The translations under genes and the position numbers were made by a program. Under the pieces are notes generated by a model. The model was not told the DNA's origin. It made no database searches and worked only from the letters and a program-made list of their open reading frames with translations. DNA of 50,895 bases, taken from Oscillospiraceae bacterium (GTDB lineage: Bacteria > Bacillota > Clostridia > Oscillospirales > Oscillospiraceae). Of the stretch, positions 1 to 50,895 are shown one piece after another; the stretch's first letter is position 1, and every line of letters starts with the position of its first letter. The DNA lies in contig SVLH01000011.1 of NCBI GenBank assembly GCA_015068025.1, forward strand, positions 1 to 50,895. The letters run 5' to 3'.

Positions 1-124
1 AATTTCAAACTTTTATCCTACAATTATATGCAATCTATACACATATTCCCTATAATATGAAACTTCTTTGCTGTAGTGGTTCGTGATAATAGGGATCATA
101 ACACTTCTATCTTGTATTCCTAAG
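1..124. other. AT-rich non-coding stretch, possible end of an integrated element
   Basis: About 30% G+C by direct count (36 of the first 120 bases) against 37 of 60 in the next line. The change is abrupt near position 124, exactly where the spoIIIAC reading frame stops matching its family. I see no convincing open frame, ribosome binding site or terminator in it. A TATAAT at 51-56 on the plus strand lacks a good -35 partner. Context suggests the end of a mobile or sporulation-intervening element whose body lies to the left of the window. Assembly chimerism is the main alternative. Confidence 0.55.
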
Positions 125-241
125 TCCTGCCAAAGTGGTCATCATGGCCTGCTCCTCCCGGCCGCTGCGCACCAGCAGTTGGTTGAGTACCGACACCAGG
201 ATCCCGATGGCTGCAATTTTAAAAATCAGATCAACATCCAT
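107..241 (-). pseudogene. spoIIIAC: Stage III sporulation protein AC, 3'-interrupted (N-terminal 40 codons intact)
   Basis: The minus-strand frame starts with ATG at 241-239 and encodes MDVDLIFKIAAIGILVSVLN, then a loop with RSGREEQAMMTTLAGL. This is the strongly conserved first helix and loop of SpoIIIAC, a small membrane protein of about 65 residues in the SpoIIIA-SpoIIQ channel between mother cell and forespore. After residue 40 (Leu, codon 124-122) only four unrelated residues follow before TAG at 109-107, so the second transmembrane helix is missing. The break coincides with the switch to AT-rich DNA. It lies directly downstream of spoIIIAB, as in the normal spoIIIAA-AH order; spoIIIAD and later genes are not in the window. 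Either the gene is rebuilt by excision of an element during sporulation or it is truly broken. Confidence 0.85.
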
Positions 242-250
242 GTTTTTTCC

Positions 251-748
251 TCAAATCAACAGGATCACCAGCAGAGCTGCTCCGGAAAGGCATAAGGCCG
301 AAACCCTTTGCCCATCTGCCCGAACGTTCCTGTCCATTTCTTCTGCCTCCCTTGAAAGGCACAGCATGACAAGTGAAATCGCATTACAGATTTGTTCCTC
401 ATCTCCACGCAGATCTCCCCCCAGTCTTGCCAGCGAAGCGCCGGTTTCCCGGGAGAGCGGCAGGGACTGCGCGGCCCGCTTCCACGCATCCGACAGCTGC
501 TCCCCCTTTGCAGATGCCTTTGCGGCGGCAGAAAACAGCCCAGCCGCATCCTCCCCGCAGTCCCCGCCCAACCGTTCCAGAAGTGCGGGCAGCGGGGTTC
601 TGGTACAGCGGATCTCCTCGCACATCCGCCGCAGTGCACACAGAAGATCGGACAGCGTGTCCCTCCGCCGACGTCGCTGGGTCATCTGCTGCCATCGCGC
701 AAGAAATCCGCCTGCCAGAATACAAAGACATCCCGTCAGCTTCAGCAT
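251..748 (-). CDS. spoIIIAB: Stage III sporulation protein AB
   Basis: The product has 165 residues, close to the usual 170 or so of SpoIIIAB. This membrane protein, made in the mother cell, belongs to the SpoIIIA complex and its soluble part resembles GspF of type II secretion systems. An N-terminal hydrophobic segment (residues 2-17) and a C-terminal hydrophobic segment (about 150-165) bracket a helical soluble domain rich in Arg, Glu and Leu, which is the expected layout. It overlaps the end of spoIIIAA by 7 bases and is followed nine bases later by spoIIIAC, so it is co-transcribed with both. The role is assigned from family architecture plus operon position; no catalytic motif is expected. 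Confidence 0.9.
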   Translation of the reverse strand: MLKLTGCLCILAGGFLARWQQMTQRRRRRDTLSDLLCALRRMCEEIRCTRTPLPALLERLGGDCGEDAAGLFSAAAKASAKGEQLSDAWKRAAQSLPLSRETGASLARLGGDLRGDEEQICNAISLVMLCLSREAEEMDRNVRADGQRVSALCLSGAALLVILLI

Positions 749-1656
749 GGCAGCTCCTCGATCTCGTAACTTCTCCCTTCCGCTGTCGGGGCGATCCGGA
801 CGATCCGGCGAAATACCTGCTCCTCCAGCAGTTTGCGATACAGCGGTTTTCTCTGCATATCCTCCAGATCCGCTGCGTGTACCGTCGCCAGAAGGCCAAC
901 GCCGCAGCCGGCAGCCATGGACAGCGCTTTCAGATCCTCCGCAGCTGTAATCTCATCCACGGCAATGATCTGCGGATTCATAGCCCGCAGCACCATGGGG
1001 ATCCCGATGGCTTTCGGACAGGCATCCAGCACATCGGTATGGGGGCCAACATCCATCTGCGGCTCTCCCCGATAGCAGACCGCCACCTCGCCCCGCTCGT
1101 CGATCAGTGAGATCCTCTGAGGAGCGTATGTTCCCCCCCCTGTCGACAGCGCCCGCACCAGATCCCGCAGCAGCGTGGTTTTACCGCCGCCCGGCGGCGA
1201 AAGGATAAGCGTACTGACAAAGATTCCGCCGGAAAACAACCGCTCCGCCAGAGAATCCGCGATTCCCTTATGCTCCCTTGCGATACGGATCACCGCGGAG
1301 GAAAAATTCTTCAAATTGGTGTTCATTCCCTCTTTCATCACAGCCGTTCCGCACAGTCCCACACGAAAACCGCCCTGTACCGGAACAAAGCCCTCCCGCA
1401 GCGTTTCCACCGCGGCATAACGCGAAAATTCCGTAGCCAGATCGCACAGCGTTTCCAGTTCCTCCGGCTCCACGGTGACGCTCAAGGGCAATTCTCCCCG
1501 CGGCAGCAGTACCGTCATCTCCCTCCCGCACCGCAAGCGAAATTCCTCTGCCTCCACCTGTTGTTCCTCCGACAGCGCCATGGCTGCCTTGCGAAGCCTG
1601 AACGGAAGTACCGCTGCCGCAGCCTCATACCGCACGATTCGAAAATCCTTTTCCAA
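742..1656 (-). CDS. spoIIIAA: Stage III sporulation protein AA, ATPase
   Basis: The product is a 304-residue secretion-type ATPase thought to drive the SpoIIIA-SpoIIQ channel that feeds the engulfed forespore. Residues 154-161 (PPGGGKTT) form the Walker A loop, IIAVDEI at about 230-236 forms Walker B, and LATVHA further on is a conserved sensor-like segment of this GspE/PilT-related family. The best start is TTG at 1656, because AGGGAGGG lies a short distance upstream and the first residues match the family length. It is the first gene of the spoIIIA operon here and overlaps spoIIIAB by 7 bases. A sigma-E-like promoter lies at 1687-1716, in keeping with mother-cell expression. Confidence 0.95.
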   Translation of the reverse strand: MEKDFRIVRYEAAAAVLPFRLRKAAMALSEEQQVEAEEFRLRCGREMTVLLPRGELPLSVTVEPEELETLCDLATEFSRYAAVETLREGFVPVQGGFRVGLCGTAVMKEGMNTNLKNFSSAVIRIAREHKGIADSLAERLFSGGIFVSTLILSPPGGGKTTLLRDLVRALSTGGGTYAPQRISLIDERGEVAVCYRGEPQMDVGPHTDVLDACPKAIGIPMVLRAMNPQIIAVDEITAAEDLKALSMAAGCGVGLLATVHAADLEDMQRKPLYRKLLEEQVFRRIVRIAPTAEGRSYEIEELPC

Positions 1657-1686
1657 GGGGGTCCCTCCCTTTTCTTTTGTGATTCC

Positions 1687-1716
1687 ACTCTATGACGGCT
1701 CGTCCGCAGGTATGAC
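1687..1716 (-). promoter_or_regulatory. Sigma-E-like promoter for the spoIIIA operon
   Basis: Reading the minus strand, GTCATACC (1716-1709) and CATAGAGT (1694-1687) are separated by 14 bases. These resemble the sigma-E pattern of GTCATATT and CATACAAT with 13-15 base spacing. The spoIIIAA ribosome binding site and TTG start follow about 20-30 bases downstream. spoIIIA is sigma-E dependent in Bacillus subtilis, so position and motif agree. Confidence 0.6.
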
Positions 1717-1722
1717 AGCGGC

Positions 1723-1754
1723 AGAAAAAAAGATCACCCTCACAGAGGTGATCT
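1723..1754 (-). terminator. Intrinsic terminator upstream of the spoIIIA promoter
   Basis: On the minus strand an 8-bp perfect stem (AGATCACC/GGTGATCT) is followed at once by seven T residues. It sits just upstream of the sigma-E-like promoter, so it would end leftward transcription coming from the 1865 gene region and insulate spoIIIA. No minus-strand gene that it would serve is visible upstream. Confidence 0.6.
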
Positions 1755-1807
1755 GTCCGGCAAATTTGAGATGCGCACCGTTCCGCCGCACCCATTTACG
1801 CAAATTG

Positions 1808-1839
1808 CATACACTGGATTGAAAGAAGTCTTTCTTTCA
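1808..1839 (+). promoter_or_regulatory. Sporulation-type -10 element and 5' stem-loop
   Basis: CATACACT at 1808-1815 matches the -10 element of sigma-E/sigma-K promoters. The -35 region is not clear, though CACCC about 20 bases upstream could fit the loose sigma-K pattern. An 8-bp perfect stem-loop (TGAAAGAA/TTCTTTCA, 1820-1839) would lie at the 5' end of the transcript. AGGAGGT at 1851-1857 follows, then the ATG at 1865. Confidence 0.4.
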
Positions 1840-1864
1840 CAGCTACTTATTAGGAGGTATTGCA

Positions 1865-2707
1865 ATGCCCGAAAAAGTTGTGCCCGGTCCGGTTACGGAT
1901 CTCAGCGGCATCCGAGAGGCGGTTTGCATCCATACCCGAAAGATCTATGATTCCTGCCGGGACAAAGATTGTATCGAGGATCTGCGCTTTTATCCGAAGC
2001 GGCAGTATATGGATGTCATCAACCGCGCGCTGTCCGTTAAGGGCGGCAGCGCAAAGCTGCTTCATGTTTATGTGGATGTGGAGCCCGTCAGTTTCAACCG
2101 CGGCTTCTATACGGTGGATATGCGCTTCTTCTATGCCGTGACGCTGCAGGCCTATCTCAGCAGCCCCGCTCCCGTCAACGTGGAGGGTCTGTGCGTGTTC
2201 GATAAGCGGGTGATCCTCTTTGGCAGCGAGGGGAACGCCAAGATCTTCTCCTCCTCCATGCAGACCGGAGAGCCCGACCACCAGTTGATGCGCCGTGCCA
2301 ATTCCCCCATCGCCGTGGTGGAAGCTGTAGATCCCATTGTGCTGGATGCCAGGATCACCGACCACTGCGGCAAGCGCGGCTGCGACTGCGACCTGTGCGA
2401 GGTGCCTGCCTTCGTCAGCAGCTGCTTCGACGGCGAGCTGTGCGGCGGTGACGAAGCGCGCCACATCTATGTCACCCTGGGTCAGTTCTCCATTGTCCGT
2501 CTGGAACGGGATACCCAGCTGCTCATCCCGGTATACAACTACTGCATGCCGGAGAAGGACTGCTCCTGCGGCACGAACCGCAACGAAGATCCCTGCTGCA
2601 TCTTCCGGAACATCGCCTTCCCTGTGGGAGAGTTTTTCCCGCCCAATACGGTGAGTCTTCCGGAAAACTACGAGGACGCCAAAGCCTGCTGCATCTGCGG
2701 AGAGTAA
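1865..2707 (+). CDS. Cys-rich conserved clostridial protein, possible spore coat/exosporium component
   Basis: The product has 280 residues, starting at ATG 1865 with AGGAGGT eight bases upstream. I do not recognise a catalytic domain. It carries 17 cysteines by count, many in tight groups: DSCRDKDC near the N-terminus, CGKRGCDCDLC in the middle, and CSCGTN, DPCC and ACCICGE near the C-terminus. A central beta-rich part contains VYVDVEPV and FGSEGNAKIFSSS. There is no signal peptide or membrane segment. The general look is that of a family common in spore-forming Clostridia that from memory includes spore-surface proteins; I cannot confirm this. The sporulation-type -10 at 1808 and the divergent spoIIIA operon support a sporulation role. 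It is monocistronic, closed by the terminator at 2714. Confidence 0.8.
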   Translation: MPEKVVPGPVTDLSGIREAVCIHTRKIYDSCRDKDCIEDLRFYPKRQYMDVINRALSVKGGSAKLLHVYVDVEPVSFNRGFYTVDMRFFYAVTLQAYLSSPAPVNVEGLCVFDKRVILFGSEGNAKIFSSSMQTGEPDHQLMRRANSPIAVVEAVDPIVLDARITDHCGKRGCDCDLCEVPAFVSSCFDGELCGGDEARHIYVTLGQFSIVRLERDTQLLIPVYNYCMPEKDCSCGTNRNEDPCCIFRNIAFPVGEFFPPNTVSLPENYEDAKACCICGE

Positions 2708-2713
2708 AATGAA

Positions 2714-2748
2714 AGAACAGCCGCCTAAAAAGCGGCTGTTCTCTTGTT
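2714..2748. terminator. Bidirectional terminator between convergent genes
   Basis: Perfect 11-bp stem AGAACAGCCGC/GCGGCTGTTCT (2714-2724 with 2732-2742) and a 7-base loop. T-rich tracts follow on both strands, so it serves the Cys-rich gene on the plus strand and the lipoprotein gene on the minus strand. Confidence 0.85.
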
Positions 2749-3837
2749 TTATCCGATGTTCAGCGTGCTGTTGTCGGGATCCATGATACAGACATAGCTC
2801 GTTCCCTTTCCAAGGGTCAGGGATGTACCATCCTGCAGCTGATACACGAAGGGGCTGTTGCGATCTGCCTTGCTCCATGTGATGGGAATACTCTTCCCGC
2901 CGCAGAAATAGGTGCCGTTGCCGGTGCCGGTCATGCGAACGTTCAGGCGGCCGGCCGTATCACCGGGGATGGGGCTGATGTCCGTTTCCAGAACCAGCAC
3001 ATTGGTCACACCCACCCGTTCGCCGGTATTTCCGTCCACATAGGGACCGTTGTACTGGCTCACCAGATACTGTTTGATGTTGGCGTCATACTCAAACACG
3101 CCGGTCTTATAGCTGGAAAATTTCAGCGTAACGACTTCCGCCGCGCTGCCGCCTGCCGGGGTGCCGTCCTCGACAAACGCCTGTGCGTACTGATAACCCT
3201 CCGCATGCTCCGTGGCGTAGTTTCCGCCGGCCAGATATGCAAGGATCTTCTCACCAGAGGTCAGCAGGCTGTGCTCATAGCCGGCGGTCTTTCTTCTTTC
3301 AGCGTCCCGCCAGAATGCCTCTCCCATGCTGCCGCCCTTGATGCCGTCGATGTTGTCCACATCCCAGGAAGTGATCTCCTCATAGGCCTGGGGGCTGGCA
3401 CCGGCATGTACCAGCACCGCATCGTGCCCCAGCGCGGCTTCCAGATAATAAGAGCGGGTGGAACGGATGCTGCCCAGATTGCCCACGCCTTCCAGCGACT
3501 GGAAAATGCCGATCATACGGGTGACTGCACCCTCCGCCGGGATCTCATAAATGATGTCTGCCTTGCTGACACCCAGCTGAGGCTGGGCGGCTTTGAGGTT
3601 ATTGAGCATCACCGCAACGGGACGATCGTTTTCATACTCTGGCTCCATGGGCATCCCCGTCAGGGGGTTGAGACCCTTGGGCAGATTCGGATCGACTTCG
3701 GGAACGGGATCGGGGGTAACGACATCTTCCTTCTCCACCGGATCCGTGACCGGAGGGATCTCCTCCTTCTTGCCACATCCGACCAAAGAAAAGATCATCC
3801 ACACCGCAAGAATTGCTGCTGCCAAACGCTTGTTCAT
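2749..3837 (-). CDS. YerB-like DUF3048 lipoprotein
   Basis: The product has 362 residues. The start chosen is ATG 3837, preceded by AGAGGAAG, because it begins a textbook lipoprotein signal: Met-Asn-Lys-Arg, a hydrophobic core, then lipobox LVGC with the lipidated cysteine at residue 21. An acidic/proline linker (about 22-55) leads into NPLTGMP and PVAVMLNN, the hallmark opening of the DUF3048 (YerB) domain. ADIIYEIPAEG and SIRSTRSYY follow, and the DUF3048 C-terminal domain fills the rest. The protein should be anchored on the outer face of the membrane. Family function is unknown, though related domains occur with cell-wall proteins. It is monocistronic and converges on the 1865 gene. Confidence 0.92.
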   Translation of the reverse strand: MNKRLAAAILAVWMIFSLVGCGKKEEIPPVTDPVEKEDVVTPDPVPEVDPNLPKGLNPLTGMPMEPEYENDRPVAVMLNNLKAAQPQLGVSKADIIYEIPAEGAVTRMIGIFQSLEGVGNLGSIRSTRSYYLEAALGHDAVLVHAGASPQAYEEITSWDVDNIDGIKGGSMGEAFWRDAERRKTAGYEHSLLTSGEKILAYLAGGNYATEHAEGYQYAQAFVEDGTPAGGSAAEVVTLKFSSYKTGVFEYDANIKQYLVSQYNGPYVDGNTGERVGVTNVLVLETDISPIPGDTAGRLNVRMTGTGNGTYFCGGKSIPITWSKADRNSPFVYQLQDGTSLTLGKGTSYVCIMDPDNSTLNIG

Positions 3838-3930
3838 GTTGTTGTCGCTTCCTCTCAGAGTTGTTGAACTCATGATACCAATCTGCGAGAAAAGCGTCAA
3901 GGTAAAATTCGACCTTTTTCGATTTCAGTC

Positions 3931-3959
3931 TGTACAAATTCTGCGGGACAGAGTATACT
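3931..3959 (+). promoter_or_regulatory. Sigma-A promoter for the DUF4364 gene
   Basis: TGTACA (3931-3936), a 17-base spacer, and TATACT (3954-3959). The ribosome binding site CGGAGGT follows at about 3979-3984. Confidence 0.55.
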
Positions 3960-3991
3960 GGATCCAGATCATCCTATCGGAGGTAATACAC

Positions 3992-4534
3992 ATGGCAGGC
4001 CGCGGGTTTATCCACGACAAGCTGGACATTAAATTTCTGATTTTATATATTGCCGCCCGCATCATTGAGCCGGTGCCCTTCAACACGATTCTGGAGCTGG
4101 CGCTGTGCGACGACGGCGTGGAGTATTTCGATTTTTCCGAATGTATGCGGGATCTGGTGGCGACCGATCACCTGACCCTTTCGGAGGAAGGTCTCTACGC
4201 CATCACGGAAAAGGGCATCCGCAACAGCGAGATCTGTGAATCCAGCCTTCCCTATTCCGTGCGCCTGCGCTGCGACAGAGATCTGGAAAATTGGAACCGT
4301 AAGCTGCGCCGCAAACATCAGGTGCGCGCCTCCTCCGCAAAGCGAGAGAACGGCACATACACCGTCCACATGGCGCTGGACGATGATCTTGGCAACATCA
4401 TGGATCTGAAACTGATGGCCGTTCAGGAAAACATGGCGCAGGTCTTTATGGAACGCTTCCAGAAAAATCCCGAATACATTTTCACAGAGATCATGAAACT
4501 CATGCTTTCGGAAATGCCGGATGAATCCAATTGA
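3992..4534 (+). CDS. DUF4364 family protein (winged-helix-like)
   Basis: The product has 180 residues. The start is ATG 3992, set by CGGAGGT seven bases upstream and by the family N-terminus with KLDIKFLILYI; the open frame extends further upstream but without a start signal. The first 75 or so residues look like a compact helical, winged-helix-type domain (LYIAARIIEPVPFNTILELA), followed by a beta-rich C-terminal half ending in a long helix. This is the pattern of DUF4364 proteins of Clostridia, which are presumed transcriptional regulators without a known ligand. It stands alone between a sigma-A promoter and a strong bidirectional terminator, divergent from the DUF3048 lipoprotein gene. 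Confidence 0.88.
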   Translation: MAGRGFIHDKLDIKFLILYIAARIIEPVPFNTILELALCDDGVEYFDFSECMRDLVATDHLTLSEEGLYAITEKGIRNSEICESSLPYSVRLRCDRDLENWNRKLRRKHQVRASSAKRENGTYTVHMALDDDLGNIMDLKLMAVQENMAQVFMERFQKNPEYIFTEIMKLMLSEMPDESN

Positions 4535-4537
4535 CGC

Positions 4538-4570
4538 AAAAGCACCCCAACCGCGGTTGGGGTGCTTTTT
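4538..4570. terminator. Bidirectional terminator between DUF4364 gene and dnaE
   Basis: A near-perfect palindrome of AAAAGCACCCCAACC with its complement closes on a central GC, with T-runs on both strands. It ends the DUF4364 gene (plus) and the hprK-to-dnaE run (minus). Confidence 0.9.
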
Positions 4571-4571
4571 A

Positions 4572-7500
4572 TTACTTGATTACCACATTTTCCGGTCCCA
4601 AAAGCTCTTTTGCCTCGTCGATCAGCGCCTTGTGGAGCAGCACCTGCGTTCCGTAAACCTTGCGGGTATCCGCCATGACCATTTTGACCTGTGTATTGCC
4701 GGGGAACATATTGAACACCAGCTTCATGTGGCGCACCGAGGGGTGATCGATGCAGGGGAATTTCAGGAAGAGGGTGCTTCCTTCCACCTTCTTTTCTCCG
4801 CTGACAGGTGCCTCCACCGGCGGCAGCTCGCTTTCCGCCACGGAGAGGGGATAGACGGAGTCGCACATGATCTGCGGCGCTTTTTCGTCCCGCACGGACA
4901 ACTTGCCCTTGACAACGACCGCCTGATTCTCCTTCAGGTACGCGCCGCAGGTGTCCAGCACACGGGAGAAGCAAAGCATCTCCATGGAAGCGGTGTCATC
5001 CTCGATCACGACGTAGGCCATCAGGGAGTTGTTTTTTGTGGTTTTGGTCTTGGTGGAGGACACGACGCCGCAGACAGTGATACGCTGGTTATCCGCAAAG
5101 TGCTTGGGCCCGCCCTCCTGTGAAAAATCCTCCAGAATGGTGCCGATGGAGGGCGTTTTCATCCGCCGCACCACGTCGCGATACTGATCCATGGGGTGGC
5201 CGGAAAGGTAAAGTCCGGTGGTCTCCTTCTCCATCATCATCAATTCCTGGGTGCTAAACTCCGGAATGTCAGGCAGGTTAATTTCCTTTACACCCGTTGA
5301 ATTAGCAGCATTTCCCGTGGAAAGAGAGAAGAAATCCATCTGTCCTTCCAGATTTTGCCGCTGCTGGGCGGCAATGGAGTCCATCACGGATTCATAGACG
5401 CGGATCAGCTGGGAACGACGGGCCCCGGTGGTGTCAAAGGCGCCGGCACGGATGAGATTTTCCATCGCCCGCTTATTCATATCACTGCCCATCATGCGGG
5501 TGCAGAAATCGTGCAGGGATGTGAAAGCGCCGTTTTCCCGTTCCCGCATCACGGACTGGATAAAGCCACGGCCAATGTTCTTAATGGCCACCAGGCCAAA
5601 GCGAATGCCCCCCTCCTCCACCGTAAAGCGGTCGGCAGAGGCGTTGATGTCCGGCGGCAGCAGTGCGATGCCGCAGTCCTTGCACTCGTTGATATAGCCG
5701 GCCACCTTGTCGGAGTTGTCCAGTACAGAGGTCAGCAGCGCCGCCATATACTCCTTGGGATAGTGGCACTTGAACCACGCCGTCTGATAGGCCACCACCG
5801 CGTAAGACACAGCGTGTGCCTTGTTGAAGGCGTAGTTTGCAAAATCATAGATCTCCTGATAGATGGCCTCTGCCGATGCCTCGGGGATGCCGTTGGCCAC
5901 ACAGCCAGCGATCCCCCGCTCCGCGTCGCCGTGGATAAAGGCGTCCTTTTCCCGCTGGATCTGGGCAGCCTTTTTCTTGGAGATGGCGCGGCGCACCATA
6001 TCTGCCTGTCCCAGCGAGTAGCCACCCAACTGCTGGAAGATCTGGATGACCTGCTCCTGATAGACGATGCAGCCGTAGGTGATGGAGAGAATTGGCTCCA
6101 GACTGGGATGCTTGTAGGAGATCAGCCTGGGATCATGCTTACAGGCGATAAACCGCGGGATGGAGTCCATGGGGCCGGGGCGATACAGCGCGATGATGGC
6201 CGTGATATCTTCGATGTTCTGGGGCTTCAGTCCCACGCACACGCCGGTCATACCGGTGGATTCCATCTGGAACACACCGGAGGTCTGGCCGCGGGAGATC
6301 ATTTCAAAGGTCTCCGGGTCATTTTCCGGAATATCTTCCATCCGGAAGTCCGGAAGCTGCTGGCGTACCATCTTCACCGCGTCGTCCAGAACTGTCAGGT
6401 TTCGCAGACCGAGGAAGTCCATTTTCAGCAGGCCCAGCTCTTCCAACGTGGTCATCACATACTGGCAAACCACCGCCTCGTCGTTTCTGGCAAGGGGCAC
6501 ATACTCATAAACCGGGCGCTTGGTAATCACCACGCCGGCGGCATGGGTGGAGGCATGGCGGGGCATGCCCTCCAATGCTCTGGCAGTATCAATGAGCTTT
6601 CTGACCTGCTCATCGGTGTCGTAAAGCTCGCTCAGGGGCTTGCTGAGACGCAAGGCGTCCTCCAGCGTAATGTGCAGGGTGTTGGGCACCTGCTTGGCGA
6701 TCTGGTCCACTTCGGCATAGGGGATATTCATCACACGACCCACGTCGCGGATCACGCCACGGGCTGCCATCGTACCAAAGGTGACGATCTGCGCCACATG
6801 GTCGTCGCCGTATTTGCGGCGAACATAGTCCACCACTTCCCCGCGGCGGGTATCGCCAAAGTCCATATCGATATCCGGCATGGACACGCGCTCCGGATTC
6901 AGAAACCGTTCGAAATACAGACTGTACTGCATGGGGTCGATATCCGTGATATCAAGACAATAGCTGACCATGGAACCCGCCGCGCTGCCACGCCCGGGGC
7001 CCACGGGAATATCCACACTTTTTGCGTAGCGCACAAAGTCGGACACGATGAGGAAATAGTCCGTAAAGCCCATTTTCTCGATCATATCCTGCTCGTATTC
7101 CAGCTGGTAACGGTACTGATCGTCATCGCCGTAGCGGCGGCGGTAGCCCTCGTCACACAGCTTTTTCAGGTAAGAGAAGCTGTCATAGCCCGGTGGAAGT
7201 TGGAATTCGGGCAGGTGATACTTGCCGAAGGTAAATTCCAGATTGCACATGTCTGCGATCTTTTCCGTATTGGCAACCGCATCCTCATACTCCGCAAACA
7301 GCTCCTGCATCTCCGCCTCACTGCGAAGATAGAAGTTCCGCGGCTCGTAGCGCATGCGGTTTTCATCGTCCAGCGTTTTTCCGGTCTGGATGCACAGCAG
7401 CACATCGTGCGCCTCGGCATCCTCTTTCCGCAGATAGTGGGCGTCGTTGGTGCAGACCAGCGGAATCCCGGTCTCCTCATGGAGCCGCAGGAGCTGCCGG

Positions 7501-8063
7501 TTCACAACGGTCTGTTCCTGAATGCCGTGATCCTGCAGTTCCAGATAGAACCGGTCGGGGCCGAACAGTTCTGCCAACTGGAGCGCATAATTCTTCGCGT
7601 TTTCATACTCTCCGTTCCGCAGCCGCTTGGGGATCTCACCTGCAAGGCAGGCAGACAGAGCGATCAGGCCGCCGGAATGTTCCCGCAGCAACGCCATATC
7701 AATGCGCGGCTTGATGTAGAAACCGTCCGTCCACGCCATAGAGACCATGTAGGAGAGATTGCGATAGCCCTCCTCATTCTCGCAAAGCAGTACCAGATGG
7801 CGGCTTTCCGCGTCAAATTCGTGAATTTTATCAAAGCGGGAACGCCCGGGGGGCGTCACATACACCTCGCAGCCGATGATGGGCTTGATGCCCTCCGCCT
7901 TACAGGCGCGGTAAAAGTCCACCGCACCGTACATGACGCCGTGGTCCGTGATGGCGCAGGCAGTCTGCCCCATCTCCTTGACGATCTTCGGCAGATCGCG
8001 GATGCGGCAGGCACCGTCCAGCAAACTGAACTCCGTATGCACATGTAAATGAACGAAGGACAT
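4572..8063 (-). CDS. dnaE: DNA polymerase III subunit alpha, DnaE type
   Basis: The product has 1163 residues, normal for DnaE. It begins with the PHP domain (HLHVHTEFSLLDG, residues 5-17). The palm carries GPGRGSAAGS at 355-364 and the catalytic PDIDMDF at 396-402, whose aspartates bind the metal ions. The helix-hairpin-helix and OB-fold regions follow in the last third. No proofreading exonuclease is inserted, which separates it from PolC. In Gram-positive bacteria DnaE extends RNA primers before handing over to PolC, which is also encoded here at 24502-28482. The start has GGAGG seven bases upstream. It is the last gene of the hprK-murB-rapZ-whiA run and stops just before the terminator at 4538. 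Confidence 0.97.
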   Translation of the reverse strand: MSFVHLHVHTEFSLLDGACRIRDLPKIVKEMGQTACAITDHGVMYGAVDFYRACKAEGIKPIIGCEVYVTPPGRSRFDKIHEFDAESRHLVLLCENEEGYRNLSYMVSMAWTDGFYIKPRIDMALLREHSGGLIALSACLAGEIPKRLRNGEYENAKNYALQLAELFGPDRFYLELQDHGIQEQTVVNRQLLRLHEETGIPLVCTNDAHYLRKEDAEAHDVLLCIQTGKTLDDENRMRYEPRNFYLRSEAEMQELFAEYEDAVANTEKIADMCNLEFTFGKYHLPEFQLPPGYDSFSYLKKLCDEGYRRRYGDDDQYRYQLEYEQDMIEKMGFTDYFLIVSDFVRYAKSVDIPVGPGRGSAAGSMVSYCLDITDIDPMQYSLYFERFLNPERVSMPDIDMDFGDTRRGEVVDYVRRKYGDDHVAQIVTFGTMAARGVIRDVGRVMNIPYAEVDQIAKQVPNTLHITLEDALRLSKPLSELYDTDEQVRKLIDTARALEGMPRHASTHAAGVVITKRPVYEYVPLARNDEAVVCQYVMTTLEELGLLKMDFLGLRNLTVLDDAVKMVRQQLPDFRMEDIPENDPETFEMISRGQTSGVFQMESTGMTGVCVGLKPQNIEDITAIIALYRPGPMDSIPRFIACKHDPRLISYKHPSLEPILSITYGCIVYQEQVIQIFQQLGGYSLGQADMVRRAISKKKAAQIQREKDAFIHGDAERGIAGCVANGIPEASAEAIYQEIYDFANYAFNKAHAVSYAVVAYQTAWFKCHYPKEYMAALLTSVLDNSDKVAGYINECKDCGIALLPPDINASADRFTVEEGGIRFGLVAIKNIGRGFIQSVMRERENGAFTSLHDFCTRMMGSDMNKRAMENLIRAGAFDTTGARRSQLIRVYESVMDSIAAQQRQNLEGQMDFFSLSTGNAANSTGVKEINLPDIPEFSTQELMMMEKETTGLYLSGHPMDQYRDVVRRMKTPSIGTILEDFSQEGGPKHFADNQRITVCGVVSSTKTKTTKNNSLMAYVVIEDDTASMEMLCFSRVLDTCGAYLKENQAVVVKGKLSVRDEKAPQIMCDSVYPLSVAESELPPVEAPVSGEKKVEGSTLFLKFPCIDHPSVRHMKLVFNMFPGNTQVKMVMADTRKVYGTQVLLHKALIDEAKELLGPENVVIK

Positions 8064-8081
8064 TCCGTTCCCTCCTGTTGT

Positions 8082-8396
8082 TTAATCCGTTCCCTTGACC
8101 TCGCTGCCGCACGCGGCACAGCATTTTGGCAGTTTGGTGGGCAGACGGCCGCCGGGCATCAGGGACTCGCCGCAGCTGGGGCAGTTGAGATGCACCATAC
8201 CGAACATAACTCCGCCGGCAGTTCCCACCACGCCCAGCACAGCTAAAACATACTGGATGATTCCCATTTTCCCGGCCGAGATCAGGGAAAACACCGTCAG
8301 GATCATCATCACGATGCCCAGATAAAACAGAACATTGGACACCACCATAGCCAACTGCAAGGTCACAAAAAAGGGTTTCTTTTCTCTTTTCGCCAT
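8082..8396 (-). CDS. Small membrane protein with C-terminal zinc ribbon
   Basis: The product has 104 residues, with GGAGG eight bases before the ATG at 8396. The basic N-terminus (KREKKPFF) is followed by two hydrophobic segments (about 13-40 and 45-68) and then a cytoplasmic tail with CPSCGES and CCAACGSE, two CxxC knuckles that should bind one zinc ion. This layout is common in small clostridial proteins of unknown function and I can give no role. It is co-transcribed between the C_GCAxxG_C_C protein gene and dnaE with short spacing. Confidence 0.8.
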   Translation of the reverse strand: MAKREKKPFFVTLQLAMVVSNVLFYLGIVMMILTVFSLISAGKMGIIQYVLAVLGVVGTAGGVMFGMVHLNCPSCGESLMPGGRLPTKLPKCCAACGSEVKGTD

Positions 8397-8409
8397 GATT
8401 GGTTCCTCC

Positions 8410-8850
8410 TTATTCCCGCTCTGCCAGCATTTCTTCCACGATCTCCGTTGCCGTTGCGATCATGATGTCGCAGTGGCCGGTCAGGCCCAGCGCCTTTGCA
8501 GAGGCAGGGATCTCCTCCGCAGGCAGCCCCTTGGCCAGAAGATCATGGCAGCGGAGAGCACCAAATTTTTCCCGGAAGCGCTTCTGGAACTCCTTGCTCA
8601 ACGCCACGGTTCTCTTTTTGCTGCCCACGGGGTCGGCGGGATCCACCGGAGTCAGCAGCCCCAGAGTCATCACCGCGCCGGAGATGGCGCCGCACAGCTC
8701 GCCGGTGCCGGCGCCGCCGCCGAAGCCGCCACCAACATTGAAGCTCTCCTGTTCGCTCAGGCCGGTAAGGTCGGAAAATGCCGCCACAACGCTCTGGCAG
8801 CAGTTGAAGCCCTGCTTATGATAGGCAACGGATCGTTCCATACGGTTCAT
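8410..8850 (-). CDS. C_GCAxxG_C_C family protein
   Basis: The product has 146 residues with the family's cysteine pattern. It has NCCQSV near residue 17, a glycine-rich FGGGAGTGELCGAISGA (about 43-59), RCHDLL near 103 and GHCDIMI near 127. These cysteines suggest metal or redox-cofactor binding, but the biochemical role of the family is not established. The start ATG overlaps the whiA stop codon as ATGA (8847-8850), so translation is coupled to whiA. The gene belongs to the long hprK-to-dnaE transcription unit. Confidence 0.88.
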   Translation of the reverse strand: MNRMERSVAYHKQGFNCCQSVVAAFSDLTGLSEQESFNVGGGFGGGAGTGELCGAISGAVMTLGLLTPVDPADPVGSKKRTVALSKEFQKRFREKFGALRCHDLLAKGLPAEEIPASAKALGLTGHCDIMIATATEIVEEMLAERE

Positions 8851-9776
8851 GTTTCTGTCTCCTTTTCTGTCTCTATGTTCAGTTCTGCCGCCAGCTCCAT
8901 CAGCTTGCGGAGGCGGTGGTTCAGGCAGGATTTGGTCAGCGGCGGGTCAAATTCCTCCGCAAGTTCCGACAAGGTCAGCTCCGGCCGCAGTTTCCGCAGC
9001 GCAGCAGTCTCCTGCAGTTTTTTTGGCAGCAGTTCCATCTGCTCCGCGGCCTCCAGCTTTCGAATGGCCTCCAGCTGCTCCTGCGCCGCAAAGACAGCCT
9101 TGTCCAGGTTGGCGCTGTCACAGTTTAACCGGCGATTCACACTGTTGCGCAGATCCTTTTCCAGCTTTGCGGACATGATATTCATGGCGGCCACCGGCGC
9201 ACCGATGAGGGTGAGGAAATCCTCGATCTGGTCACTCTGCTTAAAGTAGGTGATATAGCTGCCGTTTCGGCTGATGCTCTTGGGGGGATAGCCGGACTCC
9301 CGCAGCAAGACCTCTAGTTCCCTGCTCACCTGCAAATGGGAGGTGGTCAGTTCCAAATGGTAGCGCTTCAGCGGGTCGGTGATGCTGCCGCCGGCGAAGA
9401 ATATGCCCCGCAGAAACGCTGCCCGGCAGCACTCATCTTCCAAGATCCCGAAGTTGATGTGCAGCGCCAGATTCTGTCTTGGCGCATAGCCCAGATGGTT
9501 GATGATGCTGTCCAGCTTTTCCCGCTCCGTGATCTGAAACACCAGCTTGCCGGGGGTATCCTCTTCCGGCTGGCGGTCGAACCGCAGATTGAAGGCTCTT
9601 TGGAAGAGTTTCGGCAGCCGGGCGGCAAAGTTGCGGTTTTCGGTGATGATCCGCACCTCTGTGGAATGGAAGGTGTTGCAGTAAAGCAGGATGCCGTAGG
9701 CTTCCGCCCGGGCACAGCAATGGCGCTGCACCGGCAGTCTGCACAGTTCATTTTTCGTGTCAAAGGAAAAAGACAT
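8847..9776 (-). CDS. whiA: DNA-binding protein WhiA
   Basis: The product has 309 residues, typical of WhiA. The N-terminal two thirds correspond to the degenerate LAGLIDADG homing-endonuclease fold (with LRGIFFAGGSITDP near residue 140). The C-terminal third is the helix-turn-helix region (LRKLRPELTLSELAEEFD, then CLNHRLRKL). WhiA controls sporulation septation in actinomycetes and chromosome segregation or division in Firmicutes. It lies downstream of rapZ, as in most Gram-positives, but yvcK, which often sits between rapZ and whiA, is absent here. The stop codon overlaps the next start by four bases. Confidence 0.95.
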   Translation of the reverse strand: MSFSFDTKNELCRLPVQRHCCARAEAYGILLYCNTFHSTEVRIITENRNFAARLPKLFQRAFNLRFDRQPEEDTPGKLVFQITEREKLDSIINHLGYAPRQNLALHINFGILEDECCRAAFLRGIFFAGGSITDPLKRYHLELTTSHLQVSRELEVLLRESGYPPKSISRNGSYITYFKQSDQIEDFLTLIGAPVAAMNIMSAKLEKDLRNSVNRRLNCDSANLDKAVFAAQEQLEAIRKLEAAEQMELLPKKLQETAALRKLRPELTLSELAEEFDPPLTKSCLNHRLRKLMELAAELNIETEKETET

Positions 9777-9824
9777 CCCATTTCCCTTTCTATCGTTGGT
9801 TTTCTAACAGTCACCCGCTGTGGG

Positions 9825-10691
9825 TCAATGTCCTCCGCGGTTGATATCTCTGTGATTCTCCGTCACCGGATAGCCCAGACCGCGGATGTACTCCGTCAAT
9901 GCCCGGGTCACGGCCACGCTGCGGTGATGTCCGCCCGTGCAGCCCACAGCGACGACCAGAACAGCCTTCCCCTCCTCCGCATAAAGCGGCAGGGAGAAGG
10001 AAAGCAGATCCTCCAGCCGTTTCAGATACTCCGTAGTCTGCGGAAAAGAGAATACGTACTCCGCCACAGGGGCGTCCAGCCCGGTCTGGTGGCGCAATTC
10101 ATCCATGTAATAGGGGTTCGGCATGAAGCGCACGTCAAATACCAGATCCGCTTCCAGCGGGATCCCATATTTATAGCCAAAGGAGGTCAGGCTGACTGCC
10201 ATGCCGCTTGCATCGCTTTCGTGTCCGAAAATGCGCAGCAATTCTCCGCGCAGCTGTGCTGTGGTCGTCCGGGAGGTGTCGATAATGTGATCCGCCCTAG
10301 CTCTGACGGGCGCCATCAGTTCCCGCTCCCGGTGGACGGCCTCCTCCAGAGTATCCACGCTGTCCAGCAGAGGATGGCGGCGGCGTGTTTCTTTATAGCG
10401 CTTGATGATGACCTCCGGCGCTGCCTCCAAAAACAGCATGGAACAGTGGGCATTCCCCTCCTTGAGCTGATCCAGCACATCGAACAACTGCGTAAAGGAA
10501 CTGCCGGTACGCACATCGTATACCAGCGCCACTCGATCATACCGGCCGTTGCCTGCGGCGCAGAATTCCGCGAATTTCAGAATCATGGCCGCCGGCATAT
10601 TATCCACAATATAAAAACCGATGTCTTCCAGATAAGAAGCCGCTTTGCTCTTTCCGCCGCCGGACAGTCCCGAAATGACAAGGATCTCCAT
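9825..10691 (-). CDS. rapZ: RapZ/YvcJ family nucleotide-binding protein
   Basis: The product has 288 residues. It begins with a P-loop (ISGLSGGGKSKA, residues 6-17) and then the family signature EDIGFYIVDNMP. The C-terminal half carries FDVRFMPNPYY and the conserved GCTGGHHRSV loop that in RapZ binds aminosugar phosphate. In Escherichia coli RapZ guides RNase E to the GlmZ RNA; in Bacillus the homologue YvcJ hydrolyses nucleotides and its role is less clear. It sits between murB (13-base gap) and whiA, consistent with a link to cell-wall precursor metabolism. Confidence 0.95.
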   Translation of the reverse strand: MEILVISGLSGGGKSKAASYLEDIGFYIVDNMPAAMILKFAEFCAAGNGRYDRVALVYDVRTGSSFTQLFDVLDQLKEGNAHCSMLFLEAAPEVIIKRYKETRRRHPLLDSVDTLEEAVHRERELMAPVRARADHIIDTSRTTTAQLRGELLRIFGHESDASGMAVSLTSFGYKYGIPLEADLVFDVRFMPNPYYMDELRHQTGLDAPVAEYVFSFPQTTEYLKRLEDLLSFSLPLYAEEGKAVLVVAVGCTGGHHRSVAVTRALTEYIRGLGYPVTENHRDINRGGH

Positions 10692-10704
10692 ATGCTTCCC
10701 TCTC

Positions 10705-11622
10705 TTATCGCATGATCTTTACTTCCGGCTCCAGCCGGACGCCCTTTTCCTCCAAAACATGCGTCTGAACCTGTGCGATCAGCTCCAGAACATCGGCGCA
10801 GGTGGCGCCGCCGATATTTATCACAAATCCGGCGTGCTTTTTACTGACCTGCGCGCCGCCGACCGTCAAGCCCTTCAATCCGCACTGGTCGATCAGCGTG
10901 CCGGCGAAGTAGCCCTCCGGCCGCTTGAAGGTACTGCCGGCGCTGGGATATTCCAGCGGCTGACTGGTCTTGCGGCGTTCCATCAAGTCCCGCATGGTTT
11001 CCCGGATCTCGGCACTGCTGCCCTTTTGCAGACGGAACACCGCGCGCAGCACCACCGCGTCGGGACGCTCATTGAGCAGGCTGCGGCGATATCCGAAGGC
11101 CATCTCCTCACAGGAAAGCGTCCGCACGCCCTCCTCCGGGAACAGGACGGTAACGCTTTCGATCACCTGATTCATCTCGCCGCCGTAGGCGCCGGCGTTC
11201 ATGCACACCGCGCCGCCCACCGTACCGGGGATACCGTGGGCAAACTCCAGACCTGTCAGGCCTTCCCTGCAGGCAAAATCCGCCAGTCTGGCAAGGGGCA
11301 CGCCCGCCTCGGCGATCAGCGTATCCCCTTCCCCTTTTTTCAGACGGGCCATGGCCGCCGAAGTGTCGATCACCAGCCGGTCCAGTCCCTCGTCCGGCAC
11401 CAGAAGGTTGGTACCGTTGCCGATGACCAGAGGCCTTGCACCGCACTCTGCGGCGAAATTCATCAGCAGCACCAGCTGCTCCGCATTGTTGGGGAAAGCC
11501 ATCCGCTTGGCGGGTCCACCGATCCGGAAGGAAGTATGGCGGCTCATGCTTTCATCGCAAACCACCTTCAAATCGGGCATATATTCACTGATCGAGCGGT
11601 CAAACGCTATCCACCAGTCCAT
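10705..11622 (-). CDS. murB: UDP-N-acetylenolpyruvoylglucosamine reductase
   Basis: The product has 305 residues. MurB reduces UDP-GlcNAc-enolpyruvate to UDP-MurNAc with NADPH and FAD in the cytoplasm. The flavin domain is marked by SRHTSFRIGGPA near the N-terminus and VIGNGTNLLV. GIPGTVGGAVCMNAGAYGGE forms the central signature, and YPSAGSTFKRPEGYFAG carries the catalytic serine of the type II (Gram-positive) enzymes. GGAGG is seven bases before the ATG. It lies between hprK and rapZ, an arrangement common in Clostridia. Confidence 0.97.
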   Translation of the reverse strand: MDWWIAFDRSISEYMPDLKVVCDESMSRHTSFRIGGPAKRMAFPNNAEQLVLLMNFAAECGARPLVIGNGTNLLVPDEGLDRLVIDTSAAMARLKKGEGDTLIAEAGVPLARLADFACREGLTGLEFAHGIPGTVGGAVCMNAGAYGGEMNQVIESVTVLFPEEGVRTLSCEEMAFGYRRSLLNERPDAVVLRAVFRLQKGSSAEIRETMRDLMERRKTSQPLEYPSAGSTFKRPEGYFAGTLIDQCGLKGLTVGGAQVSKKHAGFVINIGGATCADVLELIAQVQTHVLEEKGVRLEPEVKIMR

Positions 11623-11672
11623 AAAGGACCTCCTTACAAATTCAAATAGGCTGCTTTAGGCTGCTTTCCCTG

Positions 11673-12611
11673 TCAGGCTTTTCCGCTGCTGGCATCCGCG
11701 TGCATATCCACACGCCGCACCAGTTCCTGCGCCGCGTTGTAGCCGAACTTGCGGTGACGGTTGTTCATAGCTGCCACCTCAACGATACTGGCCAGGCTTC
11801 GTCCCGGACGCACCGGAATGGTGACGATAGGTACCTTCACGTCCAGCATTTCGATATAATGATCCTCAATGCCCAGACGGTCGTAGAATTTACTCTGATC
11901 CCAGGGCTCAAAATGAACCACCAGATCCAGCTGGGTCTCCACCTTGATGGCCCGCATACCAAAGAGCTGGCGCAAGTCGATGACGCCAATGCCGCGCAGC
12001 TCGATATAGTGGCGGATGATCTCCGGCGCCGTGCCAATCAGCTGATCGGAAACGCGCCGCAGTTCCACAGCATCGTCCGCCACCAGACGGTGGCCGCGCA
12101 TGATTAGCTCGATGGCCGCCTCGCTCTTGCCCACGCCGGAATCGCCGGTAATCATGACGCCCTCGCCGTAAATTTCCAGCAGCACACCGTGGCGGGTGAT
12201 GCAGGGGGCAAGGATCCGGTTCATGTGCTCGATCACATGGCTGGTGAAATCCACCGTCACCTCTGATGTGCGAAGCAGCGTCTTTCCATGTTCGCGGGCA
12301 CTTTCCAGACATTCCTCGGAACACTCCAGCCCTCTGGCAATGACCAGCGCAGGAATGTCATAGCAAAACAGATCATCAAAGCATTTGCGCCGCCGCTCGG
12401 AGGAAAGTCCTGCCAGATAAGTAACCTCCGCCTTGCCGATCACCTGCAGACGGCGAGGCTCAAAATAATCATAAAAATCATGAAACTGCAGACCCGGACG
12501 GTTCACATCTTTGATGGTCAGCAGCATCGTCTCAAAGTCGCTGCCATGGTTCAAGACTTCCAGATCAAAAACCTTGACAAAATCTTTGATCTTCAAACCG
12601 ATTTCATTCAT
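11673..12611 (-). CDS. hprK: HPr kinase/phosphorylase
   Basis: The product has 312 residues. This bifunctional enzyme phosphorylates or dephosphorylates HPr (on the regulatory serine) and thereby sets carbon catabolite repression through CcpA. Residues 156-163 (GDSGVGKS) are the Walker A loop. IELRGIGVIDLRQLFG (about 203-218) is the family signature, and an N-terminal regulatory domain of about 130 residues precedes it. Start ATG 12611 is preceded by AGAGGG. It is the first gene of the run leading through murB, rapZ and whiA to dnaE. The 51-base gap to murB has no obvious terminator. Confidence 0.97.
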   Translation of the reverse strand: MNEIGLKIKDFVKVFDLEVLNHGSDFETMLLTIKDVNRPGLQFHDFYDYFEPRRLQVIGKAEVTYLAGLSSERRRKCFDDLFCYDIPALVIARGLECSEECLESAREHGKTLLRTSEVTVDFTSHVIEHMNRILAPCITRHGVLLEIYGEGVMITGDSGVGKSEAAIELIMRGHRLVADDAVELRRVSDQLIGTAPEIIRHYIELRGIGVIDLRQLFGMRAIKVETQLDLVVHFEPWDQSKFYDRLGIEDHYIEMLDVKVPIVTIPVRPGRSLASIVEVAAMNNRHRKFGYNAAQELVRRVDMHADASSGKA

Positions 12612-12716
12612 AGCGCGTCCCTCTTCTTTCCGGTGCGGGCGTCTCCCGTACCTATCCTTGCAGCCTGTCGAACACCCGGCTGCGGTGTCAAAAAAAGCTA
12701 TTCCAGGTTTTTAATC

Positions 12717-12745
12717 ATTATATATGATTTTCCCCCATTCCGCAA
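12717..12745 (-). promoter_or_regulatory. Sigma-A promoter for the hprK-to-dnaE operon
   Basis: Minus strand: TTGCGG (12745-12740), a 17-base spacer, and a perfect TATAAT (12722-12717). It leaves a leader of about 100 bases before hprK. Confidence 0.55.
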
Positions 12746-12812
12746 TACTTTCACCGTGATCGGCACGGCAGAAAAAAACTTCAAAAAACTTTGTTTTTTT
12801 TGAAAATTCTTC

Positions 12813-12841
12813 TTGCATTTTTGAAATCGTTCTGTTATTAT
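12813..12841 (+). promoter_or_regulatory. Sigma-A promoter for rpmB
   Basis: TTGCAT (12813-12818), 17 bases, TATTAT (12836-12841). A ribosome binding site AAGGAGGTG follows at 12885-12893. Confidence 0.6.
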
Positions 12842-12899
12842 ATCACCTGTGCCTATGAAAAGTGGCATGGAAGTACGCAACAGCAAGGAGGTGCAACGG

Positions 12900-13088
12900 A
12901 TGGCTAAGTGCGAGTTTTGCGACAAGGGTGTTACCTTTGGCATTCAGGTTTCCCACTCTCACCGTCGGACCAATCGTCCCTGGAAGCCCAATGTGAAGCG
13001 TGTGAAGGCAATCGTCAACGGTTCCCCCCGCCATGTGTATGTTTGTACCCGGTGTATGCGTTCCGGTAAGGTCACCAGAGCGGTCTAA
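12900..13088 (+). CDS. rpmB: 50S ribosomal protein L28, zinc-binding form
   Basis: The product has 62 residues, starting at ATG 12900 just after AAGGAGGTG; the frame upstream of that is not translated by any credible signal. It has CEFC at residues 4-7 and CTRC near residue 50, the four zinc ligands of the C-plus form of L28. The body carries SHSHRRTNRPWKPN, the standard rRNA-binding segment. It is a stand-alone gene with its own promoter and terminator, divergent from hprK. Cys-plus L28 implies zinc-replete growth for this copy; no Cys-minus paralogue is in the window. Confidence 0.97.
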   Translation: MAKCEFCDKGVTFGIQVSHSHRRTNRPWKPNVKRVKAIVNGSPRHVYVCTRCMRSGKVTRAV

Positions 13089-13102
13089 CTTGGACAAACA
13101 AC

Positions 13103-13135
13103 AATCCCGGACTTCGGTCCGGGATTTATTTTTTC
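13103..13135 (+). terminator. Terminator of rpmB
   Basis: 10-bp perfect stem AATCCCGGAC/GTCCGGGATT (13103-13112 with 13117-13126) closed by a TTCG tetraloop and followed by TATTTTTT. Confidence 0.9.
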
Positions 13136-13202
13136 TCTTTCCCCGCTTTCGGGATCGTCAACTCTTTTTGCCCCGTTTACATCGCCCGACGGGGCGAATT
13201 GC

Positions 13203-13238
13203 AAGTAAAAAAGCGGACAGGGTCATCCCGTCCGCTTT
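13203..13238 (-). terminator. Terminator of the der-plsY-gpsA operon
   Basis: Stem AAAGCGGAC-GGG / CCC-GTCCGCTTT with one bulged base (13210-13238). On the minus strand it is followed by TTTTTTAC, directly downstream of gpsA. Confidence 0.8.
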
Positions 13239-13261
13239 CGTCTTTTCTTTTCAAAGGGGCC

Positions 13262-14266
13262 TCACATCCAGGTCTGTTCCAGAAGTTCATCCTTCTTGGC
13301 GCGCAGCATCAGTTCACCCACTACATCTCTGGGCTGCTTGCCGTGATACAGCACCTCGTAAGCGCATCGACAGATGGGCATCTCCACACCCTCTCGCTGT
13401 GCCAGCTGGAAGATACTCTCGGCGGCGTAGTAACCTTCTACCACGGCGCCTACTTCCTCCATAGCCTCTTGTACGCTTTTTCCCTGTCCGATCAGCATAC
13501 CGGCACGGTTGTTGCGGGAGTGCATAGAGGTACAGGTCACGATCAGGTCTCCCATCCCGGCAAGACCGCCGAAGGTGCGGCGCGTACCGCCCATCTGCTC
13601 GCCCAGCCGGGTCAGTTCCGCCATGGCACGGGTCATCAGCAGCGCCTTGGTGTTATCCTGAAACCCGAGACCTGCACAGATGCCGCAGCTCAAAGCCACC
13701 ACGTTTTTCATGGCGGCAGCCAGCTCCACGCCGACGATATCGTAGCTGGTGTAGACCCGGAAATATTCGTTCATGAAGGCATCCTGCACAAAACGAGCCG
13801 CTTGCTTATCCGGGCAGGCAGACACGCAGCCGGTGGGCAGACGGCGAACAACTTCCTCTGCGTGAGAAGGGCCGGAAAGTGCTGCCACTTTACATCTGCT
13901 TTCCGTACTTTCCTGCAAAACCTGACTCATCCGCAGGTTGGTATCCCGTTCCACGCCCTTGGAGGCAACCACAAGAACCGCATCCTGCTTCAGATAGGGC
14001 GCCATCTTCTCGCCCGTCCCGCGCACCGCAAAGGAGGGCACCGCGCAGACCACGAGGTCTGCATCCCGCAGACAGGTCAGATCTCCCGTGATGTGCAGCT
14101 CATCCGGTAAACGGATGTCTTTTAACAGCGGATTCGTGCGCGTTTCAGCCATTTTTGCAGCTTTGGCCGAATCGCGGCACCACAGAATGGTTTCGTGTCC
14201 GTTGTCACAGAGCACCAGACTCAAGGCTGTCCCCCAGCCGCCGCTGCCCAAAACCACTGCCTTCAT
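13262..14266 (-). CDS. gpsA: NAD(P)-dependent glycerol-3-phosphate dehydrogenase
   Basis: The product has 334 residues. It makes sn-glycerol 3-phosphate from dihydroxyacetone phosphate for phospholipid synthesis. The dinucleotide loop GSGGWGTAL is at residues 8-16. The family motifs VVASKGVE and AALSGPSHAEEV follow in the middle. The C-terminal domain carries the catalytic lysine in the AAMKNVVAL segment, and GLAGMGDLIVTC follows. It is the third gene of der-plsY-gpsA; its product is the direct substrate of PlsY, encoded next to it. Confidence 0.97.
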   Translation of the reverse strand: MKAVVLGSGGWGTALSLVLCDNGHETILWCRDSAKAAKMAETRTNPLLKDIRLPDELHITGDLTCLRDADLVVCAVPSFAVRGTGEKMAPYLKQDAVLVVASKGVERDTNLRMSQVLQESTESRCKVAALSGPSHAEEVVRRLPTGCVSACPDKQAARFVQDAFMNEYFRVYTSYDIVGVELAAAMKNVVALSCGICAGLGFQDNTKALLMTRAMAELTRLGEQMGGTRRTFGGLAGMGDLIVTCTSMHSRNNRAGMLIGQGKSVQEAMEEVGAVVEGYYAAESIFQLAQREGVEMPICRCAYEVLYHGKQPRDVVGELMLRAKKDELLEQTWM

Positions 14267-14284
14267 GCGCGCACTCCTCTCTCA

Positions 14285-14968
14285 TCATTTCTTCCGATGG
14301 AAGCTGAACTTGTTTTCGTTGCCCTGGATCAGTCGTTTGATATTCGCCCTGTGCTGCCACACAACAAGGCCGCCGCACAAAAAGCCCAGCACAATGATCG
14401 CCGGCTGATCGGGAAACAACAGCCATGTGGTAAAGGGAAAGCTGCCTCCCGCCCACACCGAACCCAGGGACACATACCGGGTCAGCGCTACCAGAACGAT
14501 AAAGCCGCCCCAGACCACCAACGCGAGGCGCCAGTCGATCATCAGCGCGATGGCGCCGCCGGAGAGGATGCCCTTGCCGCCCTTGAAATGGAACATACAG
14601 GGAAACATATGCCCCAGCAGGCAGAACAATGCCGCCCAGTATTTGCCCTCCACCAAAAAGCGTTCCGCGCCGATCAACCGAAAGAGCGCGGCACCGATCA
14701 GCACGGCAAGCACCGCTTTCAGCGCATCGCACAGGATCACAACAAAGGTAAGTCCTCCGCCAAAGGTGCGGTGGAAATTGGTGAGACCTGCATTGCCGCT
14801 GCCGTGGTTGCGCACATCGTCCCGCAGAATGTACTTGGAAACGATGACGGCGCCGTTAAAACATCCCAGAAGATAGCCGACAACTGCCACTGCAAGCATC
14901 AAAAGCAGCGCCATCCCCAGAACCGCGGTATCCCCTGTCTGATACAGGCTCAACAGGAAGTCCAACAT
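14285..14968 (-). CDS. plsY: Acyl-phosphate:glycerol-3-phosphate acyltransferase
   Basis: The product has 227 residues. It is an integral membrane enzyme that transfers an acyl group from acyl-phosphate to glycerol 3-phosphate, the first step of phospholipid synthesis. The conserved loops are visible: GSGNAGLTNFHRTFG (about 56-70), GHMFPCMFHFKGGKG (about 119-133) with the phosphate-binding glycines, and HRANIKRLIQG near the C-terminus. About five to six hydrophobic helices lie between them. The ribosome binding site GGAGG lies within the last codons of der, two bases separate the genes, and gpsA follows, so substrate supply and use are coupled. Confidence 0.95.
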   Translation of the reverse strand: MLDFLLSLYQTGDTAVLGMALLLMLAVAVVGYLLGCFNGAVIVSKYILRDDVRNHGSGNAGLTNFHRTFGGGLTFVVILCDALKAVLAVLIGAALFRLIGAERFLVEGKYWAALFCLLGHMFPCMFHFKGGKGILSGGAIALMIDWRLALVVWGGFIVLVALTRYVSLGSVWAGGSFPFTTWLLFPDQPAIIVLGFLCGGLVVWQHRANIKRLIQGNENKFSFHRKK

Positions 14969-14970
14969 TC

Positions 14971-16296
14971 TTACTCCTCCTTATCGCCCTTCTGCCGGAT
15001 AGACAGAATGATAGGCGTGCCTTCCAGACCGAAGGTGTTGCGGATGCAGTTTTCAAGATACCGCTGATAGGAGAAATGGAACAGTCTTGCATCGTTGCAG
15101 AAAATGACAAAGTGCGGAGGACGAATGCCCACCTGCGTCATGTAATAGATCTTCAGGCGGCGCCCCTTGTCCGTGGGCGGCTGCACACGGGTCTGTGCAT
15201 CTGCCAAAACGTTATTCAGCATACCGGTGGTAATGCGGGTGCTGGCCTGATTGGACACATAGTCGATCAGTTCAAACAGGCGATCTACTCTCTGACCGGT
15301 CTTGGCCGAGATAAACAGAATGGGTGCATAGGGCATAAAGGCCAGATCCTGACGCACCTGCTCGCGCATGTGGTCCATGGTCTTGCCGTCTTTTTCCACC
15401 AGATCCCACTTGTTGATGACGATGATGCTGGACTTGCCGGCCTCGTGCGCCATGCCGGCCACCTTGGTATCCTGCTCGGTGACGCCCTCGGTGGCGTCGA
15501 TCATAATGAGGCAAACATCGCTGCGTTCAATGGCCATGGTCGCGCGCAGAACGCTGTACTTCTCGATATCCTCCTCCACCTTGGACTTCTTGCGGATGCC
15601 GGCGGTATCGATGAAGACAAAGCTGCCCTTGTCGTTTTCAAAGCGGGAGTCGATGGCGTCACGGGTGGTGCCTGCCACATTGGAAACGATCACGCGCTCC
15701 TCGCCCAGGATCCGGTTGACCAGAGAGGACTTGCCCGCGTTGGGCTTGCCGATGACGGCCACCTTGATGGCGTCGTCCTCTTCCTCCTCTTCCTCCTCGG
15801 GGGGGAAATACTGCACGCAGGCGTCCAGCAGGTCGCCGGTGCCGTGGCCGTGGATGGCGGAAACAGCAATGGGATCACCCATGCCGAGGTTATAGAACTC
15901 GTAAAAATCCGGATTGACGGAGCCGGTGGAGTCCATCTTGTTCACTGCCAGAACGATGGGCTTGCCGCTGCGCAGCAGCATGGTGGCAACCTCCTGATCG
16001 GAGGCAGTCAAACCGGTCTTGATGTCCGTCAGGAATACGATCACATCGGCATTGTCAATGGCGATCTGAGCCTGATCCCGCATGAAGGCCAGGATCATAT
16101 TGTCGGTACGGGGCTCAATGCCGCCGGTATCGATGAGCGTAAACTTTCTGCCGCACCACTCACTCTCGCCGTAAATACGGTCGCGGGTGACGCCCGGCGT
16201 ATCTTCCACGATGGAGAGTCTTCTGCCGATCAGCTTGTTGAACAGCATGGATTTTCCCACGTTGGGCCGTCCAACAATGGCAATCACGGGTTTCAT
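14971..16296 (-). CDS. der: Ribosome biogenesis GTPase Der (EngA)
   Basis: The product has 441 residues with two GTPase domains and a C-terminal KH-like domain, needed for 50S assembly. The first G1 loop is GRPNVGKS (9-16), the second GKPNAGKS (183-190). DTPG and DTAG switch motifs follow each, and NKMD and NKWD give guanine specificity. The linker between the domains holds an unbroken acidic run of about nine residues (167-175), more acidic than in the better known homologues. It is the first gene of der-plsY-gpsA. Confidence 0.97.
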   Translation of the reverse strand: MKPVIAIVGRPNVGKSMLFNKLIGRRLSIVEDTPGVTRDRIYGESEWCGRKFTLIDTGGIEPRTDNMILAFMRDQAQIAIDNADVIVFLTDIKTGLTASDQEVATMLLRSGKPIVLAVNKMDSTGSVNPDFYEFYNLGMGDPIAVSAIHGHGTGDLLDACVQYFPPEEEEEEEDDAIKVAVIGKPNAGKSSLVNRILGEERVIVSNVAGTTRDAIDSRFENDKGSFVFIDTAGIRKKSKVEEDIEKYSVLRATMAIERSDVCLIMIDATEGVTEQDTKVAGMAHEAGKSSIIVINKWDLVEKDGKTMDHMREQVRQDLAFMPYAPILFISAKTGQRVDRLFELIDYVSNQASTRITTGMLNNVLADAQTRVQPPTDKGRRLKIYYMTQVGIRPPHFVIFCNDARLFHFSYQRYLENCIRNTFGLEGTPIILSIRQKGDKEE

Positions 16297-16432
16297 CGGC
16301 GCTCACATCCTTCCTTTGTTTGCAGTGTTTCATATCATATCACAAATGCCTGCCGGCTTTGTGACTTGTCTGTAAAAAAATGCAGGAAACCCACATTTTA
16401 ATATTATATCCACTTTCTTCCGCGATAGCAAC

Positions 16433-16468
16433 ACAAAAAGCAAGGAGGGAAGAAACCTCTTCCCTCCT
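16433..16468 (-). terminator. Terminator of yceD-rpmF
   Basis: 11-bp perfect stem AGGAGGGAAGA/TCTTCCCTCCT (16443-16453 with 16458-16468), followed on the minus strand by a short A-rich step and TTTTTGTG. It lies 20 bases past the rpmF stop. Confidence 0.8.
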
Positions 16469-16487
16469 AAAGCAAGCATGCAATTCC

Positions 16488-16682
16488 TTATTTCGCAACG
16501 ACGGACTTGACAACCTTGACCTCACGGCCGTTGTAAGTACCGCACTCCTTGCACATTCTGTGAGGCAGGTGCAGCGCACCGCATTTCGGGCATGCAACGA
16601 GACCGGGAACCTCCAGCTTCCAGTGGGAGCTGCGGCGCTTGTCACGTCTTGCTTTGGATACTTTTCCCTTAGGTACTGCCAT
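16488..16682 (-). CDS. rpmF: 50S ribosomal protein L32, zinc-binding form
   Basis: The product has 64 residues. The N-terminus [18 protein letters not shown] is the standard L32 opening. CPKC (about 31-34) and CKEC (about 44-47) form the zinc ribbon. AAGGAGGTG lies just upstream of the ATG at 16682. It follows yceD by 53 bases, the usual yceD-rpmF pairing, and ends at the terminator at 16433-16468. Like L28 in this window it is the Cys-plus form. Confidence 0.97.
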
Positions 16683-16735
16683 TTCGACACCTCCTTGACA
16701 TTCAACGGACGACTTTCATCTGTCCCTGGTATTCT

Positions 16736-17233
16736 TTATTTGTTCTCCAAAAGCTTGGCAAGAACTGCCAGTCGGGGGTCTGTCTCCTTTTTACAGGAAC
16801 ATGGGCCGAGGTTCAGATCGGCGCCGCACCCGGGACAAAGTCCTTTACAATCTTCTGAACACAGAGTTTTGGTGTCCATGCCGAGGATGAACATGGTTCT
16901 GGCCAGATCGCCCAGATCCACTTTTCCGTCCTCCAGCAGGACGATCTCGTCATTGTCGTCGTTTTCAACTTCTTCCGCCAGAACGCAGGTAAAGGGGATC
17001 TCCTTTTCCTGCAGGAACGCTTTCCCGCAGCGGTCACAGACCGCATCTAGCGTGCTGCGCAGAGCCATGGTCATGGTCAGAACATCGGCGGAGTTCCGCA
17101 CATGCCCTTCCACCGTTACCGGTCGGCTGACAGGATAACGACCCGCAAAGTCCACATCGGACAAATCCAGCGTGAAGTTGAATTCCAGCTGCTTTCCGGG
17201 CGCACGAAGAATGGGTTTTACGTCTAAAAACAT
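16736..17233 (-). CDS. yceD: DUF177 (YceD) family protein
   Basis: The product has 165 residues. YceD proteins are linked to 23S rRNA accumulation and are almost always next to rpmF, as here. The middle has CDRCGKAF, and the C-terminal part has CSEDCKGLCPGCGADLN and CSCKKE, giving cysteine clusters likely to hold zinc. An acidic stretch (NDDNDEIVLLEDGKVDLG) separates the two halves. The start ATG 17233 has GAGGT eight bases upstream and is driven by a perfect consensus promoter at 17261-17289. Confidence 0.93.
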   Translation of the reverse strand: MFLDVKPILRAPGKQLEFNFTLDLSDVDFAGRYPVSRPVTVEGHVRNSADVLTMTMALRSTLDAVCDRCGKAFLQEKEIPFTCVLAEEVENDDNDEIVLLEDGKVDLGDLARTMFILGMDTKTLCSEDCKGLCPGCGADLNLGPCSCKKETDPRLAVLAKLLENK

Positions 17234-17260
17234 AAGCTACCTCGCAATGACACGGTTAGT

Positions 17261-17289
17261 ATTATACGAGAAAGAAACGGCGTTGTCAA
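17261..17289 (-). promoter_or_regulatory. Consensus sigma-A promoter for yceD-rpmF
   Basis: Minus strand: TTGACA (17289-17284), exactly 17 bases, TATAAT (17266-17261). Both hexamers are perfect, as fits a strongly expressed ribosomal protein operon. Confidence 0.9.
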
Positions 17290-17327
17290 ACAGTTTTTTC
17301 AAAATTTCACCATGATTTTCACGGAAT

Positions 17328-17798
17328 TTAATCATCGTCATCGGAAGAACGGCGCAAGCTGTCCAGATCGACACCCAAAATCACATTGTGGAAGCCTCTT
17401 TTGATGGTTTTCTGGTCTGCGATCTGATAGGCAGCCTTGGGCCAGCGAGCCGCCCAGCCGTCCCGCAGCAGTTCTGCAAACTGGGTACAGTCGGGGTTTT
17501 CCATCCCCAGCAGCATGGGCGAGAGATAAAAGATCAACATCTGCTTATGGCTCGTTTTTGCGGCAGCACGATTCCAAAAACGCTCCTTCTTCCATGCCGC
17601 CTCCAAAGCATTGAGAAGATCCTCCGCCAGTCCGTTGAGCGGGGCGTCCTCCTCCGTCTGCAAGGCTGCGCTCACAGCCTCCGCAAACACCGGAGCGTAG
17701 GTCTGCACATATTCCTTGTAAGCTTTTCCGTATTCTCTGCCGTCAAACCGTTTCAGGAAGTCAACACATCGGATCGCCGCAAGCATCTGCTCCGTCAT
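17328..17798 (-). CDS. Hypothetical alpha-helical protein
   Basis: The product has 156 residues, which I do not recognise. Predicted mostly helical and soluble, it has several aromatic and basic patches (KKERFWNRAAAKTSHKQM), a central IFYLSPMLLG segment, and ends in a run of four aspartates after SLRRSS. There is no signal peptide or membrane segment. Its ATG overlaps the stop of the upstream gene (17795-17798), so the two are translated together. The pair is divergent from the RluA-family gene and sits upstream of the yceD promoter. Confidence 0.75.
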   Translation of the reverse strand: MTEQMLAAIRCVDFLKRFDGREYGKAYKEYVQTYAPVFAEAVSAALQTEEDAPLNGLAEDLLNALEAAWKKERFWNRAAAKTSHKQMLIFYLSPMLLGMENPDCTQFAELLRDGWAARWPKAAYQIADQKTIKRGFHNVILGVDLDSLRRSSDDDD

Positions 17799-18082
17799 AC
17801 CTCTTCCTCCCCTTCGTTCTCCGGCAGCTCCTCGGGCTCATCGCTCCAGGTGGAGGGATCGTCCTTATGCGCCAGCGCATACCGATACGCTTTCCACTCC
17901 CGCAGCAGCAAAAGCGCACCCAGCACAGCAAACACGACCCCGCCGGTCACGCCAACTGCCGGCATATCAGATTCTCCGGCAAGCACGGTTTTGAAGATCT
18001 GAACGGCAAGATAGATCAGGTAACCGCCGGCCAGCACCCAGATATAATTTACCCGGCCGGTCTGCTTTTTATCGTTCTTCAT
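17795..18082 (-). CDS. Small two-helix membrane protein, unknown function
   Basis: The product has 95 residues. After a basic N-terminus (KNDKKQTGR) come two hydrophobic segments (about 13-33 and 42-61), then a basic cytoplasmic stretch and a very acidic tail rich in Glu (EEPEE, ENEGEEE). AAAGGAGT lies upstream of ATG 18082. The stop codon overlaps the start of the 156-residue gene downstream by four bases. I cannot assign a function. The translational coupling suggests the two products work together. Confidence 0.75.
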   Translation of the reverse strand: MKNDKKQTGRVNYIWVLAGGYLIYLAVQIFKTVLAGESDMPAVGVTGGVVFAVLGALLLLREWKAYRYALAHKDDPSTWSDEPEELPENEGEEEV

Positions 18083-18120
18083 GCGTTGCGCACTCCTTTT
18101 GGGAAAAGTCCTGTCCCGTC

Positions 18121-18149
18121 TTTACAAGTTTGGGTCAAGCGAGTATGAT
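18121..18149 (+). promoter_or_regulatory. Sigma-A promoter for the RluA-family gene
   Basis: TTTACA (18121-18126), 17 bases, TATGAT (18144-18149). AGGAGGG follows at 18172-18178. Confidence 0.7.
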
Positions 18150-18183
18150 ACGAGTATGCGGAATCCGCCACAGGAGGGATCTC

Positions 18184-19146
18184 ATGCGGGAATTCACCAT
18201 CGGAAAAAACGATGCCGGACAGCGTCTGGATCGCTTTGTCGCCAAAAATCTGCCTCTGCTGCCCCCTGCCCTGCTGCAGAAATATATCCGCCTCAAACGG
18301 ATCAAAGTCAACGGCAAGGGCTCAAAACGGGACGCACGGCTGAATACCGGCGACATTTTACAATTATATATCAACGACGAGTTCTTTGACAAGCCCAATG
18401 AGGAAAATCTCTTTCTCACGCTGTTCAATCCCCAGCTGCACATCGTGTATGAGGACGAGAATCTGTTGTTGGTGGACAAGCGGCCAGGTCTGGTCGTCCA
18501 TGCCGACGAAACCGAGAAGGTCAACACCCTCATCAACCACATTCAGGCCTATCTCTACCAGAAAAAGGAATGGAATCCCAAGTGGGAGAACACCTTCACC
18601 CCCGCCCTGTGCAACCGGATCGACCGCAACACCGGCGGCATCGTCATCGCTGCCAAGAATGCGGAGACGCTGCGCATCATCAATGAGAAGATCCGCGACC
18701 ACGAACTGGAGAAAAGCTATCTTTGCATCACCGTCGGGCATCCGCCCAAGCCGGAAGGAAAAATCGAAGGCTTCCTCTTTAAGGACGAGGTGAAAAAGCA
18801 GGTCTTTTTCCATCACAAGCCGATCCCCGGCGCCAAGACAGCCGCCACCCTTTACAAAACGCTGGAAAAGCGGGGCGAACTGGCTTTGGTGGAGTGCCGT
18901 CTGCTGACGGGTCGCACCCACCAGATCCGCGTTTCCATGGCAGAGATCGGCTGCCCCCTGCTGGGCGACGGAAAGTACGGCCGCGGCGATGTGAACCGCC
19001 GCTATCAGGAGACCCGACAGGCCCTCTATTCCTACAAACTGCACTTTGATTTCCCCACCGATGCAGGATTGCTCAATTACCTGCGGGGCAGAACATTCAC
19101 TGTGGAGGATGTCCCTTTCCGCAGCAAATATTTTTCAAACCTGTAA
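18184..19146 (+). CDS. RluA-family pseudouridine synthase
   Basis: The product has 320 residues. The start ATG 18184 is set by AGGAGGG six bases upstream and by the promoter at 18121, which rules out the longer upstream frame. Residues 1-65 form an S4 RNA-binding domain. The catalytic motif is RIDRNTGG with the nucleophilic aspartate at 147; VDKRPGLVVHA precedes it and LLTGRTHQIRVS closes the active site. It converts specific uridines of rRNA or tRNA to pseudouridine; the exact target cannot be told from sequence. It is monocistronic, with no clear terminator before the pot promoter. Confidence 0.93.
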   Translation: MREFTIGKNDAGQRLDRFVAKNLPLLPPALLQKYIRLKRIKVNGKGSKRDARLNTGDILQLYINDEFFDKPNEENLFLTLFNPQLHIVYEDENLLLVDKRPGLVVHADETEKVNTLINHIQAYLYQKKEWNPKWENTFTPALCNRIDRNTGGIVIAAKNAETLRIINEKIRDHELEKSYLCITVGHPPKPEGKIEGFLFKDEVKKQVFFHHKPIPGAKTAATLYKTLEKRGELALVECRLLTGRTHQIRVSMAEIGCPLLGDGKYGRGDVNRRYQETRQALYSYKLHFDFPTDAGLLNYLRGRTFTVEDVPFRSKYFSNL

Positions 19147-19171
19147 TGTTCAGCAAATATAGGCAAGACCC

Positions 19172-19200
19172 TTGACTTTTCTGCATAGATTGGGTATATT
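19172..19200 (+). promoter_or_regulatory. Sigma-A promoter for the pot operon
   Basis: TTGACT (19172-19177), 17 bases, TATATT (19195-19200). It predicts a leader of about 150 bases before potA. Confidence 0.75.
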
Positions 19201-19227
19201 CAAATTGCCGAATTTCAACGAGAATTG

Positions 19228-19306
19228 GACCCTCGGATGGCAAAGCACAATACGACGGAACGTTTTTGATGACACCGTGTTGTTTTTTGCCACCCGAGGG
19301 TCTTTT
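19228..19306 (+). terminator. Long leader hairpin / candidate attenuator upstream of potA
   Basis: Three helices stack into one arm of 24 pairs. GACCCTCGG (19228-19236) pairs with 19294-19302, TGGCAAA (19238-19244) with 19286-19292, and ACAATACG (19247-19254) with 19276-19283. A 21-base loop closes it. TTTTCT follows at once, as in an intrinsic terminator. It begins about 20 bases after the predicted start of transcription and ends 52 bases before the potA ATG, so most transcripts might stop unless something prevents folding. Confidence 0.7.
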
Positions 19307-19357
19307 CTATAGATCAGAAAGATGGCACTCATTATATAGAGAAATGGGGGAGGATAC

Positions 19358-20539
19358 ATGTCCAAAGAGTTGATTCGCCTGCAGGATGTCTGCATGGCTT
19401 TCGACGACGAGCTGGTTCTCGATCACATTAACCTGTATTTCAATGACAAAGAATTCCTCACACTGCTTGGCCCCAGCGGGTGCGGCAAGACCACCACGCT
19501 GCGGATCATCGGCGGCTTTATGACGCCCACGGCCGGTGATGTCCTGTTTGACGGTGTGAGAATCAATGACGTTCCGCCTCATCAGCGGCAGATCAACACG
19601 GTGTTCCAAAAATACGCCCTCTTCCCTCATCTGGACGTATACGAAAACATTGCGTTTGGTCTGCGGATGCAGCGGAGGCCCGATCCCAAGGACCCCACCG
19701 GCAAGCGGATGGTGAAGCTCCCCGAGGAGGAGATCGACCAGCGTGTTATGGAGATGCTGGAAGTCGTCAGCCTCAAGGGTTTTGAACGCCGCCGCCCCGA
19801 TTCTCTCTCCGGTGGTCAGCAGCAGCGTGTGGCCATTGCCCGCGCGTTGGTGAACAAGCCCAAGGTTCTCCTGCTGGACGAGCCTCTTGCCGCACTGGAT
19901 CTGAAGCTGCGCAAAGATATGCAGATCGAACTCAAGCGTATCCAGCAGCAGGTCGGTATCACATTCATCTATGTGACCCACGATCAGGAAGAAGCTCTCA
20001 CCATGTCCGACACCATCGTGGTCATGGACAAGGGCTCCATCCAGCAGATCGGAACGCCCGAAGATATTTATAACGAACCCAAAAACGCCTTCGTGGCAGA
20101 CTTTATCGGCGAATCCAACATCATCGACGGCATCATGGTGGAGGATAATGTCGTGAAGATGTACGGCAAGAAATTCCCCTGCCTGGACGGCGGCTTTGCA
20201 CCCAATGAGCCTGTGGATGTGGTCATCCGTCCCGAGGATATTGACATCGTCCCCGTGGAGCAGGGTCAGATCACCGGCACCGTCACCTCCGTCACCTTCA
20301 AGGGCATGCAGTATGACATCATCGTGGACTTCAAGGGCTTCAAGTGGCTCATCCAGACCACGGACTACTCCCCCGAAGGGGCCCGCATCGGCATCAAGAT
20401 CGATCCCGACGGCATCCACATCATGAAGAAGAGCAAATACTCCGGTATGTTCGGCGACTATTCCTCCTTCTCCGAGGAATACGACGAACTGGACGACGCC
20501 AGATTGCTGGACGAGGAGGAGAGCGAGGATGAAGAATAA
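19358..20539 (+). CDS. potA: Spermidine/putrescine ABC transporter, ATP-binding protein
   Basis: The product has 393 residues. It has Walker [10 protein letters not shown] (about 38-46), the ABC signature [15 protein letters not shown] (about 150-164), and Walker [12 protein letters not shown] followed by the H-loop histidine in VTHDQEEA. The C-terminal third is the TOBE-type regulatory domain ([11 protein letters not shown]). The very end is unusually acidic (EEESEDEE). The start has GGGGGAGG upstream. It is the first gene of potA-potB-potCD, overlaps potB by 11 bases, and lies behind a large leader hairpin. Confidence 0.95.
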
Positions 20540-21383
20540 GCTCTCCCGTCTGGCTGTCCCTTACATTGTCTGGATGGCGCTGTTTGTGGTGGCACCCATC
20601 GTTATGGTTGTCATCTATGCCTTTACCGCCGCGGAGGGCGGCTTTACCCTGTCCCACTTCGGCAGCATGGGCACCTATGCCGTGGTCTTCGGCCGCTCCT
20701 TCAAGCTGGCCTTTATCGCCACGGTGATCTGCCTTGCCATCGGCTACCCCGTTTCCTACATGATGAGCAAGGAGGGCAAGCGCTTTCAGCGTGTGGCCAT
20801 GGTGCTGATCATGCTGCCCATGTGGATCAACTTCCTGCTGCGGACGTACTCCTGGATGTCCATTCTGGAAAACAACGGCCTCCTGAACCGTCTGTTCCAG
20901 AGCATTGGACTGATCGACCTGTACAACCGCATTTTCGGCACTTCTCTGGAGTTCTTCCCCATGCTGAACACCCAGGGTGCCGTGGTGCTGGGCATGGTCT
21001 ACAACTACCTGCCCTTCATGATCCTGCCCATCTATTCCGTCATCGTAAAGCTGGATGGTTCCCTCGTTGAGGCTGCCCGTGATCTGGGCGCGAACTCTTT
21101 CAACGTGTTCCGCCGGGTCATCCTACCCCTCAGCTTCCCCGGTATCCTCTCCGGCATTACGATGGTATTTGTCCCTTCCGTCTCCACCTTTGCCATCTCC
21201 AAGATGCTGGGCGGCGGCACCGAACTTTTGCTGGGCGACCTGATCGAGCAGCAGTTCCTCGGCGGCGCCTACAACCCCCATCTGGGTGCTGCCATCTCCC
21301 TTGTGATGATGGTGGTCGTGGTGCTGTGCATGGTGGTCATGAATCGCTTCGGTGAGGGCGAGGAACAGGCGGTGATGCTGTGA
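20529..21383 (+). CDS. potB: Spermidine/putrescine ABC transporter permease PotB
   Basis: The product has 284 residues with about six transmembrane helices. The first is at about 10-32; [22 protein letters not shown] (near 179-200) is the EAA loop that contacts the ATPase PotA. The pattern is that of MalF/PotB-type importer permeases. Its start lies inside the potA end (11-base overlap) and its stop overlaps the potCD start by four bases, so the three products are translated in close coupling. Confidence 0.95.
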
Positions 21384-23392
21384 AAAAGAAGAATTCCGCC
21401 TTTAACCGCACCTTTACGGCGCTGGTGTTCCTCTTCCTCTACGCCCCCATCCTGCTGCTGATCGTGTTCTCCTTCAACGCGGGCGAGAGCAATGTGGTCT
21501 GGAGCGGGTTCTCCCTGCACTGGTACAAAGAGCTGTTCAGCGACCGGCTGATTATGCGAAGTGTCTACACCACTCTGCTGGTCTCCGTCATCGCCACCAT
21601 CATCTCCACCTTTGCGGGCACCTTTGCCGCCATCGGCTTTTACAGCCTGCGGCGCCGGCAGCGCAATACACTGAACACCATCAACAACATCCCCATGATG
21701 AACGCCGATATCGTTACCGGCGTGGCCATGTGTCTGTTCTTTGTGGCATTCTTCGGCCTTTGGTCTGATTTTGCTGCATGGATCAACGGCATCCAGACGG
21801 TGTTCCAGCTCCCCGAGCGCCTGACACTGGGCTTCGGCACACTGCTGATCGCCCACATCGCGTTCAACATCCCCTACGTCATCCTCTCCGTCAGTCCCAA
21901 GCTGCGTCAAATGGACAAAAACCTTGTGGACGCCGCCATGGATCTGGGCTGTACCTGGCTGCAGGCTTTCTGGAAGGTCATCCTCCCCGAGATCAAGCCC
22001 GGTATCGTCTCCGGCGCGCTGACGGCCTTCACCATGAGTGTGGATGACTTTATCATCAGCTACTTCACCGCCGGCTCCTCCTCTTCTACCCTGGCCATGA
22101 CCATCTACGGCATGACCAAGAAGCGGGTCACCCCGGAAATCAATGCTATTTCCACCCTGCTGTTTATCACCGTGCTGCTGCTTCTGGTCATTACCAATGT
22201 GCGGGAAGCTCGTCAGGAACAGCTGGCGGAGCGCCGGCGCAAGCTGCCCAAAGCCACCGCCGCAGAAGCTGCGCGCTATTCCAGAAAGCACTTTTTCGAC
22301 GGGCCTCTGCCCAAAATCGCCGGCGGTATTGCTGCTACGGCGCTGGTCGTGGCTGCCGTTCTGGTGGCGGGCCGCAACGCCGGAAAGCCCGTGGTGAATG
22401 TGTGCAGCTGGGGCGAGTATATCGACGAATCCCTCATCGAACAGTTTGAGGAAGAAACCGGCATCACCGTCAATTACCAGACCGCCGAAAGCAACGAAGC
22501 GCTCTACTCCCTGCTGAAAAGCGGCGCCGGTGATTACGATGTGGTCGTCCCCTCCGACTACATGATCTCCCAACTCATTGAGGAGGACATGCTGGAGGAG
22601 CTGGATTACAGCAACATCCCCAACTTCTCCCTCATCGATGAGCGGTTCAAGAACCTGCCCTATGACCCCGAGAACAAATACACCGTTCCCTACACCTGGG
22701 GCACAGTAGGCATCATCTACAATGCCGCCGCAGTCAATGAACCCATCACCAGCTGGAATGTGATGTTCAATGACGATTACGCCGGCAATGTTTTGATGTT
22801 CCGCAACTCCAGAGATGCCATGGCTACCGCCCTGATCTATCTGGGGTACAGCATCAACACCACGGACGAAGCCCAGCTTCGGGAAGCCCAGCAGCTTCTG
22901 GTGGATGCCAAGCGCCGGGGCGTCTATCAGGCCTTCGTCATGGATGAGATCTTCGGCAAGATGGAGGGCGGAAACGCCGTCATCGGCGCCTATTATGCCG
23001 GCGACTACCTCTCTATGGTGGACAACCAGGCTGACGGTGTGGATCTGGCCTTTGCCGTTCCCGAGGAGGGCTCCAACTGGTTCGTGGACGCCATGTGCGT
23101 TCTGAAGGATGCTCCCCACAAGGAGGAGGCCGAGGCCTGGATCAACTTCATCGCCTCCACCGAGGCAAACCTTGCCAACATGGACTATATCTGGTACGCC
23201 TCCCCCAACCGCGAGGCATTGGAGCAGTATCCGGCCTACTACGAGGAGCTGTACGAGGAGCCTCTGGATCCGGAAGTCTACGAGATTATGGCCGCCTCGC
23301 AGGAGACCCTTGAACGCTGCGAAATGTATGTGGTTCTCCCCTACGAGACCCGCGCACTTTACAACAAGCTCTGGACAGAGCTGGGCATTTAA
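21380..23392 (+). CDS. potCD: Fused permease PotC and polyamine-binding protein PotD
   Basis: The product has 670 residues and joins two transporter parts that are usually separate. Residues 1-275 are PotC: about six transmembrane helices and an EAA loop (LVDAAMDLGCTWLQAFWKVI, 182-201). A cytoplasmic basic linker (about 276-312) leads to one extra transmembrane helix (313-331), which should place the C-terminal part outside. Residues 337-670 are PotD: NVCSWGEYID opens it, YDVVVPSDYMI and TVPYTWGTVGIIYN are typical binding-protein segments. There is no stop codon or frameshift between the parts. The tethered binding protein replaces the free lipoprotein of other Gram-positives. The strong terminator at 23399 closes the operon. 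Confidence 0.95.
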   Translation: MKKKNSAFNRTFTALVFLFLYAPILLLIVFSFNAGESNVVWSGFSLHWYKELFSDRLIMRSVYTTLLVSVIATIISTFAGTFAAIGFYSLRRRQRNTLNTINNIPMMNADIVTGVAMCLFFVAFFGLWSDFAAWINGIQTVFQLPERLTLGFGTLLIAHIAFNIPYVILSVSPKLRQMDKNLVDAAMDLGCTWLQAFWKVILPEIKPGIVSGALTAFTMSVDDFIISYFTAGSSSSTLAMTIYGMTKKRVTPEINAISTLLFITVLLLLVITNVREARQEQLAERRRKLPKATAAEAARYSRKHFFDGPLPKIAGGIAATALVVAAVLVAGRNAGKPVVNVCSWGEYIDESLIEQFEEETGITVNYQTAESNEALYSLLKSGAGDYDVVVPSDYMISQLIEEDMLEELDYSNIPNFSLIDERFKNLPYDPENKYTVPYTWGTVGIIYNAAAVNEPITSWNVMFNDDYAGNVLMFRNSRDAMATALIYLGYSINTTDEAQLREAQQLLVDAKRRGVYQAFVMDEIFGKMEGGNAVIGAYYAGDYLSMVDNQADGVDLAFAVPEEGSNWFVDAMCVLKDAPHKEEAEAWINFIASTEANLANMDYIWYASPNREALEQYPAYYEELYEEPLDPEVYEIMAASQETLERCEMYVVLPYETRALYNKLWTELGI

Positions 23393-23398
23393 CCATCA

Positions 23399-23426
23399 AA
23401 CGGCGCCGGACACCCGGCGCCGTTTT
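23399..23426 (+). terminator. Terminator of the pot operon
   Basis: 11-bp stem AACGGCGCCGG/CCGGCGCCGTT with a 4-base loop, followed by TTTT, seven bases past the potCD stop. Confidence 0.9.
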
Positions 23427-23453
23427 CCTGAAACCAAGATCGGAGGAACAAGT

Positions 23454-23849
23454 ATGATCTACATCGGAACAAAATGTCAGCTGGAACAGATCGTAACGGA
23501 GGAGATCACCGCAGCCGCCGTTGGCTCCGGGGCACTGCCCGTTCTGGGCACGCCCTGCATGATCGCCCTGATGGAAAACGCGGCACAGACCGTTCTTACC
23601 CATTTCCTCGCCGAGGGACAGGGCAGCGTGGGCACGCATCTGGACGTGCATCACACCTCCCCCACCCCCATCGGCATGAAGATCACCGTGGAGGCAGAGA
23701 TCACCGCCGTGTCTGAAAACGGCAAAATGGTGGACTTCTCCCTGCAGGCATGGGACGAGTGCGGCTCCATCGGCCACGGCACCCACACCCGCGCCGTCAT
23801 CGACAGCCAGCGATTTTTGAACAAGTGCAATGCCAAGCTGGAAGGTTGA
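23454..23849 (+). CDS. FlK-type hot-dog thioesterase
   Basis: The product has 131 residues, starting at ATG 23454 with CGGAGGA upstream. A hot-dog fold is suggested by the length and by the segment GTPCMIALMENAAQ, then HLDVHHTSPTPIG. Thr, Glu and His in these segments line up with the catalytic Thr-Glu-His set of fluoroacetyl-CoA thioesterase FlK. Most members hydrolyse unknown acyl-CoAs, so a general acyl-CoA thioesterase is the safest reading. It lies between two terminators and has no clear promoter of its own, so it may depend on read-through from the pot operon. Confidence 0.88.
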   Translation: MIYIGTKCQLEQIVTEEITAAAVGSGALPVLGTPCMIALMENAAQTVLTHFLAEGQGSVGTHLDVHHTSPTPIGMKITVEAEITAVSENGKMVDFSLQAWDECGSIGHGTHTRAVIDSQRFLNKCNAKLEG

Positions 23850-23858
23850 ACCAGACAA

Positions 23859-23890
23859 AAACGCCCGGTGCGATGCACCGGGCGTTTATT
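23859..23890. terminator. Bidirectional terminator between thioesterase and ferritin genes
   Basis: 13-bp perfect stem AAACGCCCGGTGC/GCACCGGGCGTTT (23859-23871 with 23875-23887), 3-base loop, T-rich tracts on both strands. Confidence 0.9.
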
Positions 23891-23897
23891 GTTGTTC

Positions 23898-24410
23898 TTA
23901 CAGCACCAGAGACGGTGCAGTATAGACGCGGGCAAGCAGTTCACTGTTGAGCATATACAGGCTCTTGGGGTCGCTGCCAAACAGCTCCATCTTGGTAATC
24001 ATGTCGCGGGCGTTGGTCTCCTCCTCACCCTGTTCCTTCACAAACCAGTTCAGGAACTCCATGGTGCGGAAGTCCTTGGCCTCGTAAGCCTCGGCATAGA
24101 TGGCATCGATCAGACTCGTCACATACTGTTCGTGTTCCAGCGCGGCCTTCAGGGGGCCCATATTGTCGGTGAACACCTTGTCTGGCTTGCCAATGGCGCC
24201 CAGTTCCACCAGTTCATCGTTGTTCTGGAGATAATCATAGAACAACATCGCGTGATCGCGCTCCTCCTGCGCCTGCACACGATACCAGTTGGCAAAGCCG
24301 TCCAGACCGGCCCGCTCATAGTAGTTGGAAAAATCCAGATACAGATAGGCAGAATAGAATTCCTTGTTGATCTGATCGTTCAGCAGTTCGCGTACCTTGG
24401 GATTCAGCAT
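23898..24410 (-). CDS. Ferritin (non-haem iron storage protein)
   Basis: The product has 170 residues. The start chosen is the ATG at 24410, eight bases after GGAGG; up to seven more residues are possible with upstream ATGs that lack such spacing. The four-helix bundle motifs are clear: INKEFYSAYLYLDFSNYY in helix A, and WYRVQAQEERDHAMLFYDYL in helix B with the ferroxidase Glu and His. FLNWFVKEQGEEETNA in helix D completes the centre. It oxidises and stores iron in the cytoplasm and helps limit oxidative damage. It lies downstream of polC but probably has its own promoter. Confidence 0.95.
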   Translation of the reverse strand: MLNPKVRELLNDQINKEFYSAYLYLDFSNYYERAGLDGFANWYRVQAQEERDHAMLFYDYLQNNDELVELGAIGKPDKVFTDNMGPLKAALEHEQYVTSLIDAIYAEAYEAKDFRTMEFLNWFVKEQGEEETNARDMITKMELFGSDPKSLYMLNSELLARVYTAPSLVL

Positions 24411-24455
24411 ATTCATGTCCTCCATTTCCATTCATTGTGGGTTCTTTATGACATG

Positions 24456-24484
24456 ATTATATGCAGGATCAGCAAGTAATTCAG
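24456..24484 (-). promoter_or_regulatory. Possible promoter for the ferritin gene
   Basis: Minus strand: a perfect TATAAT (24461-24456), 17 bases from a poor -35 (CTGAAT, 24484-24479). It lies between the polC stop and the ferritin start. Confidence 0.4.
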
Positions 24485-24501
24485 TTGCAAATATCACAAT
24501 A

Positions 24502-27500
24502 TTAGAATAGTGTTATCTGGCTCGTTTCCGCCATACCGGCAAAGGCGCCCAGTTCCTTCAACTGCTCAATATGGGTCTTGGACAGCTTGTTGCAGCACAT
24601 GGAGAACTCCTCCACGGAGATAAACTCCTTCCCCTTCCGCTTTTCCACGGCATCCAGCGCCGCCGCCTCACCCAGACCGTGAACGGACACAAAGGGCGGC
24701 AGCAGGCCGTTTTCCGTCACCTTGAACTTGGTCGCATCGGACTCGTAGATGCTGATGGTGTCAAAATGGAAGCCGCGCAGATAGAACTCATAGCACACCT
24801 CCAGCGTGGTCAGCAGGGATTGCTCCACGGCTGTGGCATCCTTGTTGTTTTCGATCTCGCGGATCTTTTTCTTTACCGCATCTTTACCGGCGCAGCAGAT
24901 CTTTGCGTCAAAGGCCTTGGCACGGACGGAGAAATAGGTGGCATAGAACGCCAGCGGACGATGTACCTTGAACCACGCGATGCGGAAGGCCATCATGACG
25001 TATGCCACCGCGTGGGCTTTCGGGAACAGATAGCCGATCTTGGCCAGAGATTCGATATACCACTCCGGCACTTCGTGTTCCTCCATGGCTTCCCGCCAGC
25101 CGGGGTCAAAGCCGTTCTTCTTCACCTTGCCCTTACGCACGGACTCCATGATCTTGAAGCTCATCTTGGGGTCAAGCCCCATGGAGATCAGGTAGAGCAT
25201 GATATCGTCACGGCAGCCTACGGTGCTGGTAACGGGGATCCCCTGCTCCAGGATCAGATCCTTGGCGTTGCCCAGCCAAACGTCCGTGCCGTGGGAGAAG
25301 CCGGACAGACGCACCAGCGTGTTGAAGTCCTTGGGCTGGGTGTCCATCAGCATCTGGCGGGTAAAGCGGGTGTTGAACTCCGGGATTGCCACGGCACCGG
25401 TGGGACCGAGAATCTCGTCATTCTCATAGCCCAGCACCTTGCTGGAAGTGAAGATGGACATCGTATCCGGATCGTCCAGCGGAATGGTCTGGGGGTCTAC
25501 GCCGGTGAGATCCTGCATCATACGCACCATGGTGGGGTCATCGTGGCCCAGCATGTCCAGCTTCAGGAGGTTGTCCTCCATAGAATGATATTCAAAATGT
25601 GTCGTGATGGTGTCGGAGCTATCGTCATCTGCAGGGTGCTGCACAGGACAGAAATCCTCCACGCTCTTGTCATCCGGCACGACCACCAGACCGCCGGGGT
25701 GCTGGCCGGTGGTACGGCGCACACCGACGCAGCCGGTGGCAAGGCGCTTCTTTTCCGCGCCGCCGACCTCCATGCCGTTCTCCTCCAGATACTTCAGTAC
25801 GAAGCCGAAGGCAGTCTTATCCGCCAGCGTACCGATGGTTCCGGCGCGGAACACCTGCGTTTCGCCGAACATCTCAATGGCGTGGCGGTGGGCGCGAGCC
25901 TGATATTCACCGGAGAAGTTCAGGTCGATATCGGGCACCTTGCCGCCGCCGAAGCCAAGGAAGGTCTCAAAGGGGATGTCAAAACCGTCCTTCACATACT
26001 TGGTGCCGCAGACGGGACAATCCTTATCCGGCATATCGGCGCCGCAGCCGTAGCTGCCGTCGGTAATGAACTCGCTGTTTCGGCAGTTGGGACAGCGGTA
26101 GTGGGGCGGCAGGGAGTTGACCTCCGTAATGCCGGACATATAGGCCACCAACGAGGAACCCACGGAACCTCGAGAGCCTACCAGATAGCCGTTTTCAAGG
26201 CTGCGCTGCACCAGCTTCTGGGCGGACATATAGACCACGTCATACTTGCCCAGAATGCCGCCCAACTCTACGTTCAGGCGGTCGACGATATGCTGGGGCG
26301 GATTGTCGCCATACAGCCGGTGGGTCTTTTCCCACACCAGACGATCCAGATCCGCCTCGGAGTTTTCAAGCCGGGGCGGGAACAGCTCTTTGGGCAGCAG
26401 TTCAAAGGTCTCCACCTGATCCGCCACCAGACGGGTGTTGGTGACCACCACCTCGTAGGCCTTCTCCTCCCCCAGATAACTGAATTCGTCCAGCATCTCC
26501 TGCGTGGTTTTGAAGTAGATGGGCAAAGACTCGTTGGCATCCGCAAACTTTTTGGAAGCAAGGATGATATGGCGGTAGATCTCATCCTCCGGTTCCCGGA
26601 AATGAACGTCACCGGTGGCGCACACTGGCTTGCCCAGTTCCTCACCCAGACGGACGATGGTGCGGTTGAATTCCCGCAGATCCTCCTCCGACTGCACGTC
26701 GCCGTTTCGCAGCATGAAGGCATTGTTGCACAGAGGCTGGATCTCCAGATAGTCGTAATAGTCCGCGATGCGCTTCAGCTCGTCCCAATCCTTGTGAGCC
26801 GCCACCGCCTGGAACAGTTCGCCTGCCTCGCAGGCCGCACCCACGATGATCCCCTCACGATGCTCGTTCAAAACGCTCTTGGGGATAGTGGGCACACGCT
26901 TGAAATATTCCAGATTGGACGCCGAGATCATCTGATAGAGATTCTTCAGACCTACCTTGTTCCGGGCAAGCAAAATAATATGCTTGGGGAAACGGTTGGT
27001 CTTACTGCCCTGCGGGCGCAGTTTTTCCATTTCCGGATTGATGGCCTGCAGCGTGTGAATGCCCCGCTCGCGGAGCATCTCCCAGAACGGGATCAGCATA
27101 TAGCCCACCGTGGCCGCATCGTCGCTGGCGCGGTGGTGGTTGAAGGCCGGCAGATCCAGATGCTCCGCCACAATATCCAGCTTGTATTTTCCAAGGTCGG
27201 GCAGCAGATTCTGGGCCAGAATCAGGGAATCCACATAAGTAGGCGCAAAGTCAAGCCCTGCCTCGCGGCATCCGGCACGGATAAAGCCGATGTCAAACTC
27301 GGCATTATGGGCCGCCAGCGGACGGCCGTTCACAAACTGCAAAAAGGCCGTCAGCGCCTCTTTTGCCTGGGGCGCATCCTTCAGCATCTCGTCGGTGATA
27401 CCGGTAAGGCCGATGATCTCCGGCGTCAGGCGGCGATTGGGATTTACAAATGTCTGGAATCGCTCCGTGATCTCACCGTTTTTCACCACCACGGCACCGA

Positions 27501-28482
27501 TCTCGGTGATTGCTTCCCGATCCACCTTCAAACCGGTGGTTTCAATGTCAAAGCAGACAAACTCATCGTCGAGGGAGCAATCCTGCGTTCCATGCACCAC
27601 GATACGGTCATCGATGTTGTTGACGAAATAGCCCTCGACACCGTAGAGGATCTTGATTTTATCGCCGGCGGCGTGCCACGCATCCGGGAAGGACTGGGCA
27701 CAGCCGTGATCGGTGATGGCGATGGCGGGGTGCCCCCACTTGATAGCCTGTTTGATGACCTCTTTGGTGTCGGTCAGGGCATCCATGTTGCTCATTTTCG
27801 TGTGCAGATGCAGCTCCACCCGCTTCACAGGGGCAAGATCCTGCCGCTCCGCGTGGTCGATGGCGTTGATGTCATAGGGGCTCAACTGGATGTCCTTCCC
27901 GTCGCGGGTCGCCTCCACTCTGCCCTTCACCGCAAGCCACATACCGGGCTTGACGGCGCCCTCCAGCAGCAGGGCTTCCTTCTGGTTGGTAAATTTCACC
28001 ACCGTGACGGAGTTGGTGTAGTCCGTCATATCGAAGGAGACCACCCACTGTCCGGGGCGGCGGGTCTCACGGGACTCGAAGCCAAAGACCTTGCCGCAGA
28101 CAGAAGCAGTTCCCGTTTTCAGGGTCAGGTCCTTCATGGCCATGGCTTTGCCCTTGATGGGCTTACCAAAAATGATTTTTCCGGCCGACTTTTCGCCGCT
28201 CTGGGCGGCAGAGGGGGCACTCTGGGCGTCGGGGATCGCCTGCTCCACGCAGGTGTGTTCGATCTCCACACTGTTGAAGCCGTAGACCTTACAGATCAAC
28301 TCCTGCACCATGGTCAGATCTGCCTCCTGCAGAGGACCCTTCGTCTGCAACTTCAACACAATGGACATACTGGACTGGTCGATACTGGCGCCGGTCAGCT
28401 CCGCACCCGACAGCTTCAGCCGCAGTTCCGGGGAGGACTGCAGCTCTGCAAACATATTAAAAAACGGAATATTTCCTGCCAT
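24502..28482 (-). CDS. polC: DNA polymerase III PolC, Gram-positive replicative type
   Basis: The product has 1326 residues, about 100 shorter than the Bacillus subtilis enzyme. Domain order: N-terminal domain (1-120), OB fold (about 125-205), PHP domain (opening HLHTKMSNMDA at 224-234) interrupted by the proofreading exonuclease (FVCFDIETTGLKV at 308-320), then the rest of the PHP domain. A zinc finger (CPNC, CGAD and CPVC, about 795-829) follows, then the palm with PDIDLNFSG near 850, which carries the catalytic aspartates. It is the main replicative polymerase; DnaE is encoded at 4572. It follows ispG by 66 bases. Confidence 0.97.
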   Translation of the reverse strand: MAGNIPFFNMFAELQSSPELRLKLSGAELTGASIDQSSMSIVLKLQTKGPLQEADLTMVQELICKVYGFNSVEIEHTCVEQAIPDAQSAPSAAQSGEKSAGKIIFGKPIKGKAMAMKDLTLKTGTASVCGKVFGFESRETRRPGQWVVSFDMTDYTNSVTVVKFTNQKEALLLEGAVKPGMWLAVKGRVEATRDGKDIQLSPYDINAIDHAERQDLAPVKRVELHLHTKMSNMDALTDTKEVIKQAIKWGHPAIAITDHGCAQSFPDAWHAAGDKIKILYGVEGYFVNNIDDRIVVHGTQDCSLDDEFVCFDIETTGLKVDREAITEIGAVVVKNGEITERFQTFVNPNRRLTPEIIGLTGITDEMLKDAPQAKEALTAFLQFVNGRPLAAHNAEFDIGFIRAGCREAGLDFAPTYVDSLILAQNLLPDLGKYKLDIVAEHLDLPAFNHHRASDDAATVGYMLIPFWEMLRERGIHTLQAINPEMEKLRPQGSKTNRFPKHIILLARNKVGLKNLYQMISASNLEYFKRVPTIPKSVLNEHREGIIVGAACEAGELFQAVAAHKDWDELKRIADYYDYLEIQPLCNNAFMLRNGDVQSEEDLREFNRTIVRLGEELGKPVCATGDVHFREPEDEIYRHIILASKKFADANESLPIYFKTTQEMLDEFSYLGEEKAYEVVVTNTRLVADQVETFELLPKELFPPRLENSEADLDRLVWEKTHRLYGDNPPQHIVDRLNVELGGILGKYDVVYMSAQKLVQRSLENGYLVGSRGSVGSSLVAYMSGITEVNSLPPHYRCPNCRNSEFITDGSYGCGADMPDKDCPVCGTKYVKDGFDIPFETFLGFGGGKVPDIDLNFSGEYQARAHRHAIEMFGETQVFRAGTIGTLADKTAFGFVLKYLEENGMEVGGAEKKRLATGCVGVRRTTGQHPGGLVVVPDDKSVEDFCPVQHPADDDSSDTITTHFEYHSMEDNLLKLDMLGHDDPTMVRMMQDLTGVDPQTIPLDDPDTMSIFTSSKVLGYENDEILGPTGAVAIPEFNTRFTRQMLMDTQPKDFNTLVRLSGFSHGTDVWLGNAKDLILEQGIPVTSTVGCRDDIMLYLISMGLDPKMSFKIMESVRKGKVKKNGFDPGWREAMEEHEVPEWYIESLAKIGYLFPKAHAVAYVMMAFRIAWFKVHRPLAFYATYFSVRAKAFDAKICCAGKDAVKKKIREIENNKDATAVEQSLLTTLEVCYEFYLRGFHFDTISIYESDATKFKVTENGLLPPFVSVHGLGEAAALDAVEKRKGKEFISVEEFSMCCNKLSKTHIEQLKELGAFAGMAETSQITLF

Positions 28483-28548
28483 GTGTCTCCCTTTCCGTCA
28501 TTACTCATGGGAACAGGGCGGAGCATATCTCCGCCCTTTCTCTCTTGC

Positions 28549-29586
28549 TTATAGTTTTTCGATTTCTTCCATTAAAGCGTCTAAAAGTCTGTCCTCCGAA
28601 ACCTTGTAAAGGATTTCTCCTTTTCGGAAAATCAGTCCCTCGCCCTTGCCGCCGGCAATGCCGATGTCCGCGGCAGCCGCCTCTCCGGGGCCGTTGACGG
28701 CGCAGCCCATCACCGCAACGGAGATATTTTTCCGGCAGTTTGCCAGCCGCCGCTCTACTTCCTCCGCCAGAGGAATCAGGTCGATGCGGGTACGGCCGCA
28801 GGTGGGACAGGCGATGAGATCCACACCCTCTTTGCGCAGCCCCGCAGCCCTCAGGATCTTATGAGCGGCATAGATCTCCTCCACAGGGTCTGCCGTCAGG
28901 GTCACACGGATAGTGTCACCGATGCCCATGCACAGCAGCCCACCGATACCCATGGCACTCTTGACCATGCCCATGGAGGGCGTGCCGGCCTCTGTGACAC
29001 CAAGGTGCAGCGGATAATCCGTCCGCTCGGCAAGCAGCCGGTAGGCTGCGATGGTAAGCGGCACATCGGAACATTTCACGCTGATGCAAATGTCATCAAA
29101 ATCAAACTGATTCAGCAGCCGTACATGACCCATGGCGCTTTCCACCAGCGCCTCTGCGGTCACGCCGCCGTACTTGGCTCGCAGTTCCTTTTCCAGCGAG
29201 CCGCCGTTGACGCCGATACGGATCGGGATGTTCCGGGCACGGCAGGCGTCTGCCACCGCCCTGACATTCTCCTCTCCGCCGATGTTGCCGGGATTGATGC
29301 GGATGGCGTCAATGCCGCGGGCAGCACATTCCAACGCATATTTGTAGTTGAAATGGATGTCGGCGATCAGGGGGATGCGGATCTGCTCTTTGATCTGATC
29401 CACCGCCTCGGCCGCCGCCTGATCGGGAATGGCCACACGGACGATCTCACAGCCGGCCGCTTCCAGTGCATGGATCTGCGCCACGGTGGCCGCCACATCG
29501 TCGGTCTTTGTATTGCACATGGACTGGATGGATACCGGAGCGCCGCCACCCACGGGAACCGAGCCCACAAATAACTGCTTCGTCAT
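28549..29586 (-). CDS. ispG: 4-hydroxy-3-methylbut-2-en-1-yl diphosphate synthase
   Basis: The product has 345 residues. The start chosen is ATG 29586, seven bases after GAGG. The enzyme is the iron-sulfur step of the MEP isoprenoid pathway that converts MEcPP to HMBPP. SIQSMCNTKT marks the N-terminal TIM barrel, LIADIHFNYKYAL lies within it. The 4Fe-4S ligands are in CPTCGRTRID and VMGCAVNGPGEA of the C-terminal domain. With dxr (30696) two MEP-pathway genes are in the same operon. Confidence 0.96.
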   Translation of the reverse strand: MTKQLFVGSVPVGGGAPVSIQSMCNTKTDDVAATVAQIHALEAAGCEIVRVAIPDQAAAEAVDQIKEQIRIPLIADIHFNYKYALECAARGIDAIRINPGNIGGEENVRAVADACRARNIPIRIGVNGGSLEKELRAKYGGVTAEALVESAMGHVRLLNQFDFDDICISVKCSDVPLTIAAYRLLAERTDYPLHLGVTEAGTPSMGMVKSAMGIGGLLCMGIGDTIRVTLTADPVEEIYAAHKILRAAGLRKEGVDLIACPTCGRTRIDLIPLAEEVERRLANCRKNISVAVMGCAVNGPGEAAAADIGIAGGKGEGLIFRKGEILYKVSEDRLLDALMEEIEKL

Positions 29587-29601
29587 GATTTGCCTCAATT
29601 C

Positions 29602-30675
29602 TTACCGAAAAAGTTTGAATACATCTTGAAACGTTATTAACAGCATGAGTCCCATCAGCAGCGCGAAGCCTGCCGTATTGACCCAGCCCTGATACTTCTC
29701 CGGGATCTTGCGACGGAACAGCAGCAGACAAATCGCGTCTACTGCCAGGAAGAAGATTCTGCCGCCGTCCAGAGCCGGAATGGGCAGCAGGTTCATCACA
29801 GCCAGATTCACAGCAATCATGGCGCCGAAATAGGCAAGATTGGACAGCGCCGCGCCGATGCCCGCCGCCTCCTGCGTGGCTTCACCCACTTCAGTCATGG
29901 TGGATACGATACCCACGGGGCCGCTGAGATCCTGCATCCCTACGCCGCCGCCAAAGAGCTGCGCCAGACTGAACCACACCAGCTGCACAAAGTCCAGTGC
30001 CTGATACCAGATAAACCGGAGTGTGGTGACGAAGCCCGCCGGCACCGTCTGGTAACCCAAAAAAACGCCAAATCCCTGATAGGTCTTCCCATCCGTACCG
30101 GTACAGGTTTTCCGCGCCACATCCTCCACCAGAATGTGTCGTCCGTCACGCACCACCTCGATATCCACGGTATCTCCTGCGAAGGCAAGGTATGTCTGGG
30201 TATCCCCGGCCAGATAGGTGCGGTAACCGTTCACCTTGTAGAACAAATCACCCTCCATCAGGCCGTTTTCGCCGGTATACTCAAATTCCGGTGCAAGTCC
30301 GGCCACGCGATCCACATTAAAGCCCTTGGCTCCGATAAAAAGAGCGGCAATGATCAGCACGCCGAATACAAAATTCATAAACGGGCCGGCGGCAAGGATG
30401 GCAAACTTTTTCCAGCCGCTCTGCCGCACAAAGGCTCGCTCGTCGCCGGTGTCCTCATCCTCGCCCTCCATGGCGCAAAAGCCGCCCAGAGGCAGAAGGC
30501 GCAGCGAATAGAGAGTCTCCCCTCTCTGCCGCTGAAACAGAAGCGGGCCCATACCGATGGCAAACTCATTGACCCGCACGCCGCACAGCTTCGCCACCAC
30601 AAAGTGGCCCAGCTCATGCACGGCGATCAAAAGCCCGAAAATCAGGATCGCAACCAGAAGAAAAACAGGTTTCAT
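29602..30675 (-). CDS. rseP: Site-2 zinc metalloprotease RseP
   Basis: The product has 357 residues. HELGH at residues 20-24 supplies two zinc ligands within the first membrane helix, and LPIPALDGGR in a C-terminal helix supplies the aspartate. A PDZ domain lies between (about 110-200), flanked by VLIIAALFIGAKG and the region around VPAGFVTTLRF. Family members cleave anti-sigma factors and leftover signal peptides inside the membrane. The position between dxr and ispG is conserved in many Firmicutes. Confidence 0.95.
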   Translation of the reverse strand: MKPVFLLVAILIFGLLIAVHELGHFVVAKLCGVRVNEFAIGMGPLLFQRQRGETLYSLRLLPLGGFCAMEGEDEDTGDERAFVRQSGWKKFAILAAGPFMNFVFGVLIIAALFIGAKGFNVDRVAGLAPEFEYTGENGLMEGDLFYKVNGYRTYLAGDTQTYLAFAGDTVDIEVVRDGRHILVEDVARKTCTGTDGKTYQGFGVFLGYQTVPAGFVTTLRFIWYQALDFVQLVWFSLAQLFGGGVGMQDLSGPVGIVSTMTEVGEATQEAAGIGAALSNLAYFGAMIAVNLAVMNLLPIPALDGGRIFFLAVDAICLLLFRRKIPEKYQGWVNTAGFALLMGLMLLITFQDVFKLFR

Positions 30676-30695
30676 GCTAAAACTCCTAAAAATAG

Positions 30696-31835
30696 TTACC
30701 GAAGTACCGCTTCCCGCGCCGCGGCATCCGCCGCCAGGATCTCGTCCAGAGAGGGATGCTGTACCACCTTGACCGCATTGCGTGCCTTTTCCACCAGTCG
30801 GGCAATGTCATGGAAGCCGATCCGGTCGGCAAGGAACAAGCCCACCGCCTCCTCGTTGGCACCGTTGAGGATCGCGCAGGCCGTGCCGCCCTCCGCCGCC
30901 GCTTCTTCCGCCAGACGCAGACAGGAGAACACCTCTCTGTCAGGCTGCGCAAAGGTAAGCGGCGGACAGTTCAGCAGATCCAGCGGTTCCGCCGGACTGT
31001 ATGCCCGCTCCGGCCAGGTCATGGCGTAGCGAATGGGCAGGCGCATATCCGGCGTGCCAAGCTGCGCCAGAACGGCGCCGTCCCGGTACTCCACGAGAGA
31101 GTGGATGATGCTCTGGCGATGCACGACCACCTGCACCTGCTCCAGAGGCAGACGGTACAGCCGCATAGCCTCAATGACCTCCAGTCCCTTGTTCATCAGG
31201 GTAGCGGAATCCACCGTGATCTTGGGCCCCATGGCCCAGTTGGGATGCCGCAGAGCATCCTCACGGGTCATTTTTCCCACTTCTTCCCGACTCATCCCGA
31301 AGAAAGGACCGCCGGAGCAGGTCAGGATAAGCCGTTTAATTTCCTTTTTATCAGCGCAGCCCTGCAAACATTGGAAAATGGCAGAATGCTCGCTGTCTAC
31401 CGGCACGATCTCCGCGCCGTTTTTCTCCGCCGCGTCCATCACCAGTTCGCCGGCGCAGACCAGCGTTTCCTTATTCGCCAGTGCAATGCGCTTCTTTTCT
31501 TCGATGGCAGTCAGCGTAGGTTTCAGTCCCACCATGCCCACCACCGCAGTGACCACGGTATCGGCCTCCGGCACAGCGGCAGCCTCGCAGAGAGCGTCCG
31601 CGCCGCCCAGCACCCGGGTGTCGGTGTCGGCAAGGCGAACCGTCAGTTCCGCGGCAGCCGCCTCATCGGTCATGACCGCCAACGCAGGATGAAATTTTCG
31701 AACCTGTGCCTCCATGCGTTCCACGCCGGAGTGAGCGGTGAGCGCTGCCACACGCAGTCCCATCTGCTCGGCAACTTCCAGCGTCTGGCGGCCGATGGAG
31801 CCGGTAGAGCCCAGTATTGAAATCGTATTTGTCAT
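30696..31835 (-). CDS. dxr: 1-deoxy-D-xylulose 5-phosphate reductoisomerase
   Basis: The product has 379 residues. It is the first committed MEP-pathway enzyme, using NADPH. ILGSTGSIG (residues 7-15) is the cofactor-binding loop. PVDSEHSAIFQCL carries metal and substrate ligands, and LTCSGGPFF with HPNWAMGPKITVDSATLMNKGLE is the central signature. The C-terminal helical domain ends the protein. It lies between cdsA and rseP, with 9 and 20 base gaps. Confidence 0.97.
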   Translation of the reverse strand: MTNTISILGSTGSIGRQTLEVAEQMGLRVAALTAHSGVERMEAQVRKFHPALAVMTDEAAAAELTVRLADTDTRVLGGADALCEAAAVPEADTVVTAVVGMVGLKPTLTAIEEKKRIALANKETLVCAGELVMDAAEKNGAEIVPVDSEHSAIFQCLQGCADKKEIKRLILTCSGGPFFGMSREEVGKMTREDALRHPNWAMGPKITVDSATLMNKGLEVIEAMRLYRLPLEQVQVVVHRQSIIHSLVEYRDGAVLAQLGTPDMRLPIRYAMTWPERAYSPAEPLDLLNCPPLTFAQPDREVFSCLRLAEEAAAEGGTACAILNGANEEAVGLFLADRIGFHDIARLVEKARNAVKVVQHPSLDEILAADAAAREAVLR

Positions 31836-31844
31836 ACTCGTCCT

Positions 31845-32651
31845 TTATTTCACGAAATTCAAAATCAGTTCGATCATGGGCGCCACAAACAGCACGCTGT
31901 CAAAGCGATCCAGCACGCCGCCGTGGGCAAAAAACAGCTTTCCGTAGTCTTTGATGCCGTATTCCCGCTTGATGAGGGAAAAACTCAAGTCACCGATCTC
32001 CGCCACCAGACCGCAGGCCAGCGCCAGAATGACCACAGCGCCGTAGCCGACTTCAACGCCAACCCAACGTTCCATGACGAACGCAAACAGCACGCCGCAC
32101 AGCACATTTCCCACAAGACCGCCGATGGCGCCCTCCACGCTCTTCTTGGGACTGACTTTGGGGGCCAGCTTATGCTTGCCGATGGAACAGCCGACGAAGT
32201 AGGCAAAGGTATCACAGGCAAAACTCAAAATAAAGGGCAGCAGCAGATAGGCTCGGTGCAGCCCCATGGAATCGATGCGCAAAAAGGCAGAGAACGCATA
32301 GCCGATGGCCACGCTGCCGAACAGCCCTGCCATGACCTGTGCAAACTTCACTTCACCGCCCCGAATGATGGCATATCCAAAAAACACCACCGCAAGAAAC
32401 ACAAACAATATGGCCACATACGCCGGACGGTCAAAGTACCACTCCACCGTCATGATTGCGGCAACGGCACTGATGCCTGTCAGTTCGCTTTTCTTCCCGC
32501 CGCTGACACATTGCTGCAATTCGGCTGCACCAATACCGGCAAGCACACACAGGACTGCCATCATCACAAGCTCGTCCGCCCACAGCAGCACCCACAAAAG
32601 CACCGGAATGCCCACCACGGCAACCAGAACTCTCGATTTCAATGAACTCAT
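31845..32651 (-). CDS. cdsA: Phosphatidate cytidylyltransferase
   Basis: The product has 268 residues with about seven transmembrane helices. It makes CDP-diacylglycerol. The CDP-alcohol signature is in the C-terminal third: KKSVEGAIGG, then GDLSFSLIKREYGIKDYG and HGGVLDRFDS. The start overlaps the uppS stop as ATGA (32648-32651), so translation is coupled. Confidence 0.96.
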   Translation of the reverse strand: MSSLKSRVLVAVVGIPVLLWVLLWADELVMMAVLCVLAGIGAAELQQCVSGGKKSELTGISAVAAIMTVEWYFDRPAYVAILFVFLAVVFFGYAIIRGGEVKFAQVMAGLFGSVAIGYAFSAFLRIDSMGLHRAYLLLPFILSFACDTFAYFVGCSIGKHKLAPKVSPKKSVEGAIGGLVGNVLCGVLFAFVMERWVGVEVGYGAVVILALACGLVAEIGDLSFSLIKREYGIKDYGKLFFAHGGVLDRFDSVLFVAPMIELILNFVK

Positions 32652-33400
32652 TTCTTCACGCCTCCAAAGCGTCGGTCTCTTGCCTGATATGCCGCAATGG
32701 CGCGATCCATCTCTGCTTCGTCAAAATCCGGCCACAGCACATCGGTAAAATAGAACTCCGAATAGGCGCACTGCCACAGCAGGAAGTTGGAAAGCCGCAG
32801 CTCACCGCTGGGGCGGATGATAAGCTCCGGATCCGGAATGCCGGCAGAATCCAGATAGGATGAGAACAGCCCCTCATCCAGTTCTTCCGGCTTCTTCTCC
32901 CCCGCCGCACACTCCGCCGCAAACCGGCGAATACCGCGAAGAAGCTCGTCCCGTCCACCGTAGTTCAGGCAGATGTTAGCCTGAAAGTCGCCGGGGGCAA
33001 GCTGGTCGCTGATGGCGTCCGTCTGCTGTGCCAGCGCCTGCAGTTCCGGTGCGATGGGCGTCATGTCGCCAAAAAAGCGCAGACGGATCTGGTCTTTCTC
33101 CATGGTATCCACTGCTTCCAGCAGATACTTTTTCAAAAGGCCCATGATGGCGCCCACCTCGTCGGCAGATCGCTTCCAGTTTTCCGTGGAAAAGGCGTAG
33201 ACCGTCAGATACTGCACACCGATGTTTTTGCAATAGGTGGCGATCCGGCGGAAGGTCTCCGCCCCTGCCTTGTGTCCGGCAGTGCGAGGCAGTCCGCGGC
33301 GGGTGGCCCAGCGGCCGTTTCCATCCATGATAATAGCGATGTGGCGAGGCAGGCCCGCAGCCCGCCCCGCCGTATCGTTTTTCCTGAAAATCCCCGCCAT
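32648..33400 (-). CDS. uppS: Isoprenyl transferase (undecaprenyl diphosphate synthase)
   Basis: The product has 250 residues. It builds undecaprenyl diphosphate, the lipid carrier for peptidoglycan. HIAIIMDGNGRWA (about 21-33) holds the catalytic aspartate. TVYAFSTENWKR and the C-terminal PDLIIR-like segment IPDPELIIRPSGELRLSNF complete the substrate site. The gene is joined to frr by a TGATG stop-start overlap and to cdsA by a four-base overlap. Confidence 0.97.
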   Translation of the reverse strand: MAGIFRKNDTAGRAAGLPRHIAIIMDGNGRWATRRGLPRTAGHKAGAETFRRIATYCKNIGVQYLTVYAFSTENWKRSADEVGAIMGLLKKYLLEAVDTMEKDQIRLRFFGDMTPIAPELQALAQQTDAISDQLAPGDFQANICLNYGGRDELLRGIRRFAAECAAGEKKPEELDEGLFSSYLDSAGIPDPELIIRPSGELRLSNFLLWQCAYSEFYFTDVLWPDFDEAEMDRAIAAYQARDRRFGGVKK

Positions 33401-33957
33401 CAGACTGCCATCAATTCCTTTTCTTTCTTGGCCAGCAGCTCGTCCAGCTTCTTGCAGCTGTCGTCCGTCAGCTTCTGGAGATCCTTTTCTACCTGCTTCA
33501 TCTCGTCTTCGGTGATCTCGGACTTCTTCTCCTGCTTCTTGAAGTTGTCCATGGCGTCACGGCGGATATTGCGGATGGCGACCTTGCCGCCCTCGGCATA
33601 TTTATGGATCTGCTTGACCAGATCCTTACGACGCTCCTCCGTCAGCTGGGGGAAGTTCAGACGGATGGCCTTGCCGTCGTTCTGGGGATTGATGCCCAGA
33701 TCGGAGTTCTGGATGGCCTTCTCGATGCTCTTGAGGGCGCTGCCGTCCCAGGGAGTAATCAGCAGAGTCCGGGCGTCGGGAGAAGCGATGGCTGCGATCT
33801 GCTGGATGGGTGTGGGGCTGCCGTAATAATCGACCATGATGCGATCCAGCACGCCGGCATTGGCGCGACCCGCACGCACAGCAGCAAAATCGGCCGCAAC
33901 GGAATCGATGCTCTTCTGCATCTTTTCTTCGTAAATCTTGTATTCTTCCTTCAACAT
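33400..33957 (-). CDS. frr: Ribosome recycling factor
   Basis: The product has 185 residues, the standard length. It splits post-termination ribosomes together with EF-G. A helical domain (1-30 and 105-185) embraces a beta domain. Recognition segments are FAAVRAGRANAGVLDRI, YYGSPTPIQQIA and IRLNFPQLTEERRKDLVKQ. It follows pyrH by 60 bases, as in most bacteria, and shares one base with uppS. Confidence 0.97.
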   Translation of the reverse strand: MLKEEYKIYEEKMQKSIDSVAADFAAVRAGRANAGVLDRIMVDYYGSPTPIQQIAAIASPDARTLLITPWDGSALKSIEKAIQNSDLGINPQNDGKAIRLNFPQLTEERRKDLVKQIHKYAEGGKVAIRNIRRDAMDNFKKQEKKSEITEDEMKQVEKDLQKLTDDSCKKLDELLAKKEKELMAV

Positions 33958-34017
33958 GTTGTGTTCCTTCCTTTCACGGTGTGTGTTATTGGAAAACGCA
34001 AATGCGCAGTCTGCCGT

Positions 34018-34737
34018 TTATTCCCCGACGATGGTGCCAACATTCTCGCCGCACAGGGCACGGACGATGTTGCGGGGCTCCTTCAGGGCAAAGACCAGAA
34101 CGGGGATGTGGTTGTCCATGGACAGGGACGTTGCGGTGGTGTCCATCACCATCAGATGCTGTGCCAGCACATCGTCATAGCTGATGGTGTCGTACTTCAC
34201 GGCTGTGGGGTCCTTAGCCGGGTCGGCGCTGTAAACACCGTCCACATTCTTGGCCAGTAGGATCACGTCGGCACTGATCTCCGCAGCACGCAGCACCGCG
34301 GCGGTATCCGTGGAGAAATAGGGGTTGCCGGTACCGGCACCAAAGATGACCACACGGCCCTTTTCCAGATGCCGGATGGCACGGGACCTGATGTAGGGTT
34401 CGGCAATAGCGCGCATCTCCAGCGCGGTCTGCACCCTGACGGGGATCCCCTTCTGCTCGCAGACGTCCGCCACAGCCAGACAATTCATCACAGTGGCCAG
34501 CATACCGATGTGGTCTGCACGGGTGCGTTCCATCTTGCCGCCGCCGCTGTTTTTTGCGCCGCGCCAGAAGTTGCCTCCGCCAACCACTAGACCGACCTGA
34601 ACACCCATGTCCAGACATTCTTTGATAACGTCGCACACGCTGCCGATCATCTCAAAGTCCAGACCAGAGCCCTTTCCGCCGGCCAGCGCCTCGCCGCTGA
34701 TCTTCAGCAGAACGCGTTTGTACACAGGTTTTGCCAT
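34018..34737 (-). CDS. pyrH: UMP kinase
   Basis: The product has 239 residues. It phosphorylates UMP to UDP. The amino-acid-kinase fold is shown by [10 protein letters not shown] (about 8-17), [10 protein letters not shown], and [16 protein letters not shown]. The C-terminal part holds [18 protein letters not shown] lies upstream of the ATG. It is the first gene of the long run pyrH-frr-uppS-cdsA-dxr-rseP-ispG-polC. Confidence 0.97.
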
Positions 34738-34777
34738 CTCAAAAGACCTCCTGCAAATCCCAAAATATGACGAATAT

Positions 34778-34806
34778 ATTTTACCTTATTTTTTTGCTTT
34801 TGGAAA
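34778..34806 (-). promoter_or_regulatory. Promoter for the pyrH operon
   Basis: Minus strand: TTTCCA (34806-34801), 17 bases, TAAAAT (34783-34778), about 40 bases before the pyrH ATG. Confidence 0.5.
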
Positions 34807-34866
34807 GTGGAAATCTGTGAATTTTACGAAAAAAGAAATTGCAACCGATATTTGACATCCGGGTGG

Positions 34867-34896
34867 TAGACTTTATCCCCCGGGACATGAGATAAT
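34867..34896 (+). promoter_or_regulatory. Possible promoter for the XRE-type membrane regulator
   Basis: TAGACT (34867-34872), 18 bases, GATAAT (34891-34896), then GGAGGT near 34910. A TTGACA at 34852-34857 has no -10 at normal spacing. An imperfect CCGGG/CCCGG repeat around the -35 could be an operator, but this is weak. Confidence 0.35.
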
Positions 34897-34920
34897 CATC
34901 GCAGGAATGGAGGTGTTCTT

Positions 34921-36516
34921 ATGACCTTGGGACAGCGGATCCATCACTATCGCACATCCCTTGGCATTTCCCAGGAAACACTGGGTGCGCATCTGGGCGT
35001 CAGTCGGCAGGCTGTCAGCAAATGGGAAACAGATGCCGCAACACCGGACATGAAAAATCTCCTGGCACTTGCCGGTGTCTTTGGCATCTCTGTGGCAGAA
35101 CTGACGGAAACGCCGGAACTGTCACAGATCGCAGACGCCGCCCCACAACCCAACTCCACCCAAGCACAGTCGTTCCTTTACAAGAAACACCGGCGCCGGC
35201 TTGCAATCATTGCTGTATTGGCAGTGATTCTCGGCACACTGCTTCGAATCGGCATCTGGAAGCATGACGCTTCCAAAGTTCCAGACAAAGACCTTGTTAC
35301 GCCCGATGTTGAATGCGAGGATATTCTTCCCTCACCCGCTCCCGAAACCGACTTCGCTCTGCTCTGGTACGGCAGCAGCGGTGACGAGGAATTTCTGGAA
35401 CTGGGTGAACAGAAAATCTTTTTTCCTTTCGGTACCACACTAAAATTGACAGAGCCAACCGAAAGCCATGATACGGACTTTGGTATTATGACAAGCCATC
35501 AGGCGGATTGCGGCATCATCAACATCAGGTATTTTCATATCGAAGAAGATACGGAACTGGATCCCGAATCTCCAGAGCGGGAATTTATATACAGTCTATC
35601 CACTATCGTTTCGGATGCCCGCACGCCCCGTGGCGTCCATCCGGGCAGCACCAAGGCACAGGTCATTTCCGCTTACGGTGATGAGCTGGTTTACTGCATG
35701 AAAGAGGAAGGCAGCTACACTCTCGTTAAACATGACTATTATTACGCATTCCAGACAGCGGAAACTTTCGGGGCAAGTTTGCAATTCTTCATGCTGGATG
35801 GCGTTGTAGCCGGCATTCGCGTGGAACATATGGCAGATGAGGGAAACCTCGCCTTTGCACCAGACAACACCTCCCGTTTCCCTTTGAAGGACGGCGAGCC
35901 TGACTTCTCACAGCGACAGGACCCGGAACGAGAAACGTTGAACGACGCACGCAGAGTCTATATCGCATGGAATCAGTTGGAAACCAACAACAATCTCTCC
36001 GCAGAAGAACGGTACACCTACCGCAGGGACATTTTCAGCCTGCTGCCCATGATGGACTGGCAGGAATTCGGACTTTGCGGCGGCTACAATCTGGAAGATG
36101 AAACTCGCTTTGCTTTGATGGTCTGGCTGGAAACCCAGCGCACCTACACCGCCTCCGAGATGCAGTGGCTGCAGTTGGGAGCATCCAATCCCGGAATAGA
36201 CGGTATTTACGCCGACCGCTATTCGGCCGTCCTGTTTCAGGCATTCTGTTCCGATCCGCTCACCTTTGTCAAAGCACTTTCCTCTAGTGGTTCAGGTGCA
36301 GAGCCTGCCATGCAGCGGGCCATTTCTGCCACCGCCTATCACGCAGACCTTTATCCGGGAGATACCCAGCAAGCCCTGGATGTACTCATCGCCGCACAGC
36401 AGGAGCATCTGCTGCTTGAAAAAGAATCCCTCTGGGCAGAATTTCTGAACCTTTATCTTACAACGCCCATCGAAAAACGCGCCACCTTGCCGCAAACGCC
36501 GCAGGCAATGCAATAA
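34921..36516 (+). CDS. XRE-type helix-turn-helix protein with membrane anchor and large outer domain
   Basis: The product has 531 residues, starting at ATG 34921 with AATGGAGGTG upstream. Residues 5-58 form a classical XRE DNA-binding domain (RHHY region, SQETLGAHLGVSRQAVSKWE). After a Pro/Gln-rich linker and a basic stop (KKHRRR) comes one transmembrane helix (about 93-111). The remaining 420 residues should be outside the membrane; they contain acidic, beta-rich segments (about 130-290) and a helical C-terminal part with many Gln and Glu. I recognise no catalytic or ligand-binding motif. The layout suggests a one-protein sensor that signals directly to DNA. It is monocistronic, divergent from pyrH, closed by the terminator at 36521. 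Confidence 0.85.
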   Translation: MTLGQRIHHYRTSLGISQETLGAHLGVSRQAVSKWETDAATPDMKNLLALAGVFGISVAELTETPELSQIADAAPQPNSTQAQSFLYKKHRRRLAIIAVLAVILGTLLRIGIWKHDASKVPDKDLVTPDVECEDILPSPAPETDFALLWYGSSGDEEFLELGEQKIFFPFGTTLKLTEPTESHDTDFGIMTSHQADCGIINIRYFHIEEDTELDPESPEREFIYSLSTIVSDARTPRGVHPGSTKAQVISAYGDELVYCMKEEGSYTLVKHDYYYAFQTAETFGASLQFFMLDGVVAGIRVEHMADEGNLAFAPDNTSRFPLKDGEPDFSQRQDPERETLNDARRVYIAWNQLETNNNLSAEERYTYRRDIFSLLPMMDWQEFGLCGGYNLEDETRFALMVWLETQRTYTASEMQWLQLGASNPGIDGIYADRYSAVLFQAFCSDPLTFVKALSSSGSGAEPAMQRAISATAYHADLYPGDTQQALDVLIAAQQEHLLLEKESLWAEFLNLYLTTPIEKRATLPQTPQAMQ

Positions 36517-36520
36517 ACGA

Positions 36521-36550
36521 AAAAGGAACGGCTTTTGCCGTTCCTTTTGT
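36521..36550. terminator. Bidirectional terminator between the regulator and ysxC
   Basis: 12-bp perfect stem AAAAGGAACGGC/GCCGTTCCTTTT with a TTTT loop (36521-36532 with 36537-36548); T-runs on both strands. Confidence 0.9.
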
Positions 36551-36564
36551 GCTTGCTTTTACGC

Positions 36565-37161
36565 TTACTTTTCGCAGGCGCCGTTCAGCAGCGCGATCAG
36601 TTCCTCTTTTCCGTTTCCCTTCTCTGCGGAGAACGGAACAAGAACATCTTCTTCCGTCAGTTCCAGCGTTTCCCGGATCAACGCCAGAGCAGGCTCTACC
36701 TGACTCTTTTTCAGCTTATCCAGCTTGTTGGCCACAACGATCTCGGGACAGCCGGTCTGGCGGAACCAGTCGTGCATGATGCGGTCGTTTTCGGTAGGTT
36801 TGTGCCGAATATCTACGATCAAAACGCCCACCGTGATAAGTTCACTGCCATCCTGAAAGTAACTTTCCATCAAACGGCCCCAGCGTTCCTTTTCCGCCTG
36901 ACTGACTTTGGCATAGCCGTAGCCGGGCAGGTCAACGAGATAAGCGCCCTTGTCGATGAGGAAGTAGTTGATCTGGGTGGTCTTTCCGGGGGATGCGCCC
37001 ACATAGGCAAGATTTTTCCGGCTCACCAGACGATTAATGACAGAAGACTTTCCCACATTGGAACGCCCGGCAAATGCAAACTGGGGCAGCCCATCCCGCA
37101 GGAAGCCGGATTGATTGGCGGCGGAACAGACAAATTCCGCTTTCACAAAATTCAAAGACAT
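36565..37161 (-). CDS. ysxC: Ribosome biogenesis GTP-binding protein YsxC (EngB)
   Basis: The product has 198 residues. The start chosen is ATG 37161, after AAAGGAGG; the longer frame has no start signal. G1 is FAGRSNVGKSSVIN (about 28-41), the G3 switch is VDLPGYGYAKV, and NKLDKLKKSQ is the G4 motif. The family takes part in 50S subunit assembly. It lies ten bases after lon, the classical lon-ysxC pair. Confidence 0.96.
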   Translation of the reverse strand: MSLNFVKAEFVCSAANQSGFLRDGLPQFAFAGRSNVGKSSVINRLVSRKNLAYVGASPGKTTQINYFLIDKGAYLVDLPGYGYAKVSQAEKERWGRLMESYFQDGSELITVGVLIVDIRHKPTENDRIMHDWFRQTGCPEIVVANKLDKLKKSQVEPALALIRETLELTEEDVLVPFSAEKGNGKEELIALLNGACEK

Positions 37162-37171
37162 GGCGCCTCCT

Positions 37172-39586
37172 TTACTGCCGCAGCGCGGCATCGCCGCTCT
37201 CACGACTCACCGCAGCGAATGCCGGCAGCACCGCCGGCCGCTCCTCACACAGCACTGCCGCTTCGGGACACAGCGCATTGGCGAACACCTCGTCCACTGT
37301 ACTCACTGGGATGAACCGCAGCGCTGCCCGAACCGTCTGGTCGATCTCCTCCAGATCCCGCACATTGTCCTTCGGGATCAGCACCGTTTCGATGCCGTTT
37401 CGCAGAGCAGCCATAGTTTTTTCCTTCAAACCGCCGATAGACAGCACTCTGCCTCGTAAAGTAATTTCACCTGTCATCGCAATCCCTGCCTTGATTTTAC
37501 GACTCGTCAGTGCAGAGAGCATGGCGGTCGCCATAGCGATGCCAGCCGAGGGACCGTCCTTGGGAACTGCCCCCTCCGGGAAGTGGACATGGATATCCTT
37601 CGTCTTGTAGAAATCGCTTTCGATGCCCAGTACGGCAGAGCGACTGCGCAGGCAGCTAAGCGCTGCATGGGCGGATTCCTTCATCACATCGCCAAGGTTT
37701 CCGGTCAGTTCCAGCTTGCCGGTGCCATCCATGACGTTGACCTCGACTTCCAGGATCTCGCCGCCGGCTTCCGTCCACGCAAGGCCGTTCACCACGCCGA
37801 TCTCCTCCTTCTCTGTGTGGAGCGCAGGAGGATAGGGCTGGCAGTCCAGCAGTTTCGGAAGATCGTTTTCTGTAACGGTAATACGCTTTACATCGCCCTT
37901 CAGCAGGCGCATATCAGCCTTTCTGCAAACGGCAGCAATACGGCGCTCCAGCAGACGGACGCCGGATTCCCGGGTGTAATCCCGGATGATGGCGCGCAGC
38001 ACATCATCGCCGATACGAAGGCTTCCCTTCTTCAATCCGTGCTCCTCCAGCTGCTTGGGAAGCAGGTGGCGTCTTGCGATCTGCAGTTTTTCCTCATCGG
38101 TATAGCTGGAAAGACGGATGACCTCCATACGATCAAGCAGCGGTCTGGGGATGGTGTCGGTGGTATTGGCCGTGGTGATGAACATCACGCCCCGCAGATC
38201 CACGGGGATCTCCAGAAAATGGTCACGGAAACTGTGGTTCTGCTCGCTGTCCAGCACTTCCAGCAGAGCTGCGGCGGGATCGCCACGGTAATCATTGCCC
38301 ATCTTGTCGATCTCGTCCAGCAGCAACAGCGGGTTCATAGAGCCGCTGCGGCTGATGGCTTCGATAATGCGGCCGGGCATAGCACCGATATAGGTCTTGC
38401 GGTGACCACGGATGTCCGCCTCGTCCCGCACGCCGCCCAGAGAGAGCCGCGCCAGCTTGCGATTCAGCGCCGTGGCCACAGAAATAGCGATGGAGGTCTT
38501 GCCCACGCCCGGTGGGCCTACCAGACAGATGATCTGCCCCTTCCCTTTCGGATTCATCTGGCGGACGGCAATGGTTTCCAGAATTCTTTCCTTCACCTTT
38601 TCCAGCCCGAAATGGTCGCGTTCCAGCACTTTTCGGGCCGCATCCACGCTGACGCGCTCACGGGTATATGTATTCCACGGCATTTCCAGACAGACATCCA
38701 GATAGTTGCGGATCACCGCTCCCTCGGCGCTGCCGAAGGGCTGCTTGGCCAGCTTGCTGACCTCTTTCAGCAGATGCTTTTCTGTATCCTCGGAAAGCTC
38801 CAGCGCTTTGATCTTCTGTCTGTAAGTGTCGATCTCGTCATCTGCGTCCTCTTCGCCCAGTTCGTGCTGCAAAACGCGGATCTGGGTGCGCAGGATCTGG
38901 TCTTTCTGGGACTGCGCCAGCTGGTCGCGGATCTTGCTCTCCATCTCATGCTCGAAGCCGAGGACATTGCATTCCCGCGCAAGGAAGCCGTTGAGCTTGC
39001 GAAGCCGGATAAATGGCGCCAGTTCTTCCAGAATCTCCTGCTTGTCCGTATGCCGCAGGGCGATGTTCTGGGCAATGAAGTCTGCCAGATAGCCCACATC
39101 GCGGCAGTCCATCACGGTGGTGACAACCTCCTCGGACACATTGCCGGCCAGTTCAATGTACTCGCTGAACAGATTCCAGCTCTGGCGCAGCAGCGCTTCC
39201 GTCCGGGGGCTGCAGAGAAAAGCCTCCGAGGGCTCCATCTCCTCCAGCAATTCCACATTGCCCTGCAGGAACGGCTCGGTCTGCCACAGGCGGCGCAGCC
39301 GGGCACGGCGGCGGCCTTCCACCATCACGCGGACGGAAGTCTTGGACAGCCGCAGGATCTGGGTGATGTGGGACAGCGTGCCGATCTCGTAAAGATCGTT
39401 CTCCTGCGGAGCATTCACGCCGCTCTCCCGCTGGGTGACCAGAAAAATGTCCTGATCTCCCTCCATGGCGCGTTCCAGCGCATGGATGGAGACGGGGCGC
39501 TCCACATCAAAGGTGAGGGTCATATGGGGAAAAACCGTCAGGCCGCGCAGGGCCAGAACGGGAATATTCAAAGTAACAGGTTCCAT
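37172..39586 (-). CDS. lon: ATP-dependent protease Lon
   Basis: The product has 804 residues. An N-terminal substrate-binding domain (1-200) and a coiled-coil helical region lead to the AAA+ module, with GPPGVGKTSIA near 360 and LLLDEIDKMG further on. The C-terminal peptidase domain has EGAVPKDGPSAGIAMATA near 680, which contains the catalytic serine; the paired lysine is further on in the segment before the final helices. It degrades misfolded and regulatory proteins. It follows clpX by 66 bases and precedes ysxC. Confidence 0.97.
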   Translation of the reverse strand: MEPVTLNIPVLALRGLTVFPHMTLTFDVERPVSIHALERAMEGDQDIFLVTQRESGVNAPQENDLYEIGTLSHITQILRLSKTSVRVMVEGRRRARLRRLWQTEPFLQGNVELLEEMEPSEAFLCSPRTEALLRQSWNLFSEYIELAGNVSEEVVTTVMDCRDVGYLADFIAQNIALRHTDKQEILEELAPFIRLRKLNGFLARECNVLGFEHEMESKIRDQLAQSQKDQILRTQIRVLQHELGEEDADDEIDTYRQKIKALELSEDTEKHLLKEVSKLAKQPFGSAEGAVIRNYLDVCLEMPWNTYTRERVSVDAARKVLERDHFGLEKVKERILETIAVRQMNPKGKGQIICLVGPPGVGKTSIAISVATALNRKLARLSLGGVRDEADIRGHRKTYIGAMPGRIIEAISRSGSMNPLLLLDEIDKMGNDYRGDPAAALLEVLDSEQNHSFRDHFLEIPVDLRGVMFITTANTTDTIPRPLLDRMEVIRLSSYTDEEKLQIARRHLLPKQLEEHGLKKGSLRIGDDVLRAIIRDYTRESGVRLLERRIAAVCRKADMRLLKGDVKRITVTENDLPKLLDCQPYPPALHTEKEEIGVVNGLAWTEAGGEILEVEVNVMDGTGKLELTGNLGDVMKESAHAALSCLRSRSAVLGIESDFYKTKDIHVHFPEGAVPKDGPSAGIAMATAMLSALTSRKIKAGIAMTGEITLRGRVLSIGGLKEKTMAALRNGIETVLIPKDNVRDLEEIDQTVRAALRFIPVSTVDEVFANALCPEAAVLCEERPAVLPAFAAVSRESGDAALRQ

Positions 39587-39652
39587 AGGGTCATCCTTTC
39601 TTGGGGTAAAACAAAGGAAAGGGGGCGCGACGGCGTCCCCTTTCCCAAATCG

Positions 39653-40966
39653 TTAAGACGCCGACTTCGGATTTGTGCCTTTGTCGGACTGTTCATCCTT
39701 ACCGCTGTTCAGTTTCACGGAATAGCTGACTTTTTCCGGGTCGCGGGTCAGAACGGGCTCTCCCTTTCCCTCCACGCAGTCCTTGTTGATGACTGCTTTC
39801 ACAACGGTGGGGTCAGAGGGAATGTCGTACATGATGCGGGTCAGCAGTTCTTCCATGACTGCACGCAGACCGCGGGCGCCGATGTTGCGCGCGATGGCCT
39901 TATCGGCGATGGCATCCAGCGCCTCCGGTTCGAACTCCAATTCCACATTATCATACTCCATCAGTTTCTGATACTGCTTGACCAGCGCGTTTTTGGGCTC
40001 CTGCAGGATACGAACCAGATCCTCTCGGCGCAGCGCATCCATGGCTGCGATCACGGGAAGACGGCCAACCAGTTCGGGGATCAGGCCAAACTTCAGGATG
40101 TCGTGAGGCTGCACCTCACGTAGGATACGGCTGACATCCTTGTCCTTCTTGCCCTGCACATCGGCACCGAAGCCGATGCTCTTTTTATCCAGCCGCTGTT
40201 CGATGATCTTTTCCAGCCCCTCGAAAGCGCCGCCGCAGATAAAGAGGATGTTCTTGGTGTTGATCTGAATGAATTCCTGATGGGGATGCTTGCGACCGCC
40301 CTGGGGAGGCACATTGGCCACCGTTCCCTCCACGATCTTCAGCAGAGCCTGCTGCACACCCTCGCCGGAAACGTCGCGGGTGATGGAGGTATTTTCACTC
40401 TTGCGGGCGATCTTGTCGATCTCGTCCACATAGATGATGCCGTATTCGGCACGCTCCACATCGAAATCCGCCGCCTGCAGCAATCGCAGCAGGATGTTCT
40501 CCACATCATCGCCCACATAGCCGGCCTCGGTCAGGGTGGTGGCGTCGGCAATGGCGAAGGGAACTTTCAGCACCCGGGCCAGGGTCTGGGCAAAGAGGGT
40601 CTTGCCGGAACCGGTGGGACCCAGCAGCAGAATGTTGCTCTTCTGCAGTTCCACATCTTCTCCGCCGCCGAAATAGATGCGCTTATAGTGGTTATACACG
40701 GCCACGGACAATGCCACCTTGGCCTCTTCCTGTCCGATCACATACTGATCCAGCACCGCTTTGATCTCGCGGGGCTTGGGCAGTTCTTCGGGCAGATCCT
40801 CCAGCACCTCTGCAGAGGCATCGAAGCCGTCGCCCAGGATCCCCATGCACAGCTGGACACATTCGTCACAAATGCGGGCAGTGGGCCCCTGGATCATGCG
40901 GTGGACTTGATTTTCATGCTTGCCGCAGAAGGAACACCGCAGCGACTTTTTGCTATCTTCACTCAT
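39653..40966 (-). CDS. clpX: ClpX, ATP-dependent unfoldase of the Clp protease
   Basis: The product has 437 residues. The start chosen is ATG 40966 (GAGGT eight bases upstream), giving the normal ClpX N-terminus. The zinc-binding domain has Cys at 11, 14, 33 and 36. The AAA+ core has [18 protein letters not shown] and [10 protein letters not shown]; the pore loop and the IGF-type loop that docks on ClpP follow ([10 protein letters not shown] region). Downstream of clpP by 60 bases, upstream of lon. The C-terminal tail is hydrophilic and Lys/Asp-rich. Confidence 0.97.
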
Positions 40967-41026
40967 TGGTGAGTACCTCGGTTTCCGAAAGCGATGCGCG
41001 GCCTTACCGGCCACATCACTTTCCGT

Positions 41027-41611
41027 TTACTTTTTGCCGGTGATGATCTTGTCGATCAGGCCGAATTCCAGCGCTTCTTCCGCACTCATAAAGTTGTCAC
41101 GCTCGCAGGCGGCGGTGACTTCTTCGATGCTGCGGCCGGTATTCTCGGCCATGATGCGGTTCATACGCTTCTTGATGGTCTCCAGCCGCTTCAGGTGGAT
41201 GGCCATGTCGGTGATCTGACCCTGGGTACCGGCAGAAGGCTGGTGGATCATGATTTCTGCATTGGGCAGAGCAATGCGCTTGCCCTTGGTGCCGGCAGAG
41301 AGCAGGAACGCACCCATGCTGGCAGCCATGCCCACGCAGATGGTGGACACATCGCACTTGACGTACTGCATGGTATCATAGATGGCCATGCCGTCGGTCA
41401 CGGAGCCGCCGGGGCTGTTGATATACAGCTGGATGTCCTTGTCGGGATCCTGTGCTTCCAGATAGAGAAGCTGTGCCACGACCAAACTGGCAGTGGTGGC
41501 ATTCACATCCTCGCCCAGAAAAATGATACGGTCATTCAGCAGGCGGGAGAAAATGTCATAGGAACGCTCACCGCGGTTGGTCTGCTCAACTACATAAGGG
41601 ACTAAACTCAT
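41027..41611 (-). CDS. clpP: ClpP, proteolytic subunit of the Clp protease
   Basis: The product has 194 residues. The start chosen is ATG 41611 with GGAGG seven or eight bases upstream. Ser98 (GMAASMGA) and His123 (MIHQPS) are the catalytic residues; an Asp in the last third completes the triad. [11 protein letters not shown] forms the oxyanion region. It sits between tig and clpX, the usual Firmicute order. Confidence 0.97.
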
Positions 41612-41731
41612 GTTGAAAACCTCCAATCATTTGTGCATCAGAGTTGCCTAATAAACCATTCTCTCATGATACCACAGGCACCATGAGAGAATGTGTCGAA
41701 TCTGTAAAATGTAGGCTGGAAAGATTCGCGC

Positions 41732-43147
41732 TTATTCGGCTGCCTTCTCGGCCTTCTTGGTGGTCTTCTTGGCCTTGGGCTTCTCCTCACCCTCGGCAGC
41801 CTCGGCCTTCTTGGTAGTCTTCTTGGCCTTGGGCTTCTCCTCACCCTCGGCGGCTTCAGCCTTCTCGGCCTTCTTCTCGGCCTTGGCGCTGTCCACGACC
41901 ACGGCGATGGCCTTGCGGCTCACCAGCTGATCCTTGATCTGGTCGGCGACCAGATACTTCTTGACCATCTCGATATCCATGCCGTACTGCTCGGCCATCT
42001 TGCTGTACTCGGCCTCCACTTCCTCGTCGGAAGCGTCCAGACCCTCGGCCTTGATGATAGCGGCAACGGTCAGATCCATACGCACCTGACGCTGGGCAGG
42101 CTCCATAGCGTCAGCCATCAGCTTCTGCTCGTCCATGCCGGTGAGCTTCATGTACTGCTCGTAGGGAATGCCCTGCTGGGAGATCTGCATCTTGAAGTTC
42201 TCAATAAACTGCTTGGCCTGGCTCTCGACCATGGCGTCGGGGATCTCGGCGGTAATGTTGGAAGCGGCGATCTCCATGACGGCATCCTCGAAGGCGCGGT
42301 CAGCAGCCTGCTGACGCTCCTCGGTGATCTTCTTCTTCAGGTCGGCCTTCAGATCTTTCAGAGTCTCAAACTCGCTGACATCCTGAGCGAACTCATCATC
42401 CAGTTCGGGCACTTCCTTGGCCTTGACCTCATTGACCTTCACCTTGAACACAACAGCCTTGCCGGCCAGTTCGGGGGTGTAAGCCTCGGGGAAGGTGATA
42501 TCCAGATCCTTCTCCTCACCGGCCTTCATGCCGACGACCTGCTCCTCGAAGCCGGGAACGAAGCTGCCGGAGCCCAGTTCCAGAGAATGGTTCTCACCCT
42601 TGCCGCCGTCAAAGGGCACGCCGTTCAGGAAGCCCTCGAAATCGATGACAGCGGTATCGCCCAGCTTGGCAGCACGGTCAACAGATACCAGACGGGTGTT
42701 GCGCTCCTGCAGGCCCTTCAGGCGCTCGTTGACGTCAGCGGCCATGACCTTGACCTCTGCCTTCTCGGCGGACAGGCCCTTGTACTGGCCCAGAGTGACC
42801 TCGGGATACACGGGAGTCACGGCCTTGAAGGTGAAGCCTTCGGCAGTGCACTCGCCGACCATCTCAACTTCGGGATAGCCAACGATATCCAGCTCCTGCT
42901 CACGGACAGCAGCCTCATAAGCGTCGGGGAATGCGATATTGATGGCTTCCTCAAAAAACACCTCTGCGCCGTACATCCGCTCGATCATCTTGCGAGGGGC
43001 CTTACCGGGACGGAAGCCCTGGATGTTGATGTTCTTGCGCATCTTCTGATATGCCTTTTCGATGGCAGCCTCGAACTCGGCGGCGCCGACCTCGATGGTC
43101 AGAGCAACCTGGCTTTTTTCAATCTTTTCGCAGCTTTTGACAGTCAT
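41732..43147 (-). CDS. tig: Trigger factor with repeated Lys/Ala tail
   Basis: The product has 471 residues, starting at ATG 43147 after GGAGG. The ribosome-binding N-domain carries the signature GFRPGKAPRKMIE, the FKBP-type peptidyl-prolyl isomerase domain lies at about 150-240 (DTAVIDFEGF, FVPGFEEQVVGMK), and the chaperone domain follows. Family members end near residue 425. Here an extra C-terminal tail of about 45 residues contains two 18-residue copies of KKAEAAEGEEKPKAKKTT and related fragments, encoded by a 54-base DNA repeat. It is the first gene of tig-clpP-clpX-lon-ysxC. Confidence 0.96.
   Translation of the reverse strand: MTVKSCEKIEKSQVALTIEVGAAEFEAAIEKAYQKMRKNINIQGFRPGKAPRKMIERMYGAEVFFEEAINIAFPDAYEAAVREQELDIVGYPEVEMVGECTAEGFTFKAVTPVYPEVTLGQYKGLSAEKAEVKVMAADVNERLKGLQERNTRLVSVDRAAKLGDTAVIDFEGFLNGVPFDGGKGENHSLELGSGSFVPGFEEQVVGMKAGEEKDLDITFPEAYTPELAGKAVVFKVKVNEVKAKEVPELDDEFAQDVSEFETLKDLKADLKKKITEERQQAADRAFEDAVMEIAASNITAEIPDAMVESQAKQFIENFKMQISQQGIPYEQYMKLTGMDEQKLMADAMEPAQRQVRMDLTVAAIIKAEGLDASDEEVEAEYSKMAEQYGMDIEMVKKYLVADQIKDQLVSRKAIAVVVDSAKAEKKAEKAEAAEGEEKPKAKKTTKKAEAAEGEEKPKAKKTTKKAEKAAE
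41753..41860. repeat. 54-bp tandem repeat inside the 3' end of tig
   Basis: Two adjacent copies (41753-41806 and 41807-41860) differ at only a few bases; a shorter degenerate third unit follows to about 41886. The period is 18 codons, so the reading frame is kept. It encodes the alternating Lys/Ala/Glu tail of trigger factor. Confidence 0.9.
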
Positions 43148-43206
43148 AATGTTAACTCCTCCGTTCATCATCGACTGGATGCCGATGCAAATTGATATTT
43201 TAACAG

Positions 43207-43238
43207 AAAAAACTTGAAATTGCTAGTCTTTTTTCAAG
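43207..43238 (-). terminator. Weak AT-rich terminator after the metallophosphoesterase gene
   Basis: On the minus strand CTTGAAA (43238-43232) pairs with TTTCAAG (43219-43213) across 12 bases and is followed by TTTTTT. It overlaps the stop codon of the metallophosphoesterase gene and lies just upstream of the tig leader. A TAAAAT at 43202-43197 could be the tig -10. Confidence 0.45.
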
Positions 43239-43924
43239 GAATCGCAAATTTTTTTGGGAACAAATCCAAGATGATCGGCAGAAATCAGAGAAAACTCCGT
43301 TTCTCCCCGTTTCCCCTCCATCCGGCGGCGGATGGTGGGCCCGTGGAGATGGCCGTAACAGCAAAGCTGCACATGGTATTTTTCCAGCACAGACAGAATC
43401 TCTGGGCACTCATAGCCCTGATACAGAGGCGGATAATGGAGGAAGCACAATATGGGCTTCTCCCCCGCCGCCCGGAGGCTTGTCTCCAGCCGTCCCACTT
43501 CCCGGGCGAGGACTTTGGCGTTGTGGGGCTTCTGCTCCTCCTCCAGAAACCAGCCGCGGGTTCCACAGATGGCATAGTCCCCGTAGAACACGCAGTTGTT
43601 GTGGAGCAGTTCCAGACTTTGGATCCCCTTTTCCTCGCAGAAACGGTGGAATTTGGCTGCCGTCACCCACCAGTAATCGTGGTTGCCCTTGATGAGGTAC
43701 TTTTTCCCGGGAAAACGATCCAGAAAACGGAAGTCCGCCTCCGCCTCCTCCAGATTCATGCCCCAGGAGGTATCTCCCGCCAAAACGAGGACATCGTCCT
43801 CCGTCAGGGCGCCAAGTGCCTCCTCGATGCGCTGGTGGTAGTTCTCCCAGGCAGGGCCGAACACCTCCATGGACTTGTTTACCGCCAGGGAGAGGTGCAG
43901 ATCCCCGATGGCGTAGAGGGCCAT
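43223..43924 (-). CDS. Metallophosphoesterase
   Basis: The product has 233 residues. The five calcineurin-type metal-binding blocks are all visible: GDLHL (7-11), GDTSWG near 50, KGNHDYWW near 79, HYPP near 163 and YGHLHG near 190. It hydrolyses phosphate esters with two metal ions in the cytoplasm; the substrate is unknown. It lies between thrC and tig, 31 bases after thrC, and probably ends the upstream operon. Confidence 0.92.
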   Translation of the reverse strand: MALYAIGDLHLSLAVNKSMEVFGPAWENYHQRIEEALGALTEDDVLVLAGDTSWGMNLEEAEADFRFLDRFPGKKYLIKGNHDYWWVTAAKFHRFCEEKGIQSLELLHNNCVFYGDYAICGTRGWFLEEEQKPHNAKVLAREVGRLETSLRAAGEKPILCFLHYPPLYQGYECPEILSVLEKYHVQLCCYGHLHGPTIRRRMEGKRGETEFSLISADHLGFVPKKICDSLKKD

Positions 43925-43955
43925 GTCACCCCTCCCTTCCTGTTGTCTGTGGATC

Positions 43956-45443
43956 TTACTTTAAGAAGTCCAGCACCACGGCGTCCATCTGCTGCTTTTC
44001 GACAGTCAGATCGAAGCGGCGCTGCTTGCCCTTCAGGGCAGCCAGTCTGCGGGGGATGGTCACACCGGAAATCGCATTCAACTGTTCCAGCAGCTCCACA
44101 CCGTCGCCCGCAGGCTTCTCGCCGATGGCGTCCATCACATGATTGCAGAACTTATAGGGGGATGCGGTGGAGACGAACACGGTCACAGTCTCGTCACCGG
44201 TGGCGGCACGATACTGCTCCATGACATTAACTGCCACAGCGGTATGGGTATCGATCAGGTAGCCGCGGTTCTTGTAATAGTCGGCGATGGTGACAGCCGT
44301 ACCGGCCTCATCACAGCAGCCGCCCCAGTATTCCTCGTTCAGGCGCGCCTTGATGGCGTTACTGACCTCATATTTACCTTCCTTCGCCAGCGCTTCCATA
44401 TAGCCGCGCACCTCGGCGTCATTCTCGCCGGAGAGGTCAAACAGCAGCCGCTCCAGATTGCTGGACACCAGAATGTCCATAGAGGGGCTCATGGTGGTGT
44501 GGAAGGGGCGGTTGCGGTCATAGATGCCCTTACGCAGGAAGTCGGTCAGGACATCGTTCTTGTTGGAGGCGCAGATCAGACGGCCAACAGACAGGCCCAT
44601 GCGCTTAGCATAGTAGGCCGCCAGAATGTCACCGAAGTTGCCGGTGGGAACACAGAAGTTCACCTTGTCGCCCATCTTGATCTGGCCGTCACGCAGCAGA
44701 TCGCAGTAGGCAGAAATGTAGTACACCACCTGAGGCAGGATGCGGCCCCAGTTGATGGAGTTGGCGGAGGACAGGAAATAGCCGCGGTCTGCCAGCGTTT
44801 CACGCATCTCCACATCGGAGAAAATCCGCTTTACACCGGCCTGTGCATCATCGAAGTTACCGACCACAGCGCACACGCCCACATTTTCACCCTCCTGGGT
44901 GACCATCTGGGCCTCCTGCACGGCGGAAACGCCGTCCTTGGGATAGAACACCATGATCTTGGTCTGGGGCACGTCGGCAAAGCCCTCCATGGCGGCCTTT
45001 CCGGTGTCGCCGGAGGTGGCCACGAGGATGCAGGCGGTCTTGTCCTCTCCGGTCTTGCGCAGAGCAGCAGAGAGCAGCTGGGGCAGCATCTGCAGCGCCA
45101 TATCCTTGAAGGCGCTGGTGGGGCCGTGCCAGAGTTCCAGACAGTGGGTGGTATTGTCCACTTTCCGGACAGGAGCCACTGCCTCGGTGTCGAACTTCTC
45201 GGGGCCGTAGGCGTTCTCGGCAAACGTCAGCAGCTCCTCATAGGTGTAATCCGTCAGATACAGACCCATGACCTTTGCGGCGCGCTCCTGATAGCGGGCG
45301 CTCACCAGACCGGTCAGGAAGGCCTCGTCCATCTGGGGAATGGCCTCGGGGGTCAGCAGACCGCCGTCGCGGCTCAAGCCCATCTTCACGGCTTCCGCAG
45401 ATTCCAGACGAACTGCTTTGTCTCTTGTGCTGTAATATTTCAT
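43956..45443 (-). CDS. thrC: Threonine synthase
   Basis: The product has 495 residues, the long (class I) type. It converts O-phosphohomoserine to threonine with PLP. HGPTSAFKDMALQ near residue 106 contains the PLP-binding lysine; ATSGDTGKAAMEGF follows, as does the glycine-rich phosphate loop CVPTGNFGDILAAYYAK. It lies 40 bases after yraN. No T-box or threonine leader is visible in that short gap. Confidence 0.96.
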   Translation of the reverse strand: MKYYSTRDKAVRLESAEAVKMGLSRDGGLLTPEAIPQMDEAFLTGLVSARYQERAAKVMGLYLTDYTYEELLTFAENAYGPEKFDTEAVAPVRKVDNTTHCLELWHGPTSAFKDMALQMLPQLLSAALRKTGEDKTACILVATSGDTGKAAMEGFADVPQTKIMVFYPKDGVSAVQEAQMVTQEGENVGVCAVVGNFDDAQAGVKRIFSDVEMRETLADRGYFLSSANSINWGRILPQVVYYISAYCDLLRDGQIKMGDKVNFCVPTGNFGDILAAYYAKRMGLSVGRLICASNKNDVLTDFLRKGIYDRNRPFHTTMSPSMDILVSSNLERLLFDLSGENDAEVRGYMEALAKEGKYEVSNAIKARLNEEYWGGCCDEAGTAVTIADYYKNRGYLIDTHTAVAVNVMEQYRAATGDETVTVFVSTASPYKFCNHVMDAIGEKPAGDGVELLEQLNAISGVTIPRRLAALKGKQRRFDLTVEKQQMDAVVLDFLK

Positions 45444-45483
45444 CTTCTGTTCCTCACTTTCAAGGAAGATTCTTTATGTTTTC

Positions 45484-45843
45484 TTATTCAAAGGCCGCTT
45501 CCAGGTATTCGATGTGAAGCGAACCGTCATTTTCCGCATAGACCTCCGCCACATCAAAGCGGGCAGGGGCGTCCAGTTCGTGGGTGCTTATGTATGCCGC
45601 CGCGGCAGCGCGCAGACGCGCCTGCTTCCGGCTGTCCACAAATTCACGGGGCAGCGCGATGGAATCGTTGCTGCGCAGCTTGACTTCCACGAAGCAAACC
45701 ATCCCCCGCTTGTCCTTTGCTACCAGATCCAATTCTCCAAACCGGCAGCGCCAACGGCTGGCCAGCAGTGTATACCCTTTTTTTCGGAGGTATTTCGCCA
45801 CTTCCGCTTCCCCGCGGAGTCCTGCTGCTCCTGCACCGCTCAT
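45484..45843 (-). CDS. yraN: UPF0102 family protein YraN
   Basis: The product has 119 residues. Start ATG 45843 overlaps the rnhB stop as ATGA and has GGGAGG seven bases upstream. GEAEVAKYLRKKGY, then ELDLVAKD and FVEVK form the restriction-endonuclease-like fold (Asp, Glu-x-Lys). The family is often next to rnhB, as here, and is thought to act in DNA or RNA processing; its substrate is unknown. Confidence 0.93.
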   Translation of the reverse strand: MSGAGAAGLRGEAEVAKYLRKKGYTLLASRWRCRFGELDLVAKDKRGMVCFVEVKLRSNDSIALPREFVDSRKQARLRAAAAAYISTHELDAPARFDVAEVYAENDGSLHIEYLEAAFE

Positions 45844-46460
45844 CGCCTGGCCTCCCACTTTTTCAGGAAGGTTTTGCGGTGCTGGGGACAGGGGCCGTAT
45901 GTATCCAGCATGGCATAGTGCAGCTTCGTGCCGTAGCCCTTGTGCTTTGCAAACTGATACTGGGGATAGGCCGCTTCCAGTTCCTCCGACACATACCGGT
46001 CACGGGCCACTTTCGCCAGAATGGAGGCCGCCGCAATGGAGGCGCTGTTGGCGTCTCCCTGAATGATGGTGACGTGGGGTGTTTCGATGGCGTAGCGGCT
46101 GCCGTGGTCGCGGTTGCCGTCGATCAGCGCCATGTCCGGCTTTACCGACAACCCATCAATCGCCCGCTGCATGGCAAGCATCCGGGCGTTGAGGATATCC
46201 ATCTCATCGATCTCCTCCGCTTCCACACGGGCAACGGAATACGCGGTGGCTTTTTCCATAATAACAGGAAATAACGCCTCCCGCTTTTTCTCTGTCAGTT
46301 TCTTGGAATCGTTCAGTCCGGGAATATCCACCCCTTTTGGCAGGATGACGGCGGCGGCATACACCGGCCCGGCCAGCGGCCCGGCGCCGGCTTCATCCAC
46401 GCCGCAGACCGCACAAAACCCTTTGTCCCACTGTTCCTGTTCGTAGCGCCAAAGTTCCAT
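45840..46460 (-). CDS. rnhB: Ribonuclease HII
   Basis: The product has 206 residues. It removes ribonucleotides from DNA and RNA primers. CGVDEAGAGPLAGPVYAAAV (19-38) holds the first catalytic acids, LNDSKKL follows, and ALIDGNRDHG supplies another. Family length is normal. It lies between rbgA and yraN, with translation coupled to yraN by a four-base overlap. Confidence 0.96.
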   Translation of the reverse strand: MELWRYEQEQWDKGFCAVCGVDEAGAGPLAGPVYAAAVILPKGVDIPGLNDSKKLTEKKREALFPVIMEKATAYSVARVEAEEIDEMDILNARMLAMQRAIDGLSVKPDMALIDGNRDHGSRYAIETPHVTIIQGDANSASIAAASILAKVARDRYVSEELEAAYPQYQFAKHKGYGTKLHYAMLDTYGPCPQHRKTFLKKWEARR

Positions 46461-46475
46461 ACCGTTGCACCTCTC

Positions 46476-47348
46476 TTATTGGGGCAGTTCAAGTGTAAAG
46501 CGTCCTAACTTTGCACCGCGGAACTCATCCAGCAGGATCTTTGCCATCCGTTCCGTGTCCACTTCGCCGCCGGAGATCAAAAATCCGCGCTTTCTGCCAG
46601 CCGCTTCCAGCAGACGGTAGCCGTAGGCCACCTCGTTTTCTTCGTTCTCACGTTCCGGCAGAGAGGGCAGCTTGTAGCCCTGCATCAGAGAATCCGGATA
46701 ATGGCTGCTCAGATAGGTCATCAGGTGGCAGCCCAGCGTCTCAATGTCCAGAATGTCATCCTTCACGGCTCCGGTGTAGGCCAGATTCAGACCCACGCTC
46801 TGATCCTCGAATTTCGGCCAGAGGATACCGGGCGTATCCAGCAGTTCCAGTCCACGGTCAATAGGCACCCACTGCTTGGAGCGGGTCACGCCGGGCCGGT
46901 CTTCCGTCTTGGCGGTTTTCCGTCCGGCCACTTTGTTGATAAACGTCGACTTTCCCACATTGGGGATGCCCAGGATCATCACACGCACTACGCGGCCCAC
47001 CTGCCCCTTTTCTGCATAGGCTCGCAGTTTCTCCGCAAGCAGTTCCCGGATGGCACCGGCAAACTTCCCGGTTCCGATGCCGTCCTTGGCGTCAGACTCC
47101 AGCACAGCGTAGCCCAGTTTGCGGAAATGCGCCGCCCACAGCTTGGTTGCCTCCGGGTCGGCCTGATCCACACGGTTGAGCACCACCAGACGGGGCTTTC
47201 CTGCAGTCAGCTCGTCCACATCCGGGTTCCGGCTGGATACCGGGATCCGCGCATCGATGATCTCACAGACCGCATCTACATTTTTGATCTGGTCGACAAT
47301 CATACGCCGGGTTTTTGTCATGTGCCCGGGATACCATTGAATATTCAT
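46476..47348 (-). CDS. rbgA: Ribosome biogenesis GTPase RbgA (YlqF)
   Basis: The product has 290 residues. The start chosen is ATG 47348, five bases after GGAGG. It is a circularly permuted GTPase: NRVD (the G4 motif) comes before GIPNVGKSTFIN (G1), and DTPGILWPK (G3) follows. The opening QWYPGHMTKT is the family signature. RbgA acts in late 50S assembly. It lies between lepB and rnhB. Confidence 0.96.
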   Translation of the reverse strand: MNIQWYPGHMTKTRRMIVDQIKNVDAVCEIIDARIPVSSRNPDVDELTAGKPRLVVLNRVDQADPEATKLWAAHFRKLGYAVLESDAKDGIGTGKFAGAIRELLAEKLRAYAEKGQVGRVVRVMILGIPNVGKSTFINKVAGRKTAKTEDRPGVTRSKQWVPIDRGLELLDTPGILWPKFEDQSVGLNLAYTGAVKDDILDIETLGCHLMTYLSSHYPDSLMQGYKLPSLPERENEENEVAYGYRLLEAAGRKRGFLISGGEVDTERMAKILLDEFRGAKLGRFTLELPQ

Positions 47349-47401
47349 GCAAACCTCCATGCGCCGCCCGGCACCGGGATGAAATTTCGTTGTAATACAG
47401 G

Positions 47402-47983
47402 TCAGCCGATGGTACCGATCCGGTCAAACTCCCGCTTTCCCGTTTCTTCGCTGATTCCTGGGAAGGCGATGGCCACCGCTTTTCCCAGCATATACCGGCA
47501 ATCGACGGTGCCCAGCCCGGAATGTCGGCTGTCGGCAGAGTGGTTGCGGTTATCACCCATGACAAAGACTTCTCCCTTCGGGACGATCAGCGGGAACTCC
47601 GTGCCTTCCTCCTGAAAGGTCAGTTCGTTGATATAGTCTTCCTTCAGCAGCTTTCCGTCCACATAGACTTCGCCTGTCCGGAAGTTGATATCTACCGTCT
47701 GCCCCTCTGTGGCGATCACCCGCTTCACGATGGGTTCCTCCATAAAGGTGGCCTTTCGGAGCACCACGATATCGCCGTATCGATAGCCGTCATACAGAAT
47801 GGGATTCAAAACCAGCAGCCGGTCTCCGTGCCGCAGTGTCGGCACCATGGAGCGTCCGTCCACGCCGATGAGCCGCACCACAAAGGTAAACAGCACCACC
47901 ACCGCCAGCACCGAGTATACCAGAGCCTGTACCCACTCGTACTGCTCCCGGTCATTCTCCTTCTTCTGCCTGTTGTTTCGCAT
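47402..47983 (-). CDS. lepB: Signal peptidase I, second tandem copy
   Basis: The product has 193 residues. A single membrane helix (about 20-40) is followed by the catalytic Ser45 in GRSMVPTL and Lys87 in IVKRVIA; VMGDNRNHSADSR is the third signature. It cleaves secretory signal peptides on the outer face. ATG 47983 is preferred over the TTG one codon upstream. It is only ten bases downstream of a paralogue (47994-48578), to which it is about 40-50% similar by eye. Confidence 0.95.
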   Translation of the reverse strand: MRNNRQKKENDREQYEWVQALVYSVLAVVVLFTFVVRLIGVDGRSMVPTLRHGDRLLVLNPILYDGYRYGDIVVLRKATFMEEPIVKRVIATEGQTVDINFRTGEVYVDGKLLKEDYINELTFQEEGTEFPLIVPKGEVFVMGDNRNHSADSRHSGLGTVDCRYMLGKAVAIAFPGISEETGKREFDRIGTIG

Positions 47984-47993
47984 CAAAGTCTCC

Positions 47994-48578
47994 TCAGTTC
48001 AGGGCGGAAATGCGGCTCCATTCCCGCTTTCCAAGCCCCTCTGTTTTTCCGGGCAGAACGAGAAAGACCGCCCGGCCAATGATATTGCCTTCTTTCACAG
48101 CACCCAGATCAGGATGCCGGCTGTCCTTGCTTTCGTTGCGGTTGTCGCCCAGGAGAAAGAGTTCGTCCTCCTGCAGGATCAGCGGAAACTCCACACCCTC
48201 CCGAAGATGAGTGGCCTCCTTAATATAGGGTTCTTCCAAAGGCACGCCATCCACATAGACGATACCGGCGGGAAAGTCGATATCCACCGTCTGTCCGCCC
48301 ACAGCGATCACGCGTTTGACCACCGGGGATCCGTTCTCAAATCCGTTTTTCGCCGCGATGACGATATCTCCCCGCTCATAGTCTCCGCACAGCCAGCCGT
48401 TGAGTACCAGCATCCGATCGCCGTGCTGCAGCGTGTTCTGCATGGACACACCATCTACATTCACAAAGCGGATCACAAAGGAAAACAGCAGCACAAGCGC
48501 CACGATCACCGTCACCAGCAGCTGCAAATATTCATACCAACCGCGATCGACGGTCTCTCTTTTTTTCTCTGTTTCCAT
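47994..48578 (-). CDS. lepB: Signal peptidase I, first tandem copy
   Basis: The product has 194 residues. Start ATG 48578 lies seven bases after GGAGG; the longer frame has no start signal. A membrane helix at about 19-39 precedes Ser45 (GVSMQNTL) and Lys88 (VVKRVIA); LLGDNRNESKDSR follows. Both copies have the complete Ser-Lys dyad, so both should be active. It is the first gene of the operon reading lepB-lepB-rbgA-rnhB-yraN-thrC. Confidence 0.95.
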   Translation of the reverse strand: METEKKRETVDRGWYEYLQLLVTVIVALVLLFSFVIRFVNVDGVSMQNTLQHGDRMLVLNGWLCGDYERGDIVIAAKNGFENGSPVVKRVIAVGGQTVDIDFPAGIVYVDGVPLEEPYIKEATHLREGVEFPLILQEDELFLLGDNRNESKDSRHPDLGAVKEGNIIGRAVFLVLPGKTEGLGKREWSRISALN

Positions 48579-48599
48579 AGGTGAGCCTCCAAAAACGCA

Positions 48600-48622
48600 T
48601 GACATGGGAATCTATCATGTCA
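48600..48622. promoter_or_regulatory. Inverted repeat at the lepB transcription start
   Basis: A perfect 7-bp inverted repeat TGACATG/CATGTCA (48600-48606 with 48616-48622) with a 9-base spacer abuts the -10 of the lepB promoter. It could be an operator or a 5' stem-loop. Confidence 0.45.
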
Positions 48623-48650
48623 GTATAACAAAGAATGCCCCTTTTCACAA
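48622..48650 (-). promoter_or_regulatory. Sigma-A promoter for the lepB operon
   Basis: Minus strand: TTGTGA (48650-48645), 17 bases, TATACT (48627-48622). Confidence 0.65.
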
Positions 48651-48670
48651 TAGAAAGAGGCAATTTTTCA

Positions 48671-48700
48671 AAAGAAAAAAGAGAGGCAAAGCCTCTCTTT
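48671..48700 (-). terminator. Terminator of rplS
   Basis: 10-bp stem AAAGAGAGGC/GCCTCTCTTT (48678-48687 with 48691-48700) with a 3-base loop; on the minus strand TTTTTTCTTTT follows, 10 bases after the rplS stop. Confidence 0.9.
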
Positions 48701-48710
48701 ATCCTTTGGA

Positions 48711-49052
48711 TTACAGCTTCTCCTTGATCTTGGCGCTCTTGCCCACGCGGCCACGCAGATAGTACAGCTTGGCGCGGCGGACCTTACCGCTGCGAACCAC
48801 TTCGATGGTTTCGATAGAGGGAGAATGCACAGGGAACACCTTCTCAACGCCGATGCCGTAGGACAGGCGGCGGACGGTGATGGTCTCCTCGATGCCGCCG
48901 TGCTTCTTGGCGATGACGGTACCTTCGAAGATCTGGATACGCTCGCGGGAGCCTTCCTTGACCTTCACGTGGACACGCACGGTGTCGCCGATCTTGACCG
49001 CAGGCACTTCGTTGGCCAGGGTTTCCTTGTTCAGTTCCTTGATGAGATCCAT
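48711..49052 (-). CDS. rplS: 50S ribosomal protein L19
   Basis: The product has 113 residues. [20 protein letters not shown] and [16 protein letters not shown] are the L19 signatures, and the basic C-terminus contains [26 protein letters not shown] lies upstream of the ATG. The gene has its own promoter and terminator. The leader of roughly 95 bases may hold the autoregulatory L19 leader known in Firmicutes, but I cannot prove this from the sequence. Confidence 0.97.
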
Positions 49053-49154
49053 GGATATTTCCTCCTAAAAATATAGGTGTTCATGCCGCTATTTTCGCGC
49101 TTCGGGACTCTTTCACCCACGCACGACAGAGGACCACCCTTTGTAAGCCTTAAT

Positions 49155-49183
49155 ACGATACCACAGAACTCCTTGAAATGCAA
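49155..49183 (-). promoter_or_regulatory. Promoter for rplS
   Basis: Minus strand: TTGCAT (49183-49178), 17 bases, TATCGT (49160-49155). Confidence 0.5.
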
Positions 49184-49203
49184 GCATTTTTTTACAAAAA
49201 AAT

Positions 49204-49794
49204 CTATTTTCCAATCGTTTCACGCCACGCCGCCATTCCAAAGCCTGCCGCGGCCGGAAGCAGCCACAAACTGCCGCCTGTGACGCCCATCAAGCCGCAC
49301 AGAAACAGACAGAGCAGCAGCGAAAAGCAGAGGCTCACGACCCGTGTCGCCTGCTCCCCTGCCCCATCTCCCCAGCACCGGGACACCAGAAGCTCCAGTA
49401 CCCTGCCGCCGTCCAGCGGCCGGATCGGCAGCAAGTTGAACAGGCACAGCACCAGATTGGCACCCAGAAACACCCGAGCTTCCGCCAACCGAAATCCGGC
49501 TGCAATCGCCGCCCCCAGAAAATTGGCCGCCGGCCCAGCCAGAAGCGCCAGCACCTCCTGTCCATAGGTCAGGCGGCGACTGTCTGTCTCCATCACCGCA
49601 CCGAACACGTTCAACTGCAGCCGCCGCACTTCTCCGCCCAGACAGCGGAGCGCCACCCAATGCCCCGCCTCATGCACAGCTGCGGCACCCAACACGGTAA
49701 GCAGCAGTCCGATGCCGTTTGCCCTCCAAAACCAGGCGAGAAGCAGCCAGAACCCCACAGACACCTGCAGACGGTTCGGTTTAAGCAGAAACAT
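49204..49794 (-). CDS. spoIVFB: Site-2 protease of the SpoIVFB type
   Basis: The product has 196 residues and is an almost purely membrane protein. HEAGH at 41-45 gives two zinc ligands, and NLLPIRPLDGGR (120-131) gives the third. In Bacillus, SpoIVFB cuts pro-sigma-K in the mother cell. The protein lacks the C-terminal CBS domain of the Bacillus enzyme. Its start lies within the end of the SpoIVFA-like gene (14-base overlap), the arrangement of spoIVFA-spoIVFB, which supports the name; another M50 protease role cannot be excluded. Confidence 0.82.
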   Translation of the reverse strand: MFLLKPNRLQVSVGFWLLLAWFWRANGIGLLLTVLGAAAVHEAGHWVALRCLGGEVRRLQLNVFGAVMETDSRRLTYGQEVLALLAGPAANFLGAAIAAGFRLAEARVFLGANLVLCLFNLLPIRPLDGGRVLELLVSRCWGDGAGEQATRVVSLCFSLLLCLFLCGLMGVTGGSLWLLPAAAGFGMAAWRETIGK

Positions 49795-50743
49795 AGTAGA
49801 CCGGATTCAGGTAAACACCGTCACACTGCAATTCGAAGTGAAGATGCGGCCCTGTGGCCATTCCGGTCTCCCCCACCTCGCCCAGTTTCTGTCCCCGTTT
49901 CACCGCGGCGCCGGAGACGACACCGATCCGGCTGCAATGGGCGTACAGCGTGGAGTAGCCGCGGCCGTGCTCCACAATGCAATACTTTCCATAGCTGCTG
50001 CTCTCCCCCACCACGGTTACCGTCCCGTCAGCAAAGGAGCGGATCTCGCTGCCCTGCTCCGCAGCCAGATCCACTCCGTAATGAAACCGTCCCGCGCTCT
50101 GCCGATAACCAAAGCCAGAGCTGATATCGCCCTCCACCGGTGTGCAGTAGGCAAAATCCAGAATGGATTGCTCCATGCTCACACCGGGCGGCAGGTTTTC
50201 CTCTGAATACAGCACATAGACCAGCGAATCTGTTTCAACACCCTCCATACGGAGAGGCTTTCCCCCGCTGCCCTCCGTGGTCACGATCTGCTCGGCAACG
50301 GTTGCCTGACTGTTCCGCAGTATCTCGATGGCAGAGGTGCTTTCCGGCAGCAGAACTGCCGCCGTCTCCAGCGCTTCTCCCTCCTCTTCCCTGCGAAAGA
50401 CCGCCTGATACACATCCTCCACTGTGTCCGCCACAGCCTTTTCTCCCGCAAATACATTCCCCACCGCCGAGAATACGGCCTCTACATCCATGTTGCGTGC
50501 CAGCGCGCCGGTCAAAGTTCGGTTCAGCTCCGCCATGCGGTCGGGAAGCAGCAGCTTGACCGCCACCAACAGCACAAAAACACCGCCGCAGATCACCAGC
50601 TGTATCAGCTGGCGACGCTCTTTTGGCTGCAGCGGCTCATTTCTGCGGGGCGTGGAACGCACAGTACTCCCCTTTTTTGCCGTCCTGCGTCGCTGCGCCG
50701 CCACTGTTCCCATCACTCTGCGCCCCATCTGCCGTGCCTTCAT
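49781..50743 (-). CDS. spoIVFA: SpoIVFA-like membrane protein with M23 (LytM) domain
   Basis: The product has 320 residues. Start ATG 50743, seven to eight bases after GGGGAGGGGAG, is preferred over upstream starts without such signals. A very basic N-terminus (about 1-46, rich in Arg and Lys) precedes one transmembrane helix (46-66). A central region of about 130 residues follows, then a C-terminal M23 domain. Metal ligands are all present: His221 and Asp225 (HYGVD), His269 (YAHC) and His300/His302 (PHLHFE). It overlaps the spoIVFB-like gene. SpoIVFA regulates SpoIVFB; a SpoIIQ-like role is an alternative because of the intact domain. Confidence 0.8.
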   Translation of the reverse strand: MKARQMGRRVMGTVAAQRRRTAKKGSTVRSTPRRNEPLQPKERRQLIQLVICGGVFVLLVAVKLLLPDRMAELNRTLTGALARNMDVEAVFSAVGNVFAGEKAVADTVEDVYQAVFRREEEGEALETAAVLLPESTSAIEILRNSQATVAEQIVTTEGSGGKPLRMEGVETDSLVYVLYSEENLPPGVSMEQSILDFAYCTPVEGDISSGFGYRQSAGRFHYGVDLAAEQGSEIRSFADGTVTVVGESSSYGKYCIVEHGRGYSTLYAHCSRIGVVSGAAVKRGQKLGEVGETGMATGPHLHFELQCDGVYLNPVYYVSA

Positions 50744-50805
50744 GACGCTCCCCTCCCCGTTTCGTTCTCGGTGAATCCTATGTGACAGCTTGAGCGAATA
50801 TGACC

Positions 50806-50834
50806 TTGACATCTTCCCGGAAATTCCGTATAAT
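50806..50834 (+). promoter_or_regulatory. Perfect consensus promoter for tRNA-Pro
   Basis: TTGACA (50806-50811), exactly 17 bases, TATAAT (50829-50834). The tRNA begins 14 bases after the -10. Confidence 0.9.
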
Positions 50835-50847
50835 GAGTGGGCTGTAT

Positions 50848-50895
50848 CGGGGTGTAGCGCAGTTGGTAGCGCGCTTGGTTCGGGTCCAAGAGGCC
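50848..50895 (+). tRNA. tRNA-Pro (anticodon CGG), 5' part only
   Basis: The acceptor strand CGGGGTG, D-arm GCGC-AGTTGGTA-GCGC and anticodon stem CTTGG/CCAAG are complete. The seven-base loop TTCGGGT gives anticodon CGG, proline. The variable loop begins with AGGCC and the window ends there, so the T-arm and 3' acceptor strand are not seen. The last base of the window lies inside the gene, which suggests that the contig may end at a tRNA repeat. Confidence 0.9.

Follow-up and report, generated by a model that had tools for sequence, protein, structure and literature searches.

spoIIIAC as a probable insertion site of mobile elements with large serine integrases in Oscillospiraceae

What interrupts spoIIIAC in an operon whose other frames are open? 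The question was raised by a stretch of DNA of 50,895 nucleotides (the window), which forms the start of contig C9 in a metagenome-assembled genome (MAG) of an Oscillospiraceae bacterium (G000; 1.54 Mb, 39 contigs, 71.3% complete). Its minus strand carries spoIIIAA, spoIIIAB and codons 1-38 of spoIIIAC, after which the DNA becomes AT-rich, the G+C content being 29.6% over positions 1-125 against 59.1% over 128-1656 (Table 1). The original prediction, made from these letters, was that the end of an AT-rich mobile element, perhaps one excised during sporulation, cuts spoIIIAC after codon 40.

The split gene and its carriers

The frame, the fall in G+C and the other half of the gene, located on contig C14, bore out that spoIIIAC is broken by an AT-rich element end, while the exact point was found to be the first two bases of Gly codon 39 (counted from the ATG). 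The frame reads MDVDLIFKIAAIGILVSVLNQLLVRSGREEQAMMTTLAGL and then RNTR* (44-aa ORF, 107-241), and the residues G-L are still encoded past the crossover because the element by chance supplies A-CTT. As had been anticipated, the missing codons were found on another contig followed by spoIIIAD. The start of C14 consists of a 122-base element end, the shared bases GCAGG, and then the codons AGLVVVLMILVQEISDLFQLIKYLFDF and a stop, so that here, as on C9, a stretch of 127 bases closes with GG; downstream lies spoIIIAD (PF06686 match) and then further open frames, which from their order we take to be spoIIIAE-AH. Joining the C9 and C14 flanks in silico gave an open, intact SpoIIIAC of 64 aa. A PF06686 profile search of G000 returned four matches, the two spoIIIAC halves and two stretches of spoIIIAD, and no intact spoIIIAC elsewhere in this 71.3% complete MAG. 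The body of the element was not found in G000, whose sole PF07508 match lies on C21; the end of that contig was read, and the match was not linked to the element ends.

Table 1. Features at the start of the window
Feature	Position	Strand	Basis
Element left end, AT-rich	1..125		Equal to G101:C6:1-125; present in G021; diverged in G008; homologous to An858 left end
Crossover dinucleotide GG (CC on +), spoIIIAC codon 39 bases 1-2	126..127	-	Identity with G101 spans 1-127 and stops there; same GG ends the first 127 bases of C14
Half attP2 and centre, forming attL with the spoIIIAC side	105..127	-	Letters equal the right half of the intact attP2 of An858
Natural integrase C-terminal tail as predicted for the circle, 37 codons and stop	13..126	-	Frame and stop common to An858; 5 synonymous / 0 nonsynonymous
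spoIIIAC codons 1-38	128..241	-	PF06686 match, ORF; completed by G000:C14:128-205
spoIIIAB, 165 aa, intact	251..748	-	Open ORF; name from original prediction and gene order
spoIIIAA, 304 aa, intact	742..1656	-	Open ORF; name from original prediction and gene order

When the joined ends were used to search 86 genomes of the genus, element ends at the same spoIIIAC codon were found in four of them, namely G000 and G101, G021 and G008, which represent three species besides that of G000; a fifth genome, G014, was dropped as its match covered only 24 bases. Both ends were present in G021, on two contigs, and the left end alone was found in G101 and G008. Window positions 1-127 are identical to G101:C6:1-127 and differ from base 128, where the genes of the other species start. 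Such an identical end in two species suggests that the element may have moved between them recently, and we infer that the contigs would break where this 127-base stretch is common to two species in one assembly. The first two bases of codon 39 were GG in 27/27 parsed full-length spoIIIAC loci of the genus (30 fetched, 3 unparsed). A pattern scan of GTDB genomes, which insertions with diverged ends would escape, yielded four records: three MAG contigs (apparently G101:C6, G021:C79 and G008:C64) and the isolate Pseudoflavonifractor phocaeensis An858. Among 400 sampled genomes of the family the element ends occurred in two, G000 itself and An858. The same codon is thus struck in G000, G101, G021, G008 and An858. 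Two pattern scans of viral contigs (IMG/VR) gave no match to the element ends.

A complete relative in Pseudoflavonifractor phocaeensis An858

A single contig of An858 (G124:C40) contains both halves of spoIIIAC, separated by 126 kb, and no full-length copy was matched; the halves enclose an element of 126,386 bp with 47.7% G+C between flanks of 63.4%. The flanks joined in silico gave an uninterrupted SpoIIIAC frame whose residue 39 is Ala, so that in both G000 and An858 removal of the element restored the reading frame exactly in such joins. The two-base crossover common to attL and attR would be GG in G000 and GC in An858, judging from the aligned ends. At the right end of the element a large serine integrase frame of 622 aa runs into attR; it carries an N-terminal PF00239 resolvase domain and a PF07508 recombinase domain, both over cut-off, and a weak zinc-ribbon match below cut-off. 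The recombinase that had been predicted beside the junction was accordingly present in the An858 element, and none could be tied to the ends in G000. Comparison of this integrase with phage and with plasmid records (E <= 1e-60) produced a single distant match in each set (38.1% and 39.6% identity), and of four pattern matches in an IMG/VR integrase scan none encoded a relative. A second, distantly related serine recombinase (37% identical over 248 aa) was noticed near the left end, at L080:5228-7129; the two small proteins encoded after it have no Pfam match.

Thus the claim of a mobile-element end in spoIIIAC held: the other half of the gene and the second end were located, further species have an insertion at the same place, and a complete relative bears a large serine integrase. 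As to the kind of element, the original prediction had named an integrative conjugative element (ICE) and a phage as alternatives. Conjugation genes were indeed found in An858: a CD1115-family type IV coupling protein (NF045973, 385.6 bits against a cut-off of 250, over a 557-aa part of the ORF) and part of a VirB4-like ATPase, in which a 257-aa ORF shows a C-terminal VirB4 match below the NCBIfam cut-offs and a PF19044 match over cut-off. Helicases, a methylase, a SpaA-type surface protein and RNA-repair genes are encoded as well. PF03432, the relaxase family searched, had no match on contig G124:C40, and because of this the element is described as conjugation-gene-bearing and is not filed as an ICE. 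Pfam scans of 70 ORFs (two of them partial) out of the 133 predicted showed no capsid, portal, terminase or tail gene, PHROGs scans of 10 ORFs showed no phage structural gene either, and the prophage reading was dropped for want of a structural gene among these ORFs.

Taken together, we consider it probable that spoIIIAC is split at codon 39 by an integrated mobile element of which a complete relative sits in An858. From its domains and position, the right-end integrase would likely catalyse both insertion and excision, and excision would rebuild spoIIIAC exactly. This would add spoIIIAC, a gene of the SpoIIIA channel operon, to the insertion sites known so far.

Two attP-like sites inside the integrase gene

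Comparison of the ends disclosed two attP-like sites side by side, 22 bp apart, with the centre GC in attP1 and GG in attP2. The site attP2 is intact at the An858 left end, where it has the near-symmetric form TTCTATCTTCTTACCTAAGCA GG ACTTAGGAATACAAGATAGAA, and is the one used by G000 and G021; attP1 is intact at the right ends of G000 and G021, reads TTCTATCTTCTTGTCTCC(C/T)GA GC ACTGGTCGCAACAAGATAGAA, and is the one used by An858. The symmetry is 14/21 for attP1, equalled in 1 of 20,000 shuffles, and 12/21 for attP2, equalled in 91 of 20,000. The centre used agreed with the host codon throughout: GG with Gly codons in G000, G101, G021 and G008, and GC with GCT (Ala) in An858, the GC/Ala pairing being one insertion at the DNA level. 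An integrase from the homologue search described below, P0001 (96% identical to that of An858), is the natural counterpart of the An858 case, since, judged from its protein sequence, attP1 is kept and attP2 used. Both versions of the codon occur in nature: of the 120 SpoIIIAC proteins listed as nearest to that of An858, a sample that leans to its Ala query, 64 have Gly and 48 have Ala at residue 39, while the remaining 8 have another residue or were misparsed.

Serine integrases require that the centres of the two att sites match. Work on this need is cited in PMC3783163. The integrase would pair the attP whose centre fits the host codon, attP2 (GG) with Gly codons (GGN) and attP1 (GC) with Ala codons (GCN), and the twin attP-like sites likely allow landing in either natural version of codon 39. 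If this is true, the two centres would be a natural answer to the matching-centre limit of serine integrases, and the choice of site would follow the host codon. Tandem attP-like sites with different centres look new; in the titles and opening lines of abstracts covered by our literature search no natural tandem attP was recognised.

Both sites fall inside the integrase frame, at its 3' end. Across the joined ends of An858 this frame passes through attP1 and attP2 and stops after residue 676, while in the integrated state it ends after residue 622, in spoIIIAC sequence. With both sites inside the 3' end, integration would swap out the C-terminal tail, and this arrangement, in which an integrase has attP-like sites within its own coding end and its tail would be replaced upon integration, also looks new. 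For the predicted tail beyond attP2, G000 and An858 show 5 synonymous changes (stop codon counted) and 0 nonsynonymous ones; G000 against G021 gave 1 synonymous and 2 nonsynonymous, a weak codon pattern, and in the divergent G008 the frame is open for 36 codons with differences of 19/11/15 by codon position, without codon bias. A hairpin follows the tail stop in An858 (z = -7.4) and G008 (z = -3.6), and a consensus scan for a terminator there in An858 gave 0. The full-length tail was found in no database protein, the tail-region search returning two matches, both of integrated forms. Integration would change the integrase from a predicted 676 aa in the circle to 622 aa in An858 and so mark the state of the enzyme, and the form of the tail may bias it towards integration before insertion and towards excision after. 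A tail rewritten at each integration would, if true, be a direct handle on direction control in serine integration.

The homologues point to a clade of integrases that would target spoIIIAC. Of 8,000 candidates scored, 4,104 matched the integrase at E <= 1e-100, and the best 120 (P0001-P0120) were listed. Their C-termini were compared with a strict read-through of GGN CTN GTN GTN GTN, a pattern that demands an xG centre by construction. Among P0001-P0020, 14 tails fitted, four fitted in part and two did not (P0013, a fragment, and P0011, which deviates), as against 0/100 among P0021-P0120; because the strict pattern decodes to GLVVV by construction, the evidence lies in these frequencies (14/20 against 0/100). 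In a quick tree of 61 rows (P0001-P0060 less P0013, and the two An858 recombinases) the spoIIIAC-type integrases were split from the remaining rows by a branch with a support of 93, and the clade appears to have kept the spoIIIAC site across 47-100% identity. In the order sample of 394 genomes, 13 had an integrase match at E <= 1e-120 and only An858 itself exceeded 43% identity; together with the 2/400 family genomes that show the ends, this means that the clade is known mainly from metagenome proteins. We put forward tentatively, as a reading short of even likelihood, that these integrases are specialised on spoIIIAC, that the tandem GC/GG attP sites fit Ala and Gly codons and would widen the host range without a change of enzyme, and that each integration would rewrite the tail, signalling integration and preparing excision, possibly in the mother cell.

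Operon condition and competing explanations

The spoIIIA frames are open on both sides of the element. As had been predicted, spoIIIAA and spoIIIAB are intact, and the differences between G000 and G021 fell mostly on third codon positions: by codon position they were 22/11/76 in spoIIIAA, 28/10/45 in spoIIIAB, 2/1/14 in the 5' part of spoIIIAC, 12/8/44 in spoIIIAD, 34/16/106 in spoIIIAE and 16/9/39 in spoIIIAG, and the excess was least clear in spoIIIAF (33/13/35). Sigma-G of Bacillus subtilis depends for its activity on the eight proteins that the spoIIIA operon encodes (PMC2703783). The integrated element should block SpoIIIAC and leave spoIIIAD and all later genes without access to the operon promoter upstream, and carriers would therefore sporulate only after excision. 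The sigma-E-like promoter of the original prediction was not recovered: a relaxed, crude pattern matched nothing upstream of spoIIIAA in the window or in An858, and its two matches within the An858 element were not near the integrase.

As an alternative, an element of this kind might be developmentally excised in the manner of skin, its integrase acting with a directionality factor in the mother cell and rebuilding spoIIIAC there only, so that the germ line keeps the element. The insertion in a sporulation gene that is exactly restorable in silico, the open flanking spoIIIA genes, most of them with a third-position excess between two carriers, and the precedent of a non-phage element with three serine recombinases that does so in gerE (PMC5595907, as far as the text available goes) are consistent with it; on the other hand, no mother-cell promoter pattern was seen near the integrase or the adjoining small ORFs, with a crude pattern that was equally blank before spoIIIAA, and a recent insertion would leave the operon intact in any case. 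On balance we regard mother-cell excision as rather unlikely. A selfish integrative element, which takes a conserved sporulation codon as landing site, turns off sporulation of the host and excises rarely for transfer, comes close to an even prospect. The conjugation genes of the An858 relative, the identical end in two species and the rarity in the family sample (2/400) all point that way, but such an element would remove the transmission form of its host, and a site apparently kept by the clade across 47-100% identity favours a more tolerable arrangement.

Another doubt concerns attP1, which might be a functionless duplicate or decayed version of attP2, used by accident in An858. The single DNA-level case of its use would suit this, as would the count of 0/20 tails of the An858 type among the nearest homologues, where the strict pattern demands an xG centre and two tails are unjudgeable. 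Yet attP1 is the more symmetric site, the codon hit in An858 encodes Ala, which a GC centre demands, and by eye many homologues, to as low as about 47% identity, retain an upstream repeat, with three repeats in P0002; we therefore think it unlikely that attP1 is a relic. That the junction near position 124 is a contig-end artefact or a chimeric assembly, as the start of a contig in a metagenome assembly might suggest, is practically dismissed by the same junction in other species and by the isolate An858, which holds the whole element in one contig, and the break would be accounted for by the 127-base stretch common to another species. The preferred reading remains an integrated element that splits spoIIIAC at codon 39.

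Several known systems resemble it in part. In the accessible portions of PMC4191935, PMC10747680 and PMC5025042, skin in sigK, SP-beta in spsM, gin in gerE and yin in yabG likewise split a sporulation gene, which exact excision by a serine recombinase restores; the present element differs in its target spoIIIAC, its 126 kb, its conjugation genes, its two attP-like sites and the attP inside the integrase gene, and is known here from sequence alone. The literature on such elements, in the portions covered, named no insertion in spoIIIAC, and the sole co-occurrence of spoIIIAC and integrase concerned resistance in Alicyclobacillus. With the large serine integrases of A118, Bxb1 and phiC31 the An858 enzyme shares resolvase and recombinase domains and a weak, below-cut-off zinc-ribbon match, and with A118 a near-symmetric attP with a 2-bp centre (PMC3783163, accessible part), whereas here two tandem attP-like sites with different centres lie inside the integrase coding end. 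Archaeal suicidal (SSV-type) tyrosine integrases also have an att site within the integrase gene that is altered by integration, and the part of PMC8371274 available states recombinases disrupting their own gene to be restricted to archaea; in contrast, the present case has serine recombinase domains, belongs to a bacterium and would exchange the C-terminal tail alone. In the integration-dependent immunity of mycobacteriophage BPs the attP likewise lies within a gene and the free and integrated forms differ in the C-terminus of the protein (PMC4557955, accessible part), but it is the repressor that is altered there and the integrase here.

Some further features of the clade and the element may be noted. 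The C-terminal tail of P0002 contains three repeats of the attachment-site motif, as seen by eye. A 163-aa gene adjoins attL in An858 (L080:3133-3621, minus strand) and has a counterpart at the G008 end (right end of L017; 60% identical over 62 aa); it is possibly, as a guess, an accessory or directionality protein. The An858 element also carries a gene with sigma-70 region 2 and region 4 domains (L082:510-1106), a surface protein of 1,981 aa with a thioester domain and 15 SpaA-type stretches (L081:4773-10715), and an RNA-repair-like cluster (L085:1736-5369) of an RtcB ligase, RlaP and a gene of the poly(A) polymerase/CCA-adding type.
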